From positions 620,001 to 684,000 of the forward strand of contig NZ_VIVQ01000001.1 in assembly GCF_007829035.1 (NCBI RefSeq): DNA of 64,000 bases, written 5' to 3'. Positions within the stretch are counted from its first letter, which is position 1, and each line of letters begins with the position of its first letter. This DNA is from Rudaeicoccus suwonensis (lineage in GTDB: Bacteria > Actinomycetota > Actinomycetes > Actinomycetales > Dermatophilaceae). Both the position numbers and the translations under genes were made by a program. Shown piece by piece: positions 1-64,000 of the stretch. Under the pieces are notes generated by a model. That model saw only the letters and a list, made by a program, of their open reading frames with translations. It was not told the DNA's origin and made no database searches.

Positions 1-1
1 G

Positions 2-3000
2 CTGCCGTGGGCACCGACGGCCGACAACGGTTACGTCTGGGCCATGGTCATCACGCCCGACCAGAGCAAGGTCGTCATCGGCGGCCAGTTCAGCACGCTT
101 AGCGGCCAGTCGGTCTACGGCATGGGCGCCGTCGACGCGACCACGGGCGCAGTGCAGCCGTGGGCTGCGAACGCGACGATCCAGGATTACAACAACGGCG
201 CGATCGACACGCTCACGACCGATGGCAACCAGATCTACGGCGGCGGTTTCGCCTATGGTGCCGGTGCCACGTTTGAGGGCACGTTCGCACTCAATCCCAA
301 CACCGGCGCGATCAACTGGCTCAACGACTGCCAGGGCGACACCTATGGCACGCTGCCGGTCGGGCAGGTGCTCTACACCGTCAGCCACGCGCACAACTGC
401 CAGATGATCGGTGCCTTCCCGCAGAGCAACCCGTGGGCGATCAACCAGCGCCACGCACTGGCGTTCACGACCTATCCGACCGGCACCAACTCTGGCCCGG
501 ACGAATACGGTTGGAACTACGCGGGAATTCCGGATTCCTCACTGCTGCAATGGTTCCCACAGTTGTACACCGGCACCTACACCGGCCAGGACCAAGCGGC
601 TTGGTCGGTCACCGGCAACTCGCAGTACATCGCCCTCGGCGGTGAGTTCCCCGGCGTCAACTACAAGTCACAGCAGGGCCTGACCCGGTTCGCGATCTCG
701 AGTCTGGCGCCGAACAAGATGGGCCCGGTCGCCGCGACCGGTTCCACGAACCCGGTGGCGATTCCGTTGGCCGGCAACTCGATCCGGGTGAGCTGGCAGT
801 TGCCGTGGGATCCGGACAACAACACCCTGTACTACAAGGTCTACCGCTCCGGCACGACAGCGCCGGTGTACACCACGACGCAGAACTCCAACTACTGGAC
901 AAACCCGACGGTCGGCTTCATCGACACGACTGCACCCGCGGGCGGCAGTTACACCTATACGGTCGTGGCGAGTGATCCCTTCGGGAACACACTGACGTTA
1001 CCGGCGACCAACAGCGTCACCCCAGGCACGGCATCGTCGAGCAAATATGCCGGAGATGTCAGTCAGGACGGTGCCAGCGACTTCTGGCGCATGGGTGAGA
1101 GCGCCGGCCCGACGGTCTACGACAATGTCGGTTTCAACGACGCCACAGCTCAGTCGGGAGTGACCTTCGGCACCCCCGGTCCGCTCAGCGGCGACCCGAC
1201 CACCGCGGCGACATTCAACGGCACCTCCACCGGAGCTGTGGCCACGAATTCGACTGTGACCCCGACGAATTCGCTCACGATCGAGGCATGGTTCAACACG
1301 ACCACAACCTCCGGAGGCAAGATCGTCGGGTACGGATCGAGCCAGACCGGTCTGAGCGGCAACTACGACCGACAGATCTACATGGACAACGCCGGACACC
1401 TGATCTTCGGTGTCTACAACGGCGGAACCCAGACCATCCAGAGTGCCAACACCTACAACGACGGCAACTGGCACTACGTGGTCGCCACCTTGAGTGCCAC
1501 CAACGGCATGACGCTGTATGTCGACGGCCGCAAGGTGGGCACCAACTCGGGCGCCACGACCTTCCAGCCGTACACCGGTTACTGGCGGATCGGCGGTGAC
1601 CAGCTCGCCGGCTGGCCCAACCAACCGAGCAGCAACTACTTCGCCGGGTCGATCGGTGACGTGGCGATCTACCCGACAGCGTTGAGCATCCAACAGGTTC
1701 AGACGCACTACACCGACGGCGGTGGCGTGCTCAACCTGCAGCCGGTTCCGACCGACGCCTACGGCAAGCTGGTCTACAACGCCAACCCGGATCTGTACTG
1801 GCGTCTCGACGAGTCGTCCGGTCCGACCGCGTTCGACACCAGCCCGAACATGGACAACGGCGTCTACAGCTCGACCGGCGTCACCTACGCGGCGACCGCC
1901 AGCCAGATCCCGGGCACCAGCAACACCGCCGTGACCTTCGACGGCCAGTCCGGCTCGATCGGCTCTACGACGATGGCGCAGGCGCCGACGGTCTACACCG
2001 AGTCGTTGTGGTTCAAGACGACGACGACCTCCGGTGGAGTGCTGATGAGCTACGGCGACCAGCAAAGCGGCCTGAGTTCGAACTACGACCGCGAGATCTG
2101 GATGACCCCCTCCGGTCAGCTCAACTTCGGCGTCTGGACCGGCAGTATCAACTCGGCGACCTCACCGCTGTCCTACAACGACGGCAAGTGGCACCAGGTA
2201 GTCGCAACCCAGGGCCCGGACGGCATGACCCTGTATGTCGATGGCGCTGTCGTGGCAACGAACGCCCAGACACAGGCGCAGTCGTACTCCGGTTACTGGC
2301 GCGTCGGTGGCAACACCGCCTGGAGTGGCAGCAACTACTTCGCCGGCACCATCGACGAAGTGGCCGCTTACTCGCACGAGTTGAGCGCCACCGATGTGGC
2401 CAACCAGTTCGCGGCCGGCGGCGGCAGCGTCCCGGCGCAGGCTCCGACGGCGTCGTTCACGGCGAGCACCAGTGGTTTGGGTGTGAGTGTGAATGGGTCG
2501 GGTTCGACGGATCCGAATGCTGGTGGGTCGATTGCCTCGTATGACTGGAATTGGGGCGATGGCACTGCTGATGGTTCTGGTTCGTCGGCGACGCACACGT
2601 ATGCCGCTGCTGGGACGTACACGGTGACGTTGACGGTGACTGATGCTGCGGGGTTGACGAACTCGACCACGCAGAGTGTGACGGTGACTGCTCCTGCGCA
2701 GGCTCCGACGGCGTCGTTCACGGCGAGCACCAGTGGTTTGGGTGTGAGTGTGAATGGGTCGGGTTCGACGGATCCGAATGCTGGTGGGTCGATTGCCTCG
2801 TATGACTGGAATTGGGGCGATGGCACTGCTGATGGTTCTGGTTCGTCGGCGACGCACACGTATGCCGCTGCTGGGACGTACACGGTGACGTTGACGGTGA
2901 CTGATGCTGCGGGGTTGACGAACTCGACCACGCAGAGTGTGACGGTGACTGCTCCTGCGCAGGCTCCGACGGCGTCGTTCACGGCGAGCACCAGTGGTTT

Positions 3001-4021
3001 GGGTGTGAGTGTGAATGGGTCGGGTTCGACGGATCCGAATGCTGGTGGGTCGATTGCCTCGTATGACTGGAATTGGGGCGATGGCACTGCTGATGGTTCT
3101 GGTTCGTCGGCGACGCACACGTATGCCGCTGCTGGGACGTACACGGTGACGTTGACGGTGACTGATGCTGCGGGGTTGACGAACTCGACCACGCAGAGTG
3201 TGACCGTCGCACCGGCACCGACGGTAATCGCGTCCGACGCGTTCAACCGGACAGTGGCCTCAGGCTGGGGTGTTGCCGACAGCGGTGGCACCTGGGCTGT
3301 CAGCGGCACCGGGTTCTCGATCACTCCTGGTGCAGCGGTGATGCCGCTGGCGACGGCCGGTGCGAGCCCGAGCGCTTTCCTGAAGTCGGTCTCGACGATC
3401 AACACCGACGAGCATGTGACGGTCGCGTTGAACAAGGCCCTCACTGGCAACGGTGCGTACATCTACGTGATCGGCCGGTGGGTCAAGAACGTCGGCGACT
3501 ACCGCGCCAAGGTGCAGGTCCGTGCCAACGGCACCGTCGCCCTGGGCATCAGCCGTTTCGACGGCTCCACCGAGGTTGCCGCCGTTCCGCTGACGGTGAT
3601 CTCCGGACTGACCGTCCAGCCGGGCCAGGCACTCAACATCCGCTTCGACGCCACGGGCACGAGCCCGACGACGTTGCAGGCGAAGGTGTGGGCTGCGGGC
3701 ACCACCGAGCCCAGCGCATGGCAGGTCAGTGCGACCGACACGACGGCGGCGATGCAGGTGCCCGGCGCAGTCGGCCTCGGTGCGTACCTGTCCGGCAGCA
3801 GCACGAGTGCACCGGTCACGGCCACCTTCAGCGGGTTCACCGTGTATGACGCATCCACCGTCCCGCTCGCCGCGCAGGCGAACGTGCGGGTCGGCGGCAA
3901 GATGATCCCGGCGAAGGTCACCCGGCCTGCACCGACCAAGTCGAAGCTGCAAAAGCTCACGACAGTGACCAAGGCGAACGCTCGTTCGCTGGGTGCGGTC
4001 AGCCGATGGTGGCATCCGTGA
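2..4021 (+). CDS. Secreted/surface LamG-PKD multidomain protein (5' partial)
   Basis: The reading frame is open from the first complete codon of the window, so the true start and any signal peptide lie upstream; an internal ATG occurs at 44. The visible part begins with beta-propeller-like repeats (first ~220 residues), then a fibronectin-like segment, two LamG/concanavalin-like lectin domains (about residues 345-560 and 575-790, counted from the ATG at 44), three PKD domains (798-1054) and a C-terminal beta-rich domain ending in WWHP. There is no LPXTG anchor. LamG and PKD modules usually bind glycans or mediate adhesion, so a matrix or cell-surface role next to the polysaccharide operon is inferred. 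The stop overlaps the next start. One rare TTA codon is in frame at 998-1000. Family assignment is secure; substrate is unknown. Confidence 0.85.
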   Translation: MPWAPTADNGYVWAMVITPDQSKVVIGGQFSTLSGQSVYGMGAVDATTGAVQPWAANATIQDYNNGAIDTLTTDGNQIYGGGFAYGAGATFEGTFALNPNTGAINWLNDCQGDTYGTLPVGQVLYTVSHAHNCQMIGAFPQSNPWAINQRHALAFTTYPTGTNSGPDEYGWNYAGIPDSSLLQWFPQLYTGTYTGQDQAAWSVTGNSQYIALGGEFPGVNYKSQQGLTRFAISSLAPNKMGPVAATGSTNPVAIPLAGNSIRVSWQLPWDPDNNTLYYKVYRSGTTAPVYTTTQNSNYWTNPTVGFIDTTAPAGGSYTYTVVASDPFGNTLTLPATNSVTPGTASSSKYAGDVSQDGASDFWRMGESAGPTVYDNVGFNDATAQSGVTFGTPGPLSGDPTTAATFNGTSTGAVATNSTVTPTNSLTIEAWFNTTTTSGGKIVGYGSSQTGLSGNYDRQIYMDNAGHLIFGVYNGGTQTIQSANTYNDGNWHYVVATLSATNGMTLYVDGRKVGTNSGATTFQPYTGYWRIGGDQLAGWPNQPSSNYFAGSIGDVAIYPTALSIQQVQTHYTDGGGVLNLQPVPTDAYGKLVYNANPDLYWRLDESSGPTAFDTSPNMDNGVYSSTGVTYAATASQIPGTSNTAVTFDGQSGSIGSTTMAQAPTVYTESLWFKTTTTSGGVLMSYGDQQSGLSSNYDREIWMTPSGQLNFGVWTGSINSATSPLSYNDGKWHQVVATQGPDGMTLYVDGAVVATNAQTQAQSYSGYWRVGGNTAWSGSNYFAGTIDEVAAYSHELSATDVANQFAAGGGSVPAQAPTASFTASTSGLGVSVNGSGSTDPNAGGSIASYDWNWGDGTADGSGSSATHTYAAAGTYTVTLTVTDAAGLTNSTTQSVTVTAPAQAPTASFTASTSGLGVSVNGSGSTDPNAGGSIASYDWNWGDGTADGSGSSATHTYAAAGTYTVTLTVTDAAGLTNSTTQSVTVTAPAQAPTASFTASTSGLGVSVNGSGSTDPNAGGSIASYDWNWGDGTADGSGSSATHTYAAAGTYTVTLTVTDAAGLTNSTTQSVTVAPAPTVIASDAFNRTVASGWGVADSGGTWAVSGTGFSITPGAAVMPLATAGASPSAFLKSVSTINTDEHVTVALNKALTGNGAYIYVIGRWVKNVGDYRAKVQVRANGTVALGISRFDGSTEVAAVPLTVISGLTVQPGQALNIRFDATGTSPTTLQAKVWAAGTTEPSAWQVSATDTTAAMQVPGAVGLGAYLSGSSTSAPVTATFSGFTVYDASTVPLAAQANVRVGGKMIPAKVTRPAPTKSKLQKLTTVTKANARSLGAVSRWWHP
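2435..3204 (+). repeat. Three tandem 261-bp PKD-encoding repeats
   Basis: Units begin at 2435, 2696 and 2957, giving an exact period of 261 bp (87 codons). By eye the three copies are identical at DNA level until they diverge at 3205. Codon choice inside is rich in T-ending and GGG/GTG/TTG codons, unlike the C-ending codons of the flanking LamG domains. Each unit encodes one PKD domain followed by an Ala-Pro linker. Confidence 0.95.
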
Positions 4022-6069
4022 GCGAAGGCTCACCGACAGTCGCTGATCCGGAGGCGCGGGTCACCGCGCCTCCGGCGGTGACGAAGTGCGCAGTGGTCGT
4101 TGTGAACTTCGGTTCACACCGGCTGCTGCGCACTAACCTTGTGCCGCTGCACGAGCAGGATCCCGAGCTGATCATCGTCGTCGTCGACAACTACAGCGGG
4201 GCAGTCGAGCGGCGCGCCATCCGTGATCTGTGCGAGGAACACGGCTGGCACCTGGTCTGTCCTCCGGGCAACCCGGGTTTCGGTGCCGGCGTCAATCGCG
4301 GCGTCGTGCGCGCCCTCGAGCTCGGCGCCGACCAGGTGCTCATGCTCAACCCGGACGCCCGCATCGACCAGGCCGACCTCGACATCCTGCGGGCTGCAGT
4401 TGCTGCCGCGCCGCTCACCATGGTGGCTCCGGTCATCCGACGTCCTGACGGCTCGGTGTGGTCCGACGGGCATGAACTCGAAACGGCGGTCGGACGTATC
4501 CGTTCGGTCCGCACCAAACGGCCGGTGCACGGCCCCGTGGTGCCGTGGCTGAGCGGCGCGTGTCTGCTGATCAGCCGTGAACTCTGGTCGCGCGTGGGCG
4601 GATTCGACGAGCGTTTCTTCCTCTACTGGGAGGATGTCGATCTGTCGGTACGTGTTCAGGAGGCCGGAGGCGAGGTGACCGTGATGCATGACGCAGAAGC
4701 AGTGCACGACGAGGGCGGCACCCAGCACCGGTCCAGCGACGTCGCCAAATCGACGACCTACTACCGCTACATGGTCCGAAACAGGTTGTTGTTCGTGGGA
4801 ATCCACGGTGACCGCCGACAAGCCGCGGCCTGGCTGCGCTCCGCCCCGCAGGAGGCCTGGCAGGTCGTGCTGCAGGGCGGCCGTCGGCAGTTGCTGGCAT
4901 CGCCGATGCCGGTCATTGCTGCCGGCAGAGGTCTGATCGACGGCGCCGGCCGGCTGTTCGCAGCCCGGCGTGGGCGGCGCGCCGAGTCGGTCACAGACTC
5001 CGGTCCGGCCGACGCTGCGACCTCGACCGACCGCATCGTTGTGCTGCAGTCGGTGCCTCGTCCCCGTCCGACGACCAACCCCTACAACGTCATGCTTGCG
5101 GACGAGCTGCGGCAGCGCCCCGACGTCGATCTGCGCATGTTCTCCTGGCGCGAGGCCCTGACCCAGCGTCATGCGGTCTTCCACGCCCACTGGCCGGAGA
5201 TCCTTGTCGCGGGTCCGACACCGATGCGGCGTGCGGTGCGCCAGATGCTTTTCACAGCATTGCTGCTCAAGTGGACTGCGCAACACACAGCTATCGTTCG
5301 GACTGTGCACAATCTCGAACTCCCTGAAGGCATCAGTCGCCGCGAGCGCCTGCTGCTGCAGTTGTTCGAGCGACGCACGGTCGGTCGCGTCCGCCTCAAC
5401 CCTCAGACTCCTGTTCCCGCCGACACCCCGGTGGCCACTATCGTGCATGGGCACTACCGGCCGTGGTACGCCCCGTTCGAGCGTCCGGCGTCCGAGCCAG
5501 GTCGTCTCACCTACTTCGGATTGCTCCGCAGATACAAGGGCCTGGACACGCTCATCGCAGCCTTCGGGCAGACGGTCGCGGATCACCCGGAGCTCACGCT
5601 GGCGATCGCAGGCAAGCCCTCCAGCGTCGAACTCGCGCAGAGCCTGCTGGATCTCGCGGCCGACGATCCGCGGATCTCCCTGCAACTGGATTTCCTCGAC
5701 ACCCGCGAACTCGTCGAGCATGTCAGCCGCGCCGAGATCGTGGTCCTGCCGCACACCCACATGCACAACTCCGGCAGCGCACTGGCCGCGCTGTCCCTCG
5801 ACCGCCCCGTCCTCATGCAGGACAACGAGGTCAACCGTCAGCTCAGCAACGAGGTCGGGCCGGGATGGGTGCACCTGTATGCCGGTGCACTCACCGGTGA
5901 GGTCCTGTGCGACGCGCTGGATCGGCTGCGCCGGGAACCCCCTGCCGCGCGGCCGGATCTGAGTGCTCGTGAGTGGGCGCCGGCTGCGCAGGCACACGTC
6001 GATCTGTATCGGCGATCGGTCGCCGCCGTCAGCAGTCGAACGTTGAGCGAGGTCGGGGGCCGGCAGTGA
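4018..6069 (+). CDS. Bifunctional glycosyltransferase: GT2 (WbbL-like) fused to GT4-like domain
   Basis: The product is about 683 residues. The N-terminal half (~20-290) is a family 2 transferase: it has the VVVVNF strand, the DN and NPDAR nucleotide-sugar motifs, and the WEDVDLSVR segment typical of rhamnosyltransferase WbbL-like enzymes. After a linker, the C-terminal half (~340-660) resembles GT4/GT-B enzymes (YFGLLRRYKGLDTLI, then an acceptor-side HTHMHNSGSALAAL loop). I chose GTG 4018 because it overlaps the upstream stop in a GTGA arrangement like the next two junctions; ATG 4006 is the alternative. It is predicted to add two successive sugars to the lipid-linked repeat unit on the cytosolic face of the membrane. 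The sugars cannot be read from sequence. Confidence 0.85.
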   Translation: MSEGSPTVADPEARVTAPPAVTKCAVVVVNFGSHRLLRTNLVPLHEQDPELIIVVVDNYSGAVERRAIRDLCEEHGWHLVCPPGNPGFGAGVNRGVVRALELGADQVLMLNPDARIDQADLDILRAAVAAAPLTMVAPVIRRPDGSVWSDGHELETAVGRIRSVRTKRPVHGPVVPWLSGACLLISRELWSRVGGFDERFFLYWEDVDLSVRVQEAGGEVTVMHDAEAVHDEGGTQHRSSDVAKSTTYYRYMVRNRLLFVGIHGDRRQAAAWLRSAPQEAWQVVLQGGRRQLLASPMPVIAAGRGLIDGAGRLFAARRGRRAESVTDSGPADAATSTDRIVVLQSVPRPRPTTNPYNVMLADELRQRPDVDLRMFSWREALTQRHAVFHAHWPEILVAGPTPMRRAVRQMLFTALLLKWTAQHTAIVRTVHNLELPEGISRRERLLLQLFERRTVGRVRLNPQTPVPADTPVATIVHGHYRPWYAPFERPASEPGRLTYFGLLRRYKGLDTLIAAFGQTVADHPELTLAIAGKPSSVELAQSLLDLAADDPRISLQLDFLDTRELVEHVSRAEIVVLPHTHMHNSGSALAALSLDRPVLMQDNEVNRQLSNEVGPGWVHLYAGALTGEVLCDALDRLRREPPAARPDLSAREWAPAAQAHVDLYRRSVAAVSSRTLSEVGGRQ

Positions 6070-7082
6070 CTTCCGGCGCGACCACCGATCTTCCCTCGGT
6101 CGTCATCGCCATACCGACATTCCACCGCCCTGAGCGTCTCGCCCCGTTGCTGGCCGAGGTGCGGCGTCAGGCGGAGGCGGTGCGGCATCTGGTGGCTGAC
6201 GGGACCTCCCCGCAGATCCTCGTCGTCGACAACGATGCCGAAGGCAGCGCCCGTGACGCCGTCACGCAGGCCGACGTCCCCGGAGTGCAGTATGTCGTCG
6301 AGCCGATCCCCGGCATCGCGGCCGCGCGCAACCGTGCCATCGACGAAGGCTGCGACCATCGGTTGCTGGCTTTCATCGACGACGACGAAATGCCTTGTGA
6401 AAGATGGCTTTCCAGTCTCATCGCGACGTGGTCGGACACGGGCGCGGCAGCGGTGAGCGGCTACGTCATACCCGACTATGAGCAGACTCCGGACCCCTGG
6501 ATCGTCGCGGGCGGTTTCTTCGTGCGGGCGCACGAGCCCACCGGCACGCTGCGGACCGTCGCTCCTGCCAACAATCTGATGCTCGACCTGCAGCAATTGC
6601 GTGCGGTCGGGTTGCGATTCGAGGACCCGTTCGGGCTGGCCGGCGGCGAGGACACGCTGCTCACCCGGCGGATGTCGGCAGCCGGACTGCGCATCGTCTG
6701 GTGTGAGGAGTCCGTGGTCGCCGACCTGGTGCCCGCGGCACGCGCACGGCGCAGTTGGGTCCTCAAACGGGCTCTCAGCCATGGCAACACCAGCAGCCTC
6801 GTCGAGCGCGAACTCGCCGGCAATCCGCGGAAGCGGCGGGCCGTCAGCGCACGACTCGTCGCCGGTGGCTCCGCCCGGGTCGGCGCCGGTTCGGCGAAAG
6901 CCCTGGCGGGCACCGTCGTGCGCTCACAGCAGTTGCAAGCCCGTGGCCTGAGGCTCGCGTTCCGTGGCGCTGGCATGACTGTGGGCGCTCTCGGCGTCGT
7001 CGTCGAGGAGTACGCGCGTGGCACCGGGCGCCGCCGACGTACCCCTGCAGCGCTGCTGTCATCGGCTAGGAGCGGTCGGTGA
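6066..7082 (+). CDS. Family 2 glycosyltransferase
   Basis: The start is GTG 6066, overlapping the previous stop by four bases (GTGA). The ~338-residue product opens with VVIAIPTFHRPERL, followed by VVDNDAEG and FIDDDEMP, the nucleotide-sugar binding and DxD metal-binding elements of GT-A family 2 enzymes. A C-terminal basic and hydrophobic stretch may associate with the membrane. It should transfer one sugar during repeat-unit assembly for the surface polysaccharide. Donor and acceptor are not predictable. Translational coupling to both neighbours suggests a single transcript from the LamG/PKD gene onward. Confidence 0.85.
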   Translation: MTSGATTDLPSVVIAIPTFHRPERLAPLLAEVRRQAEAVRHLVADGTSPQILVVDNDAEGSARDAVTQADVPGVQYVVEPIPGIAAARNRAIDEGCDHRLLAFIDDDEMPCERWLSSLIATWSDTGAAAVSGYVIPDYEQTPDPWIVAGGFFVRAHEPTGTLRTVAPANNLMLDLQQLRAVGLRFEDPFGLAGGEDTLLTRRMSAAGLRIVWCEESVVADLVPAARARRSWVLKRALSHGNTSSLVERELAGNPRKRRAVSARLVAGGSARVGAGSAKALAGTVVRSQQLQARGLRLAFRGAGMTVGALGVVVEEYARGTGRRRRTPAALLSSARSGR

Positions 7083-8419
7083 TCACGGCCATTCCGGCCT
7101 TTGCGCCGGGCAAGATGCTGTCCGCGGACAAGGTGTCGATGCTGATCCTGGTCGCCGGCTTGCTCGCGATCGTGCTCGGTGTTCTGGCGACCCGACCCAA
7201 ACTCGGCGTGCTTGCATGGTTCGCCGTCATCTGTTTCATCCCGTGCTGGATCGAAGTCACGGTCAAGGTGTCGTTCTCGGCGGCCATGGTCATGGCGATC
7301 CTGCTGGTCCTGGTTCTGCTGCCCGCGCGACCGTCATACATCTCCGTCGCCGACTGGATCATGGGCGGGCTGTTCATCGCCGGGCTGGCCCCGATCGCCG
7401 TGCACGCCTCCACCAAGACCGCTGCCTTCGACGTCCTCACCCAGTGGCTGACCGGCTACCTCGTCGGCCGCACGATCGCCGTCCGGGTCGGGATCGACTG
7501 GATCTACCGGTGCGTCGCAGTCTTCTTCGGCATCGTCGCCGTGCTCGGGCTCATGGAGTTCGCGACGTCGTGGAACCCGTTCCTGATGCTGAAGATGAAC
7601 AACGCCGCCTACCTGGAATGGTCGCCCCAGCAGATCCGCGGCGGCATGCTGCGCGTCGACGGCGCGTTCGGGCAGTCGATCGCCTTCGGAGCGAGTCTGG
7701 CGCTCGCCATACCTCTCGTCCTCGCGGCGAAGATTCCGTGGCGTCACCGGATGACGATCGTCACTCTCATCCTGGCCACCGAGGTCGTCACATTCAGCCG
7801 GACCGGCATGATGTCCGCTGCGCTCGCGATCGGGTTCTCGCTGCTCGGCCGCAATGACATGACCGCCAGGTTGCGGGCGCTCGTCGTCACGGCGACGAGT
7901 CTGATCGTCGTGATCGCGGTGCCGCTGCTGCTCAACACGTATGCCGACGCCGGCACCGAAGCAACCGGCAGCGCCGACTACCGGCTGCGCCTGACCGAAC
8001 TCATCCCTGACATCTCCACTCTCGGCCTGTCATCGGTCGCGCACGTCGCGCCGGACGGCACCTTGTTCTTCGGTCAATTCCGGTCGATCGACAGCGAGGT
8101 CATCCTCATGGGGCTGACCTACGGGCTTTTGGCTGTGGCCATCGCTCTGGCGCTGCTGCTGGTCGGCATTTATCTTGTATTCACTCGTCAAGCAGCTCCG
8201 GCGACGATCGCGGTGGTGGCGCAGATCCCCAATCTTCTCACCGTCGCGTTGATCACGCAGTATCAGATCTTCTTCTGGTTCATGGTCGGCCTGGCGGTGT
8301 ATTCGCAAGCCGCGAGGTTGATGTCCGATCCCAGCCGAGGTCGGCATGACAAGGGGATCCGGCAGTTGCAGCCGGCGCACATGACGTATGCACGATCCGA
8401 CACAGGGGAGGACCTCTGA
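7079..8419 (+). CDS. Wzy-like polysaccharide polymerase / O-antigen ligase family membrane protein
   Basis: This is a 446-residue protein made largely of hydrophobic helices (about 10-12 segments) with one larger extracytoplasmic loop around residues 280-340 that contains RLRLTELIPD and an FGQFRSIDSE region. This layout matches Wzy/WaaL-type enzymes, which polymerise lipid-linked oligosaccharide repeats outside the membrane. Sequence similarity in this family is low, so the call rests on topology and context between glycosyltransferases, a Wzz/BY-kinase and a flippase. The start is GTG 7079, overlapping the upstream stop by four bases. Its own stop overlaps the next ATG by one base. Confidence 0.8.
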   Translation: MITAIPAFAPGKMLSADKVSMLILVAGLLAIVLGVLATRPKLGVLAWFAVICFIPCWIEVTVKVSFSAAMVMAILLVLVLLPARPSYISVADWIMGGLFIAGLAPIAVHASTKTAAFDVLTQWLTGYLVGRTIAVRVGIDWIYRCVAVFFGIVAVLGLMEFATSWNPFLMLKMNNAAYLEWSPQQIRGGMLRVDGAFGQSIAFGASLALAIPLVLAAKIPWRHRMTIVTLILATEVVTFSRTGMMSAALAIGFSLLGRNDMTARLRALVVTATSLIVVIAVPLLLNTYADAGTEATGSADYRLRLTELIPDISTLGLSSVAHVAPDGTLFFGQFRSIDSEVILMGLTYGLLAVAIALALLLVGIYLVFTRQAAPATIAVVAQIPNLLTVALITQYQIFFWFMVGLAVYSQAARLMSDPSRGRHDKGIRQLQPAHMTYARSDTGEDL

Positions 8420-9939
8420 TGCAACTGCTCAACTATCTCGCCGTGCTGCGCAAGCGGTGGATATCCGTCGTGGTGTTCACTGTGCTCGGCGTTGCCATCG
8501 CTCTGGGCAGCTCGCTTGCGGCGACCCCGCAGTACACCGCCAAGGCGGTCGTCTACTTCTCGCTGCCGTTCGGCACGACAGCCGCCGACCTGTCGGCCGG
8601 TTCGACGTTCGCCCAGCAGCAGGTGCAGTCGTACGCCGAGTTGGCACGTATGCCGGAGGTCCTCAACCCGGTCATCGAGCAATACAAACTGCCGATCTCC
8701 TCGCGCCAGCTGGCCGGCCAGGTCGGCACCACGGTCACCTCCGGGACCGTGCTGCTGACGATCACCGTCACCGATCCCTCGGCGCCGAAGGCCACCGAGC
8801 TGGCGAACGCCATCGCCTCCAGCCTCGGCCAGCGGGTCGGCTCGCTGTCGCCGAAAGACACCGGCGGCGGCAACACCGTCGACTCGACGGTGGTCGCGAC
8901 CGCTTCGCAGCCCTCCTCGCCGTCGTCGCCGAAGACGACCCGCAATGTGCTCGCCGGCCTCCTCGGCGGTCTGCTGCTCGGCATCGTCGCTGCCTTCGTG
9001 CGCGAGTTCACCGACACCCGCATCAGTTCCGCGAAGGACATCGAGGCGCTCACCGACCGGCCGCTGCTCAGCCAGGTCGCCAAGTCCTCCAAGAAGTCGG
9101 ACGGACCGCTGGCGGTCACCGACAGCGGTGACGTCGCGGCCAGTGAAGCGTTCCGGCGGCTGCGCACCAACCTCAACTTCCTGAAAGTTCAGCGTCAGGC
9201 CTCGGTCATCGCCGTGACCTCCGCGCTCGCCGGCGAGGGCAAGTCGACGGTCGCCGGCAACCTCGCCGTCTCTCTCGGTCGGGCCGGCCACACCGTCCTG
9301 CTCGTCGACGCGGACCTTCGGCGCCCGTCCGTCGACAAGTTCGTCGGCATCGACTCCGCAGTGGGTCTCACCAATGTCCTCATCGGCCAGATCGACTTCG
9401 ACGAGGCGGTCCACACGTGGAACTCGGTGGGCATCGACGTACTGCCGGTCGGCCCCATTCCGCCGAACCCGGCGGAGATGCTGGAGTCGACCGCAATGGC
9501 CCAGCTGCTCGAAAAGTGCCGTCAGGACTACGAGTTCGTCATCGTCGACACCGCTCCGTTGGTGCCGGTCGCCGACACCTCCGCGCTCGCGTCCGCCGTC
9601 GCCGGCTTCGTGATCGTCGCTCGTGTCGGCGCCGTCACCACCGCCCAGTTCTCCACCGCGCTGGGCAACCTTTCGCAGGTGGGTGCCCGGGTGCTCGGGG
9701 TGGTGCTCAACGGCGTCAAGGTTTCCGGGGGCACCTACGGGTATGGCGTGACGCCCTCCGACGGCGATGCCCCGCTGACTCGCCGTGCCCGCCTTGCCGG
9801 CACTCGTGACAGGGGTGACTCGGTGCCCGAAACCTCCTCCGATAAATCGTCCGACCAGACCGACGACAGTGACGTCAGCCACTCCGTCTCGCGCTCTGCC
9901 GAACCCGCTCGCGCGGGCTTCGGCCCCTCCGCCGACTGA
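8419..9939 (+). CDS. Polysaccharide co-polymerase with tyrosine-kinase domain (Wzz/BY-kinase)
   Basis: The product is 506 residues. The N-terminal Wzz-type domain has a transmembrane helix at ~15-35 and a second near 175-195 flanking an extracytoplasmic region. From ~230 onward there is a CpsD/CapB-type P-loop kinase domain: Walker A AGEGKST near residue 272, the A' motif LLVDADLRRPSVDK, and Walker B FVIVDTAPLVPVAD. These proteins control chain length and export. The C-terminal tail is Ser/Asp-rich and has only two tyrosines (in GTYGYG), not the usual dense Tyr cluster that is autophosphorylated. ATG 8419 overlaps the preceding TGA by one base. Confidence 0.9.
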   Translation: MQLLNYLAVLRKRWISVVVFTVLGVAIALGSSLAATPQYTAKAVVYFSLPFGTTAADLSAGSTFAQQQVQSYAELARMPEVLNPVIEQYKLPISSRQLAGQVGTTVTSGTVLLTITVTDPSAPKATELANAIASSLGQRVGSLSPKDTGGGNTVDSTVVATASQPSSPSSPKTTRNVLAGLLGGLLLGIVAAFVREFTDTRISSAKDIEALTDRPLLSQVAKSSKKSDGPLAVTDSGDVAASEAFRRLRTNLNFLKVQRQASVIAVTSALAGEGKSTVAGNLAVSLGRAGHTVLLVDADLRRPSVDKFVGIDSAVGLTNVLIGQIDFDEAVHTWNSVGIDVLPVGPIPPNPAEMLESTAMAQLLEKCRQDYEFVIVDTAPLVPVADTSALASAVAGFVIVARVGAVTTAQFSTALGNLSQVGARVLGVVLNGVKVSGGTYGYGVTPSDGDAPLTRRARLAGTRDRGDSVPETSSDKSSDQTDDSDVSHSVSRSAEPARAGFGPSAD

Positions 9940-9940
9940 G

Positions 9941-11434
9941 GTGTCGAAGTCACCAGTCACTGCCGACGACCCTGATGCAGGTATCCCGGCAGTTCCCAGC
10001 ATGGGCGAACAGCCATCGATCGTGTCCGACGGACAAGCCGTGGCCGACCTCGTGAGCGATTCTTCGATGGGGGCGGTCGACGCAGACGCGAACGCGGGGG
10101 AGGATGCGCCGACGGCGTCCGACGACAACCAACCGGTATGGCGCACGGTGGGTCGCAGCGCGATCCTGCGGGCGCTGGTGCTCCCGGTCAGCGCCATCCT
10201 CGGCATCATCATCACCCGCGTCATCATCGGCAATTACGGCCCGGGCGCCTTCGCGCAGTACGGCCTGCTTGTCGGTATCGGTGCCATGCTGCCGTTCACC
10301 GATCTCGGTATCTCCGCCGCGGTGGTCAATGCGCTCGCTGCCGCACCCAGCGACACCAAGCAGGAACACGTCTATCGCACCCTCGTCGCAGCCATCCGGG
10401 TGCTCGTCGCGTCGGCGGTGGTGCTGCTGGCGCTGACGGTGGCTCTCAGCGTCACCGGCGCGTGGCCGACGCTGCTCGGTGCCGGTCTCGACCCGAAGCA
10501 CGGTTCGCTCGCCGCGGGTCTCTGCCTCGGTTTGATCGCTGTCGCGGTGCCGGTCGGCATCGGTCAACGGGCACTGGTCGGGCTGGGCAAGAACCACGTG
10601 TCGATCATCCTGCAGGGTCTGCAGTCGCCGATGGTCCTCGCTGCACTTCTGCTGGCCATCTGGGTCGGCATCGATGCCGGACCGTATGTCGCTGCCGTCG
10701 CCTACGCGGCGACCTTCGTTCTGGCGATCGTGTCGACGGTCATCGTCGCGCGGATGTTGCCGGGCAACTTCGGACGTGCGACCCGAGACGCCCCGCGGAT
10801 CCGGTCGGTGCATGGAGAGAAGGTCTTCGACCAGGCGTGGCCGATGCTGGTGCAGTTGGTTGCGATGCCGATCGCGCTGCAGACCGACCGGCTGATCATC
10901 AGCCACGTCAACACGGTGAGTGACCTTGCGTCATACAACCTGGCGTCGCAGATGTTCACACCGGTCGCGCAGGTCGCGAGCGCTGCGGCATACGCGCTCT
11001 GGCCGATGTTCGTCCGCGCCCGCACCAGCGACGGCCCGCCTCCTGTGTCACCGCAGAAGACCGCCTGGCAGTTCTGCGGCGCGGCGACCGCGATGTGCCT
11101 GCTGATCTGCGCGGTGTCGGGCTGGCTCGCCAATCTCGCCTCCGGCGGCAAGATCAGCCTGTCGCTGTTGCTGATCGCGGTCTTCTCGGTGCTGATGATC
11201 CTGCAAGCGGCCAAGAATCCGCTCGGGATGTACATGACCGACGCACCCGGCCTGCGCTTCCAGGCGTACATGGTGATGCTCATGCTCCCGGTCAACCTGG
11301 TCATCTCGTGGGTGCTCGCCAAGCCCTGGGGGCCGGCCGGCCCGGTCATGGGCTCGATCGTCGGAGTGCTGCTGTTCCAGGTGCTGGCCAACGCGATCTA
11401 CGTGCGCCGCGACCTCCGCCGGAGATTCGCATGA
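9941..11434 (+). CDS. Wzx-like flippase / MOP-superfamily polysaccharide exporter
   Basis: The frame is open farther upstream, but that part overlaps the kinase gene in a different frame and reads as low-complexity Pro/Arg sequence. I therefore place the start at GTG 9941, one base after the previous stop; ATG 10001 is also possible. The ~497-residue product has an acidic soluble N-terminus of ~65 residues and then about 12-14 hydrophobic helices, starting near ILRALVLPVSAILGIIITRV. This matches Wzx/MATE-like flippases that move undecaprenyl-linked repeat units across the membrane. The next gene starts inside its stop codon. Confidence 0.85.
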   Translation: MSKSPVTADDPDAGIPAVPSMGEQPSIVSDGQAVADLVSDSSMGAVDADANAGEDAPTASDDNQPVWRTVGRSAILRALVLPVSAILGIIITRVIIGNYGPGAFAQYGLLVGIGAMLPFTDLGISAAVVNALAAAPSDTKQEHVYRTLVAAIRVLVASAVVLLALTVALSVTGAWPTLLGAGLDPKHGSLAAGLCLGLIAVAVPVGIGQRALVGLGKNHVSIILQGLQSPMVLAALLLAIWVGIDAGPYVAAVAYAATFVLAIVSTVIVARMLPGNFGRATRDAPRIRSVHGEKVFDQAWPMLVQLVAMPIALQTDRLIISHVNTVSDLASYNLASQMFTPVAQVASAAAYALWPMFVRARTSDGPPPVSPQKTAWQFCGAATAMCLLICAVSGWLANLASGGKISLSLLLIAVFSVLMILQAAKNPLGMYMTDAPGLRFQAYMVMLMLPVNLVISWVLAKPWGPAGPVMGSIVGVLLFQVLANAIYVRRDLRRRFA

Positions 11435-12696
11435 GAATGCCTCAGCGCCCGGTCCGGCGCTCTCGACGAAGTCACGGAGGAAGCGGCGAGCCCAGCGTTC
11501 TCATCGCTCATCCGTCCGCCGACCTGTACGGCGCAGACCTCCAATTGCTCGAGTCCGTCACCGGATTGGTCGATGCGGGCTGGCGCGTCGTGGTGGCGAT
11601 GCCCGACACCGGGCCGTTGCAGGCGCTGCTGGAGCAGCGCGGCGCCGAGGTTGCGATTGCGCGGTTCCCGGTGCTGCGCCGCGCGTACGCCTCACCTCGC
11701 GGCATCGTCCACCTGGCCGGGGCCAGTGGCCGCGCGCTCCCGGCGCTGGTGCACCTGGTCCGCAGCGTCGATCCGGCGGTCATCGTCGTCAACACAGCCA
11801 CCTTGCCGTGGTGGCAACTGCTGGCGCGGATCTGCCGCGTGCCGGTCCTGGTCCACGTACACGAGGCCGAGACCGAGGATCGCTGGGCGATCCGGTTCCT
11901 GCTCACTGCGCCGCTGATGCTCTCGACCTCTGTGGTGGTCAACAGCAGGTCGTCGGCCGCGGCGGCGTGCGACGCGGTGCCGCTGCTGCGCTCGCGGATA
12001 CGGCTGGTCTACAACGGGGTTCTCGGACCTGACCACCAGCTCGACTCCGCTCCCGACGGTCCACTGCGCGCCGTTGTCGTGTGCCGGCTGTCGCCGCGCA
12101 AGGCACCGGATGTCGCACTCGAAGCGATGGCGCTGGTGCGTGCGGCGGGCGTCGACGCGGATCTGGAGGTGTGTGGCACGGCGTTCGAGGGCTACGAGTG
12201 GTTCGAGGAACAGCTCACCTCACGTGCTGAGCAGGTGCCGTTGACTGGGCACGTCATCTGGTCCGGTTACGTCTCGCCGATCTGGCCCGCGCTGCAACGA
12301 GCGCATGTGGTGCTGGCTCCGTCGTTGCGTGAGCCCTTCGGCAATGCCGTCGTGGAGGCACAGCTTGCCGGCCGTCCGGTGATCGCAGCCGCTGCGCACG
12401 GACACCTGGAGACGGTCGAGGATGGTGAGACCGGCCTGCTGGTCGCGCCCGGTGATGCGCAAGCACTCGCCGATGCGGTGGTCCGCCTCGATGCCGACCC
12501 GCAGCTCAGGCTCCGCCTGGCGCAGCAGGGGCGGCGCAGTGCCGAAGCCCGCTTCTCCGTGGCGCGCTATCGCACCGAGTTCGCCTCAGCTGTTGCTGAC
12601 ATCGCTCGCCGCCGGGTGCAACTCACCGCCGCCGAACCAACCACCTCAGACCCTCCCGCCACACGTGGGGCAGCAACGGCATCGAGTCACCGATGA
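11431..12696 (+). CDS. Family 4 glycosyltransferase
   Basis: The start at ATG 11431 overlaps the flippase stop (ATGA). The ~421-residue protein has a GT-B fold. The N-terminal domain contains HPSADLYGADLQLLES, resembling the glycine-rich acceptor loop. The C-terminal domain carries the donor-binding signature around residue 290-330, including REPFGNAVVEAQLAGRPVIA, with the E-x7-E retaining-enzyme pattern. It probably adds a sugar to the growing repeat unit in the cytosol. It is the last of the tightly overlapping genes; the next gene follows after 49 bp. Confidence 0.88.
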   Translation: MRMPQRPVRRSRRSHGGSGEPSVLIAHPSADLYGADLQLLESVTGLVDAGWRVVVAMPDTGPLQALLEQRGAEVAIARFPVLRRAYASPRGIVHLAGASGRALPALVHLVRSVDPAVIVVNTATLPWWQLLARICRVPVLVHVHEAETEDRWAIRFLLTAPLMLSTSVVVNSRSSAAAACDAVPLLRSRIRLVYNGVLGPDHQLDSAPDGPLRAVVVCRLSPRKAPDVALEAMALVRAAGVDADLEVCGTAFEGYEWFEEQLTSRAEQVPLTGHVIWSGYVSPIWPALQRAHVVLAPSLREPFGNAVVEAQLAGRPVIAAAAHGHLETVEDGETGLLVAPGDAQALADAVVRLDADPQLRLRLAQQGRRSAEARFSVARYRTEFASAVADIARRRVQLTAAEPTTSDPPATRGAATASSHR

Positions 12697-12745
12697 GTCG
12701 GCTGAGCGAGCGATCGGCTGACCGCATCACCTCTGGAGTTCACGT

Positions 12746-13489
12746 ATGACCGACACCGAAACCTTCATCGCGACGCTGCAACGGCTTCGTGGGTCGCAGA
12801 AGACCGCAAAGGGGGCGCCGGCATACTCCCGGTTCGTCAACCGCAAGGCCGGTCGAGTGCTGGCCGCGCTGAGCTACCGGGCCGGGCTGACGCCCAACCA
12901 GGTCACCGGCATCAGTGGTGTCTTTTCGCTTGCTGCGATCGTGCTGATCGCGACGGTGCATCCGGGGGTGCTGCTCGGCATCGGCGTCGCGCTGCTGCTC
13001 GCGATCGGGTATGCCTTCGACTCCGCTGACGGGCAGTTGGCCCGCTTGCGCGGCGGCGGCAGCCCGGTGGGCGAATGGCTCGACCACGTCGTCGACTGCG
13101 CCAAGATCTGTGCATTGCATCTGGCCGTGCTGATCTCGTTCTACCGCTTCGGTTGGCCTGGCGACGATCGCATCCTGCTGATTCCGCTGATCTGGACCTT
13201 CGTCGGGTCGGTCAGCTTCTTCGTCATCATCCTCAACGACCAGATCCGGCGGTCCCACGGCACGACGGCCGAGATGACGACCAGCGCGTCGGTCGTACGC
13301 AGCCTGCTGGTCGCACCCACCGACTACGGCGTGTTGCTGCTGATCTTCGTGCTGTACGGCGCAGGCACTGTCTTCGAGGTGATCTACGGATTGCTGCTGC
13401 TGGCCAACGCCGCGTATCTGGTGCTGGCGCTGCACCGGTGGTTCCGCGAGTTCAGCGCTCTGCCGGCGAAGCCCGCCAAGGGCCACTAG
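12746..13489 (+). CDS. CDP-alcohol phosphatidyltransferase family membrane protein
   Basis: This 247-residue integral membrane protein carries the complete family signature DG-x2-AR-x8-G-x3-D-x3-D, beginning at DGQLAR near residue 95. It has about six hydrophobic helices. The family transfers a phospho-alcohol group from a CDP-linked donor to a second alcohol. A good ribosome binding site (CTGGAG) precedes ATG 12746. It closes the polysaccharide operon. A TagD-like cytidylyltransferase just beyond the convergent terminator could make its CDP-alcohol donor; that link is inference from proximity. A phospholipid biosynthetic role cannot be excluded. Confidence 0.85.
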   Translation: MTDTETFIATLQRLRGSQKTAKGAPAYSRFVNRKAGRVLAALSYRAGLTPNQVTGISGVFSLAAIVLIATVHPGVLLGIGVALLLAIGYAFDSADGQLARLRGGGSPVGEWLDHVVDCAKICALHLAVLISFYRFGWPGDDRILLIPLIWTFVGSVSFFVIILNDQIRRSHGTTAEMTTSASVVRSLLVAPTDYGVLLLIFVLYGAGTVFEVIYGLLLLANAAYLVLALHRWFREFSALPAKPAKGH

Positions 13490-13503
13490 CGCGGTACATG
13501 CAC

Positions 13504-13541
13504 GTGACGGCCGGGCGGCATCCTTGCCGCCCGGCCGTCAC
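13504..13541. terminator. Bidirectional hairpin terminator between convergent genes
   Basis: A perfect 16-bp inverted repeat (arms 13504-13519 and 13526-13541, GTGACGGCCGGGCGGC) with a 6-nt loop lies between the convergent ends of the CDP-alcohol transferase and the DUF1972 glycosyltransferase. There is no long T-run on either side. Confidence 0.8.
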
Positions 13542-13571
13542 TTGCCATGCCGGTGTAAGAATTTCGAAACG

Positions 13572-14732
13572 TCAGTGACGCCAGGTGGATTCGCGACGGC
13601 GGCGACCGGAGAAACGGCCCCGCTGGGAGTTGCCGCGGGCCATGTCGTCGCACAGCGCTTCGTACAGCTTGGCGACGACGTCCCAGGTGTACATCGTGCC
13701 GACGCGGCTCTGCAGCTCGGTGCCGAGGTCCTGCATCGACTGTGGGCTCTGCTCGGCAGCATTCAGCAGAGCGGCCAGCGCGTCGGGGGAGTCGAAGAAC
13801 TGTCCGTCGGCGCCCAGCACCTCGCGGTTGAAGCACACGTCATACGCCAGCACGGGGCTCGCGGCGCCCATCGCGCGCAGCAGTGACGGATTCGTGCCGC
13901 CGACGGAGTGACCGTGGATGTAGGTCGCGGCGTGGGCGTACATCTGGTCCAGCAGGTCCTGGTTCCACACACCGCCCATGAGGCGGATCCGGGGGTCGCT
14001 GGCCGCGAGGCGCTCGATCTCGGCGGTGTAGTCGCTGGCGTACGGCGCAGAACCCACCAGCACCAGCGGAAGCTTTGCATCGCTGCGCAGATAGCCCTGT
14101 ACTGCCGGAAGGACGTTGTTCTCCTTCTCGAAGCGCGCGACAACGAGGTGATAACCGCCCTTGGTGAGGCCCTCGGCCTCCAGCAGATCGGTGTCGAGGT
14201 CGCTGAGGATCGGCGCGCCATACGCGATGCGTTCGGTGTCGGCCGCGAACTCCTCGCGGTAGTAGTCCGAGATACCGTCGGCGTCGGCGATGAGGCGGTC
14301 CGACCAGCGCACGGCCAGTGCCTCGGCGACGCGGTAGTACTTCTGGCCGGTGGGGCCCCACTTTCCGCGGCGCCATTCCAAGCCGTCGACGTGTGTCGCG
14401 ACAGGGGTGCGGCGCAACCAGGTGAGCGGCAGCAGTACCGAGTTCGCCGAGTTGAACACGATCATCGCGTCGGCATTGCCGTGCCGAGCGTGGTGCGCCA
14501 GCGACAGGGCGGTGTGGCTGAGGGTCTCCAGCGAACGCCGCCGGAGCTTGGGCAGGTAGATCAGCTTCATGCCGTTGTGCTCGTCCGGGCGCTCCTGGCC
14601 CGGTTCGGTCCGGCAGTACACCGTGACCTCATGGCCCTGGGCGACCAGGCGGGTGCCGATCTCGTCGACAGCTGTCTCGAAGCCGCCATACCGGGCCGGC
14701 ACTCCACGAGTACCCACGAGTGAGATGCGCAT
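13572..14732 (-). CDS. DUF1972-type glycosyltransferase (rhamnosyltransferase-like)
   Basis: The product is 386 residues, starting MRISLVGTRGVPARYGGFET, the characteristic N-terminus of DUF1972/Cps2T-like GT-B enzymes. The C-terminal GT4-like half contains VARFEKENNVL and a GTNPSLLRAMGAASPVLAYD donor-binding segment. I placed the start at ATG 14732 because GGAAGGGG lies just upstream at suitable distance; upstream in-frame codons do not look protein-like. Members often transfer rhamnose early in repeat-unit synthesis. It is read opposite to the main operon but belongs functionally with it. Confidence 0.87.
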   Translation of the reverse strand: MRISLVGTRGVPARYGGFETAVDEIGTRLVAQGHEVTVYCRTEPGQERPDEHNGMKLIYLPKLRRRSLETLSHTALSLAHHARHGNADAMIVFNSANSVLLPLTWLRRTPVATHVDGLEWRRGKWGPTGQKYYRVAEALAVRWSDRLIADADGISDYYREEFAADTERIAYGAPILSDLDTDLLEAEGLTKGGYHLVVARFEKENNVLPAVQGYLRSDAKLPLVLVGSAPYASDYTAEIERLAASDPRIRLMGGVWNQDLLDQMYAHAATYIHGHSVGGTNPSLLRAMGAASPVLAYDVCFNREVLGADGQFFDSPDALAALLNAAEQSPQSMQDLGTELQSRVGTMYTWDVVAKLYEALCDDMARGNSQRGRFSGRRRRESTWRH

Positions 14733-14763
14733 GTGCTGTGCCCCTTCCGGGGTGTTGAAATCG

Positions 14764-15186
14764 TCAGGAAGCAGTGATGCCGAGCACCGACCGCAGGTGC
14801 GTGCTCGACGTGTGTGCCGTGTAAGGCAGATAGAAGACCTCGACGCCGACCTTCGCGAACTTCCGTTCGAGGCGGTCACCCTTGGCGGTTCCGCGCCAGT
14901 CGTCGCCCTTGAAGATCACGTCGAACGGGTGGTCGGCCCAGACGTCGAGCTTGTCGGGGACGGTTTCGGCGACGGCCTCGTCCACGAAGTCGATGTGGCT
15001 GACGATCTCCAGGCGCTCCGAGAGCGGAACGACGGGTGTCTTGCCCTTCGCCATCAGCGTCATCTCGTCGGACACGACGCCGGCGATCAGGTGGTCACAG
15101 CGCTCACTGGCGCGACGCAGGATGTTCAGATGCCCGATGTGAAAAAGGTCGTAGACCCCGGGTGCATAACCAACACGCTTGGTCAC
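14764..15186 (-). CDS. TagD-like cytidylyltransferase (adenylyl/cytidylyltransferase family)
   Basis: The 140-residue protein has the nucleotidyltransferase core: GVYDLFHIGHL near the N-terminus with the catalytic HIGH, and a C-terminal TSSTHLR that corresponds to the RTxxxSTT region. Size and motifs fit glycerol-3-phosphate cytidylyltransferase-like enzymes, which make a CDP-alcohol from CTP and an alcohol phosphate. It lies 31 bp upstream of the DUF1972 glycosyltransferase on the same strand, so the two are probably cotranscribed. A plausible job is supplying CDP-alcohol for the CDP-alcohol transferase at 12746-13489. The exact alcohol is unknown. Confidence 0.85.
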   Translation of the reverse strand: MTKRVGYAPGVYDLFHIGHLNILRRASERCDHLIAGVVSDEMTLMAKGKTPVVPLSERLEIVSHIDFVDEAVAETVPDKLDVWADHPFDVIFKGDDWRGTAKGDRLERKFAKVGVEVFYLPYTAHTSSTHLRSVLGITAS

Positions 15187-15498
15187 TTGGGCCTCCGGAT
15201 CGGTTTTCGACGGGTCCTTTACGGGTGTCCCTGACAGGTGTATGAAATGAAGTCTTGACGACTGTAAGGGAAAGTCTGGTCACTCGTCCAGTCAACGCAA
15301 AAACCGGCCCGTGGATGTGATGCAATCGACACAGCTCCTCTGTCGTGACAGTGCTGTCGACCCCGGATGGCCAACTTCCGCGCGGGTGTTCAGCTCTCAC
15401 GGCGCCGTCAGTGGTGCCGGGTACTGTGAAGCACGCACCCGGTGGCCCCTCGGCTGAGTCCGGGCCTTTGTGCTGTCATCGTCAAGGAGCCTTCCGCT
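15187..15498. other. Divergent intergenic region between cytidylyltransferase and mfd
   Basis: This 312-bp stretch carries no convincing gene. It must contain both divergent promoters. It holds a 24-nt motif (15254-15277) that recurs upstream of another minus-strand gene at 30 kb. An mfd ribosome binding site AAGGAG lies at 15483-15488. Confidence 0.6.
15254..15277 (-). promoter_or_regulatory. Candidate regulatory motif, copy 1
   Basis: The 24-nt sequence matches 30128-30151 at 20 of 24 positions. On the plus strand it reads CTTGAC-N2-CTGTAA, then a G/A-rich run ending AAGTCT. Its near edge is 68 bp upstream of the cytidylyltransferase start; copy 2 lies 67 bp upstream of its gene. The binding factor is unknown. 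Confidence 0.5.
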
Positions 15499-18400
15499 GT
15501 GAGCCTCGCGCCCGTTCTCGATCTGCTGGCCTCCGACGAAAGCGTCGGGCGGATGCTCGGGCATGTCGGCAACGCCAACCTGGTCGACGTCGCGGTCGCC
15601 CCTGGCGCGCGCGCAGCCCTGCTGTCCCTCATCACCGGCGCGACCGGTGGCGCACCGGCCAGTGCCGGGACGGATCACGCATCCTCGATGGTTCTTGCGG
15701 TCACCGCCACCGGCCGCGAGGCCGGAGATCTGGCCACCGCGCTGCGCAGCTTCATGCCTGCCGAGCGCGTCGTGGAGTTCCCCAGCTGGGAGACCCTCCC
15801 GCACGAGCGGCTCAGTCCGCGCAGTGACACCGTCGGTCGCCGGCTCGCCGTTCTGCGTCGGTTGGCTCACCCCGACTCCGAGGACGACACGTACGGCCCC
15901 GTCGACGTCGTCGTGGCCAGCGTCCGCGCGGTGATGCAGCCGATCGCCAAGGGCCTCGGCGACCTTGCTCCGGTGTCGCTGCGTGCCGGTCAGGATGCCG
16001 ATCTGCCGCAGGTGGTCGCCGCGCTCGCCGGCGCGGCATACACCCGCACCGACCTGGTCGAACGACGCGGCGAGTTCGCGGTGCGCGGTGGCATCCTCGA
16101 CGTCTTCCCGCCGACGCAGGAGCACCCGCTGCGCGTCGAGTTCTGGGGTGACACCGTCGAGGAGATCCGCTGGTTCAAGGTCGCCGACCAACGCAGCCTC
16201 GAGGTCTCCGAACACGGTCTGTGGGCGCCACCGTGCCGTGAACTGCTGCTCACCGACGCCGTTCGCGAGCGCGCCAGAGCCCTCGCCGCGCAGCTGCCCG
16301 GTGTCCAGGACATGTTGCTCAAAGTCGCCGAAGGCATCGCCGTCGAAGGCATGGAGTCCCTCGCCCCACTGCTGCTCGGCAGTCAGATGGAGACCCTGCT
16401 CGATGTCCTGCCGCAGGGGGCGCACATCGCGTTGTCGGATCCGGAGCGCGTGCGTACCCGAGCACACGACCTGGTAGCGACCAGTGCCGAGTTCCTGTCG
16501 GCCAGCTGGGCGAACGCCGCTGCCGGAAATGCGGTGCCCGTCGACCTGCAGTCCGTGCTCGGCACGGCGTCATACTGGTCGCTCGCCGAACTCCGCGACC
16601 ACGCACTGACGACCGGCCGCGCGTGGTGGACCTTCTCATCCTTCGCCTCCGACGCCGAGCTGATCGAGTTCAGCGAGGACGAACTCGCCGGTGAGCGCGT
16701 GACCATACCGACGACCGAGGTGCCCGCCTACCGAGGCAGCACCGAGCAAGCCGTCGCCGACATACAGCAGTGGACCAGAGACAAACAGCGCGTGCTGATC
16801 GTCACCGAGGGTCCGGGCCTGGGGCACCGGGTCGGCGAGGTGTTGCGAGAAAACGACGTCGTATGCCGCCGGGCGGAGCACCTCGAGCCGGGCGTGGCCG
16901 AACTCGCGACCGGTTGTCTGGGCCACGGCTTCGCGCTCCCGACCAGTGACCTGGTGCTGTTGACCGAGAGCGATCTGACCGGCAGCGCCGGTCAAGGCGG
17001 GTCGACCAAGGACATGCGCAAGATGCCGTCCAAGCGGCGCAACGTCGTCGACCCGCTGCAGTTGCGCCCGGGCGACCACGTGGTCCACGAGCAGCACGGT
17101 GTGGGCAAGTTCGTCGAGATGATGCAGCGCACGATGGCCGGTGCCACACGCGAGTACCTCGTGATCGAATACGCCCCGAGCAAGAAGGGCCAGCCGGGCG
17201 ACCGGCTCTTCGTGCCGACCGACCAGCTCGACCAGGTCACGAGGTATGTCGGCGGCGAGCAGCCCACCCTGAACAAAATGGGCGGATCCGATTGGCAGAC
17301 AACCAAATCCAGGGCCCGGCGGCATGTCCGGCAGATCGCGGCTGAGCTCATCCAGCTCTATTCGGCACGTATGGCGACCGAGGGCCACTCGTTCGCACCC
17401 GACACGCCGTGGCAGCGCGAGCTCGAGGACGCCTTCGCCTACGTCGAGACCCCTGACCAGCTCAGCAGCATCGACGAGGTCAAGGCCGACATGGAGAAAT
17501 CCGTGCCCATGGACCGCCTCATCTGCGGTGACGTGGGATATGGCAAGACCGAGATCGCGGTGCGCGCCGCTTTCAAGGCGATCCAGGACGGCAAGCAGGT
17601 GGCCGTCCTGGTGCCGACGACCTTGTTGGTCAAACAGCACCAGCAGACCTTCGCCGAGCGGTATGCCGGATTCCCGGTCACCGTGCGTGCACTGTCGCGT
17701 TTCCAGTCCGACCGTGAGGCCACAGAGGTCATCGAGGGCCTGCGCACCGGCGCGGTCGACCTGGTCATCGGCACCCACCGGCTGCTGTCCGGCGAGGTGA
17801 AGTTCAAGGATCTCGGCCTCGTCGTGGTCGACGAGGAGCAGCGTTTCGGTGTCGAGCACAAGGAGCAGCTGAAACAGATGCGCACCGCCGTCGACGTGCT
17901 GGCCATGTCGGCGACACCCATCCCGCGCACCCTCGAGATGGCCGTCACCGGCATCCGCGAGATGTCCACGCTGGCCACCCCGCCGGAGGAACGCCATCCC
18001 GTCCTCACCTTCGTCGGCGCGTATGACGAGAAGCAGGTCACCGCTGCAATCCGTCGCGAATTGATGCGCGAGGGCCAGGTCTTCTACGTGCACAACAAGG
18101 TCAGCTCCATCGAAAAGGCCGCTGCCCGCCTGCGCGAGCTGGTGCCTGAAGCGCGCGTCGTGACCGCCCACGGCAAGATGAGCGAGCATCGACTGGAGGA
18201 TGTCGTCACCGGGTTCTGGGAGCGCGAGTCCGACGTGCTGGTCTGCACCACGATCGTCGAGACGGGCCTGGACATCTCCAACGCCAACACGCTCATCGTC
18301 GAACGCTCCGACATGCTCGGGCTCTCGCAACTGCACCAGCTGCGCGGCCGGGTCGGCCGTGGTCGCGAGCGCGCGTACTCCTACTTCTTGTTCCCCCCGG

Positions 18401-19116
18401 AAAAACCGCTCACGGACACCGCGCACGACCGGTTGCAGACCATCGCCAGTCACACCGACCTCGGCGCTGGCATGCAGGTGGCGATGAAGGACCTCGAGAT
18501 CCGCGGCGCCGGCAACCTGCTCGGCGGTGAGCAGTCCGGTCACATCGCCGGCGTCGGCTTCGACCTCTACGTGCGCATGGTCGGTGAGGCCGTGGCCGAT
18601 TTCCGCGGCGACGGGTCGACCCCGCCACCGGCGGAGGTCAAGATCGAGTTGCCCGTCGACGCGCACCTGCCGCACGACTACGTGCCCGGCGAGCGGTTGC
18701 GCCTGGAGGCCTACAAGAAGCTCGCCACGGTCGAAGACGAAGCCACGCTCGGTGAAATCGAGGCCGAACTCCGCGACAGGTATGGCGCTCCGCCCGAGCC
18801 CGTGCAGCACTTGTTCGAGGTGGCGCGTCTTCGCACGATCGCCCGCCGGGCCGGCATCAGTGACGTCGCGTTGCAGGGTCGCTCGGTGCGCTTCTCGCCG
18901 GTCGACCTGCGCGAGAGCCAGCAGTTGCGGCTCGAGCGCATCTACAAGGGCACTCTCGTCAAACCGGCGCTGCACCAGATCCTGGTGCCGCAGCCCAAGA
19001 CGGCGCCGGTCGGTGGGCAGCCGTTGTGCAACACCGACGTGCTGAAGTGGGCCGCCCAGTTGATCGAGGCCGTGCTTCTCGACGATGTAGCAGCGGCTGC
19101 AAACGCCACCCAGTGA
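15499..19116 (+). CDS. mfd: Transcription-repair coupling factor Mfd
   Basis: The ~1205-residue product has the usual Mfd length and order: a UvrB-like N-terminal region, the RNA-polymerase-interaction region beginning LRPGDHVVHEQHGVGKF (~530), the translocase motor and a C-terminal TRCF domain. Walker A GDVGYGKTE is near residue 675 and the DEEQ box near 775. Helicase motifs SATPIPRTLEM and QLRGRVGR follow. Mfd removes RNA polymerase stalled at lesions and recruits UvrA. GTG 15499 was chosen because AAGGAG lies ten bases upstream and the length then fits; an upstream in-frame ATG at 15442 has no such site. Confidence 0.96.
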   Translation: MSLAPVLDLLASDESVGRMLGHVGNANLVDVAVAPGARAALLSLITGATGGAPASAGTDHASSMVLAVTATGREAGDLATALRSFMPAERVVEFPSWETLPHERLSPRSDTVGRRLAVLRRLAHPDSEDDTYGPVDVVVASVRAVMQPIAKGLGDLAPVSLRAGQDADLPQVVAALAGAAYTRTDLVERRGEFAVRGGILDVFPPTQEHPLRVEFWGDTVEEIRWFKVADQRSLEVSEHGLWAPPCRELLLTDAVRERARALAAQLPGVQDMLLKVAEGIAVEGMESLAPLLLGSQMETLLDVLPQGAHIALSDPERVRTRAHDLVATSAEFLSASWANAAAGNAVPVDLQSVLGTASYWSLAELRDHALTTGRAWWTFSSFASDAELIEFSEDELAGERVTIPTTEVPAYRGSTEQAVADIQQWTRDKQRVLIVTEGPGLGHRVGEVLRENDVVCRRAEHLEPGVAELATGCLGHGFALPTSDLVLLTESDLTGSAGQGGSTKDMRKMPSKRRNVVDPLQLRPGDHVVHEQHGVGKFVEMMQRTMAGATREYLVIEYAPSKKGQPGDRLFVPTDQLDQVTRYVGGEQPTLNKMGGSDWQTTKSRARRHVRQIAAELIQLYSARMATEGHSFAPDTPWQRELEDAFAYVETPDQLSSIDEVKADMEKSVPMDRLICGDVGYGKTEIAVRAAFKAIQDGKQVAVLVPTTLLVKQHQQTFAERYAGFPVTVRALSRFQSDREATEVIEGLRTGAVDLVIGTHRLLSGEVKFKDLGLVVVDEEQRFGVEHKEQLKQMRTAVDVLAMSATPIPRTLEMAVTGIREMSTLATPPEERHPVLTFVGAYDEKQVTAAIRRELMREGQVFYVHNKVSSIEKAAARLRELVPEARVVTAHGKMSEHRLEDVVTGFWERESDVLVCTTIVETGLDISNANTLIVERSDMLGLSQLHQLRGRVGRGRERAYSYFLFPPEKPLTDTAHDRLQTIASHTDLGAGMQVAMKDLEIRGAGNLLGGEQSGHIAGVGFDLYVRMVGEAVADFRGDGSTPPPAEVKIELPVDAHLPHDYVPGERLRLEAYKKLATVEDEATLGEIEAELRDRYGAPPEPVQHLFEVARLRTIARRAGISDVALQGRSVRFSPVDLRESQQLRLERIYKGTLVKPALHQILVPQPKTAPVGGQPLCNTDVLKWAAQLIEAVLLDDVAAAANATQ

Positions 19117-19200
19117 CAGGTGCGGGCAACCTTGGTCCCGCTGTCCTGACCCGCCCTGGCATGATGAGTGCCGATCATTCGTCTGGAGAGGTTCTTACGT

Positions 19201-19758
19201 ATGCCGAACATCCGGCGCGCCAACTACATCCGCGCCGCGGTCGCCGCGGTCACTGCCTGCTGCGCTCTGACGCTGACCGGTTGCGGCAGCGACAGCGTCA
19301 TACACAACGGGAATGACGGCGTCAGCTTCGCCGGCGGTTCGGCCACCGCTGCCGATCTGCAGGCCGCTTCGGTGCAGATCACCCAGGCGCTCGGCCAGGG
19401 GACGATCACTCCGGGCGATGTCGCGACTGTTCTGGCGCTCGGCCCGGCCGCCGTCAAGCTCGGCCAGCAGCACGACGTGGCCGTCTCCGAAGCGCAGATC
19501 CAGAACGCCTATCCGTCGGTGAAGTTCAACCGGACCGCGCTGCAGGCGCTGCAGTCCAACGACCTGCTCAGCCAGTTGCAGACATCGGACCCTGCGGGTG
19601 TGACGGCGCTGCTGGCCTCGGCCAAGGTGAACCTCAATCCGCGATACGGCACCTGGATCGCCGGCCAAGGCGCCGTCGCAGCCAGTGAACCGTGGATCAA
19701 GTCGACCCCGAGCTCGTCCGCCCCGGCTGTCGAGCAGAACGGCCACCCGGCCCCGTGA
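19201..19758 (+). CDS. Small lipoprotein, SurA-N-like
   Basis: The 185-residue protein begins with a basic N-terminus, a hydrophobic segment and the lipobox LTGC, followed by GSDS, so it should be exported and lipid-anchored. The rest is Ala/Gln-rich and predicted helical, resembling the N-terminal region of SurA-type foldases, but no catalytic PPIase domain follows. The start ATG 19201 has GGAGAGG upstream. It sits between mfd and mazG, where a SurA-like lipoprotein is common in actinobacteria. Its stop overlaps mazG by four bases. The chaperone role is inferred. Confidence 0.75.
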   Translation: MPNIRRANYIRAAVAAVTACCALTLTGCGSDSVIHNGNDGVSFAGGSATAADLQAASVQITQALGQGTITPGDVATVLALGPAAVKLGQQHDVAVSEAQIQNAYPSVKFNRTALQALQSNDLLSQLQTSDPAGVTALLASAKVNLNPRYGTWIAGQGAVAASEPWIKSTPSSSAPAVEQNGHPAP

Positions 19759-20705
19759 CCTCGGGCACAGCGGCGTCGCTGACGCTGCTGGTGACCAGTC
19801 CTCGAGTTCCTGCCGGTCTGATGTCTCGCGACGCGTGGGACGTCCTGGCTTCTGCCGCAACGGTTTTCGCAGCTGACGCCGACGATCCGGTGACGGCTGC
19901 AATCGCCACGTCGGGCGTCGAGGTGGCGGTTCTGTCAGCCGACACAGCCGAGCAGCGTGCCCGTGCATTGGTCGAATCCGCCGAGCATGCCCCGGTCGTC
20001 TGGATCGGCTCCCCGGACGCCGACCCCGGTCTGACCGATGCGCTCGCCGGTGAACTGACGCGCCTTGAGCAACCACCCTCGATCGAGGTGCTGGTCGCGT
20101 CCTGGGATCTGCCCGGAGCTCGCATGCTGGATGCGGTCGCAGTGATGGACACGCTGCGCTCACCCGGCGGCTGTCCGTGGGATGCCGAACAGACCCATGC
20201 ATCGCTGAGCAAGTACCTGCTGGAAGAAGCCCACGAGGCCGTTGAGGCCATCGAGGCCGACGACTCCGAGCATCTGGCCGAGGAGCTCGGCGACGTGCTC
20301 CTGCAGGTCCTGTTTCACGCTCGGATCGCCGCCGAGAGCGATGCCGGCTTCGACATCGACGACGTCGCAGCCGGGCTGGTCGCCAAGATGCTCCGCCGCC
20401 ATCCACACGTGTTCGCCGACGGTGAGGCATCCTCGCCGGAGGAGGTCGAGGCGGCGTGGGAGACGATCAAGGCCGAGGAGAAGCCCGAGCGCGATCGAGC
20501 CGATCTGCTGGCCGGGATCCCGGTCTCGTTGTCCACCCTGCTCATCGCCGACAAGGTGCTCGCCCGCGCCGAGCGCCGCGGCACGCCAGTGGCGCTCGAT
20601 GGCGACGACATCGGCTCGCGATTGCTCCACCTTGTCGCTTCCGCGCGCGAGAGCGGCCAGTCGGCCGATGCCCTGCTGCGAGCACGTCTGAGGGCGGTCA
20701 CCTAG
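19755..20705 (+). CDS. mazG: MazG nucleoside triphosphate pyrophosphohydrolase
   Basis: The product is ~316 residues with the MazG core in the middle: GGCPWDAEQTHASL, then EEAHEAVEAIE and EELGDVLLQV, which supply the acidic residues that bind magnesium. An N-terminal extension of ~120 residues resembles a tetrapyrrole-methylase-like remnant, common in actinobacterial MazG. The enzyme hydrolyses NTPs or dNTPs to the monophosphate and pyrophosphate, which helps sanitise nucleotide pools. GTG 19755 overlaps the upstream TGA (GTGA), suggesting coupling; a longer in-frame start would run deep into the lipoprotein gene. Confidence 0.92.
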   Translation: MTSGTAASLTLLVTSPRVPAGLMSRDAWDVLASAATVFAADADDPVTAAIATSGVEVAVLSADTAEQRARALVESAEHAPVVWIGSPDADPGLTDALAGELTRLEQPPSIEVLVASWDLPGARMLDAVAVMDTLRSPGGCPWDAEQTHASLSKYLLEEAHEAVEAIEADDSEHLAEELGDVLLQVLFHARIAAESDAGFDIDDVAAGLVAKMLRRHPHVFADGEASSPEEVEAAWETIKAEEKPERDRADLLAGIPVSLSTLLIADKVLARAERRGTPVALDGDDIGSRLLHLVASARESGQSADALLRARLRAVT

Positions 20706-20755
20706 TGCGGTGGGTCGCCCGCGACGGCAGCAGCCTCAGACCTGCTGCACCGCAC
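20705..20755. terminator. Possible hairpin terminator between mazG and the LysR gene
   Basis: Nested inverted repeats join GTGCGGTG (20705-20712) to CACCGCAC (20748-20755) and GCAGCAG (20727-20733) to CTGCTGC (20742-20748). It overlaps the ends of two convergent genes; no T-run is present. Confidence 0.4.
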
Positions 20756-21659
20756 CGGAGCTGAGTGCGACGGTCCTGGCCACCTCGGCAGCGGTTGTCT
20801 GCAGCGCGGTCACGGCGACATCGACCGCGCGCGGTCGTGGGGGAGCGCCATACGTGACGACCTGCACGCGCCTGGTCGCCGCCAACCGGGTGACGCGGAC
20901 GCCCGGGTGACGATGCGCTGCCAGCGCGAGCCCCGGCAGGATGCTCACCAGATCACCCTCGGCGACCAGCGCCTGCACGGCGATGTAGTCGTCGGTCGCG
21001 AAGCTGATGTCGGGCTCGAAACCCGCGGCACCGCACAGATCCACCAACTGTGCGCGGCACCGCTGACAGCCGGCGACCCAGCGAGTCTCTCGATGAGCGC
21101 GCAGCGCGCGGTCCGCCCGTCGTGACGGTGTGCCGGTCGGCTCGACCAGATAGAGGTGATCGTCGGCCAGCGTCGTCGAGGTCAGTTGTGGTGACGGCTC
21201 GTCATCGGCATATGTGAACGTCACCGCGACGTCGATGGCTCCGGCCCGCAGCATCGCGATCGCGTCGGGCGGCTCGGCCTCCACCAGTTCGACGGCGACG
21301 CCGGGTGCACCCGTGCGCAGACGTGTCAGCATGGCGGGCACCAGCGTCGCGGCAGCTGAGGGAAATGTACCCAATCGCACTCTGCCCGAACGTAATCCGG
21401 CCGCCGCCTGCAGTTCGTCCTCGGCACGCTGCGCGAGGGCGAGGATCTCTTGCGCACGTGTGGCGAGCGCCTCGCCCTCAGCTGTCAGTCGGACGCCGCG
21501 GCCGACTCGCTGCAGCAGCACGGTGCCGGTCTCCGCCTCCAGCCGCTGCAGGTGGTGGGAGATCGTGGGCTGACCGTAGTGCAATTCGTCGGCGGCAGAG
21601 CTGACAGAGCCGGTCCTGGCGACAGCGACGAGAGCCTGCAGACGGCGAAGATCGAGCAT
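20736..21659 (-). CDS. LysR-family transcriptional regulator
   Basis: The 307-residue protein starts MLDLRRLQALVAVARTGSV, the standard LysR N-terminal winged helix-turn-helix, with the recognition region YGQPTISHHLQRLE. The rest is a LysR-type periplasmic-binding-protein-like effector domain. I prefer the ATG at 21659 to an in-frame ATG twelve codons upstream because it matches the family N-terminus. It is divergent from the PLP dehydratase gene, with 85 bp between starts, so it probably regulates that gene and itself. The effector is unknown. Confidence 0.88.
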   Translation of the reverse strand: MLDLRRLQALVAVARTGSVSSAADELHYGQPTISHHLQRLEAETGTVLLQRVGRGVRLTAEGEALATRAQEILALAQRAEDELQAAAGLRSGRVRLGTFPSAAATLVPAMLTRLRTGAPGVAVELVEAEPPDAIAMLRAGAIDVAVTFTYADDEPSPQLTSTTLADDHLYLVEPTGTPSRRADRALRAHRETRWVAGCQRCRAQLVDLCGAAGFEPDISFATDDYIAVQALVAEGDLVSILPGLALAAHRHPGVRVTRLAATRRVQVVTYGAPPRPRAVDVAVTALQTTAAEVARTVALSSGAVQQV

Positions 21660-21688
21660 CTCGCATATATATCGAAGATGTCGCTGGA

Positions 21689-21703
21689 ATTGCAATAATC
21701 AAT
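21689..21703. promoter_or_regulatory. Candidate LysR-type operator (T-N11-A dyad)
   Basis: The dyad ATTG-N7-CAAT spans 21689-21703 in the short divergent region, fitting the T-N11-A rule for LysR-type binding sites. A second overlapping CAAT-N2-ATTG follows at 21700-21709. Confidence 0.5.
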
Positions 21704-21744
21704 CTATTGGACTGATACGACGGTCGGCCTTCACACTGGCTGTC

Positions 21745-22716
21745 ATGACAGCGCTGACCTTTGCCGGAGTCCTGCAGGCCGCTGACGCGATCGCCACGGA
21801 GTTGCCGCCCACGCCTTCGTGGAGCTACCCGGCACTCAACGCCACTGTCGGCTGCGACATCGTCGTCAAACACGAAAACGTCCAGCCCACGGGCGCTTTC
21901 AAGGTTCGAGGCGGTGTCTCCTTCATCTCCGGGCTGAGCGAGCAGGAGCGTTCGCGCGGGCTGGTGACCGCGTCGACCGGCAATCACGCTCAGAGCGTGG
22001 CGTATGCCGCGCGGCTGGTCGGAGCACAGGCCACCGTCGTCATGCCCGAGTCCGCGCCACAGGAGAAGGTCCTGGCCACGCAGCTTCTCGGCGCGACCGT
22101 CGTGACCTTCGGCGGCACCATGGGGGAGTCGTGCGACCACGCCCGCGAGTTCGCCGCCAGCACCGGCATGCGCTTCGTCAGCCCGGGTGACGAGCCGGCC
22201 ATCGTGCACGGGCACGCGACCATCTATCTCGAACTGCTGCAGCGCCATCCGGACCTCGAGGCGATCTACGTGCCGGTCGGCAGCGGCTCCGGTGCCGCCG
22301 GCGCCTGCGTGGTCCGCGACGCCATCGCCCCCGGCTGCCGCATCATCGGTGTGCAGTCGCAGCTGGCGCCCGCGGCATACAACTCGTGGCGATCCGGCCA
22401 GGTCGAGTCCGCGGAGTGCCACACCCGATTCAGCGGTGTCGCGACTTCGCGCGGATCGGCGCTGCCACTGTCGGTGATGCACCCGCGACTGGACGACTTC
22501 GTGCTGGTCAGCGACGAGCAGATCACCGACGCGATGCGCCTGCTGGCCGGCACCGCGCACACCCTGGCCGAGGGTGCGGCGGCCGCCTCGCTGGCCGGTC
22601 TGCTGCGCGACGAGCATCGCCCGCAACGCTGCGCGGTCGTGTGCACCGGCGGAAATGCCGACGCCTCCGAGCTGGCCGATCTGGCGGCGAGCAGGCACCT
22701 GGCCGCGGCCCTCTGA
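21745..22716 (+). CDS. Threonine/serine dehydratase-like PLP enzyme
   Basis: The 323-residue protein is a fold-type II PLP enzyme. The PLP lysine is K53 in QPTGAFKVRGG, the substrate loop is TASTGNHAQSVA, and the phosphate-binding glycine loop is VGSGSGAAG. It matches catabolic threonine ammonia-lyases or serine dehydratases in size and lacks the C-terminal ACT regulatory domain of biosynthetic IlvA. It would deaminate threonine or serine to an oxo-acid and ammonia in the cytosol. Threonine, serine or hydroxyaspartate-type substrates are all possible. Control by the divergent LysR regulator is likely. Confidence 0.85.
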   Translation: MTALTFAGVLQAADAIATELPPTPSWSYPALNATVGCDIVVKHENVQPTGAFKVRGGVSFISGLSEQERSRGLVTASTGNHAQSVAYAARLVGAQATVVMPESAPQEKVLATQLLGATVVTFGGTMGESCDHAREFAASTGMRFVSPGDEPAIVHGHATIYLELLQRHPDLEAIYVPVGSGSGAAGACVVRDAIAPGCRIIGVQSQLAPAAYNSWRSGQVESAECHTRFSGVATSRGSALPLSVMHPRLDDFVLVSDEQITDAMRLLAGTAHTLAEGAAAASLAGLLRDEHRPQRCAVVCTGGNADASELADLAASRHLAAAL

Positions 22717-22809
22717 CGTCGGGCCGCGAACCGGCTCGCGTTGTTACTGCCCAGTCCGCGGGTCGCTCCCCGCCCTGCGGGCACAAGGCGGATAGGCTCC
22801 ACGACGTAG

Positions 22810-24162
<1,353 letters not shown>

Positions 24163-24204
24163 TCGCAGCATCGACATACCAATGGACCGCCGGAAGGAGT
24201 GGAC

Positions 24205-24744
24205 ATGACACGGGACGCCCGCCCAAGCGGCCGCAACCAGCCTCGTTCGTCCACCCGTCCGGCGGTCAACCGGCCGGTCTCCGGGCGCCCGTCGGCCCCT
24301 CGGGGCACGCAGACCAAGCCGTCGACGAAGCCGGCTCGTCGTGCCCGGGTGACAAACTCCCGGGTGAGCCGCACCCCGCGGAATCCGCGCTCGATGCGGC
24401 GGCTTGCGGTCATCGGTGTGCTGCTGGTCTTCCTGGCCGTCGTCATCACGCCGACGCTGCGCGCCTATCTCGCCCAGCGCTCGCAGATCGGCCAGTTGAC
24501 TCAGCAGGTCGCCGCCCAGCAGGCCAACATCACCTCGTTGCAGAACCAGCAGAAGCAGTTGAACGACCCCAAGTACATCGCCGCCCAGGCGGGCGCACAG
24601 TTGGCATTCGCCAAGCCGGGTCAGACCCTGACGATCTACGTCACCACGGAGCCCAGCGCAGCGGCGAAGGCGGCCGCAGCGGCCAAGAAGGCCACGTGGT
24701 ACGGCTCGCTGTGGCAGTCGGTCGTCAACTCCGGCAAGCACTGA
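24205..24744 (+). CDS. FtsB/DivIC-family septum formation initiator
   Basis: The 179-residue protein has a long basic, Arg/Pro-rich cytoplasmic tail (~1-65), one transmembrane helix (LAVIGVLLVFLAVVITPTL), and an extracytoplasmic coiled coil (QIGQLTQQVAAQQANITSLQ) with the Asp-Pro-x-Tyr-I-x-x-x-A motif that typifies FtsB/DivIC. In the family it forms part of the FtsQ-FtsB-FtsL complex that activates septal wall synthesis. GGAAGGA six bases upstream supports ATG 24205 over GTG 24199. The Ala/Lys-rich C-terminus is unremarkable. Confidence 0.88.
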   Translation: MTRDARPSGRNQPRSSTRPAVNRPVSGRPSAPRGTQTKPSTKPARRARVTNSRVSRTPRNPRSMRRLAVIGVLLVFLAVVITPTLRAYLAQRSQIGQLTQQVAAQQANITSLQNQQKQLNDPKYIAAQAGAQLAFAKPGQTLTIYVTTEPSAAAKAAAAAKKATWYGSLWQSVVNSGKH

Positions 24745-24754
24745 ACGCGCTCGT

Positions 24755-25342
24755 ATGACGCATCAGCCTGATTCCTCCGTGGACCCTGCCGACATCGCGG
24801 CGATGGAAGCACAGCTGGGGCGTCTGCCTCGCGGCGTCGTCGACATCGCGCACCGTTGCCCGTGCGGCTGCCCGGACGTGGTCCGCACGCTGCCGCGTCT
24901 GCCCGGCGGCACGCCCTTTCCGACAACCTTCTATGCGACCTGTCCGAAGCTGACCGGCGCGATCAGCACGCTGGAAGCCCGGGGGATGATGCGGCAGATG
25001 ACGCAGGATCTGGCCGACGACCCTGTGCTGGCCGCCGGCTACCAGGCTGCGCACGAGGACTACCTGCGCCGCCGCGCGGACCTGGGGCAGGTCGCCGAGA
25101 TCGACGGTATTTCCGCCGGTGGCATGCCCGACCGCGTCAAGTGCCTGCACGTCCTGGTGGCGCATTCGCTGGCCGTCGGGCCCGGCGTCAATCCGCTCGG
25201 CGACCGCGCCCTCGAGGCGCTGCCGCAGTGGTGGCTGGGCGGCTGTTGCTCAGGCGCTGAGGGTGCCGACGCTGGTGATGCGGACACGACAGATCGCAAC
25301 GACGCGGCAGATCACAACGGCACGACGGATCAGCAGGTATGA
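24755..25342 (+). CDS. DUF501 family protein
   Basis: This 195-residue protein belongs to DUF501, recognisable from HRCPCGCPDVVRT, the PFPTTFYATCPKL segment, and RVKCLHVLVAHSLAVGPGVNPLGD. The conserved Cys and His residues suggest metal binding, but no activity is established that I know of. It always tends to sit between the FtsB-like gene and the exopolyphosphatase gene in actinobacteria. The last ~30 residues are a low-complexity Asp/Thr-rich tail that may be strain-specific. The stop overlaps the next ATG by four bases. Confidence 0.88.
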   Translation: MTHQPDSSVDPADIAAMEAQLGRLPRGVVDIAHRCPCGCPDVVRTLPRLPGGTPFPTTFYATCPKLTGAISTLEARGMMRQMTQDLADDPVLAAGYQAAHEDYLRRRADLGQVAEIDGISAGGMPDRVKCLHVLVAHSLAVGPGVNPLGDRALEALPQWWLGGCCSGAEGADAGDADTTDRNDAADHNGTTDQQV

Positions 25343-26283
25343 CGCGCGTCGCCGCCGTCGATTGCGGCACCAATTCGATCCGGTTGCTCATCGCAGACAC
25401 CGACGGTTCTCGCCTGCACGACCAGGTGCGACGGATGGAGATCGTGCGCCTCGGCCAGGGCATCGACCGAACCGGCCGAATCGCTGCCGACGCCATGGAG
25501 CGCACGCTCGCAGTCGCCCGCGAATACGCCTCGCAATGCACGCAATTGAAGGTCGATCGGGTGCGATTCGTGGCCACCTCGGCTTCCCGTGACGCAGCGA
25601 ATGCCGCCGATTTCACTGATGGTGTCGCCCGTGCCTTCGAGCGTTTCGGCATCGATCCGGAGGTCGTCACCGGTGCCGAAGAAGCGGCGCTGAGCTTTCG
25701 TGGTGCGACGAGCGTGGTCGGTGCGGGGATGCCTGCGCCATACCTGGTGATCGATCTGGGCGGAGGATCGACGGAGTTCGTGCTGGGCGAGCGGGAGGTT
25801 CGCGCCGCACGGTCGGTCGACATCGGTTGTGTGCGCCTCACCGAACGTCGGCTGCACACCGACCCGCCCACGGATGCCGAGATCGCGGCGACAATTGCGG
25901 ACATCAGTGCTGCGATCGACCAGGCCGCCGCCGAGGTGCCGCTGGATCAGGCCCGCACCCTTGTCGGACTGGCCGGCTCGGTGACGACGGTGACGGCACA
26001 CGCGCTGGGGCTGTCGTCATACGACCCGGATGTCATCGACGGGGCGCGGCTGCCGGTCGACCGGGTGATCGAGTCCTGCAATGCGCTGCTGCACGCGACC
26101 CGCGATGAGCGGGCCGCGATGGGCTTCATGCATCCGGGCCGTGTCGACGTGATCGGCTCCGGGGCGCTGATCTGGCGCACCATCGTCGAGCGCCTCGCTG
26201 GCGTTGCCGGTCTCACCGAGGTCGTCACGAGCGAGCACGACATCCTCGACGGCATCGCCCTCGGGCTCGGCGACCAGCACTGA
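25339..26283 (+). CDS. Ppx/GppA family exopolyphosphatase
   Basis: The 314-residue protein has the ASKHA-fold Ppx/GppA motifs: VAAVDCGTNSIRLLIAD at the N-terminus, FVATSASRDA, GAEEAALSFRG, and the second phosphate loop VIDLGGGSTEFVLG. It lacks the C-terminal HD-like domain of enterobacterial GppA/Ppx and matches the short actinobacterial type. Members hydrolyse polyphosphate or (p)ppGpp. Which substrate dominates here cannot be told from sequence. ATG 25339 overlaps the DUF501 stop. A tRNA gene starts 13 bp after its stop. Confidence 0.9.
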   Translation: MTRVAAVDCGTNSIRLLIADTDGSRLHDQVRRMEIVRLGQGIDRTGRIAADAMERTLAVAREYASQCTQLKVDRVRFVATSASRDAANAADFTDGVARAFERFGIDPEVVTGAEEAALSFRGATSVVGAGMPAPYLVIDLGGGSTEFVLGEREVRAARSVDIGCVRLTERRLHTDPPTDAEIAATIADISAAIDQAAAEVPLDQARTLVGLAGSVTTVTAHALGLSSYDPDVIDGARLPVDRVIESCNALLHATRDERAAMGFMHPGRVDVIGSGALIWRTIVERLAGVAGLTEVVTSEHDILDGIALGLGDQH

Positions 26284-26296
26284 CTACTCTGGGCCT

Positions 26297-26369
26297 GCCC
26301 TCGTAGCCCAACGGCAGAGGCAGGCGACTTAAAATCGCTGCAGTGCGGGTTCGAATCCCGTCGAGGGCA
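26297..26369 (+). tRNA. tRNA with anticodon UAA (Leu codon UUA) but class I body
   Basis: A 73-nt cloverleaf folds with acceptor GCCCTCG/CGAGGGC, a three-pair D stem, anticodon stem GGCGA/TCGCT, loop CTTAAAA with anticodon TAA at 26330-26332, a five-base variable loop (GCAGT), T stem GCGGG/CCCGT with TTCGAAT, and discriminator A at 26369. CCA is not encoded. The anticodon reads UUA (leucine), yet bacterial leucine tRNAs normally carry a long variable arm, which is missing here. The isotype is therefore assigned from the anticodon only. Confidence 0.85.
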
Positions 26370-26499
26370 CTGCAGGTTCGACGTATGACATCAACGCGAG
26401 GCCGTGACCTGAGCACGCTGTGTGGCGGTGAGGTACCCACGGCGGGCACCACCGGCCCCTGCGGACTGCACTGCTATGGCGCGTGATGTCTCAGCGGAT

Positions 26500-26539
26500 G
26501 CGTGATCCCCAAGGAGGGAGCGTGATCCCCAAGGAGGGA
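26500..26539. repeat. Exact tandem 20-bp duplication
   Basis: GCGTGATCCCCAAGGAGGGA occurs twice head to tail, at 26500-26519 and 26520-26539. Confidence 0.9.
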
Positions 26540-26561
26540 ATCCGGTCCACCGGTCCGCAGC

Positions 26562-26670
26562 TTCGGTGATGTCGGCCCGTCCGCCGGTCCGCCGGGTTAG
26601 CAGCGTCGCAGGTTCGGTGGCCTCGGCTGGGGTCGCAGCGTCGCAGGTTCGGTGATGTCGGCCCGTCCGC
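26562..26670. repeat. Interleaved direct repeats
   Basis: A 23-bp sequence (TTCGGTGATGTCGG and following) occurs at 26562-26584 and 26648-26670. A 20-bp sequence (GCAGCGTCGCAGGTTCGGTG) occurs at 26600-26619 and 26636-26655. Confidence 0.85.
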
Positions 26671-26819
26671 AGGTCCGGTAATGCCCGCAGGGGCGCGCGC
26701 CACGAACGTCCGGCAGCCGATGGACGCCAGCAGTTGTTGCACCACCATCCGCTGGTGTCGATCGGAGCGGTTTCCTCGGACTGTAGTCATGAGATGTCAT
26801 TCCTGGTCGCTACCGGGTC

Positions 26820-26940
26820 GAGGAAGCGGCACATGCTGACATCTCGTGGGTGCGGCGGCTTGAGGAAGCGGCACATGCTGACATCTCGTGGGTGCGGTGG
26901 CTTGAGGAGGCGGCACAAGCTGACATCTCGTGCGCGTAGC
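26820..26940. repeat. Tandem 42-bp repeat, three copies
   Basis: Units start at 26820, 26862 and 26904. The core GACATCTCGTG recurs in each and once more near 26963; its inverse GAGATGTCAT occurs at 26791. Units are directly adjacent, without spacers. Confidence 0.9.
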
Positions 26941-27087
26941 TCGTCCGATGACCGGCAACGACGGACATCTCGTGGGTGGCGCCTACCGGAAACTCGCCGA
27001 ATCGGCGAATTATCTGTGGCCAGTGGGGCCCATGAGACCAATGCGACCGATGTGGCGCTGAACCCGACCGAATCGGCGACTTGTGCA

Positions 27088-27147
27088 TGATCAGCCGCGC
27101 TCTGATCAGCCTCGCTCTGATCAGCCTCGCTCTGATCAGCCGCGCAC
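27088..27147. repeat. Tandem 15-bp repeat, four copies
   Basis: TGATCAGC begins at 27088, 27103, 27118 and 27133. Each unit contains the palindrome TGATCA. The array ends about 60 bp beyond the stop of the minus-strand permease gene and contains no obvious terminator. Confidence 0.9.
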
Positions 27148-27206
27148 CACCAGTCGCGGCCCACAGCGCAGCCGCCCTCGCCGCATGCTGTCAGCGCACG
27201 AGATCC

Positions 27207-28580
27207 TCAGTGGAAGAAGACGGTCAGCACCAGGCTCATCACCACAGCCGCGCCACCCATCACCGGCAGCCCGACGGTGAGTTCCTTGCGGTACATCGCG
27301 TCCTGCTTCTCCGGTGGCGAGAAGCTCATCACCATCGCTCCACCCTCGGAGTATGGCGACACTGCCATCGACAGGCCACCGATCGTCGTGCACACGAACA
27401 GCAGCGTGGGGTTGAGGTGCGCGATCGCTGCGATGGTGGGAACGATCGGGAACAGCGCCGGCGCCGTCACACCGATGTAGCTGCTGAACGCCGTGATCAC
27501 CGCGGCCACCAGAGCGAGCAGCACAGGGATCAGGTAGCTCGGGATGTGGTCCTTGCTGAGCCAGTGCGCCAACTGGTTGATCGCACCCCCGGCCACGCCA
27601 ACCTGAATCAGCATGCCCATGCCGCTGATCATGATCAGGATGTGCCATGGCACCCGCTCGATGACCCTGCGGTTGTCCGCAGCGCCCATGAGCAACGCGA
27701 CGACGGTCAGCAACACGCTGACCAGTGGCGGGTCGACGTTGCCCGTCCAGGTTCCGAAGATGTCGACGCTCGGGAACAGCACATGCAGGATCGACGGAAC
27801 CAGCGCCAGCAGCAGGAAGACCGCGATCAGCGCCAGCGTCATACGTTGGGCTCGGTCGAACGGTTCGGGTTTGACGACCTCGATCCGCTCACGCTGAGCC
27901 TCGGCACCGCTGCGTATGGCGCGGCGCCGGTACACGAGCGTCAATCCGGTGATGACCAGCAGTCCGAGCACCAGGTAGGCCACGAAGATCCAGAACGAGA
28001 AGCTGAACGCCCTCGAGCTCGAATAGCCGAGCTTCTCGAACAGCCCCTTGAAGACGATGCCGTTGAGGCTGGTCATGAAGTTGGAGCCCACCTGCGCGCC
28101 GACGATCACGCCGACCCCGGCGAGCAGGGGTTCGATCTTGACCTGCGTACAGATGACGAGGGCAGCTGGCGCAAGGAAGACCATGACCGCGTAGAAGCCG
28201 GCACCGAGCGCAGCAACCACTGCGGCGGTGAGGAAAAACACCACCGCAAGACCCCATGCGAGTCCGCGCGATCGGAACAGCATCAAGCCCGAGATCTTCT
28301 CCAGGGTGCCGTTCTCGATGGCGACGGAGAAGAACAGCGTCACGGCGAAGATGGTGAAGAAGATCGTCACCGGCCACATCGCGGTGACGTCTTTCGGCGT
28401 CAGACCCAGGACGAAAACTCCGATGAGATACGAGAACGCGATCGCCAACAAGCCGGTGTTGATCTTGGTGCGGTAGCTCACCCCGATCGAGATCACGATC
28501 GCCAGGGCGATCAGGAGGGTGTGCGCCAGGCTCCCCGACTGGGTGGGGGCGTCGGCTGCAACGATGCTGGCTGCGATCAC
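27207..28580 (-). CDS. SLC13/MatC-like dicarboxylate permease
   Basis: This 457-residue protein has about 12 hydrophobic helices with two symmetrical halves. The segments VGSNFMTSLNGIVFKG and SSYIGVTAPALFPI resemble the paired substrate-binding hairpins of divalent-anion:Na+ symporters and of the MatC N-terminal family. Uptake of C4-dicarboxylates or malonate is the likeliest role, with exact substrate unresolved. The conserved polar pair PYSEGGAMV near the C-terminus supports a transporter. It is preceded by 257 bp of non-coding sequence and followed by a repeat array, so it is probably monocistronic. Confidence 0.8.
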   Translation of the reverse strand: MIAASIVAADAPTQSGSLAHTLLIALAIVISIGVSYRTKINTGLLAIAFSYLIGVFVLGLTPKDVTAMWPVTIFFTIFAVTLFFSVAIENGTLEKISGLMLFRSRGLAWGLAVVFFLTAAVVAALGAGFYAVMVFLAPAALVICTQVKIEPLLAGVGVIVGAQVGSNFMTSLNGIVFKGLFEKLGYSSSRAFSFSFWIFVAYLVLGLLVITGLTLVYRRRAIRSGAEAQRERIEVVKPEPFDRAQRMTLALIAVFLLLALVPSILHVLFPSVDIFGTWTGNVDPPLVSVLLTVVALLMGAADNRRVIERVPWHILIMISGMGMLIQVGVAGGAINQLAHWLSKDHIPSYLIPVLLALVAAVITAFSSYIGVTAPALFPIVPTIAAIAHLNPTLLFVCTTIGGLSMAVSPYSEGGAMVMSFSPPEKQDAMYRKELTVGLPVMGGAAVVMSLVLTVFFH

Positions 28581-28837
28581 GATGTGCTTCTCTCAAATGC
28601 TGTGGCCAAGGAGGCTTCTCGTCGCGGACCGTTGCCGCGACGGCAGCGGGGAAGGGCGCACGAAAACGTATCAACATCGTCCGCCGCAGTCGGGGACTTC
28701 GGCATGACGTCTTCGTAGCACGTCGCCGGGGCATGGCCGGAGCCCCAGCAGCGGCATGGCCCGATCCATACGTCGAGGGTCGACAGATCGATCGGGCCAC
28801 GCGAGATTGAATTTTCCTGCTGTATGCCGCAACTCGC
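28581..28837. other. Intergenic region
   Basis: 257 bp between two minus-strand genes. I see no gene, strong hairpin or recognisable operator here; it should contain the permease promoter. Confidence 0.5.
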
Positions 28838-30061
28838 TCAGGCGAACGGGATGTTCTCGTTCGTCGCGAAGCGAATGCAGTCCGAGCGCACCCTGCCGGA
28901 CAGCACCAGCCGGATGTCGCTGGTCTTCTGCAGTTGTTTGGCGCCGTTGTACGTCTTGTGCACGACCACGACCAACGGGTTCGACGGCGTGGGTGTCAAC
29001 CCATTCATGGTCGGATCGGTGATCGTCACCTTGCTCGATCCAAGGCTGGAGTCGATGACCGCGAAAATCGGCGTGCCGGGCTTCTTGTCGCCCGCTGAGG
29101 TGACTGCGCGGTTTGCCTGAGCGCTGAAGCGCACCAGGTTGATCGTCGCAACACATTGCTCGAAGTTGATCGGGATCCCGGTGTTGGTCGACGCAAAGTC
29201 GGTGTGTGTGATCGCACCGGTGCACTGGTAGTGCGTGATCCCGTGACCGTACGCCGTGTCGTGCGAGAAACAGTTGGTCGTCGTCAGCCCGTTGGTGAAG
29301 TTGAAGCCCATGCCACTACCGGCCACCGGTACCCCGGCCGAGTTGCGACCGTCGACCTCGACGTTCTGCATCGAGGTGTTGACACTGCGGTAGTCGCACA
29401 CGCTGAACGTCTCGCCGGGGTTGAAATCGGAACTGCCCGGGATCCCTTTGACCAGCACGTCGTAGACCTTGACGCCCTTGCACGAGTAGAGCCGCAGACC
29501 GTTGTACGTCTGGGGCTTGCCCGTCTTCGGATCGACCGGCTGCGTGGTGCCGAGCAAGGTGAAACCCGCGACCTGGTAGGGCCGCGACGAAGGAGCGTTC
29601 GACCAACCGTCGCCGACGCGCATCAGGCACAACTGGTTGGTACCGCCAGACTTCTGCGCGGGGATCGACTTGGCCTGAGTCGAGGTCCCTGGCGTCATCT
29701 GGAATACGGTCTTGGCCGAACCGGATCCGTAGACACCGGTGACATTCGAGGTGAACATCACCCCGTAGGTGTGTGCAACCGCGAAGTCCTTGCAGGAGAA
29801 CGTTCCCGAAGCGAAGGTGACACTGGCGTTCGGTGACACCGTCGATGCTGTTGCGGTGATCGACCCGCGCTGCGCAAGTTTCTCAAACGGCTGATATCCG
29901 GCACCGGTCGGTCTAGCATAGCCGGTGGGCACGCTGATCACCGGCGGCCACGTGGGCGGGAGGCGGATCGACCAGAGCGCAGCGGACAGGCCACCGACGG
30001 CGGTGAACGCCAAGAGTCGTCGTCGGGGCAGGGTCGCATTCGGTAATTCTGAACTATTCAT
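28838..30061 (-). CDS. Secreted right-handed beta-helix-like protein
   Basis: The 407-residue protein begins with a likely export signal: PRRRLLAFTAVGG followed by a hydrophobic run, compatible with a Tat or Sec signal. The remainder has the short alternating hydrophobic/Asn-Gly-Thr pattern of parallel beta-helix proteins (for example YNGLRLYSCKGVKVYDVLV and MGFNFTNGLTTTNCFSHD), without catalytic residues I can identify. Eight cysteines in the mature part could form disulfides. Beta-helix proteins of this kind often process or bind polysaccharide. The GGAGG ribosome site sits in a small hairpin next to the start. Confidence 0.75.
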   Translation of the reverse strand: MNSSELPNATLPRRRLLAFTAVGGLSAALWSIRLPPTWPPVISVPTGYARPTGAGYQPFEKLAQRGSITATASTVSPNASVTFASGTFSCKDFAVAHTYGVMFTSNVTGVYGSGSAKTVFQMTPGTSTQAKSIPAQKSGGTNQLCLMRVGDGWSNAPSSRPYQVAGFTLLGTTQPVDPKTGKPQTYNGLRLYSCKGVKVYDVLVKGIPGSSDFNPGETFSVCDYRSVNTSMQNVEVDGRNSAGVPVAGSGMGFNFTNGLTTTNCFSHDTAYGHGITHYQCTGAITHTDFASTNTGIPINFEQCVATINLVRFSAQANRAVTSAGDKKPGTPIFAVIDSSLGSSKVTITDPTMNGLTPTPSNPLVVVVHKTYNGAKQLQKTSDIRLVLSGRVRSDCIRFATNENIPFA

Positions 30062-30062
30062 G

Positions 30063-30078
30063 ACGGAGACACCTCCGT
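30063..30078 (-). promoter_or_regulatory. Hairpin over the ribosome binding site
   Basis: On the minus strand ACGGAG-GTGT-CTCCGT forms a 6-bp hairpin ending one base before ATG 30061. The Shine-Dalgarno GGAGG (30076-30072) lies in the 5' arm and loop, so pairing would hide it. Confidence 0.5.
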
Positions 30079-30119
30079 TTGGGATGAGGAGAGTCGCGCG
30101 GCAACGTGACTCCCAAAGA

Positions 30120-30168
30120 CTAGGGCGCTTGACACCTGTAATGGGAAGTCTTTCGCGCCCTAGTTTTT
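30120..30168 (+). terminator. Terminator-like hairpin in a divergent promoter region
   Basis: CTAGGGCGC (30120-30128) pairs with GCGCCCTAG (30155-30163), followed by TTTTT (30164-30168). There is no gene upstream on this strand, so it may be an attenuator or the end of a short RNA, or chance. Confidence 0.45.
30128..30151 (-). promoter_or_regulatory. Candidate regulatory motif, copy 2
   Basis: This 24-nt sequence matches 15254-15277 at 20 of 24 positions, lies 67 bp upstream of the beta-helix gene start, and partly overlaps the hairpin at 30120-30168. Confidence 0.5.
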
Positions 30169-30379
30169 GCCCGAATTCCCTGACAGTTGTTCAAGATTCG
30201 CCTGTCGCGCCACGAAAATTTCGCCAGCCTGCCTGAAGAAGATCATGGTCTTCGCCCCCTGCCGTCGAAGGTTTCGTGGACCCGCCGGGTGCTCGCCGTC
30301 GATGTCTGTCCACACGGCGAACTACACTTTGGGTCAGGGATGGTGGCCATCAGGTCACCGCAACGACTGGGAGTTGACA

Positions 30380-31369
30380 ATGGCATCGAATCCGGTGTTC
30401 AGACGCTTCAATCAAGACCTCGCTGCCGGGCGCTACGCGGGAGATCAGCAGCCCCAGTACGGCCAGTTCGGCACTCCACAACAACAGCAGGCCGCGCAGT
30501 ATGGCGCGCAGCCCGGCTACCCCCAGCAGCCTTACGGCCAGCAGCCTTACGGCCAGCAGCAGTACGGCCAGCAGCCGAATTACGCCCAGCCCGGTTATCC
30601 GCAGCAGGGTTATGGCCAGCAGTACGGCCAGCCGCAGCAGTATCCCGGCGCGGGTTACGCGACCGGGCCCGGTAAGCAGGCGCCGTACACCGACAGCCGT
30701 CGGATGACGCTGGACGACGTGGTCACCAAGACGCTCGCGTTGTTCGGAATCCTTTTGGTCGCAGCAGCTTTCGGCTGGTTCGTCGCCAAGGACAGCCAGG
30801 CAGCAGGCATGGGTCTGTTCCTCGGCGGGATGGTCGTCGGCCTGGTGATCGGTCTGGTCATCTCGTTCAAGCGGATCATCTCGGTGCCGCTGATCTTGAC
30901 GTATGCCGCCGCCGAAGGGCTCTTCCTCGGTGCGGCCAGCGCCTTCTTCAATCAGATGTACCCCGGTGTCGTCAGTGAGGCGGTGCTGGCGACGCTGTGT
31001 GTCTTCGCCGGAATGTTCGCCGGCTGGAAATTCGGCCTGATCCGGGTGACCGAGCGCTCTCGCAAGATCTTCGCGATGATGGTGATGGGCTACTTCCTGT
31101 TCGCCCTGATCAACGTCGTCCTCGTCTGGACCGGTGTCTTCTCGAGTCCGTTCGGTGCCGGCGGCAGTGGTTCGCTGGGCATCATCATCAGCCTCTTCGC
31201 GGTCGGCCTCGCGTCATACTCCATCGCCGTCGACTTCGACACGATCCAGCGCGGCGTCAACTCCGGTCTGCCGGAGAAGTACTCCTGGCTGATGGCGCAC
31301 GGTCTGCTTGTCTCGGTCGTCTGGCTGTATGTCGAGTTGCTGCGGCTGTTCGCCCGGATGCGCAACTGA
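30380..31369 (+). CDS. Bax inhibitor-1/YccA family membrane protein
   Basis: The ~329-residue protein has a soluble N-terminal ~95 residues built of repeated [10 protein letters not shown] motifs, then seven transmembrane helices with the BI-1 features: [16 protein letters not shown] at the start and [15 protein letters not shown] near the last helices. BI-1 homologues are proposed calcium-leak channels; the bacterial role is not well defined. I chose ATG 30380, where the protein-like sequence begins; upstream in-frame codons run through the promoter region. A terminator follows directly. Confidence 0.88.
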
Positions 31370-31397
31370 CGCGTATCTCGCTCACCAGCAACAAGAC

Positions 31398-31440
31398 TGC
31401 GCCCCCGACCGACGACTTCGGTTGGGGGCGCAGACTTTTA
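31398..31440 (+). terminator. Intrinsic terminator after the BI-1 gene
   Basis: A GC-rich hairpin pairs TGCGCCCCC (from 31398) with GGGGGCGCA (31424-31432) and is followed by a short T-run at 31436-31439, 28 bp after the stop. Confidence 0.8.
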
Positions 31441-31483
31441 CGGCTGTGACGCCTCGCAGTTCGGTCGATGGGCTATCCGCTGA

Positions 31484-31813
31484 TCAGGGCAGGGATCGCC
31501 GCAACTGCGCAAGACTCTCGAGCAGGCCGTCGGTCACCCCGGCGACCTGGGCGTCATACACGACGACGGTCAGCTGATCACCGAGCGCAGCAAGGCCCAG
31601 GTCTGGTATGCCGAGCGGCTCACAACCACACCGCGCGCGTGTGCGGTCCGCCAGCGATTGGGTGAAATCCCTGAGCACTGAGGCGAATTCGGCCGCCTGT
31701 TCCTCAGGCAGCTCGTGCCAGCGGCGCGCTATCCGCCGCGTTTCGGTCTCAAGTGCACGCCAGCCCCGGTCCGCTGGCTGCGGACCGAGGCTGGCGTCGA
31801 GAGGCTGGTTCAG
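31484..31813 (-). CDS. Hypothetical protein downstream of the thiolase gene
   Basis: A frame of ~109 codons follows the thiolase gene and overlaps its stop. The translation looks protein-like (ETETRRIARRWHELPEEQAA, then a region with LTVVVYDAQVAGVTDGLLES) rather than a shadow, because no gene lies on the opposite strand. No ATG is present. The farthest upstream usable codon is a CTG at 31813 touching the thiolase stop; the next conventional start is GTG 31678, which would leave only ~64 residues. I do not recognise a family. Either coupled translation from a rare start or an incomplete gene is possible. Confidence 0.45.
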   Translation of the reverse strand: MNQPLDASLGPQPADRGWRALETETRRIARRWHELPEEQAAEFASVLRDFTQSLADRTRARCGCEPLGIPDLGLAALGDQLTVVVYDAQVAGVTDGLLESLAQLRRSLP

Positions 31814-33033
31814 GAGAGACGCTCGTAGATGATCGCCATCCCCTGACCGCCGCCGACGCACATCGTCTCCAGGCCGAAGGTGCCGTCGCGTGACTCCAGA
31901 CCGTTGAGCAGCGTGGTGGTGATGCGGGCGCCGGTGGAGCCGAACGGGTGGCCCAGCGCGATGGCGCCACCGTGGACGTTCAACTTGTCGAAGTCCATGC
32001 CCAAGTCGTCGGCGCTCGGCAGCACCTGCGCCGCGAAGGCCTCGTTGATCTCGTACAGATCCATGTCGGCGATCGTCATCCCGGCTCGCTTCAATGCCTG
32101 ACGGGACGCCTCGACCGGGCCGAGGCCCATGATCTCCGGAGACAGCGCCGAGACCCCGGTGGACACCACGCGCGCCAGCGGCGTCAGGCCCAACTCCTTC
32201 GCTTTGGTATCGCTCATCACGACAACCGCGGCGGCACCGTCGTTCAACGGGCAGCAGTTGCCGGCCGTGACTGTGCCGTTCTCGCGGAACACCGGCTGCA
32301 GGGTGGCGACCTTCTCCAGCGTCACACCGGCGCGCGGGCCGTCGTCGGTGGAGACGACGGTGCCGTCGGGCAGGGTCACCGGTGCGATCTCGCGGGCGAA
32401 GAATCCTTCGGCAATGGCCTTCTCGGCGCGGTTCTGGCTGGAGACACCCCACTCGTCCTGGCGTTCTCGGCTGATGCCGCGCAGGCCGGCGACGTTCTCC
32501 GCCGTCTGTCCCATGGCGATGTAGATGTCCGGCAGCTCGCCGTTCTCGCGCGGGTCGCTCCAGGTGCTGTTGTCTTTGGCGATCTGCTCGGTGCGCTTGA
32601 TGGCGTCGGCGAACTTGGGGTTCTGCCAGTCGGCCTTGCTGCCGCCTGCTCCGGCGAAGTCGGCATAACGCGACACACATTCGACCCCGGCCGACACGAA
32701 GACGTCGCCCTCGCCTGCCTTGATGGCATGCGCCGCCATACGCGTCGTCTGCACGGATGAGGAGCAGAAGCGGTTGACTGTCGCGCCCGGCACGTGGTCG
32801 AGACCGGCGAGCACAGCGACGACGCGCGCCATGTTGCTCCCGTGCTCTCCCCAAGGCTCGGCGCAGCCGAGGTAGAGATCCTCGATCAGCGACTGATCCA
32901 GGCCCGGGAGCTTGGCCAGGGCCGCCTGGATCACCTGCGTCGCCAGGTCATCGGGGCGGATGTCCTTCAGCCTGCCCTTGAAGGCCCGGCCGATCGGGGT
33001 CCGCGCGGTGGAAACGATGACTGCTTCGGGCAT
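31810..33033 (-). CDS. Acetyl-CoA C-acyltransferase (thiolase)
   Basis: The 407-residue protein is a complete thiolase. The nucleophilic cysteine lies in VNRFCSSSVQTT, the catalytic histidine in HGGAIALGHPFGSTGAR, and the C-terminal cysteine in ETMCVGGGQGMA. NEAFAAQ is also present. It cleaves 3-oxoacyl-CoA with CoA in beta-oxidation, or condenses acetyl-CoA in the reverse direction. It resembles FadA-type degradative thiolases, but no fadB-like partner is adjacent. A good start context exists at ATG 33033. Confidence 0.94.
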   Translation of the reverse strand: MPEAVIVSTARTPIGRAFKGRLKDIRPDDLATQVIQAALAKLPGLDQSLIEDLYLGCAEPWGEHGSNMARVVAVLAGLDHVPGATVNRFCSSSVQTTRMAAHAIKAGEGDVFVSAGVECVSRYADFAGAGGSKADWQNPKFADAIKRTEQIAKDNSTWSDPRENGELPDIYIAMGQTAENVAGLRGISRERQDEWGVSSQNRAEKAIAEGFFAREIAPVTLPDGTVVSTDDGPRAGVTLEKVATLQPVFRENGTVTAGNCCPLNDGAAAVVVMSDTKAKELGLTPLARVVSTGVSALSPEIMGLGPVEASRQALKRAGMTIADMDLYEINEAFAAQVLPSADDLGMDFDKLNVHGGAIALGHPFGSTGARITTTLLNGLESRDGTFGLETMCVGGGQGMAIIYERLS

Positions 33034-33155
33034 TTGTCCTCCGTCATTGCAGGGCTACCGGGCAGTACCGCCCGGGCTCTCCCGAGTGTATGGCGACCGT
33101 ATGACGCCGCGATCGTCGCACCACAGGTCGTGACGGCGGCAGCGGGCAGGTCCGA

Positions 33156-33575
33156 TCAATCGCTGCCGCGCAAAGCAGCCGCAGTCGCGGCAATGGCGTC
33201 CGGGTCACCCGCCACCGGTCGCCACGGCAACTGCAAACTGTCGTCGGTGTATCGCGGAACCACGTGCATGTGGAAGTGGAAGACCGTCTGCCAGGCGACC
33301 GGTCCGCAGCAGTTGAGCAGGTTGACCCCCTCGGCCCCCAGTCTGTCGACCGCTCGCCCGGCCAAGCGCTTCGCAGCGACAGCGACCGCCGAGAGGCTGT
33401 CATCGTCGATCTCGAGCAGATCGCGAGCATGCTTCTTCGGGATCACCAGCGCGTGCCCGGTCGAGCCGGGGTTGATGTCCATGAACGCGATCGTGTCGGC
33501 GTCCTCGTCCACTCGTTCCGCCGGGATCTCGCCGGCGATGATCTTGCAGAACAGGCAGTCGGCTTCAGCGCTCAT
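33156..33575 (-). CDS. HIT family nucleotide hydrolase
   Basis: The 139-residue protein starts with CLFCKIIAGEIPA and has the histidine triad HFHMHVV at residues 100-106. Proteins of this Hint-like branch hydrolyse adenosine phosphoramidates or dinucleoside polyphosphates. Size is typical. Its start overlaps the end of the SGNH hydrolase gene by four bases (ATGA), so the two are coupled. The physiological substrate cannot be inferred. Confidence 0.93.
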   Translation of the reverse strand: MSAEADCLFCKIIAGEIPAERVDEDADTIAFMDINPGSTGHALVIPKKHARDLLEIDDDSLSAVAVAAKRLAGRAVDRLGAEGVNLLNCCGPVAWQTVFHFHMHVVPRYTDDSLQLPWRPVAGDPDAIAATAAALRGSD

Positions 33576-34675
33576 GGAGCCGACTGTATGCCGTTGTGAT
33601 CGGTCCCGACAGCCGTTGGATCATCTGCCGGCAGCTCGGATGACGCATCGCCGGTGGGCTGCTCTGCCTCGACGGCGTCGGACTCCTGCAGCGGCGTGCG
33701 TTGACGTCGCATGAGCACCGCCCATCGACCCCGGCTGCCCCGCTGGGACCCGTGCACGTCGGTGCCGGAAACCTCCGTGCCGGGGTCGGCGACGGCTCGG
33801 GTCGCTGCCACCGAAACAGGACCGACCGTCTCACGCCGGCGAATATCCGGTGCGTGTCGGTCGTCGACGCCGGACTGACCCAGGGCGTCCAGCACACTCG
33901 GCAGGAGCGCGGACGCAGCCCTGGCATATCCCGCCGCCGACGGATGAAAGCGGTCCGCCGAGAACATCACCGCGGGACTCTTCGAGAACTCCGGCCCGAG
34001 CAGGTCCCCGAGCGACACGGTGCGACCCCCGTGCTCGATGACTGCGACGGTCTGCGCCGCCGCGAGGTCCCGTGACCAGCGACGGGCAAGGGTGCGCAAC
34101 GGCTGTGGAACCGGCTGTATGACGCCGAGGTCGGGGCAGGTGCCGACGATCACCTCGGCGCCCGCCTCTCGCAGCGCAAGGACGGCCGCCGACAGGTGGC
34201 GCACCGAGGTCGCCCGCGGCAGGCGGCTGGTGACGTCATTCGCGCCGATCATGATGATTGCGGCGTCCGGCGCCGGCACGGCTTCCAGTGCCTGCTCCAC
34301 TTGACCCGTCAGATCCGTGGAGACGGCACCGACCACTGCGACATTCGTCAGATGAACCGGCCGCCCGGCGAGGGCCGCAGCTGTCGCCGCGATGATCGCG
34401 CCCACGGTCTGGTGCGCTTCGTCCGCGCCCATTCCCCGAGCAGTGGAGTCTCCGATCACGAGCAACTGGATCGGTTCACCGGGCCCGGCGCCATACGTGC
34501 CGTTGGAGTCAGGTGCGCCGTCAAACGGTTGCCCGACGATGCGCCGTGCTATCACGGATTCCCCGAGCAGCAGTCCCCACGTGGTCAGACCTGCGCCGAT
34601 CAGCCCCGCGGCACCGATACCCCCGCCGTATGCCGCCCTCGACGCGATCTTGCGTGCTCGCCTCGCCCGCCCCAT
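33572..34675 (-). CDS. SGNH/GDSL-type hydrolase, membrane-anchored
   Basis: The 367-residue protein has an N-terminal hydrophobic segment after a basic start (~18-40), so it is probably a membrane-anchored or exported enzyme. The SGNH blocks are visible: VIGDSTARGMG (nucleophile Ser), the block with Gly around NVAVVGA, IGANDV (block III), and DRFHPSAAGYA (catalytic Asp and His). After ~260 a low-complexity acidic tail follows. It is likely an esterase or acyl hydrolase acting on envelope or lipid esters. The HIT gene overlaps its 3' end. Confidence 0.87.
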   Translation of the reverse strand: MGRARRARKIASRAAYGGGIGAAGLIGAGLTTWGLLLGESVIARRIVGQPFDGAPDSNGTYGAGPGEPIQLLVIGDSTARGMGADEAHQTVGAIIAATAAALAGRPVHLTNVAVVGAVSTDLTGQVEQALEAVPAPDAAIIMIGANDVTSRLPRATSVRHLSAAVLALREAGAEVIVGTCPDLGVIQPVPQPLRTLARRWSRDLAAAQTVAVIEHGGRTVSLGDLLGPEFSKSPAVMFSADRFHPSAAGYARAASALLPSVLDALGQSGVDDRHAPDIRRRETVGPVSVAATRAVADPGTEVSGTDVHGSQRGSRGRWAVLMRRQRTPLQESDAVEAEQPTGDASSELPADDPTAVGTDHNGIQSAP

Positions 34676-34784
34676 GTGCGCACACCCGCCCTTCGTCCGG
34701 TCCGTCGGTCACCCCGATATTGTCACCAGCGCTTCAGTCGCCTGCCGAGTGCGTCAGTGGTTCAGAATCTGAGACGATCGACAC

Positions 34785-36164
34785 ATGAGATATGCCGAGC
34801 ACATCGCCGACCTCGTCGGTGGCACCCCCCTGGTCAAGCTGAATCACGTCACCGAGGGCGTCGCCGCGACCGTCCTGGTCAAGGTCGAGTACCTCAATCC
34901 CGGCGGTTCGGTGAAGGACCGCATCGCGCTTCGGATGATCGAAGCCGCCGAGGCATCCGGTGCCTTGCAACCGGGCGGCACGATCGTCGAGCCCACGTCG
35001 GGCAACACCGGCGTCGGTCTGGCGTTGTTCGGCCAGCGCAAGGGTTACAAGTGCATCTTCGTGTGCCCGGACAAGGTGAGTGAAGACAAGCGCAATGTCC
35101 TCAAGGCGTATGGCGCAGAGGTTGTCGTGACGCCCACGTCGGTGCCGCCGGAGCACCCGGACTCCTACTACAGCGTGTCCGACCGCATCGCGGCTGAGAC
35201 TCCCGGCGGCTGGAAGCCGGACCAGTACTCCAACCCCGAGGGCCCGAACTCGCACTACCACTCGACCGGCCCGGAGATCTGGGCCGACACCGACGGCGAA
35301 CTCACCTCGTTCGTGGCCGGCATCGGTACGGGCGGCACGATCACCGGCACAGCGCGTTACCTACGCGAAGTGTCCGCGGACCGTGCGGGCGGTCGCGTGC
35401 AGATCATCGGCGCCGACCCGGAAGGTTCGGTGTACTCCGGCGGCACGGGTCGCCCGTACCTCGTCGAGGGGGTGGGTGAAGACATGTGGCCGCGCGCCTA
35501 CGATCCCTCGGTCGTCGACGAAGTGATCGCCGTCAGCGATGCGGAGTCCTTCGAGATGACGCGTCGCCTGGCTCGTGAGGAGGGCCTGCTCGTCGGCGGT
35601 TCGTGCGGTATGGCGGTCGTCGCGGGTCTGCGGCACGCACGCACGCTGCCGGCGGAGGCGACGGTGGTCGTGCTGCTCCCGGACTCCGGCCGTGGATACC
35701 TGTCGAAGATCTTCGACGACGGCTGGATGAGCTCGTACGGTTTTATGCGCGAACGCGCCGACGAGACCACGGTCGGCGAGGTCCTTGCGGCGAAATCGGG
35801 TCAGATGCCGGCGCTGGTGCACACCCACCCGACCGAGACGGTGCGCGACGCGATTCAGATCCTGCGCGAGTACGACGTCTCGCAGATGCCGGTCGTCAAG
35901 GCGGAGCCACCGGTCATGGCAGGCGAGGTCGCCGGTTCGGTGAGTGAGCGCGAACTCCTCGACGCGCTGTATGCCGGGTCAGCCCACCTGGCCGACCCCG
36001 TCGAAAAGCACATGGAGGCTCCGTTGCCACTGATCGGTTCCGGGGAGCCGGTGTCCGTGGTGCGCGAGCTGCTGCGCAAGAACGACGCCGTGATGGTCGT
36101 GGACGGCGGAAAGCCGACCGGTGTTCTCACCCGTGCAGACCTGCTCAGCCTGCTGGTCGACTGA
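34785..36164 (+). CDS. Cystathionine beta-synthase
   Basis: The 459-residue protein has a fold-type II PLP domain (~1-320) with the PLP lysine in NPGGSVKDRIALRM, the TSGNTGVGLALF loop, and GIGTGGTITGTARYL, then two C-terminal CBS domains (~340-455). This full architecture, and the length, separate it from cysteine synthase and match actinobacterial cystathionine beta-synthase, which condenses serine with homocysteine in reverse transsulfuration. No cystathionine gamma-lyase is adjacent in the window. A strong hairpin follows its stop. Confidence 0.92.
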   Translation: MRYAEHIADLVGGTPLVKLNHVTEGVAATVLVKVEYLNPGGSVKDRIALRMIEAAEASGALQPGGTIVEPTSGNTGVGLALFGQRKGYKCIFVCPDKVSEDKRNVLKAYGAEVVVTPTSVPPEHPDSYYSVSDRIAAETPGGWKPDQYSNPEGPNSHYHSTGPEIWADTDGELTSFVAGIGTGGTITGTARYLREVSADRAGGRVQIIGADPEGSVYSGGTGRPYLVEGVGEDMWPRAYDPSVVDEVIAVSDAESFEMTRRLAREEGLLVGGSCGMAVVAGLRHARTLPAEATVVVLLPDSGRGYLSKIFDDGWMSSYGFMRERADETTVGEVLAAKSGQMPALVHTHPTETVRDAIQILREYDVSQMPVVKAEPPVMAGEVAGSVSERELLDALYAGSAHLADPVEKHMEAPLPLIGSGEPVSVVRELLRKNDAVMVVDGGKPTGVLTRADLLSLLVD

Positions 36165-36185
36165 CGGCGCGGTTTCTCTGCAGGC

Positions 36186-36231
36186 GTGATGGGGGTGGGC
36201 ACGACGCAGGCGTCGTGCCCACCCCCATCAC
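36186..36231. terminator. Perfect 21-bp hairpin between CBS gene and rRNA operon
   Basis: Arms 36186-36206 and 36211-36231 are fully complementary (GTGATGGGGGTGGGCACGAC and one more base) with a CAGG loop. No T-run follows, so it should act through stem stability. Confidence 0.8.
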
Positions 36232-36507
36232 CGCATCGCACGTGACCTCCCTACGGCGCGTCCACTGGCATACGCCGTGCGCGAGTTCAGCACGACTCGT
36301 ATCTGACTTCTACGGGCCGACTCACTTCTCGTGAACCACACAAAACCTCAGTCGCGCCCCGCGGTTGCTGGGCTCCACTCCCTCCGCGGCACCTCGATTT
36401 GGAACTTCTCCTGAGGTTGGTCTACTGTTCTTCTTGTCAGCCCGACGGGGCAGGACGCGGACAGGCTCGCCTGGCTGCGCGGCCCACCGAAGACTGACCA
36501 GTCTGGT

Positions 36508-36535
36508 TTGAAGCAGTCAGTGGCTGTGTTAAGCT
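36508..36535 (+). promoter_or_regulatory. Candidate rrn promoter
   Basis: TTGAAG (36508-36513) and TAAGCT (36530-36535) are 16 bp apart, about 250 bp before 16S. Other weak -10-like boxes lie nearby (for example TACTGT at 36423), so more than one promoter is possible. Confidence 0.4.
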
Positions 36536-36783
36536 AGGCACCGATCGAAGCCAAGTGCGCGAGAGTCCAGAAGGACTTGCCGCCCAAGATTCAGATCGAA
36601 ACCAGAAATTAGCAGCAGTGCTGACCTGTCGCCTCAGGGTGACAGCGATGTAGTGTCTGGTCGTTTTTTGAGAACTCAACAGCGTGTCGAGATGGTTGAT
36701 GCCAGATTTTTGTTTGGTTATTGATTGGTTTTGAGTTTTTTTGCTCTTGATCAGTTTTTGCCGGATTGGATTTTTTGTGTTTT

Positions 36784-41817
<5,034 letters not shown>

Positions 41818-41839
41818 ACCACAAAACACGTTCAAAAAA

Positions 41840-41858
41840 GCGTCCACTATACAATTCT
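41840..41858 (+). other. 3' arm of the 23S processing stem
   Basis: GCGTCCACTATACAATTCT is the exact complement of the arm at 38646-38664. Confidence 0.85.
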
Positions 41859-41928
41859 GAAACAACACCCACCCCGCCCCCGGAAAACATTCCAGGGTTC
41901 GCAGGCTGGTTGGTGATAGTTTCATAGA

Positions 41929-42047
41929 GTTACGGCGGTCATAGCGAAGCGGGAAACGCCCGGACACATCCCGAACCCGGAAGCTAAGCCCTTCAGCGCC
42001 GATGGTACTGCACTCGGTAGAGTGTGGGAGAGTAGGACACCGCCGAA
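41929..42047 (+). rRNA. rrf: 5S ribosomal RNA
   Basis: GTTACGGCGGTCATAGCG begins the gene and the complementary ACACCGCCGAAC ends it; the internal CCCGAACCCGGAAGCTAAGC loop is standard. About 119 nt. Confidence 0.95.
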
Positions 42048-42059
42048 CAACCATTACAC

Positions 42060-42133
42060 GTTTCAGCGTGGAACCCCCACCCCAACCCCCAACCAAAGGG
42101 GGCCAGGGACGGAACAGGGCTCCACGCTGAAAC
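42060..42133 (+). terminator. rRNA operon hairpin
   Basis: GTTTCAGCGTGGA (42060-42072) pairs with TCCACGCTGAAAC (42121-42133), enclosing a C-rich/G-rich inner stem. It lies just after 5S and probably terminates or processes the rRNA transcript. Confidence 0.7.
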
Positions 42134-42153
42134 CATTTGTGGGCACATGTGCC

Positions 42154-42193
42154 GAGCCCGCTGTACGAATCTCTCGTATGGCGGGCTCTTTGT
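42154..42193 (+). terminator. Second rRNA operon terminator
   Basis: GAGCCCGC (42154-42161) pairs with GCGGGCTC (42181-42188), with an inner TACGA/TCGTA stem, followed by TTTGTG. Confidence 0.75.
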
Positions 42194-42472
42194 GTACCGC
42201 GGTTGTTCCCGAGCGCTGACTGGTTGCCCAGCGACAGTCCGCTTGGGGCCGAAGGGTGCCGGCCGATCCCATCATCGCGGCGACAGCGGAGGACATTTGA
42301 ACGGCCAACCGCGGATCCTTCTCGTGCGTCATTTCAGGTGAGGCCGGGCGGTTGACGCCGGGCTTCATGTCAGGTGAGGCCGAGGTGGTTTTCATCTGTG
42401 CTGAAGACGTGGCCGGTAGGCTGCTCGAGGTCGGCATCAGCCGAGTTCATCACCCGGGGTAAAGGTAAGTCG

Positions 42473-45400
42473 ATGCAGGCGAAGGCGCCGAAGCTGTTGC
42501 GTGGATCTTTCAATCCATACGGTGGGGCGACGCCGTCTCGAGACAAGTCTTCGGTTCCGTGGCGCGAGCGGGTAGCGCAGTGGACTGGACGGCTGTACCT
42601 GTTGGCAGCGGTGTGGTCGCTGATCACCTTGCCGTTGCGGCATACAGTCGTTTCGGACATCGGCGGTGATGCGCTCGGTCTGGTGAATGTGCCGTCCGCG
42701 CCGAGCCTGTTCATCGTGTGCTTGCTCCTGGCACTGGCCGGGGCGATCCGCCGTCGGCTGCGGGCTGCGCACACCGTGACTGTGGTCCTGAGCGCCGTCG
42801 GTGTGCTGGCGAGTGCGCTGCTGTTCGTCGGTTCCATCGCCCACAACGACTTGTTGCGCGACACCCACGTCAGGGGCTTCGAGCGTGAGTATGTCGACTT
42901 CACCAATGGGGTCTTCTTCAACACCGTCGCGTTGCTGATCGGTGTCGTCGCTCTCGTGCTCGTGGTGATGAGTCGGCGTGAGTTCCCGGCGAAGCTGGCC
43001 GCAGGCAGCCGAGTGGCGGCGACTGCGGTGCTCGCCGGAGGGCTCCTCGTGTCCTTCGTGGTGACCCTTGTCATCACGGCGACCGCCCGGCATACCTTGC
43101 ATGGCTCCCGGGAAGTGGTGCGCTTCGCGCTGCGGTCGACGTTCGGGATCTCCAGTGATCCCTCGACACCGGGTATGTCCGGTCACACCGGATATCCGTG
43201 GATCTACGGGTTGGCCGGGGTCATGTCGACCGTCGCGCTGGTGCTCGCGATCCTGGTGTTTCTGCGGTCTGGGCGTGGCCGGCAATTCCAGTCCGCCGAC
43301 GAAGAGCTCGCAGTCCGTCGGCTGTTGCTGCGTTTCGGTGAGAACGACTCGCTCGGCTATTTCGCCACGCGCCGTGACAAGAGCGTGATCTTCTCCGCTG
43401 ACGGTCAGGCGGCGGTGACCTACCGCAACGAGGGCAGCGTCAGCGTCGCGAGCGCGGATCCCGTCGGTCGTCCGAGCTCATGGCAGTCCGCCATCGAGGC
43501 GTGGCTCGAGCAGTGCCGTCAGCACGGGCTGTATGCCGCCGTGCTCTCGTGCTCGGAGCAGGGCACCAAGGAGTATGTCGAGGCGGGGCTCAAGGCGTTC
43601 GCTCTCGGCGACGAGGCCATCATCGACGTGGAGTCGTTCTCGTTGCGCGGCCGTACCATGCGCCCGGTGCGTCAGGCCGTCACCCGCATCACCCGCGCCG
43701 GCTACACCACCCAGGTCCGTCGGCACAGCGAACTGTCGGCCGAGGAGTTGGCCGAGATCGGTCGGCTGGCCGAGGAGTGGCGTGGTGAGGAGGCCGAGCG
43801 CGGCTTCTCGATGGCGCTGAACCGCCTCGGTGATCCGGCCGACGGACGATGCGTCATCATCACCGCGCACGACGCAGAGGGCCACATCCGCGGTTTCCTG
43901 TCGTTCGTGCCGTGGGGCGTGCGTGGGGTGTCGCTGGACCTGATGCGTCGCGACCGCGATGGCGAGAACGGCCTCAACGAGTTCATGGTGGCCAGTCTCA
44001 TCGAGGCCGCGCCCGAGAGCGGCATACGGCGCATCTCGCTCAACTTCGCAGTCTTCCGTGAGGTGTTCAGCAGCGCCGACCAGGTGGGCGCCGGTCCGAT
44101 CACCCGCATCAACGACGCGGCGTTGTCGTTCGCGTCCCGCTTCTTTCAGCTAGAAAGCCTGTACCGCTCCAACGACAAGTACAAGCCGACCTGGGTGCCG
44201 CGGTTGCTGTGTTACGACCCCGCGCTGACGGTCCCGCGAGCCGGCCTGGCGATGGGTATCGCCGAGGGCTTTGTGCCGATGATGGGCCCGCGATTCCTGA
44301 CCGGGCCACGTCCCTCGGATGTGCAGCCGCAGCGGATGGAGCCGTGGTTCGTCGACCGGGTGCGTGAGCAGGAGCAGGCGCTGCTGCTGCCGGCACCGCC
44401 GGTCGTGCAACTGTCCGAGCAGCAGCGGGTGCGCCGCGACAAACTGGTCACGCTGGACGAGGCCGGTTCGCAGGGGTATCCGGTGGCTGTTCCACGAAGC
44501 GACCGCGTCCGGGACATCCTGCCGGCATACAGCACGATGCAGCCGGATCAGGTGAGCGAGCACGTTGTCGCGATCGCGGGGCGGATCCGTGCCGTGCGCG
44601 ACCTCGGCGGCGTGACCTTCGCGGTGCTCGACGATGAGGGCGCGTTCATCCAGATCATGGTGACCAAGTCCGACTCCCCGGATGCCGAGCGCTGCCTGTG
44701 GCGCAAGACGGTCGACCTCGGTGACCTCGTGAGCGTCACCGGACCGGTAGCCACCTCACGCAACGGCGAACTGTCGGTGCTGATGACCGGGTGGCAGATG
44801 GCCGGCAAGTGCCTCAGCCCGATGCCTGATCTGCGGGCGACGTTGAGCGATGACGTGCGGACCCGTAACCGGTCGCTCAACCTCATCGTCAGCCCGGACG
44901 CACGCGGCATGCTGCTGCGTCGCTCGCTGGCGGTCCGAGCGATGCGCGAGGCGTTCCAGGACCGTGACTTCATCGAGGTCGAGACGCCGATGCTGCAGGC
45001 GATCCACGGCGGCGCGGCCGCACGGCCGTTCAAGACCCACATCAATGCGTACAACATGGAACTCTTCCTACGTATCGCGCCCGAGCTGTATCTCAAGCGG
45101 CTCGCGGTGGGCGGGATGCAGCGCATCTTCGAACTCAACCGCAACTTCCGCAACGAAGGTGCCGACGCTACCCACAACCCGGAGTTCACCTCGCTCGAGG
45201 CGTACGAGGCGTACGGCGACTACAACACGATGCGGGAGCTGACCCGAGAGGTCTTCCTCAAGGTTGCGATCGCGGTCAACGGCAAGCCGGTCGCGCTGCG
45301 CCCGAACGACGCCGGCGGGTTCGACGAGGTCGATCTGACGCCCGAGTGGCCGGTCGTGACCGTGCACGCCGCCGTGTCGAAGGCCGTCGGTGTCGAACTC

Positions 45401-45904
45401 ACCTCCTCCTCCAGCTGGGAGGAGGTCGCCGACGTATGCCGCAAGCACGGCGTCCCCGCGAAGGCCGAGCACTCCGCCGGCAAGCTCGTGATGGAGTTGT
45501 ACGAGGCACTGGTGGAGAAGCAGACGACCTTCCCGACGTTCTACTGCGACTTCCCGGTGGAGGTCTCACCGCTGGCGCGCAAACACCGCAGCGATCCGCG
45601 GCTGACCGAGCAGTGGGACCTGGTGGCCTTCGGCGCCGAGATGGGCACTGCCTACAGCGAACTCACCGACCCGGTCGACCAGCGCCAGCGGTTCACCGAG
45701 CAGTCGATGGCCGCGGCCGCCGGCGACCTCGAGGCGATGCAGCTGGACGAGGCCTTCCTGTCGGCGCTCGAATACGCCATGCCGCCGACAGGTGGTCTGG
45801 GCTTCGGAGTCGACCGGTTGGTGATGATGCTGGTCGGTCAGAACATCAAGGCCACGCTGGCGTTCCCGTTTGTTCGACCGCAGGGTGGCACGACCGCCGG
45901 GTGA
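42473..45904 (+). CDS. lysX: Lysyl-phosphatidylglycerol synthase fused to lysyl-tRNA synthetase (LysX)
   Basis: The ~1143-residue protein has about six N-terminal transmembrane helices (~30-280), an MprF-type DUF2156 acyltransferase domain (~290-620), an OB-fold anticodon-binding domain (~690-790), and a class II LysRS catalytic core (~820-1140). Motif 2 appears as FELNRNFRNEGADATHNPEF near residue 885 and motif 3 as GLGFGVDRL near 1108. It charges tRNA-Lys and uses it to lysinylate phosphatidylglycerol, lowering membrane negative charge and raising resistance to cationic peptides. ATG 42473 gives the length of mycobacterial LysX; an earlier in-frame start adds 33 unlikely residues. It lies directly behind the rRNA operon. 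Confidence 0.94.
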   Translation: MQAKAPKLLRGSFNPYGGATPSRDKSSVPWRERVAQWTGRLYLLAAVWSLITLPLRHTVVSDIGGDALGLVNVPSAPSLFIVCLLLALAGAIRRRLRAAHTVTVVLSAVGVLASALLFVGSIAHNDLLRDTHVRGFEREYVDFTNGVFFNTVALLIGVVALVLVVMSRREFPAKLAAGSRVAATAVLAGGLLVSFVVTLVITATARHTLHGSREVVRFALRSTFGISSDPSTPGMSGHTGYPWIYGLAGVMSTVALVLAILVFLRSGRGRQFQSADEELAVRRLLLRFGENDSLGYFATRRDKSVIFSADGQAAVTYRNEGSVSVASADPVGRPSSWQSAIEAWLEQCRQHGLYAAVLSCSEQGTKEYVEAGLKAFALGDEAIIDVESFSLRGRTMRPVRQAVTRITRAGYTTQVRRHSELSAEELAEIGRLAEEWRGEEAERGFSMALNRLGDPADGRCVIITAHDAEGHIRGFLSFVPWGVRGVSLDLMRRDRDGENGLNEFMVASLIEAAPESGIRRISLNFAVFREVFSSADQVGAGPITRINDAALSFASRFFQLESLYRSNDKYKPTWVPRLLCYDPALTVPRAGLAMGIAEGFVPMMGPRFLTGPRPSDVQPQRMEPWFVDRVREQEQALLLPAPPVVQLSEQQRVRRDKLVTLDEAGSQGYPVAVPRSDRVRDILPAYSTMQPDQVSEHVVAIAGRIRAVRDLGGVTFAVLDDEGAFIQIMVTKSDSPDAERCLWRKTVDLGDLVSVTGPVATSRNGELSVLMTGWQMAGKCLSPMPDLRATLSDDVRTRNRSLNLIVSPDARGMLLRRSLAVRAMREAFQDRDFIEVETPMLQAIHGGAAARPFKTHINAYNMELFLRIAPELYLKRLAVGGMQRIFELNRNFRNEGADATHNPEFTSLEAYEAYGDYNTMRELTREVFLKVAIAVNGKPVALRPNDAGGFDEVDLTPEWPVVTVHAAVSKAVGVELTSSSSWEEVADVCRKHGVPAKAEHSAGKLVMELYEALVEKQTTFPTFYCDFPVEVSPLARKHRSDPRLTEQWDLVAFGAEMGTAYSELTDPVDQRQRFTEQSMAAAAGDLEAMQLDEAFLSALEYAMPPTGGLGFGVDRLVMMLVGQNIKATLAFPFVRPQGGTTAG

Positions 45905-45969
45905 CGTGCGGTGCGTGGAATGCGTGCGGTGAGTTCGGACGAAGCAGTGGGTCAGGCCACCGTGGTGCA

Positions 45970-46449
45970 TCAGGGCCGGTCGGGGACGATCTCGGGCTGG
46001 CTGGACCACGGGAAGTCGATCCACAGATCGGTGCGCTTCCAGACGTACTCGCACTTGACGATGGAACGCGGCTTTTCGTATATCACCGCGCACCGGGTCT
46101 GCTTGACGTGGCCCTCGCAGAATGTGCGGACCAGATCCAGCGTGCCACCGGTGTCGGCGACATCGTCGATCACGAGCACGGTCGCGCCGGACAGATCCAC
46201 CGGCTGGGGAACCGGTGGAAGCACCACCGGCATGGCCAGGCGCTCGTCGACACCGGTGTAGAACTCGACGTTCATGACGTGGACGTTCTTGATGCCGAGC
46301 GCGTAGCTGATCGCGCCGGCGGGGATCAGGCCACCGCGGGCAATGGACATGATCAGGTCAGGCTCGTAGCCGTCATCGGCGATGGTTTGGGCCAGCTCAC
46401 GACTGGCGGTGCCGAACAGGTCCCAGGTGAGGATCTCGCGCTGCGTCAT
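45970..46449 (-). CDS. Phosphoribosyltransferase (xanthine/guanine type)
   Basis: The 159-residue protein carries the PRPP-binding motif VLVIDDVADTGGTL and an upstream ARGGLIPAGA loop. The C-terminal WKRTDLWIDFPW segment fits xanthine or xanthine-guanine phosphoribosyltransferases of the Gpt-like type. It would salvage a purine base to the nucleotide using PRPP. I placed the start at ATG 46449; earlier in-frame codons overlap the divergent neighbour. It converges on lysX and diverges from the P-loop kinase gene with only 31 bp between starts. Confidence 0.82.
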   Translation of the reverse strand: MTQREILTWDLFGTASRELAQTIADDGYEPDLIMSIARGGLIPAGAISYALGIKNVHVMNVEFYTGVDERLAMPVVLPPVPQPVDLSGATVLVIDDVADTGGTLDLVRTFCEGHVKQTRCAVIYEKPRSIVKCEYVWKRTDLWIDFPWSSQPEIVPDRP

Positions 46450-46480
46450 ACTCCACAGTCTGGCGGATATCGTGCGACGA

Positions 46481-46990
46481 GTGACCCACCAGCTGGTATT
46501 GCTCAATGGTCCGCCCGGTGTCGGCAAGTCGACGCTGGCGCGGCGCTATGTCGACGAGCACGACGGATCGATGTGCGTCGACATCGATCTGCTGAGAGAG
46601 ATGTTCGGTGTGCGGGTGCGCCATGAGACGCGATCCCTGCTGACGTCCCGGGTCGTGGCACTGAACGTCGTCGCGGCCGGCCTCGCGGGAGGATATGACG
46701 TGTGGGTGCCGCAGCTGGTGCTCGACACCGCATTCGTCGATGAGTTGGCGGGTGTCGCGGGCGGGGCGGGTGCGGAGTTCAAGGAGGTTCTGCTGATGGA
46801 CAGTCTGCAGCACATGCAGCGACGAGTGGCTGAGCGTGCGCGTGAGTTCGATCCTGATGCGAACGAATTAGCCTCGTATCACGAGCGTTTCGTGCATTCC
46901 ATCGGAGTGCGGCCAGAGGTGCTGATCCTCAACTGTGGCGAGGGTCTGCAGGTGCAGACGTATGACGCCCTGCTGCAGGCGATCGCATGA
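46481..46990 (+). CDS. P-loop ATPase/kinase-like protein
   Basis: The 169-residue protein starts with a nucleotide-binding loop, LVLLNGPPGVGKSTLARRY, and resembles small AAA-33/zeta-type kinases. A second acidic region (CVDIDLLREMFG) fits the substrate site of such kinases. I chose GTG 46481; GTG 46472 is equally possible and neither has a strong ribosome site. The stop overlaps the amidohydrolase ATG by four bases, so the pair is translationally coupled. A rare TTA codon is in frame at 46868-46870. The phosphorylated substrate is unknown. Confidence 0.7.
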   Translation: MTHQLVLLNGPPGVGKSTLARRYVDEHDGSMCVDIDLLREMFGVRVRHETRSLLTSRVVALNVVAAGLAGGYDVWVPQLVLDTAFVDELAGVAGGAGAEFKEVLLMDSLQHMQRRVAERAREFDPDANELASYHERFVHSIGVRPEVLILNCGEGLQVQTYDALLQAIA

Positions 46991-47892
46991 ACGATCAGCT
47001 CATCACGCCCGGACCATCCTGCGATGACGAGATCGCTTCGTATGTCGAACGACTCGGCGTGCCGGGACTGGCCGACATTCACGTGCACTTCCTGCCGGAG
47101 CCGATGCTGGCCAAGGTGTGGGCGTACTTCGACCGGGCCGAGGAACACTACGGTGCGCCGTGGCCGATCCAGTACCGATTCGACGAGCAGACGCGGCTGA
47201 CAGTGTTGCGGGGCTTCGGAGTTCGGGCGATCCCGGCGTTGACCTATCCGCACAAGCCGGGAATGGCGCAGTGGCTCAACGAGTGGTCGGCGCAGTTCGC
47301 GAACCGGGTGCCGGATGCCGTGCACTGCGGGACGCTCTATCCCGAGGCCGGCGTCGGGGAGTATGTCGGTGAAGCGCTGGCGTCGGGTGCGCGCTTGTTC
47401 AAGATGCATGTGCAGGTGGGCCAGTTCGCACCGGACGACCGGTTGCTGGACCCGGCATGGGACGTGTTGGCAGAAGCGGGTGTGCCGATCGTCATACATG
47501 CCGGATCTGCGCCCTTGCCAGGGGAATTCACCGGTGCGGAGCGAATCGCGCGGGTGCTGGAGCGCCACCCGACGCTCACGCTGGTGATCGCGCATGCGGG
47601 AATGCCGGAGTATCACGCGTTCGCGGATCTGGTCGAGCAGTTCGAGCGGGTGCACCTGGACACCACGATGGTTGCGACGGACTACACCGAACGGTTTGCG
47701 CCGCTGCCGGGCGGGTATGTCGAGCGACTGGCCGAGCTGCGTGATCGGGTGGTGCTGGGATCGGACTATCCGAACATCCCGTATCCCTATGCGCACCAGA
47801 TCGATTCGCTGGTGCGTCTGGGGCTGGGTGATGAGTGGATGCGCTCGGTGCTGTGGCACAACGGAGCCCGCCTTCTCGGCCTCGATGGTTGA
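46987..47892 (+). CDS. Amidohydrolase family protein
   Basis: The 301-residue protein belongs to the metal-dependent amidohydrolase-2 group. The N-terminal HxH is DIHVHFLPEPM, with later metal or catalytic residues in VIHAGSAP, IAHAGMPEY and the C-terminal LGSDYPNIPY. Members are hydrolases or decarboxylases of small cyclic acids. Coupling to the upstream P-loop kinase by a four-base overlap suggests a shared small-molecule pathway, but no substrate can be assigned. Confidence 0.82.
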   Translation: MNDQLITPGPSCDDEIASYVERLGVPGLADIHVHFLPEPMLAKVWAYFDRAEEHYGAPWPIQYRFDEQTRLTVLRGFGVRAIPALTYPHKPGMAQWLNEWSAQFANRVPDAVHCGTLYPEAGVGEYVGEALASGARLFKMHVQVGQFAPDDRLLDPAWDVLAEAGVPIVIHAGSAPLPGEFTGAERIARVLERHPTLTLVIAHAGMPEYHAFADLVEQFERVHLDTTMVATDYTERFAPLPGGYVERLAELRDRVVLGSDYPNIPYPYAHQIDSLVRLGLGDEWMRSVLWHNGARLLGLDG

Positions 47893-48117
47893 GCGGCGGC
47901 TCGATCCGGTATCGACGTCGAGCGTCGTGGGCGGCGCCACGCGAGTTGAGGCACAGAGCGGCGTGAACCGCGCGACCCGAGTTGACCTGGCGGTAGGCGT
48001 CGTTACGACGCGGTTGTAACCGCATGTGCTGCCAGGTCAAGCCGTGGGAGGTGCCGTCGGATGGCGCCGAGTCTGCCTGCGGTGGTGGCGGATGATGGCA
48101 GCAAGTGGTCGGAGCGA
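47893..48117. other. Intergenic region with one 61-bp hairpin element
   Basis: 225 bp between convergent genes. It contains element copy A (47981-48041), which could also serve as a terminator. Nothing else is recognisable. Confidence 0.6.
47981..48041. repeat. 61-bp hairpin element, copy A
   Basis: The ends TTGACCTGGC and GCCAGGTCAA form a 10-bp outer stem. Inside lie two more hairpins, CGTCG-TTA-CGACG (47999-48011 region) and CGGTT-GT-AACCG, giving a three-way-junction shape. A related element of identical length lies at 61991-62051. Confidence 0.65.
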
Positions 48118-50097
48118 TTAGCGGTGGCGGAGCGCCTGCGCGAGGGCGTCCAGCGACGTGACCGGTTGATCGCAGACGAAGCCTCGGCATACGTAGGCGG
48201 CCGAATGCCCTTCGACGAGAAGGCGATCCGCGAGCAGCGGCAGTCCCGGCTGACCCGGTGTGCCGGCGACGGTGACCAGGCCGGGGGAGGGGCTGCGCCA
48301 TACAGCGCGGTGCATTGCACGGGCGGCGCGGTCGGTGCCGACGACGGCGACTTGAAGAGGGCCGGTCGCGTCGGCTTCGGCGACGGCCAGCGCCCAGCCG
48401 GCGAAGCGGGGGTCACCGTGGATCACCTCGCTCATCGACGCGGCGGCGTCCCGTGCTCGGCGAATCGCGTCTGCGTCGCCGGTGAGGGCGCCGAGCGTCA
48501 GCAGCGCGGCGGCGATGCTCGACGTGCCAGAGGGTTCGGCATTGTCGCCGCGGCCGCGCGGCGTGAGGAAGAGCTGCTCGCCGTCGTCGGAGGTGTCGCG
48601 GAAGCCGCCGTCGCCGGCATCGAAACGGTCGCGCGCGACCTGCAGCAATTCGCTTGCAGCAGTGAGGAATTGAGGGTTTCCGGTTGCCTGGTGCAGAGTG
48701 AGCAGGCCTTCGGCGAGATTGCCGTAGTCGTCGGCGACGCCGGGTGCGCTGCCCACCCGGCCGTGCCGTGAGGTGCGCCGCAGGCGGCCGTCGACCAGAT
48801 GCGTGGTCAGCAGGTATGCCGCGCAGTCGGTCGCGGCGGTGACCCAGTCGGGTTCGCCGAGGATCATGCCGGCATCCGCCAGAGCGGCGATCGCCATGCC
48901 GTTCCAGGAGGTGACGATCTTGTCGTCGCGCGCCGGTTGAGGCCGGGTGCGGCGGACGCTCGACAGCTTGGCGCGGATGTCCTCCCACCACTGTTCGTCG
49001 TCAGGGTCGCTGCGTCGTTGCAGGGTGGAGCTGCCGTGCTCGAAGGTGCCGGCCGGTGTGACGGACAGCAGTTCCGCCGCCCGCGGCGCGTCGTCGGCGC
49101 CGAGCGCTTCGCGAAGCTGGTCAGGAGTCCATGCGTAGGTCAGTCCCTCGATGCCATCGGCGTCGGCGTCGAGTGCCGCAGCGAAGCCGCCTTCCGGTGT
49201 GCCGAGGGTGCCGATGATGAATTGCGCTGTCTGTGTGCAGATTCGTGCCGCAAGTGGGGACTCGGTGATGCGCCACAGGTGTGCGTAGACGCGCAGCAAC
49301 TGAGCGTTGTCGTAGAGCATCTTCTCGAAGTGCGGCACGACCCACGCCGCGTCGACGCTGTAGCGGGCGAAGCCGCCGTCGAGTTGGTCGTAGATCCCGC
49401 CGCGGGCCATCGCCTCGCAGGTGCCCTGCGCCATACGTAGGGATTCGGCGTTACCGGTGCGTGCGTGGTGACGGAGCAAGAACTCCAGCACCATGGACGG
49501 CGGGAACTTCGGGGAGGTGCCGAAGCCGCCGTGCTGTGCGTCATACGTGCGCTGGAGTGTGGCGACGGCTTCGTCGAGAGTGGCGCTGGTGATGGGTGTG
49601 GACTCGCCACGCGCTGTCGCGGACTGCAGTTGTTGGGCGACATGGTCGCTGGACGCCAGCACGTGGTCTCGCTGGTTGGTCCAGGCGTCGGAGGCAGCCG
49701 AAAGCAGTTGCAGGAATTGCGGTTTCGGCAGGTAGGTGCCGGCAAAGAAGGGCTTGCCGTCGGGTGTCAGCAGGCAGGTCATCGGCCAGCCGCCGTTGCC
49801 CGTCATGGCGGTTGTCGCCGTCATGTATGCCGCGTCGACGTCCGGGCGTTCTTCGCGATCGACCTTGATAGCGACGAAGTCCTTGGCCAGGGCGGCCGCG
49901 ACGTCGGCATCCTCGAAGGACTCGTGGGCCATCACGTGGCACCAGTGGCAGGCGGAGTAGCCGACGCTCAGTAGGATCGGCACGTTGCGGCGGCGCGCTT
50001 CGGCAAAGGCGTCGTCATTCCACTCCCACCAGTCGACCGGGTTGTCGGCGTGCTGCAGCAAGTAGGGGCTGGTCGCGTTCGCGAGACGGTTGGCCAT
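48118..50097 (-). CDS. YyaL/DUF255 thioredoxin-domain protein
   Basis: The 659-residue protein has an N-terminal thioredoxin-like DUF255 domain with [20 protein letters not shown] (Cys-His-Trp-Cys), followed by a long alpha/alpha-barrel glycoside-hydrolase/cellobiose-epimerase-like region, the architecture of YyaL and SPATA20. Full length. The function is not established; the CxxC site suggests redox or thiol chemistry. It is on the minus strand, with 277 bp of non-coding sequence upstream of its start. Confidence 0.9.
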
Positions 50098-50374
50098 GTG
50101 CGGGTGACTCCTGACGATCTGGTGCCCGGTCGCCGGCCTACGGTGGGTGCTGGTGCGACGGTGTGCTGGTCGCAGTGTTGGTGACGGCCGACCGTTCCAG
50201 CCTAGGTGGGATCTCCGCTGCGCACGTTGGAGGAGTGTGTGCGCGAGTCTTCAGGTTCGGCATGGAGCATGGCGGTGACGGATGCTCGACACCAGGGCGG
50301 TCCTAGCCGACATGGTGTCGAACATCCAGTGCCCGGCCACGTGGGCATGTCCGCGTTGGCACGCGGCGTGTGGG
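50098..50374. other. Intergenic region
   Basis: 277 bp between two minus-strand genes. A weak 9-bp inverted repeat TCGACACCA/TGGTGTCGA occurs at 50286-50294 and 50313-50321 and may end the upstream secreted-protein transcript. No gene is supported. Confidence 0.5.
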
Positions 50375-51289
50375 TTATCGGACGAGGCGGTTGGTGGCTT
50401 GCAGGACCTGTAGGGCTTGGGCGGGTCCGGTGATGGTGGCGGTGCCGGGCAGGTTGGCCCAGTCCTGGTCGTCGACGGAGAACTGTCCGGAGTACACGAC
50501 GGTGGCGCGGGTGGTGACGGTGCCGGGGTGGGTGTAGGTGTGGACCAGGTCCCCGCCTGGGTATCCGCCGCCGGTGCTGGTGGCGGGTCCGAGGGTGGTG
50601 CCGTCGCCGAGGGTGATGGTGGTGGTGTGGAAGACGGGTCGGATCCGCACGGTGTGTCCCAGCAGGGTGGTGGTGCGGACTTCCCCGGGGCCGTACCCGC
50701 CTGCTGGGAAGGTGGCGGTGAAGTAGGTGGGCAGGTTGACCAGGGTCCGGTTGCCCACCGGTTCGATCCTGATGACTGGTGCGGTGAAAGGGGTGCGGTC
50801 GAATTCGGACTGGATCATCGCCAGGGTGAGTCGTGGTTTGTCGATGGTGTTCGGGACTAGATCCGGCCAGCACGTTTGACCCAGATAGTCCCACGTCGCT
50901 GGAGGCTGTCCAGGTGGCATTACCGCCCGGCGATAGATGCGCGACAGGGGGCCATTTGAGTCGGCCACGTTGTTGCAACCGGTCAAGGACAGGACGCAGT
51001 CGAATTCGTTATTTTCCGCGTCGTTGTTGGGGCACGCGGGCGGGGCGGAGTATTCGTAGGAGACTCGGCGTTCGACTCTTTGTCCATGGTCTGAAATTTT
51101 CACGGTCGTGCTCGGCGGGAGGCCGGAGGTTTCGGTCTTGCTGAGGCCGACGTATACACCGTCGTCTTCGACACCACCGCACACCGATCCGTAACACGGT
51201 TCGCCGGTTTCTGCCGTTGCGAGCACTGGGCTGAAATTCAACATTACGAATGCCGCAGAAGCGGTCCACGCTATTCTCAGGGTGCGCAT
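50375..51289 (-). CDS. Secreted protein of unknown function
   Basis: The 304-residue protein begins with a Sec signal peptide (TASAAFVMLNFSPVLATAE). The mature part has several cysteines (CYGSVC, PACPN, FDCVLSLTGC, TCWPD) that could form disulfides. The C-terminal half is beta-rich with repeated GT/VT patterns and a PKD-like YTHPGTVTTRATVVY strand. No catalytic motif is visible. ATG 51289 overlaps the stop of the upstream DUF6318-like lipoprotein gene by one base (TAATG), so the two are coupled. Base composition is a little lower in GC than the neighbours. Confidence 0.78.
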   Translation of the reverse strand: MRTLRIAWTASAAFVMLNFSPVLATAETGEPCYGSVCGGVEDDGVYVGLSKTETSGLPPSTTVKISDHGQRVERRVSYEYSAPPACPNNDAENNEFDCVLSLTGCNNVADSNGPLSRIYRRAVMPPGQPPATWDYLGQTCWPDLVPNTIDKPRLTLAMIQSEFDRTPFTAPVIRIEPVGNRTLVNLPTYFTATFPAGGYGPGEVRTTTLLGHTVRIRPVFHTTTITLGDGTTLGPATSTGGGYPGGDLVHTYTHPGTVTTRATVVYSGQFSVDDQDWANLPGTATITGPAQALQVLQATNRLVR

Positions 51290-51900
51290 TATTCAGTCGC
51301 CGTGGGATCAGTCTTGATGGTTGAAACGCGCCAACCATTCTTCCAATCAAGGCCGAAAACGAGCCCTTGGTTCGCATCGGCTGGGTAGGTCTTCAGGACG
51401 TGATTCGACTGATCGAGTCGAGCACCTTTCAGGGGCGACACGACCGCAGTGATGACATTCTCATTACTAGGGTCCAGATTTGCATACGTTCGAACAATGG
51501 AGAACTGCGGACCGCTGAATCGTTCTCGGTGACTGGATAGGTAAGCAGCGGAGTCCTCAAAGTTGGCGCAGGTCTTGCACGAGTCGAGACTGAGGGGCTC
51601 AAGAACGCCAGGTTTCGGATTTTGCCCCAACCGGTTGACTAGGTCGATGTAGTACCTGGCGAAAGCTTCAGCACCGGCTGCGGTGTGCTGGCGAGCGGGC
51701 TCCGGCACTCCCGGTGCGCCCGCGGCCGTGCCGCTGGGACTCGGCGACGCCGATGTGCTCGTCGTGCTCGACGCCTTCGACGACGGTGTGATCACCGGCA
51801 CCGACGACCCGGCAGCCTCGCTCGACGAACCACCGCAACCGGCCACTCCGACGAGACCGATCATCGTCAGACCGGCCACAAACACGCGTGACGGAACCAT
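51289..51900 (-). CDS. DUF6318-like lipoprotein
   Basis: The 203-residue protein has a signal sequence ending in the lipobox VAGC followed by GGSSSE, a Ser/Thr-rich linker, and a folded domain containing AEAFARYYIDLVNR and DSCKTCANFED. This fits the DUF6318 family of actinobacterial lipoproteins. ATG 51900 has AGGAGG six bases upstream, which I prefer to the GTG two codons earlier. It is coupled to the secreted protein gene downstream. Function unknown. Confidence 0.8.
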   Translation of the reverse strand: MVPSRVFVAGLTMIGLVGVAGCGGSSSEAAGSSVPVITPSSKASSTTSTSASPSPSGTAAGAPGVPEPARQHTAAGAEAFARYYIDLVNRLGQNPKPGVLEPLSLDSCKTCANFEDSAAYLSSHRERFSGPQFSIVRTYANLDPSNENVITAVVSPLKGARLDQSNHVLKTYPADANQGLVFGLDWKNGWRVSTIKTDPTATE

Positions 51901-52007
51901 GCACACCCTCCTGAGAAATTCCTGAGTCCCTCAGTATTGTGCGCGATGATCGTCGATGGCGCGAGTCTCCGATGGAATTGTGTGGACAGTGCGATGCGCC
52001 ATCAGTC

Positions 52008-52730
52008 TCAGGCGGGTGGTGCCACCTGGGCTCCGGTCTGGCCGGAGCGACGCAGCGCGTCGGCGACGAAGCCGCTGGCCTTGAGCTCCTCGACGATCGA
52101 GCGAACGAAATCGATCGCCACCACGCTGCGGTCACGCGGCATCGCAACCGCCTGCTCGATCTGCATGAATGCCGGCTCGACCACTCGCATGTCGCTGTGC
52201 TGCTCGGCAAACGCGGTCACCGGTTGACGGATGCCGGCGCCCACCTCGAGACCTCCGGCAGCGAAGACGTCCACGCCTTCGGCGCCGCGCACGATCGTCG
52301 CGTGCTGCAGCGTCCGCGTGAGGAAGAGGTCGTATGCCGATCCCTCCTTGACGCCGATGCGCACGCCCGGCCGGTCCGCATCATCCACCGTGCGCACCGG
52401 CGACGCATCCGTCACGACGAAGATGCCTTCGATCACGGCATACGGCGCGGTGAAACTGACCTGCCGTGCCCGTGCCGGCTCGATCGCCAGGAAGCCGATG
52501 TCAGCGGAGCCGTCGGTCAGCTCCTCGAACGACTTACGGGCGGCGTCGAAGCACACGAACGTGCACTCGACACCCAACCGCGTCGCGATCTCAGCGGCCA
52601 GATCAACGGTCACACCACGTGGATGATCCGGATCGCCCTGCGCAAGAACGGGATTGCCGAGATTGATCGACGCGCGAAGTCGCCCGGTCGGTGCCAGCTC
52701 GTCGATGACGGCCGCGCTCAGTTCACTCAC
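52008..52730 (-). CDS. Solute-binding protein family 3 domain, without signal peptide
   Basis: The ~240-residue product matches the amino-acid-type periplasmic-binding fold: GRLRASINLGNPVLA, then GVTVDLAAEIATRLGVE and DIGFLAIEPARARQVSFTAPY. From the best start (GTG 52730) there is no signal peptide or lipobox; longer in-frame sequence upstream is not protein-like and overlaps the MFS gene. It may bind a ligand in the cytosol or represent an exported protein whose signal is lost. It sits 10 bp after the MFS gene on the same strand, so the two should be cotranscribed. Confidence 0.72.
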   Translation of the reverse strand: MSELSAAVIDELAPTGRLRASINLGNPVLAQGDPDHPRGVTVDLAAEIATRLGVECTFVCFDAARKSFEELTDGSADIGFLAIEPARARQVSFTAPYAVIEGIFVVTDASPVRTVDDADRPGVRIGVKEGSAYDLFLTRTLQHATIVRGAEGVDVFAAGGLEVGAGIRQPVTAFAEQHSDMRVVEPAFMQIEQAVAMPRDRSVVAIDFVRSIVEELKASGFVADALRRSGQTGAQVAPPA

Positions 52731-52740
52731 GAGCCTGAGG

Positions 52741-53988
52741 CTACGCGCCGCTGACGTCGGTATGGCGCTGCGCTGGTTCGCGCACGGCAGGGACCGTGGC
52801 CAGCGCGACGAGCGCGGCTGCACCCACGGCCAGCAGTGCATGCAGCACCCCGACGTGCTGGCCGAGGAATCCGAGCAACGGCGGCCCTGCCAGGAACGCG
52901 GTGTAGGCGATCGTGCTGACGACCGAGATCCGCGCGTGTGCACGCTTCGGATCGTCCGCCGCGGCACTCATGCCGATCGGGAAGCCCAGCGAGACACCGA
53001 CGCCCCAGACGGCGACTCCGGCATACGCAAGCCACGTAGGTGCGAACACGACGACGAGGCAACCGGCGATCGCCATACCGAAGCAGACGCGCAGCGCGGG
53101 AACTCGGCCGAAGTGGTCGATGAGGGAGGTGCCGACGAGCCGCCCGCACGTCATGAACGACAGGAAGGTCGCGAACGCCAGAATCCCCGCCCACTTCGGC
53201 ACATGGTGGCCCTCGACGAAGGCCACCGACATCCAGTCGTTGGCAGTGCCTTCGGTGAAGGCCGCGACCAGGGTGACCAGGCCGATCAACAACACGCGAC
53301 GTTCGCGCCAGGCTCCCCAGTGCGAGCTGGTTTCTTCGGGTTCGTCTGCAGGAGAGTCAATTTCGTGGTCGTCCTCTATGGCGTTGAAGCCGCGCACGCA
53401 CCAGATGGTGGTGGCGAGGATAAACGCCATTCCGATGAGCACGTGGGCAAGAATCGAGACGTGCGCCGCGGAAATCCCTGCGGCGATCAGGGCGGCGACG
53501 ACGGTGCCTCCGCTGAAGGCAGCGTGAAAGCGCGGCATGATCGACTTGCCCAGGCCGCGCTCGACGACGGTGCCCTTGAGGTTCATCGCGACATCCCATG
53601 AGCCCATCCCGAATCCGGCGACGAACAGGCAGATCGCGGCCAGGGCCACATTGCCGAGGCTGACGCCGATGGCAGCCCCGGCATACCCGGCGGTGGTGGC
53701 GCAACTGGCGATCAGCACGGTCCGCAACGAGCCGAGCCGGCCGGCCACCCAGCCGGACAGGGGGAGCCCGGCGACGCTGCCGGCGGACCCGGACAGCAGG
53801 AAGAGGCCTAGGCCGGCAGCGGACAGGCCGAGCTGCGCCTTGACGTCCGGGATCCGGGACGCAAAGGTCGCGAACGACGCACCGTTGAGCGCAAAAACCG
53901 CAATGACCGCCCACATTGCCCGCTGCAGCGCAACGCTGCGCTGCACGTCGTCCGGCAGGGCACGGGCTGCTGTGCTCGAAGTGGTCAT
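52741..53988 (-). CDS. MFS transporter
   Basis: The 415-residue protein has 12 predicted transmembrane helices and resembles the YbjJ-like MFS branch (helix 1 AVFALNGASFATFASRI, then GLGLFLLSGSAGSVAGLPLSGWVAGRLGS between helices 2 and 3). A CAGGAG ribosome site precedes ATG 53988. It is divergent from the LacI regulator, whose double operator lies between them, so expression probably depends on that regulator. Substrate unknown, perhaps a sugar or small metabolite. Confidence 0.87.
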   Translation of the reverse strand: MTTSSTAARALPDDVQRSVALQRAMWAVIAVFALNGASFATFASRIPDVKAQLGLSAAGLGLFLLSGSAGSVAGLPLSGWVAGRLGSLRTVLIASCATTAGYAGAAIGVSLGNVALAAICLFVAGFGMGSWDVAMNLKGTVVERGLGKSIMPRFHAAFSGGTVVAALIAAGISAAHVSILAHVLIGMAFILATTIWCVRGFNAIEDDHEIDSPADEPEETSSHWGAWRERRVLLIGLVTLVAAFTEGTANDWMSVAFVEGHHVPKWAGILAFATFLSFMTCGRLVGTSLIDHFGRVPALRVCFGMAIAGCLVVVFAPTWLAYAGVAVWGVGVSLGFPIGMSAAADDPKRAHARISVVSTIAYTAFLAGPPLLGFLGQHVGVLHALLAVGAAALVALATVPAVREPAQRHTDVSGA

Positions 53989-54076
53989 TGGGTTCCAACT
54001 CCTGGGTGGATCACGTGCGAGTGGTGCGGGATGTCATCGGTTGTCGTAAGGGATGCGCGTTGGCGCACAATGATTG

Positions 54077-54102
54077 TCGAATCGATTCGACGAATCGATT
54101 CG
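54077..54102. promoter_or_regulatory. Double palindromic operator, likely LacI-type
   Basis: CGAATCGATTCG occurs at 54078-54089 and again at 54091-54102. Both are perfect palindromes with a central CG, as in LacI-family sites, placed 13 bp apart just upstream of the LacI-family gene. Confidence 0.75.
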
Positions 54103-54116
54103 ATAGTCTGCTACCC

Positions 54117-55205
54117 ATGTCAGTGACAGGTCAAGCGGGACGCAACGGTCGAGCCACTTTGCGAGATGTCGCCGAGCTCGCCGGAGTGGCCACCTCGACG
54201 GCGTCACTGGTCTTCAGCGGCAACAAGCCGGTGGCTGCCGAAACCGCTGAACGTGTCCGTGCCGCAGCGCTCGACCTCGGGTATGCCGGGCCGCACCCGA
54301 TGGCATCCTCGTTGCGAAACGGCCGCAGTGGCGTCATCGCGGCGGTCGTCGAGCGGCGAATCCTGCACGCGTTCCGCGATCCGTTCGTGGTGGCCGTGCT
54401 CGACGGGCTGGCGCAGGTGGTCGGAGAGCTCGGTTGCGGGCTGTTGTTGCTGCCGGACGTGAGCGAAGGTCATGGTGACCAGGCTCCGCAGCCGTCGCGG
54501 GTTGCGGCCGATGCGGTGGTCTTCCTGCTCTGCGGTGAGGAGCACAACGAGCTCGCGGACCAATTCCTCGCGCGTGGCATACCGGTCGTCGGCACGAGTT
54601 CGCCCACGGGCGACGAAGTCGTGCGGGTCGAGGTGCCCGAGCGGGCCGCAACCCGCGACGTCGCCCAACACCTGGCGGATCTGGGGCACACACGCGTCGC
54701 GCACGTGATGATGCCGTTGCGGTGGGGAAGCGGCCCCGGTCGGCGCACTGTCGGACAGGTGCGCGCGAGCGGCTTCCCTGATACGCGCGACCGCGCGCTC
54801 GGCGTGCTGGATGTCTTTGCCGATGCGGATCTCATCGAGGCTGCCGAGGCCGACTTCGCCTCCGGGCGAGCGGCGGCCGACGCGGCGCTGGATGCTCCGT
54901 CACCGCCGACCGCGATCATCGCCCAGAGCGACCTGCTCGCCGCCGGCGCAGTGCAGGCCGTGACACAGCGCGGGCTTCGTGTGCCGCAGGATGTCTCGGT
55001 CACCGGTTTCGACGGTGTCGCGTTGCCGTGGTTCGACCGCACGCTGACCACCATCGACCAGCGTCCGATGGCCAAGGGGCGCGCGCTCGGGGAGAAGGTG
55101 CGCGGGTTGCTCGAGGGGCAGCAGGTCGAGAGCTCCGTCTTCGAAGTCAGCCTGCGGATCGGCGACACCACCGGGCCTGCGCCAACGGAGACGATGCACG
55201 TCTGA
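54117..55205 (+). CDS. LacI-family transcriptional regulator
   Basis: The 362-residue protein has a typical N-terminal LacI helix-turn-helix ([20 protein letters not shown], residues ~13-32, with the hinge to ~60) followed by a periplasmic-binding-like effector domain ending in [14 protein letters not shown] and [12 protein letters not shown]. It should repress itself and the divergent MFS/solute-binding genes through the operator at 54077-54102. The effector is not known. An ATG at 54117 gives the family N-terminus; an upstream in-frame extension is unlikely. Confidence 0.88.
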
Positions 55206-55380
55206 GGTTGGCGCGCACTACTCGTCGTGGGAGATCCGATCCGGCTCGCGGGTCGTGTCCACCTCACCGGCTACGATCGTGGTGCACGACTGGCGCAGGT
55301 GGGTCACCACCGGGGAGTGCACCGCTCGAGATCGCATCGCCCGCCTGGGTGCCCTCATCACTGATGAGGAGTATGTCGAA

Positions 55381-56225
55381 ATGCATTCGCAGGCAAGGCT
55401 TTTGGATGGAACCGCAGTGGCGCGCGAGGCGAATGCCACAACTGCGACGCGGGCTGCAGCGTTCGCCCAAAGAACTGGCAGGCGGCCGTTGCTCGCCACT
55501 GTGCTCATCGGCGACGACCCCGCGTCGCAGACCTATGTCGCGATGAAGCAACGGCAGTGCGAACGGCTCGGGATCGACTCCCGTCACGTCGCACTGGATG
55601 CCGCATGTGCCACGGTCGAGGCCGTTGCAGCAGTCGCTGCACTGTCGGCGGACGTGGTGGTCGACGGGATTCTCGTGCAGCACCCCGCGCCGCGCCAGAT
55701 CGACGAACGCGCAGTTTGCGAAGCCATCGACCCGAGCAAGGACGTCGACGGTGTCACACTCGCGAGCTTCGCCGCGATGGCAATGGGAGACGACTGCTTT
55801 CGATCGTGCATCCCGCCGGAATCGTCGATCTGCTGGCGGCGTATGACATCCCGGTGGCCGGCCGCACTGCGTGTGTGGTCGGCCGTAGCGCGATCCTCGG
55901 CAAACCGGTGGCGATGTTGTTGTTGCAGCAGGACGCGACCGTGGCCATCTGTCATTCGCGCACGCCGGATCTGGCCGCAGAGGTCGGGCGGGCTGACATC
56001 GTGGTCGCTGCCGTCGGTCGTGCCGAGCTGATCAAGGGGGAGTGGATCAAGCCGGGTGCCGTCGTCGTCGACGCGGGCTACAACGAGGGAAATGTCGGCG
56101 ACGTCGAATTCGCCACTGCAGCAACACGATCGGCATACATCACGCCGGTGCCTGGAGGTGTCGGGCCGATGACGATCGCCACGCTGATGTCGCAGACGGT
56201 CACCGCCGCGGAACGACGCGAATGA
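55381..56225 (+). pseudogene. folD: folD (methylenetetrahydrofolate dehydrogenase/cyclohydrolase) with a -1 frameshift
   Basis: The first half reads in one frame from ATG 55381: [17 protein letters not shown] (with the catalytic lysine) and [13 protein letters not shown]. Downstream, the NADP-binding half continues in another frame from [17 protein letters not shown] through [17 protein letters not shown] to [14 protein letters not shown]. The switch falls at 55812-55816, where one extra base in a CCCGCC run would restore a normal ~280-residue FolD. As read, the full enzyme is not made. A sequencing error is possible. FolD is usually needed for one-carbon metabolism, so a second copy would be expected if this is real. 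Its end lies 3 bp from dnaE2. Confidence 0.8.
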
Positions 56226-56228
56226 CGA

Positions 56229-59200
56229 TCACTGGAAGTCACGCGAGCGGGTGCGCACGTGGATGGTCAGGTGTTCGAGCTTGTCCGCCACCAGATTGAC
56301 GACACCCTCCTTCGACCGTTCGAGTATGCCGCGCACCACCATCGCGGGCGCCGCTCTGGCGATGCGGCGGTGTCGATGCCAGACACCGCGGGACACGATG
56401 ACGTTGAGGATCCCGGTTTCGTCTTCGAGGTTGAGGAAGGTGATGCCGCTGGCGGTCGCCGGCCGTTGCCGATGCGTCACAACCCCGGCGACATGGATCC
56501 GCCGGCCGGTCTCGAAGTGCAGCAACTGGGTGATCGGCAGCACTCCGCGGGCATCCATGTCGGCGCGACAGTGCTGCATGGGATGGTCGGCCGGGCTGAT
56601 GCCGGTCGACTGCAGGTCGTGCGCCAGCAACTCGCCCAGGCTGAGTTCCGGCAGCAGCGGAGGCTGGTAGGGCACCCGCACCTCCAGCTGGCCGGAGCGG
56701 ATCGATGCTGCCTCGGCTGACTGCCATAGCGCCGCGCGTCTGGAGCCGGCCATCGAGTCGAGCGCACCCGAGAGCGACAGCGCCTCCATCTGCTCGGTGG
56801 TCAGTTCCGTCCGGCGCGCCAGATCGGCGAGGTCGCGGTAGGGCCCACCGAGATTGCGTTGCTGCACGATGCGCTCGGCAGGTGCCGCGCCCAACGCGGT
56901 GATGTCGGCCAGGCCGAGGCGCACAGCGTGCTGCCAGTCGCGGCGATGCTCCTGCCAGTCCGGGGGTGCAGCTGCATCGAATTCGCCGATGTCCGTGTGT
57001 GCATGATCGTGCAAGCACTCGTCGCGGCCGCCTCGGCGGGCCAGTGCGTCGGCTGACTCGGGTTCGAGGTCGGCGTACACCGACGAGTGGACGATGTCGG
57101 GCGACAGTACGGTCACGCCGTGCCGGCGGGCATCGCCGGTGAGGGTCTGCGGGGAGTAGAAACCCATCGGCTGCGCACGCAGCAGGGCAGCCAGGAAGGC
57201 CGCCGGGTAGTGCAGTTTGAGCCACGAACTGGCATAGACCAGCACCGCGAAACTCAACGCGTGCGACTCGGCGAAACCGAAGTTCGCGAAGGCCTCGATC
57301 TTGTTGTAGATCTCATTGGCGACGTCATCGGACAGACCGTTGGCCGCCATACCGGCGAACAGTTTGGCGCGCAGCGAATCCATACGTTCGACACCGCGTT
57401 TGGAACCCATCGCCCTGCGCAGCAGGTCGGCATCGGCGGACGTGCACCCACCGACCGCGATCGCCATCTGCATCAGTTGCTCCTGAAAGAGCGGCACACC
57501 GAGGGTGCGCTCGAGCACGTCCTTCAGCAGTGGGTGCGCGTAAGTGACGTCTTCCTGGCCGGTGCGCCGACGGATGTAGGGGTGCACGGCGCCACCCTGG
57601 ATCGGCCCGGGGCGGATCAGACCGATTTCGATCGCAAGGTCGTAGAAGGAGCGCGGTTTCAGCCGGGGAAGGGTGCCCATCTGGGCGCGACTCTCGACCT
57701 GGAAGACGCCGATCGAATCGGCCCGGCACAGCATGTCGTAGACACCCGGCTCGTTGCGGGGGATGGTCTGGATCCGCCACTGCTCATCGAAATGGCGTTC
57801 GACAAGGTCGAAGGTGTGCTGCAGCGCGGAGAGCATCCCGAGTCCTAACAAGTCGAACTTCACCAGGCCCATCCAGGCGCAGTCCTCCTTATCCCATTGC
57901 AGGACAGTGCGATTGGTCATACGCGCGTGTTCGATCGGGCAGACCTCACCCACCGGACGATCGGTGAGCACCATGCCGCCGGAGTGGATGCCGAGGTGAC
58001 GCGGGTAGCCCAGCACCTGGTGCGCCAGGTCGATGACAGGGGCCGGGATGTCGTGATCCTGGCTCGAAATCTCAGCGCCCCAACGCTCGACCTGGCGAGA
58101 CCAGGCATCCTGCTGGCCCTGGCTGGCGCCGAGGGCCTTGGCCATGTCGCGCACGGCGTTCTTGGGCCGGTAGGTGACGACATTGGCGACCTGGGCCGCG
58201 TTGTGCCGGCCGTAGCGGTCGTAGACGTGCTGGATGACCTCCTCTCGTCGGGCCGAGTCGAAATCGACGTCGATGTCAGGCGCCTCCGCGCGCAACTCGG
58301 ACAGGAATCGCTCGAACGGCAGACCGTAGAAGATCGGGTCGACCACCGTGATGCCCAGGACGTAACACACCGCCGAAGCCGCCGCCGATCCTCGCCCCTG
58401 GCACAGGATCCCGTGGTTGAGAGCAAACTGAACGATTTCGTCAACGATCAGGAAATAGCCCGGAAAGTCTTTGGCTTCAATGACTTTCAGCTCACGTTCG
58501 AGGCGTTCGTATGCCGCAGTGTTGTCCGCCGGGTAGTGCTTCGCCGCGCCGCGCATCGTGAGTTCACGCAACCAGCTCATCGGGGTGTGGCCGTCGGGAA
58601 CCTCCTGCCGCGGTAGTCGTGGCGTGGCCGCGCGAAGGCTGAAACCCAGATCGTCCGCCAACTCGACCGTGCGTTCGACCGCACCGGGGAATCGTGCGAA
58701 CCGGGCCGCCATCTCGGCGCCGCTACGGATGTGGGCGCCGGGGGTCCCGGGCAACCAGCCGTCGAGTTCTTCCAGGCTGCGCCGCGCGCGGACGGCGGCC
58801 AGGGCGGTCGACAGGGGGTACTGCCCAGGGTTGGCGTAGTGCACCGCGTTGGTCGCGACCGTCTGCGCTCCCGCTTCGAGCGCGACCGCGGCCAGTCGGT
58901 CACACCGGGTGCTGTCGCCCGGCGAACCATGATCGGTCAACTCGACGAAGACGTTCGATCGGCCGAAAAGCATTTGTAGATGGCGTAATTCGGTGACTGC
59001 AGCAGCGTGGCCGTGGATCTCTAGCGCTCGCGGGACGCTGCCCTTGCGGCATCCGGTGAGCACCGTCCACTCACCCGCAGCCTCCGCGGCGACCGCGTCG
59101 AGGTCGTAGACCGGACGGCCTTTCTCCGCGCCCTCGGCCAACTGGGCGGTGGTGATGGTGCGGGCCAGCCGTCGATAGCCGCCCTCGCCGCGTGCCAACA

Positions 59201-59642
59201 CCACCAGGTGGGTGCCCTCGGGGTCGGCGTGACCGTTCTGCGGCGCGGTCAGATCCAGCGACAACTCTGCGCCGAAAACCGTTGTCAGGCCGAGGGTGTC
59301 GGCTGCCTCGGCGAGACGCACCACGCCATACAGTCCGTCGTGATCGGTCAGTGCCAGACCGTGCAGGCGATGCTGGGCGGCTGCGGTCGCCAGAGCCTCC
59401 GGTGATGCGGCACCGTCGAGGAAGCTGTAGTGCGAGTGCGCATGCAACTCGGCATAGGGCACCACGGGTCCGGTGTCGAGCTGAAGATCCGGAGCCTTGA
59501 ACGGTTGCCGTTTGCGGGACCAGCCGGGTGCGTCACCGCCGTCTGCGGGGCGGCTGAAATCCTCGCGGTCGGGTGGGCGCACGCCCTGCGAGAGCGCCTG
59601 CTCCAGCTGGGACCAGGGGATGGCCGGATTAGACCAGCCCAT
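56229..59642 (-). CDS. dnaE2: Error-prone DNA polymerase III alpha subunit DnaE2
   Basis: The 1137-residue protein is a full DnaE2. The N-terminal PHP domain begins with YAELHAHSHYSFLDGA near residue 62. The polymerase palm has the catalytic aspartates in PDIDVDFDS near residue 455, followed by GRGSAAASAVCY and the tandem HhH and OB-fold C-terminus. In mycobacteria DnaE2 is the translesion polymerase of the SOS mutasome that acts with ImuA' and ImuB; here it is encoded 12 bp after imuB. It converges on folD. Confidence 0.95.
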   Translation of the reverse strand: MGWSNPAIPWSQLEQALSQGVRPPDREDFSRPADGGDAPGWSRKRQPFKAPDLQLDTGPVVPYAELHAHSHYSFLDGAASPEALATAAAQHRLHGLALTDHDGLYGVVRLAEAADTLGLTTVFGAELSLDLTAPQNGHADPEGTHLVVLARGEGGYRRLARTITTAQLAEGAEKGRPVYDLDAVAAEAAGEWTVLTGCRKGSVPRALEIHGHAAAVTELRHLQMLFGRSNVFVELTDHGSPGDSTRCDRLAAVALEAGAQTVATNAVHYANPGQYPLSTALAAVRARRSLEELDGWLPGTPGAHIRSGAEMAARFARFPGAVERTVELADDLGFSLRAATPRLPRQEVPDGHTPMSWLRELTMRGAAKHYPADNTAAYERLERELKVIEAKDFPGYFLIVDEIVQFALNHGILCQGRGSAAASAVCYVLGITVVDPIFYGLPFERFLSELRAEAPDIDVDFDSARREEVIQHVYDRYGRHNAAQVANVVTYRPKNAVRDMAKALGASQGQQDAWSRQVERWGAEISSQDHDIPAPVIDLAHQVLGYPRHLGIHSGGMVLTDRPVGEVCPIEHARMTNRTVLQWDKEDCAWMGLVKFDLLGLGMLSALQHTFDLVERHFDEQWRIQTIPRNEPGVYDMLCRADSIGVFQVESRAQMGTLPRLKPRSFYDLAIEIGLIRPGPIQGGAVHPYIRRRTGQEDVTYAHPLLKDVLERTLGVPLFQEQLMQMAIAVGGCTSADADLLRRAMGSKRGVERMDSLRAKLFAGMAANGLSDDVANEIYNKIEAFANFGFAESHALSFAVLVYASSWLKLHYPAAFLAALLRAQPMGFYSPQTLTGDARRHGVTVLSPDIVHSSVYADLEPESADALARRGGRDECLHDHAHTDIGEFDAAAPPDWQEHRRDWQHAVRLGLADITALGAAPAERIVQQRNLGGPYRDLADLARRTELTTEQMEALSLSGALDSMAGSRRAALWQSAEAASIRSGQLEVRVPYQPPLLPELSLGELLAHDLQSTGISPADHPMQHCRADMDARGVLPITQLLHFETGRRIHVAGVVTHRQRPATASGITFLNLEDETGILNVIVSRGVWHRHRRIARAAPAMVVRGILERSKEGVVNLVADKLEHLTIHVRTRSRDFQ

Positions 59643-59653
59643 GACCGGCGCCC

Positions 59654-61249
59654 TCAGTCATAGCGGCCCTCGGCCCACCACTGCCGACCGTCGGTGATCA
59701 CCAGCCAGGCGGCATCATCGTTGTCTGCCAGTTGAAACCTGTTGACTGTTGCGGGGTTTCGCCACCACCGCTGGTTGATCGGCCACGGGCCGGCCCATGA
59801 GGTGATGCGCCGCCGGTCGGTCGGTAGCAGCAACCAGACCGGCTCCGAGCGCAGTGCGCCGCGCTCGTTGACGGTCACTGCGGTGCCGTCGGCTGTGTGC
59901 ACCCGCACCGTGAGAGCCTGCGCGAACACTGTGGCCGGAGCAGGGCCGGGCATGCTGCCTGGCCAGGGTTGCTCCAGTCGTCGCTCGCGCTCGGTCGGCA
60001 GCGCGTCGCCCCAGGGCCACAGGATCCGACGCTCATGCAGCAGACGCCCGCCGCCGACGGCGCTGGTCAGAACGCCGTCGTGACCCAGCCGGTGTTGCAG
60101 TCCGGTGAGAGCGAGCTCGATGCGCTCGTCGGGACGATCGCCCCACAGACCTTGAGCGTGATGTGCTGCGGCGTCCACGGATTCGGGTGAGATCTGCACG
60201 GTGCAGATGCGGTAGGGCAAGGCCTCGTCGTCGATGGTGGTGCTGTCGGTCGCGATGTCTTCGAGCTGCCAGCGCACTCGATCCAGGATCTCGGTCTGCC
60301 CGAACTGCCATGGGTGGCGCCAAATGCGCTCCAGCAGTCCGTCCGGCTCCAGCTGGACGCCCACCCGGATCTCGGTGCAGACCAGGGAGGAGTGGGTGAG
60401 CTGTTCGGTGAAGCGGGCGGCCGCCGGTCGGCACCGGGCGATGATCTGCTCGACCCGATCGGTTGGTGGCTCGAAATGGATGGTCGCGGTGAGATCGGCG
60501 GGAACGGTGCGCGCGTTCAGCGTCGGAGCGTCCTGGCCGCAGGCCAGCTTGTGGGCGTGCAGACCGGCGGCTCCGAAACGCGCGTGCACCTGATCGCGTG
60601 GCAGCTTTGCGAACTCGCCAAGGCGGCGAATGCCCATACGTTGCAACAGATGAGACATCTGTTTGTCGCAGGCGGTGCTCACTGGCAGCCCGGCGAGGAA
60701 GGCAGCCGAGCCACCGGGAGGTATGACGGTGACCGGTGTCGCGATGGTGGTGTTGCGGGCGGCGTGCTCGGCTGTGAAGAGCCCGTCGGCGACGGCCACG
60801 CGCAGATCGATGCTGGTGCGCAGGTCACGCTCGGCATACGTTCGCAGGTGGGAGAACAGTGCGTATGCCGCTTCGGATTCGCCGCCGTAGAACCGTCGCG
60901 GACCCTGCGCCTTGACCGCAGCGATGCCCGGCCGGACGACATGCACGTCAGGAACGATGTCCTCGATGATGCGGACCATAGGCTCGAAAGCACGGGTCTC
61001 GGCGAGGGTGTCCTGCGGCAGGACGATCAGATCGGGACACCGGTGTTGTGCCTGACGGAGGCGAAGACCGGCAGTTACGCCTTCGGCCACAGCCGCATCG
61101 GATGCGGCCACGATCACACTGCGGTCGGTGAGTGCCAGTGCTGCATCGGCGGGGATGCCCTGGATGAGACGAGTTGCCAGAACCGACCAGCCGGGGCACC
61201 ACAGCAACAGCACGCGGACCGGGTCGGCAGTGGCAGGTGAGGTGGTCAC
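59654..61249 (-). CDS. imuB: Y-family polymerase-like protein ImuB
   Basis: The ~531-residue protein has a Y-family polymerase fold, but the first catalytic Asp region is replaced (VLLLWCPGWSVLATRL instead of a DMDAFF-type motif), as in the catalytically inactive ImuB. A little-finger-like region and a C-terminal ImuB domain follow. A possible beta-clamp-binding stretch, AQGLWGD, lies near residue 390. The start GTG 61249 overlaps the imuA stop (GTGA). It should act as the mutasome hub linking the sliding clamp, ImuA' and DnaE2. Confidence 0.9.
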   Translation of the reverse strand: MTTSPATADPVRVLLLWCPGWSVLATRLIQGIPADAALALTDRSVIVAASDAAVAEGVTAGLRLRQAQHRCPDLIVLPQDTLAETRAFEPMVRIIEDIVPDVHVVRPGIAAVKAQGPRRFYGGESEAAYALFSHLRTYAERDLRTSIDLRVAVADGLFTAEHAARNTTIATPVTVIPPGGSAAFLAGLPVSTACDKQMSHLLQRMGIRRLGEFAKLPRDQVHARFGAAGLHAHKLACGQDAPTLNARTVPADLTATIHFEPPTDRVEQIIARCRPAAARFTEQLTHSSLVCTEIRVGVQLEPDGLLERIWRHPWQFGQTEILDRVRWQLEDIATDSTTIDDEALPYRICTVQISPESVDAAAHHAQGLWGDRPDERIELALTGLQHRLGHDGVLTSAVGGGRLLHERRILWPWGDALPTERERRLEQPWPGSMPGPAPATVFAQALTVRVHTADGTAVTVNERGALRSEPVWLLLPTDRRRITSWAGPWPINQRWWRNPATVNRFQLADNDDAAWLVITDGRQWWAEGRYD

Positions 61250-61857
61250 GAGCGCACCGGCACGTCGAACTCGGCGCATCGGCGGCGGTGGTGCTCGACG
61301 ACCTCCAAGCGCAGGCGTTGCCCGTGGATGCACCCGTGACCCTGGTGCAAGCCCTCCCATCGCACCGTGCGGGCGGTGAGCTGTGCGGCAGCGCGTGGCC
61401 AGGGGCCCGTGACGAGCAGGGTGCTGCCGCAGCTACGCAGCCGGGCCAGCACCCGGGAGATCTCGCCCGCGCTGATGTGCTCCGGTGGTGCGGCAAGCAC
61501 CAGATCGCTCACCTCGATCAACGTGGCGACCACACTCGTCCACTGCGTGGCGTCGAGGCGGGGGACCAGCACCAGTCGGTCGAGGTCGACCCCCCACTGG
61601 GCGGCGGCTTCGACACTCAGGTGTGGCAGCCCGACCGCCGCGCACCAGGAGCCGGCTCGTGACGGACCGGCCAGCAGCGCCAGTGCTGCGGTGAACGAAC
61701 CGTCGAGGGAGTATGCCGCCCCGGCCCTCAATCCCGTTGGGAATGCTGCGGATAACGCAGGATGCAGGGGCAACCCGGCCATGCTGGCAGGGGGCGAGTC
61801 GTGCCGTTGCAACAGCTGCTGCAACTCGGCGACGGTGCTCGATGTGGTGGCCGGCAT
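61246..61857 (-). CDS. imuA: ImuA'-type accessory protein
   Basis: The 203-residue protein fits the RecA-like/SulA-like ImuA' group by position, size and weak motifs (a C-terminal LRLEVVEHHRRRCAEF region). It begins at ATG 61857, only 11 bp after the SOS box, so the transcript is probably leaderless or nearly so. It is the first gene of the imuA-imuB-dnaE2 unit. Sequence conservation in this family is low, so the name rests on context. Confidence 0.78.
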   Translation of the reverse strand: MPATTSSTVAELQQLLQRHDSPPASMAGLPLHPALSAAFPTGLRAGAAYSLDGSFTAALALLAGPSRAGSWCAAVGLPHLSVEAAAQWGVDLDRLVLVPRLDATQWTSVVATLIEVSDLVLAAPPEHISAGEISRVLARLRSCGSTLLVTGPWPRAAAQLTARTVRWEGLHQGHGCIHGQRLRLEVVEHHRRRCAEFDVPVRS

Positions 61858-61868
61858 GCGGTCAAGTA

Positions 61869-61884
61869 TCGAACACGCGTTCGA
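61869..61884. promoter_or_regulatory. LexA SOS box of the mutasome operon
   Basis: TCGAACACGCGTTCGA is a perfect palindrome matching the mycobacterial-type SOS box TCGAAC-N4-GTTCGA, 11 bp before the imuA start. Confidence 0.92.
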
Positions 61885-61990
61885 AAAACGTCAACTCGCA
61901 CCGGGTGGCGGTAGCTCGGGTTCGGCACCTGGTGACCTGTCGCGATCGGCCAGCACAAGGTGAGCGGACCGTTGCTCGGGCCCAGCACCT

Positions 61991-62051
61991 GTTGACCTGT
62001 CACAAGGTGCCGTTATGGCGCACTCTTAACAACGTCTGCCGCCAGGTCAAC
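61991..62051. repeat. 61-bp hairpin element, copy B
   Basis: It has the same length as 47981-48041 and nearly the same terminal inverted repeats (GTTGACCTG/CAGGTCAAC), plus a shared CGTTA-x-G-x-CG core. A partial copy containing GTGACCTGTC and CACAAGGTG precedes it (about 61931-61990). Confidence 0.65.
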
Positions 62052-62060
62052 CGCGGACGA

Positions 62061-62129
62061 AGCAGGGGAGTGGAGAAGCAGGGGGAGTGGAGAAGCAGGG
62101 GGAGACAAAGCAGGGGAGTGGAGAAGCAG
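62061..62129. repeat. Purine-rich tandem repeat, ~16 bp period
   Basis: AGCAG recurs at 62061, 62077, 62094, 62109 and 62125, each followed by a GGGGAGTGGAGAA-like run. One strand is almost entirely purine. Confidence 0.85.
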
Positions 62130-62150
62130 TAATTCTTGGACGCGGTGCAG

Positions 62151-62195
62151 AAAAAACAGCGGGTCCGCGGCGGCTGTATGCCGGCGAACCCGCTG
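62151..62195 (-). terminator. Intrinsic terminator of the ferritin gene
   Basis: On the minus strand CAGCGGGT (62195-62188) pairs with ACCCGCTG (62164-62157), followed by TTTTTT (62156-62151). Confidence 0.85.
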
Positions 62196-62224
62196 CCGTG
62201 ACGAGCAGTATGACGGAGCGCGTC

Positions 62225-62743
62225 CTACTGAGCGGTGTTCTCGGTGGTGGCGGTCGGACGCTGGGCGAGGTCCTCGTCCAGGCGCAGCAGGCCGGGGCCG
62301 TCGTTGTCGATCAGCTTGATGCGGCCGACGATCTCGCTGACCGTCGATTCTTCCTCGACCTGCTCGGACAGGAACCAGTTCAGCAGCGGGCGGGAGTCGA
62401 GGTCGTCGGCGTCGTCACCGGCGCGGTAGAGATCGCGGATCGATGCCGAGATCTTCTCCTCGTGACGCAGGGCGGCCTCGAAGCAGGAGAGAACCGAGTC
62501 GATGTGCAGATCCGGGGCGGCGATGGCGCCGATCAGCGGGTGGTTGTCGCGGTCGCTCAGGTGGTCGATGAACTTGTTGGCGTGCACGATCTCTTCGTCG
62601 GCCTGGTGGCGCAACCACGCCGCCATGCCGGGGAGGTCCATGTCCTCCATCTCGATCGCCAGCTGGCGGTAGACCATGGAGGATTCGAATTCCATGGTGA
62701 TCTGGTGGTTGAACTTGGCTTCCAGCGACTCAGTCATCTTCAT
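62225..62743 (-). CDS. Ferritin
   Basis: The 172-residue protein is a classic nonheme ferritin. The ferroxidase ligands can be followed: E20, then E51-x2-H54 in helix B, and the second half with E-rich helix C/D sequences (FLSEQVEEESTV). It stores iron in a 24-mer cage and limits iron-driven oxidative damage. ATG 62743 precedes a second in-frame Met at codon 3. A terminator with a U-run follows. Confidence 0.94.
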   Translation of the reverse strand: MKMTESLEAKFNHQITMEFESSMVYRQLAIEMEDMDLPGMAAWLRHQADEEIVHANKFIDHLSDRDNHPLIGAIAAPDLHIDSVLSCFEAALRHEEKISASIRDLYRAGDDADDLDSRPLLNWFLSEQVEEESTVSEIVGRIKLIDNDGPGLLRLDEDLAQRPTATTENTAQ

Positions 62744-62959
62744 GCGACGACTCTACGAGGTCGCCGACCGTGCGACCAGTAAGGCCCGGCGTTCACAGGT
62801 CACGTTTTGCGTCGACCGACCGAGGGCGTGTCGGCGACCGCTCCCCTCATCCGTGCTACGGCATACAGAACGACGGCATCACACCGCACAGGACACCGAA
62901 AAAGCGTGCACCGCAACGACATTGCGGTGCACGCCTTCTCGGCGTCGAGCAGATGGCGG
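62744..62959. other. Intergenic region between ferritin and phosphodiesterase genes
   Basis: 216 bp, containing the terminator of the upstream minus-strand gene at 62899-62934 and the presumed ferritin promoter. No iron-box-like palindrome is recognisable. Confidence 0.5.
62899..62934 (-). terminator. Intrinsic terminator
   Basis: A perfect 13-bp hairpin (62904-62916 with 62922-62934, arm GCGTGCACCGCAA) with a 5-nt loop. On the minus strand it is followed by TTTTT, ending the phosphatase/phosphodiesterase transcript. Confidence 0.9.
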
Positions 62960-64000
62960 TCAGGAGGTGCGCAACATCCCGTTGCTCCTGCTCGTCAACG
63001 ACTGCACGTTGCCGGAGCTGAATCCGCCGCGACCCTCGATGGCACCCAGGATCGACGCCTCCATCTGCTGGGCGAGCGAGTCGCGTGCGAAGCACAGGCC
63101 GGTCAGCGTCTTTTCGGTGTTGATGTAGGTGCTGTCACCGGGAGAGGTGCTGGTCAGTGCGGCCGTCGACATCTTCAGCGTCGCCATCGCGAACTGCCCT
63201 GTGGGAGCGGTCAACTGCTTGTATGCCGCACTCAGTGCGATCAGCTGCTTCTCGTGCGCGCGCACCTGAGGCGAGAGCACCTTCGGGGAGATGATCGGCA
63301 GCAGTGGAACGCCGTCGACCTGGTAGCTGTCGCGCAGCCCGGTCAGCGTCATGATTGTCGGACGCATGTCGACCTGGTCGGTGAACGTGGTGTTGGTGCC
63401 GCGTGCCGAGATGCCGGGACCGACATAACCAGCCCAGATGTCCTGCATGTCCGACCAGTCGCCACCGTGGTTCCACGCGTAGCCCTGCGAGGTGTAGACG
63501 CAGGAGGAGTTGCAGTTCGCCGCACCGCTACCGACATACGAATCCTCGCCGGAGAACAACGTCAGCGTCGGCGTGCGAGCGGCATCCGCGCTGACGAAGT
63601 GCAGGATCTTTTCTTCCGCGGTGTCGGCCATGCTGTAGGCCACCGGTTCGGACTTGGCGGTGTAGGGGTTGGTGAACTTCACCTTGGCGATCGCATGGTC
63701 CAGTGCACGCACGGTCGAACTGTTGCGGGCCGGGTTGCCCTCCACCCACAGGGCGGGGGCGGGGTCGTCGTGGATCGCAAACGGCGTCGTGTTGCCGGCC
63801 TGCGTCGCAAGCAGCCCCGGCAGGTTGACGTCGACCTCGGAGCGAGTCTTGTAGTTGCAGTAATTCCCAGGCGTGCCAGTGCAGTTCGCCGGTGTCGGCG
63901 CGGTGCCCGCAAAGTGGTCGCCCTCGTCGGTGGTGAAGGTGAACAGGGTGTTCGCCGGGGTGATCCCGTCCTTCTTGAGCCGGGCGAAGAATGTCGCGAA
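62960..64000 (-). CDS. Alkaline-phosphatase-superfamily enzyme, secreted type (5' part outside the window)
   Basis: The frame stays open to the window edge on the minus strand, so the start is upstream (beyond 64000). The visible C-terminal part contains FTTDEGDHFAG, a metal-binding-like segment of the alkaline phosphatase superfamily, and SCVYTSQGYAWNHGGDW with a histidine that could ligate metal. It reads on to DMRPTIMTLTGLRDSYQVDG, resembling sulfatase/phosphodiesterase-type enzymes. The cysteine pairs fit an exported protein. Substrate and the N-terminal nucleophile cannot be seen. A strong terminator follows the stop. Confidence 0.75.
   Translation of the reverse strand, partial: FATFFARLKKDGITPANTLFTFTTDEGDHFAGTAPTPANCTGTPGNYCNYKTRSEVDVNLPGLLATQAGNTTPFAIHDDPAPALWVEGNPARNSSTVRALDHAIAKVKFTNPYTAKSEPVAYSMADTAEEKILHFVSADAARTPTLTLFSGEDSYVGSGAANCNSSCVYTSQGYAWNHGGDWSDMQDIWAGYVGPGISARGTNTTFTDQVDMRPTIMTLTGLRDSYQVDGVPLLPIISPKVLSPQVRAHEKQLIALSAAYKQLTAPTGQFAMATLKMSTAALTSTSPGDSTYINTEKTLTGLCFARDSLAQQMEASILGAIEGRGGFSSGNVQSLTSRSNGMLRTS

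Follow-up and report, generated by a model that had tools for sequence, protein, structure and literature searches.

Bacterial leucine tRNAs are described in reviews as class II molecules, with a long variable arm, as a rule (PMC9976931, PMC7609411). In E. coli, the reported leucine identity set consists of A73, A15-U48, G18G19, and A20a, and tRNALeu stripped of its long arm is still leucylated; an armless tRNALeu is charged by the human mitochondrial leucyl-tRNA synthetase (LeuRS), and human mitochondrial tRNALeu(UUR), which has no long arm, is charged by its LeuRS (PMC9976931). In Streptomyces, a high-GC actinobacterium, the bldA tRNALeu(UAA) is reported as the single UAA decoder, with UUA confined to auxiliary genes (PMC4932002). 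The nearest published hints of a naturally short leucine tRNA come from mycobacteria. The MenT3 paper on M. tuberculosis names “especially” tRNALeu-2, -3, and -5 as having long variable loops (PMC11541572), and singling these out as long suggests that the remaining tRNALeu of M. tuberculosis are short; the accessible part of that paper mentions no short leucine tRNAs and gives no anticodons. In the M. mucogenicum group, a cluster is reported to contain a tRNALeu(TAG) with a leucine anticodon on a short-loop body, as an extra copy beside a normal long one (PMC6582537). Another known arm-less tRNA with a leucine anticodon is tRNAMet-like and recently mutated.

Here, we describe a naturally short tRNA-Leu(UAA) gene in a 64-kb window (the whole stretch of DNA that was analyzed). 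Natural E. coli tRNALeu is class II, and its short forms are laboratory constructs, whereas the present gene is short in its natural state while sharing A73, A15-U48, G18G19, and A20a. Like human mitochondrial tRNALeu(UUR), its product has no long arm, but it forms a full canonical cloverleaf, whereas the anticodon branch of the human transcript is partly unfolded. As with bldA, a single UAA decoder was found; nevertheless, the tRNA has 73 nt and a class I body, in contrast to the 85-nt class II UAA tRNA of Streptomyces-like genomes, and UUA is not confined to auxiliary genes. Unlike the M. mucogenicum copy, it is the sole UAA reader found in its genome and occupies a conserved chromosomal place, and unlike the tRNAMet-like case, it has the nucleotides of leucine identity and is conserved in many taxa. 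On the best reading, its function would resemble that of other tRNALeu and that of animal mitochondrial tRNALeu.

A tRNA-Leu(UAA) gene with a class I body

ARAGORN called a single tRNA gene in the window, tRNA-Leu(UAA) at 26297-26370 on the + strand, and Rfam RF00005 matched over its full length at 26297-26369, with 57.4 bits (cut-off, 29) and an E value of 9.3e-10. The features of the gene are as follows.

26297..26369, + strand: tRNA-Leu(UAA), class I (short) body, 73 nt (ARAGORN; RF00005; covariation)
26306..26321, + strand: D-arm GCCCAACGGCAGAGGC, with a 3-bp stem, A14 A15, G18 G19, and C20 A20a G21 A22
26330..26332, + strand: anticodon UAA (ARAGORN, position 34)
26340..26344, + strand: variable loop GCAGU, 5 nt, with U48, the partner of A15, as its last base
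26369, + strand: discriminator A73

The cloverleaf comprises a 7-bp acceptor stem, a 3-bp D-stem (G10-C25, C11-G24, C12-G23), the anticodon loop CUUAAAA, and a standard T-arm with the T-loop UUCGAAU; CCA is not encoded. The preliminary description of this DNA, a class I body with a UAA anticodon and a five-base variable loop, was thus exact, as seen with ARAGORN, Rfam, and the drawn cloverleaf. Since the variable loop has 5 nt instead of forming a long arm, this is not a class II tRNALeu, although it probably functions like a tRNALeu. A lengthened acceptor domain together with a long variable arm marks the tRNASec-like and allo-tRNA types (PMC7609411); neither is present in this tRNA, whose acceptor and T arms are 7/5 and whose variable loop has 5 nt.

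The free fold of the tRNA had a z-score of -2.64 against shuffled sequences, 4 of 200 shuffles folding equally well. In an alignment of 31 sequences (30 UAA tRNAs, this one included, and the UAG tRNA of the same genome), pairing was kept in 99.5% of 620 cells, and two-sided changes occurred at 14 of the 20 pairs, compared with a shuffle mean of 3.4 and with none of 500 shuffles reaching as high. The pairing is under selection. Neither the lost pairing nor the lost conservation of a pseudogene was seen, as the stems covary and the gene is conserved across the order and the class.

Genomic context of the gene

The tRNA lies 13 nt after the stop codon of ppx, at the end of the following series of genes.

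22882..24162, + strand: enolase, eno (Pfam PF00113, PF03952)
24199..24744, + strand: DivIC/FtsB-like septum protein (Pfam PF04977)
24755..25342, + strand: DUF501 protein, overlapping the ppx start (Pfam PF04417)
25339..26283, + strand: ppx (Ppx/GppA phosphatase), directly upstream of the tRNA (Pfam PF02541)

A sigma-70 type scan of 25900-27200 returned no promoter-like site, and the only terminator-like site in that interval lies 0.6 kb downstream of the tRNA. Co-transcription with ppx is possible, and the gene is presumably expressed and vertically inherited. Three short tandem repeats lie 3' of the tRNA, at 26500-26539, 26820-26932, and 27088-27145, with units of 20, 42, and 15 bases, respectively. 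Elsewhere in the window, a ZMP/ZTP riboswitch was matched at 55276-55357 with 62 bits. A phage or mobile origin of the gene was considered and rejected: its place after ppx is conserved, and no second copy of the tRNA 3' end was found in the window at up to three mismatches.

Leucine tRNAs of the genome

The genome of Rudaeicoccus suwonensis (3.83 Mb in 7 contigs, 99.95% complete) gave 46 tRNA matches that were read as anticodons, 45 of them distinct. Its leucine set consists of short UAA and UAG tRNAs and long CAA, CAG, and GAG tRNAs. Among the 46 matches, the UAA anticodon was found only once, in the gene described here. A class II leucine model (R2), built from 11 long leucine tRNA sequences, matched only CAG, GAG, and CAA; therefore, no long UAA tRNA was found in this genome, where the preliminary description had asked whether a standard class II UAA tRNA existed. 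One LeuRS scored above the family cut-off, in a 987-amino-acid frame, and its match spans positions 4 to 842 of the 843-position profile.

The short tRNA-Leu(UAG) (G000:C4:14537-14611; L042:11838-11915) has a long counterpart in each of the 12 further genomes in which a UAG tRNA was examined, close relatives included. It lies 5.7 kb from tRNA-Lys(CUU), and the long UAG gene of G008 lies near the tRNA-Lys(CUU) of that genome; it may be a recent replacement. The sole tRNA-Gln(UUG) (G000:C1:612903-612981; L045), 7 kb before the window, scored 39.5 bits, the lowest of the 46, and has a nine-base variable loop.

Distribution of short leucine tRNAs

The DNA of the UAA tRNA matched 37 of 38 genomes of the same family and order, its own genome counted among the 38. 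The best 30 of these 37 matches (its own and 29 relatives), taken as loci, all carried a short tRNA-Leu(UAA), and G028 was also read from the remaining seven. The preliminary description had named, as possible in other actinobacteria, a short tRNA after ppx, and this arrangement was indeed present: ppx lay upstream on the same strand in the own locus and in 13 of the 29 others (1.5 kb examined), with an opposite-strand ppx nearby in two more.

A covariance model of the short tRNA (R1) was used to search 298 Actinomycetota genomes at an E value of at most 1e-11, and matched 96 of them in 118 rows; the threshold is strict, and the 202 genomes without a match, two f17 genomes among them having been read, are not a count of absence. 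We read 110 of the 118 rows (30 plus 80 loci; one of the eight left out is the own UAG tRNA, known separately), and all 110 held a short tRNA with a leucine anticodon, mostly UAA, CAA, or UAG. At L099, ARAGORN called Phe(AAA), yet the loop is CUUAAAA. GAG and CAG seldom occurred on short bodies in this material: a dense tRNA array (L177, genome G304) has short GAG and short CAG leucine tRNAs, L490 has CAG, and the phage locus L442 has GAG.

A pattern scan of named genomes returned at least 119 stretches; the pattern itself requires the short loop and the D-arm, and the short form of its matches is given by construction. A short UAA call was obtained in 118 of these at least 119 loci, with L248 giving two calls, the second degenerate, and L299 being cut at its end. 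In loci of at most 8 kb each, ppx was present in 40 of the at least 119, 39 times on the same strand. The matches listed include Mycobacterium, Mycolicibacterium, Nocardia, Gordonia, Rhodococcus, Corynebacterium, Microbacterium, Arthrobacter, Amycolatopsis, Saccharopolyspora, Cellulomonas, Blastococcus, and others, together with metagenome bins labelled Chloroflexaceae, Deltaproteobacteria, and Acidobacteria. Of 151 genomes from the phylum that includes the Chloroflexaceae bin, 9 matched R1, and UAA was present in 8 of these 9. One Chloroflexaceae bin (L206) shows an array of 26 called tRNA genes and an overlapping tmRNA call, in which the UAA and CAA leucine tRNAs are short and the GAG and CAG ones are long.

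The leucine tRNAs of 10 genomes, read with R1 and R2, included exactly one UAA tRNA each. It was short, with no long one found, in seven (G000, G008, G110, G261, G320, G238, and G201), and long (85 nt) in all three f17 genomes, which appear to be Streptomyces-like, judging from their size and from this tRNA. CAA was short in G320 and G300, UAG was short only in the own genome, and all 10 had long CAG and GAG tRNAs; G238 also gave a CAG call of 79 nt, a second copy whose match covers only part of the model, and the UAG of G300 and the CAA of G058 were not among the model matches. One apparently Mycobacteriaceae-like genome had short UAA and CAA, a likeness to the M. tuberculosis case. Four further genomes, whose UAA tRNAs carry G73, also had a short UAA tRNA and no long one (4/4); CAG was not among the matches in G011.

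Short leucine tRNAs also occur in phages. The gene matched 94 phage records at an E value of 1e-3, and the 6 examined each contained at least one tRNA-Leu of less than 80 nt; the phages with short leucine tRNAs are named for Rhodococcus, Corynebacterium, Mycobacterium, Sinorhizobium, Bacillus, and Pseudomonas. Since phages carry them, transfer by phage is possible. Three such phages have non-actinobacterial hosts (Bacillus phage P59, L441; Sinorhizobium phage Phosso, L323; Pseudomonas phage vB_PseuGesM_254, L443) and carry UAA, UAG, or CAA tRNAs. Nine records of a plasmid collection matched the gene.

Leucine identity elements

Apart from the missing long arm, the tRNA carries the published LeuRS set (A15-U48, G18G19, A20a, and A73, with a 3-bp D-stem), and the “unusual identity elements” proposed in the preliminary description were not borne out. 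The D-loop pattern, A15, U48, and A73 occurred together in 5/5 leucine tRNAs and in 0/40 other tRNAs of the same genome. In a mixed tRNA set, they were found in 13/15 leucine and 0/47 nonleucine tRNAs, with 5 unscorable; the two leucine tRNAs that escaped were a call shifted by one base and a tRNA with an extra base before the D-loop.

Among 206 distinct short leucine tRNAs, phage copies included (1 of 263 calls was unparsed), A73 was present in 202, U48 in 205, and A15 in 203 of the 204 parsed; the D-arm and A15 frequencies carry a bias from the pattern and model used for collection, and U48 and A73 were not fixed by the pattern scan. The four exceptions to A73 were G73, all in UAA tRNAs of the own family. 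Because A73 is the key leucine determinant, we counted G73 against the leucine reading. At these loci (L055, L060, L061, and L070, in G011, G021, G019, and G001, respectively), G73 belongs to the one UAA tRNA that each genome yielded. The 400 kb tested of G001 contains almost no UUA, and selection on its G73 tRNA may therefore have been relaxed.

We also counted against the leucine reading the likeness of the body and D-arm to class I tRNAs, Arg above all. By plain identity over positions 1-26, the T-arm, and the acceptor, the body scored 0.75 to 0.81 with the own Arg tRNAs and 0.71 and 0.67 with the long Leu CAG and CAA tRNAs, respectively; the D-arm scored 0.80 with Trp, Lys(CUU), Asn, and Arg(ACG), versus 0.74 with Leu(CAG).

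UUA codons in the genome

The preliminary description had noted UUA codons as rare but present, at 998-1000 and 46868-46870. By arithmetic, both are in frame with ORFs, and further sites are found in dnaE.

998..1000, + strand: UUA in the PKD/laminin-G domain ORF 44-4021 (frame, Pfam)
46868..46870, + strand: UUA in the AAA-domain ORF 46382-46990 (frame, Pfam)
57846..57848, - strand: UUA in dnaE (stop-to-stop ORF 56232-59657), opposite CTG (Leu) of a relative; site highly conserved
58986..58988, - strand: second dnaE UUA, opposite CTC (Leu) of a relative; site poorly conserved

For the codon test, 458 kb of the own genome was aligned with 400 kb each of G009 and G001, with rRNA excluded and an identity cut of 40%; the ORFs were taken from stop to stop, and some sites may fall outside true genes. 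UUA was the rarest leucine codon, with 13 sites in 135 aligned ORF regions (46,878 alignment columns). The genes with UUA are dnaE (two), tsaD, dihydroorotate dehydrogenase, a DUF429 plus RelA/SpoT ORF, a Na/H exchanger, and a short-chain dehydrogenase. An initial count of 19/21 sites at Leu included 7, all Leu, in rRNA-operon ORFs, which were dropped; after rRNA removal and the 40% cut, by which one Ile site was lost, the count was 12/13, and with a third genome it was 14/16. At these 14 sites, Leu stood in every counted relative, and the other two aligned with Val and Thr, the Thr site being codon 4 of a stop-to-stop ORF and probably upstream of the start. One of the 14, Leu in G001, reads Ile in G009, where the identity of the alignment (37.6%) is under the cut. 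The Leu share at other codons was 0.77 for CTG, 0.76 for TTG, 0.10 for ATC, and 0.06 for GTC. The reverse test has few sites: the four UUA codons of G009 aligned with two Leu and two Arg (local identity at the Arg sites, 0.35 and 0.5), and the two of G001 with one Leu and one Tyr, the latter at an alignment end.

Alternative explanations

The preliminary description had raised another amino acid identity or a specialised RNA. Another identity, under which UUA would be ambiguous or reassigned, draws on the body being closest to class I tRNAs, on an acceptor stem and A73 identical to those of the own tRNA-Arg(CCU), and on the G73 of 4 of the 206 short leucine tRNAs; tRNAs with leucine anticodons are, moreover, known to have reassigned codons in yeast and in Ashbya mitochondria (PMC7609411). 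Nevertheless, U48 and A73 are kept in nearly all of those 206, the leucine D-loop and A15 are nearly universal, and UUA falls at Leu in 14 of 16 sites. Arginine identity also conflicts with position 35, as ArgRS expects C35 and the tRNA has A35. Given that the leucine identity set is present and that UUA mostly aligns with leucine, we consider another identity very unlikely, and the specialised RNA is likewise unlikely. A decayed gene, a pseudo-tRNA, or a nondecoding RNA would agree with the finding of no promoter-like site in the sigma-70 scan and with the distance of the terminator, and a class I body under a leucine anticodon is a conflict of the kind flagged by tRNAscan-SE 2.0 (PMC8450103). 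This reading has to face the maintained stems, with paired changes at 14 of 20 pairs, the conservation of such genes throughout the order and the class, and the finding of no other UAA tRNA though dnaE and tsaD use UUA; its probability is minimal.

The tRNA had also been proposed as a regulatory decoder similar to bldA, with UUA genes held until it accumulates, and both the rarity of UUA among the leucine codons and the finding of no other UAA tRNA in the genome would suit such a switch. However, the presence of UUA in housekeeping genes left the proposal unsupported: with two UUA codons in dnaE, a late-phase switch of the bldA kind does not fit; with dnaE, tsaD, and dihydroorotate dehydrogenase among its genes, UUA is not confined to auxiliary genes as in the bldA type, and it also occurs in the DUF429 plus RelA/SpoT ORF. 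Besides, the short UAA tRNA is widespread across taxa, whereas the Streptomyces-like genomes use a different, long tRNA (85 nt in 3/3 f17 genomes, versus 73 nt here). A bldA-like role is thus highly improbable.

Proposed function and origin

Overall, the gene very probably encodes a working leucine tRNA with a class I body, which reads UUA and is charged by LeuRS through the elbow and A73, as judged from the sequence comparisons. The single full-length bacterial LeuRS would recognize the short UAA tRNA as it does other bacterial leucine tRNAs, the points of recognition being A73 and the elbow (A14, A15-U48, G18G19 with the T-loop, and A20a). The enzyme would ignore the anticodon and the variable arm, and the long arm would be dispensable because A73 and the elbow are what bacterial LeuRS reads. 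The resulting Leu-tRNA would then decode UUA like any class I tRNA. Short bodies take the place of long ones for UAA and, in certain lineages, also for CAA or UAG.

As to the origin of these tRNAs, we tentatively suggest, with considerable doubt, that the short leucine tRNAs may form a single ancient lineage of their own, perhaps derived from a class I tRNA by gain of a leucine D-loop and not from a class II tRNA by trimming. Such a lineage might have replaced the long isoacceptors codon by codon (UAA most, then CAA or UAG) among Actinobacteria and within part of the phylum that includes the Chloroflexaceae bin, aided by phages, so that one LeuRS would serve two architectures; in the G73 lineages, where UUA is hardly used, the identity set might still be changing.

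Implications

A full-text search, with most subscription papers outside its reach, found no paper stating that actinobacterial leucine tRNAs are short, and the accessible parts of PMC11559606, PMC9569102, PMC6297222, and PMC6821328 contain no such statement. The class II rule for leucine has a large, little-noticed exception in Actinobacteria. Annotation software should not doubt leucine calls over an absent arm. Tools for tRNA sequencing are described as treating bacterial Leu as type II (PMC6297222), and tools with this assumption may misjudge reads from short leucine tRNAs. With a natural short tRNALeu, the need of LeuRS for the long arm can also be tested cleanly.

LeuRS is reported as a drug target in M. 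tuberculosis (PMC5038265), and the LeuRS of bacteria with both forms probably accommodates two tRNA shapes. The class II rule is broken in many Actinobacteria and in some genomes of another phylum, with the short tRNA being the only UAA tRNA found and, in some, the only CAA tRNA. The short UAA tRNA is a normal reader of UUA in many Actinobacteria, and the gene described here is an ordinary one among them.
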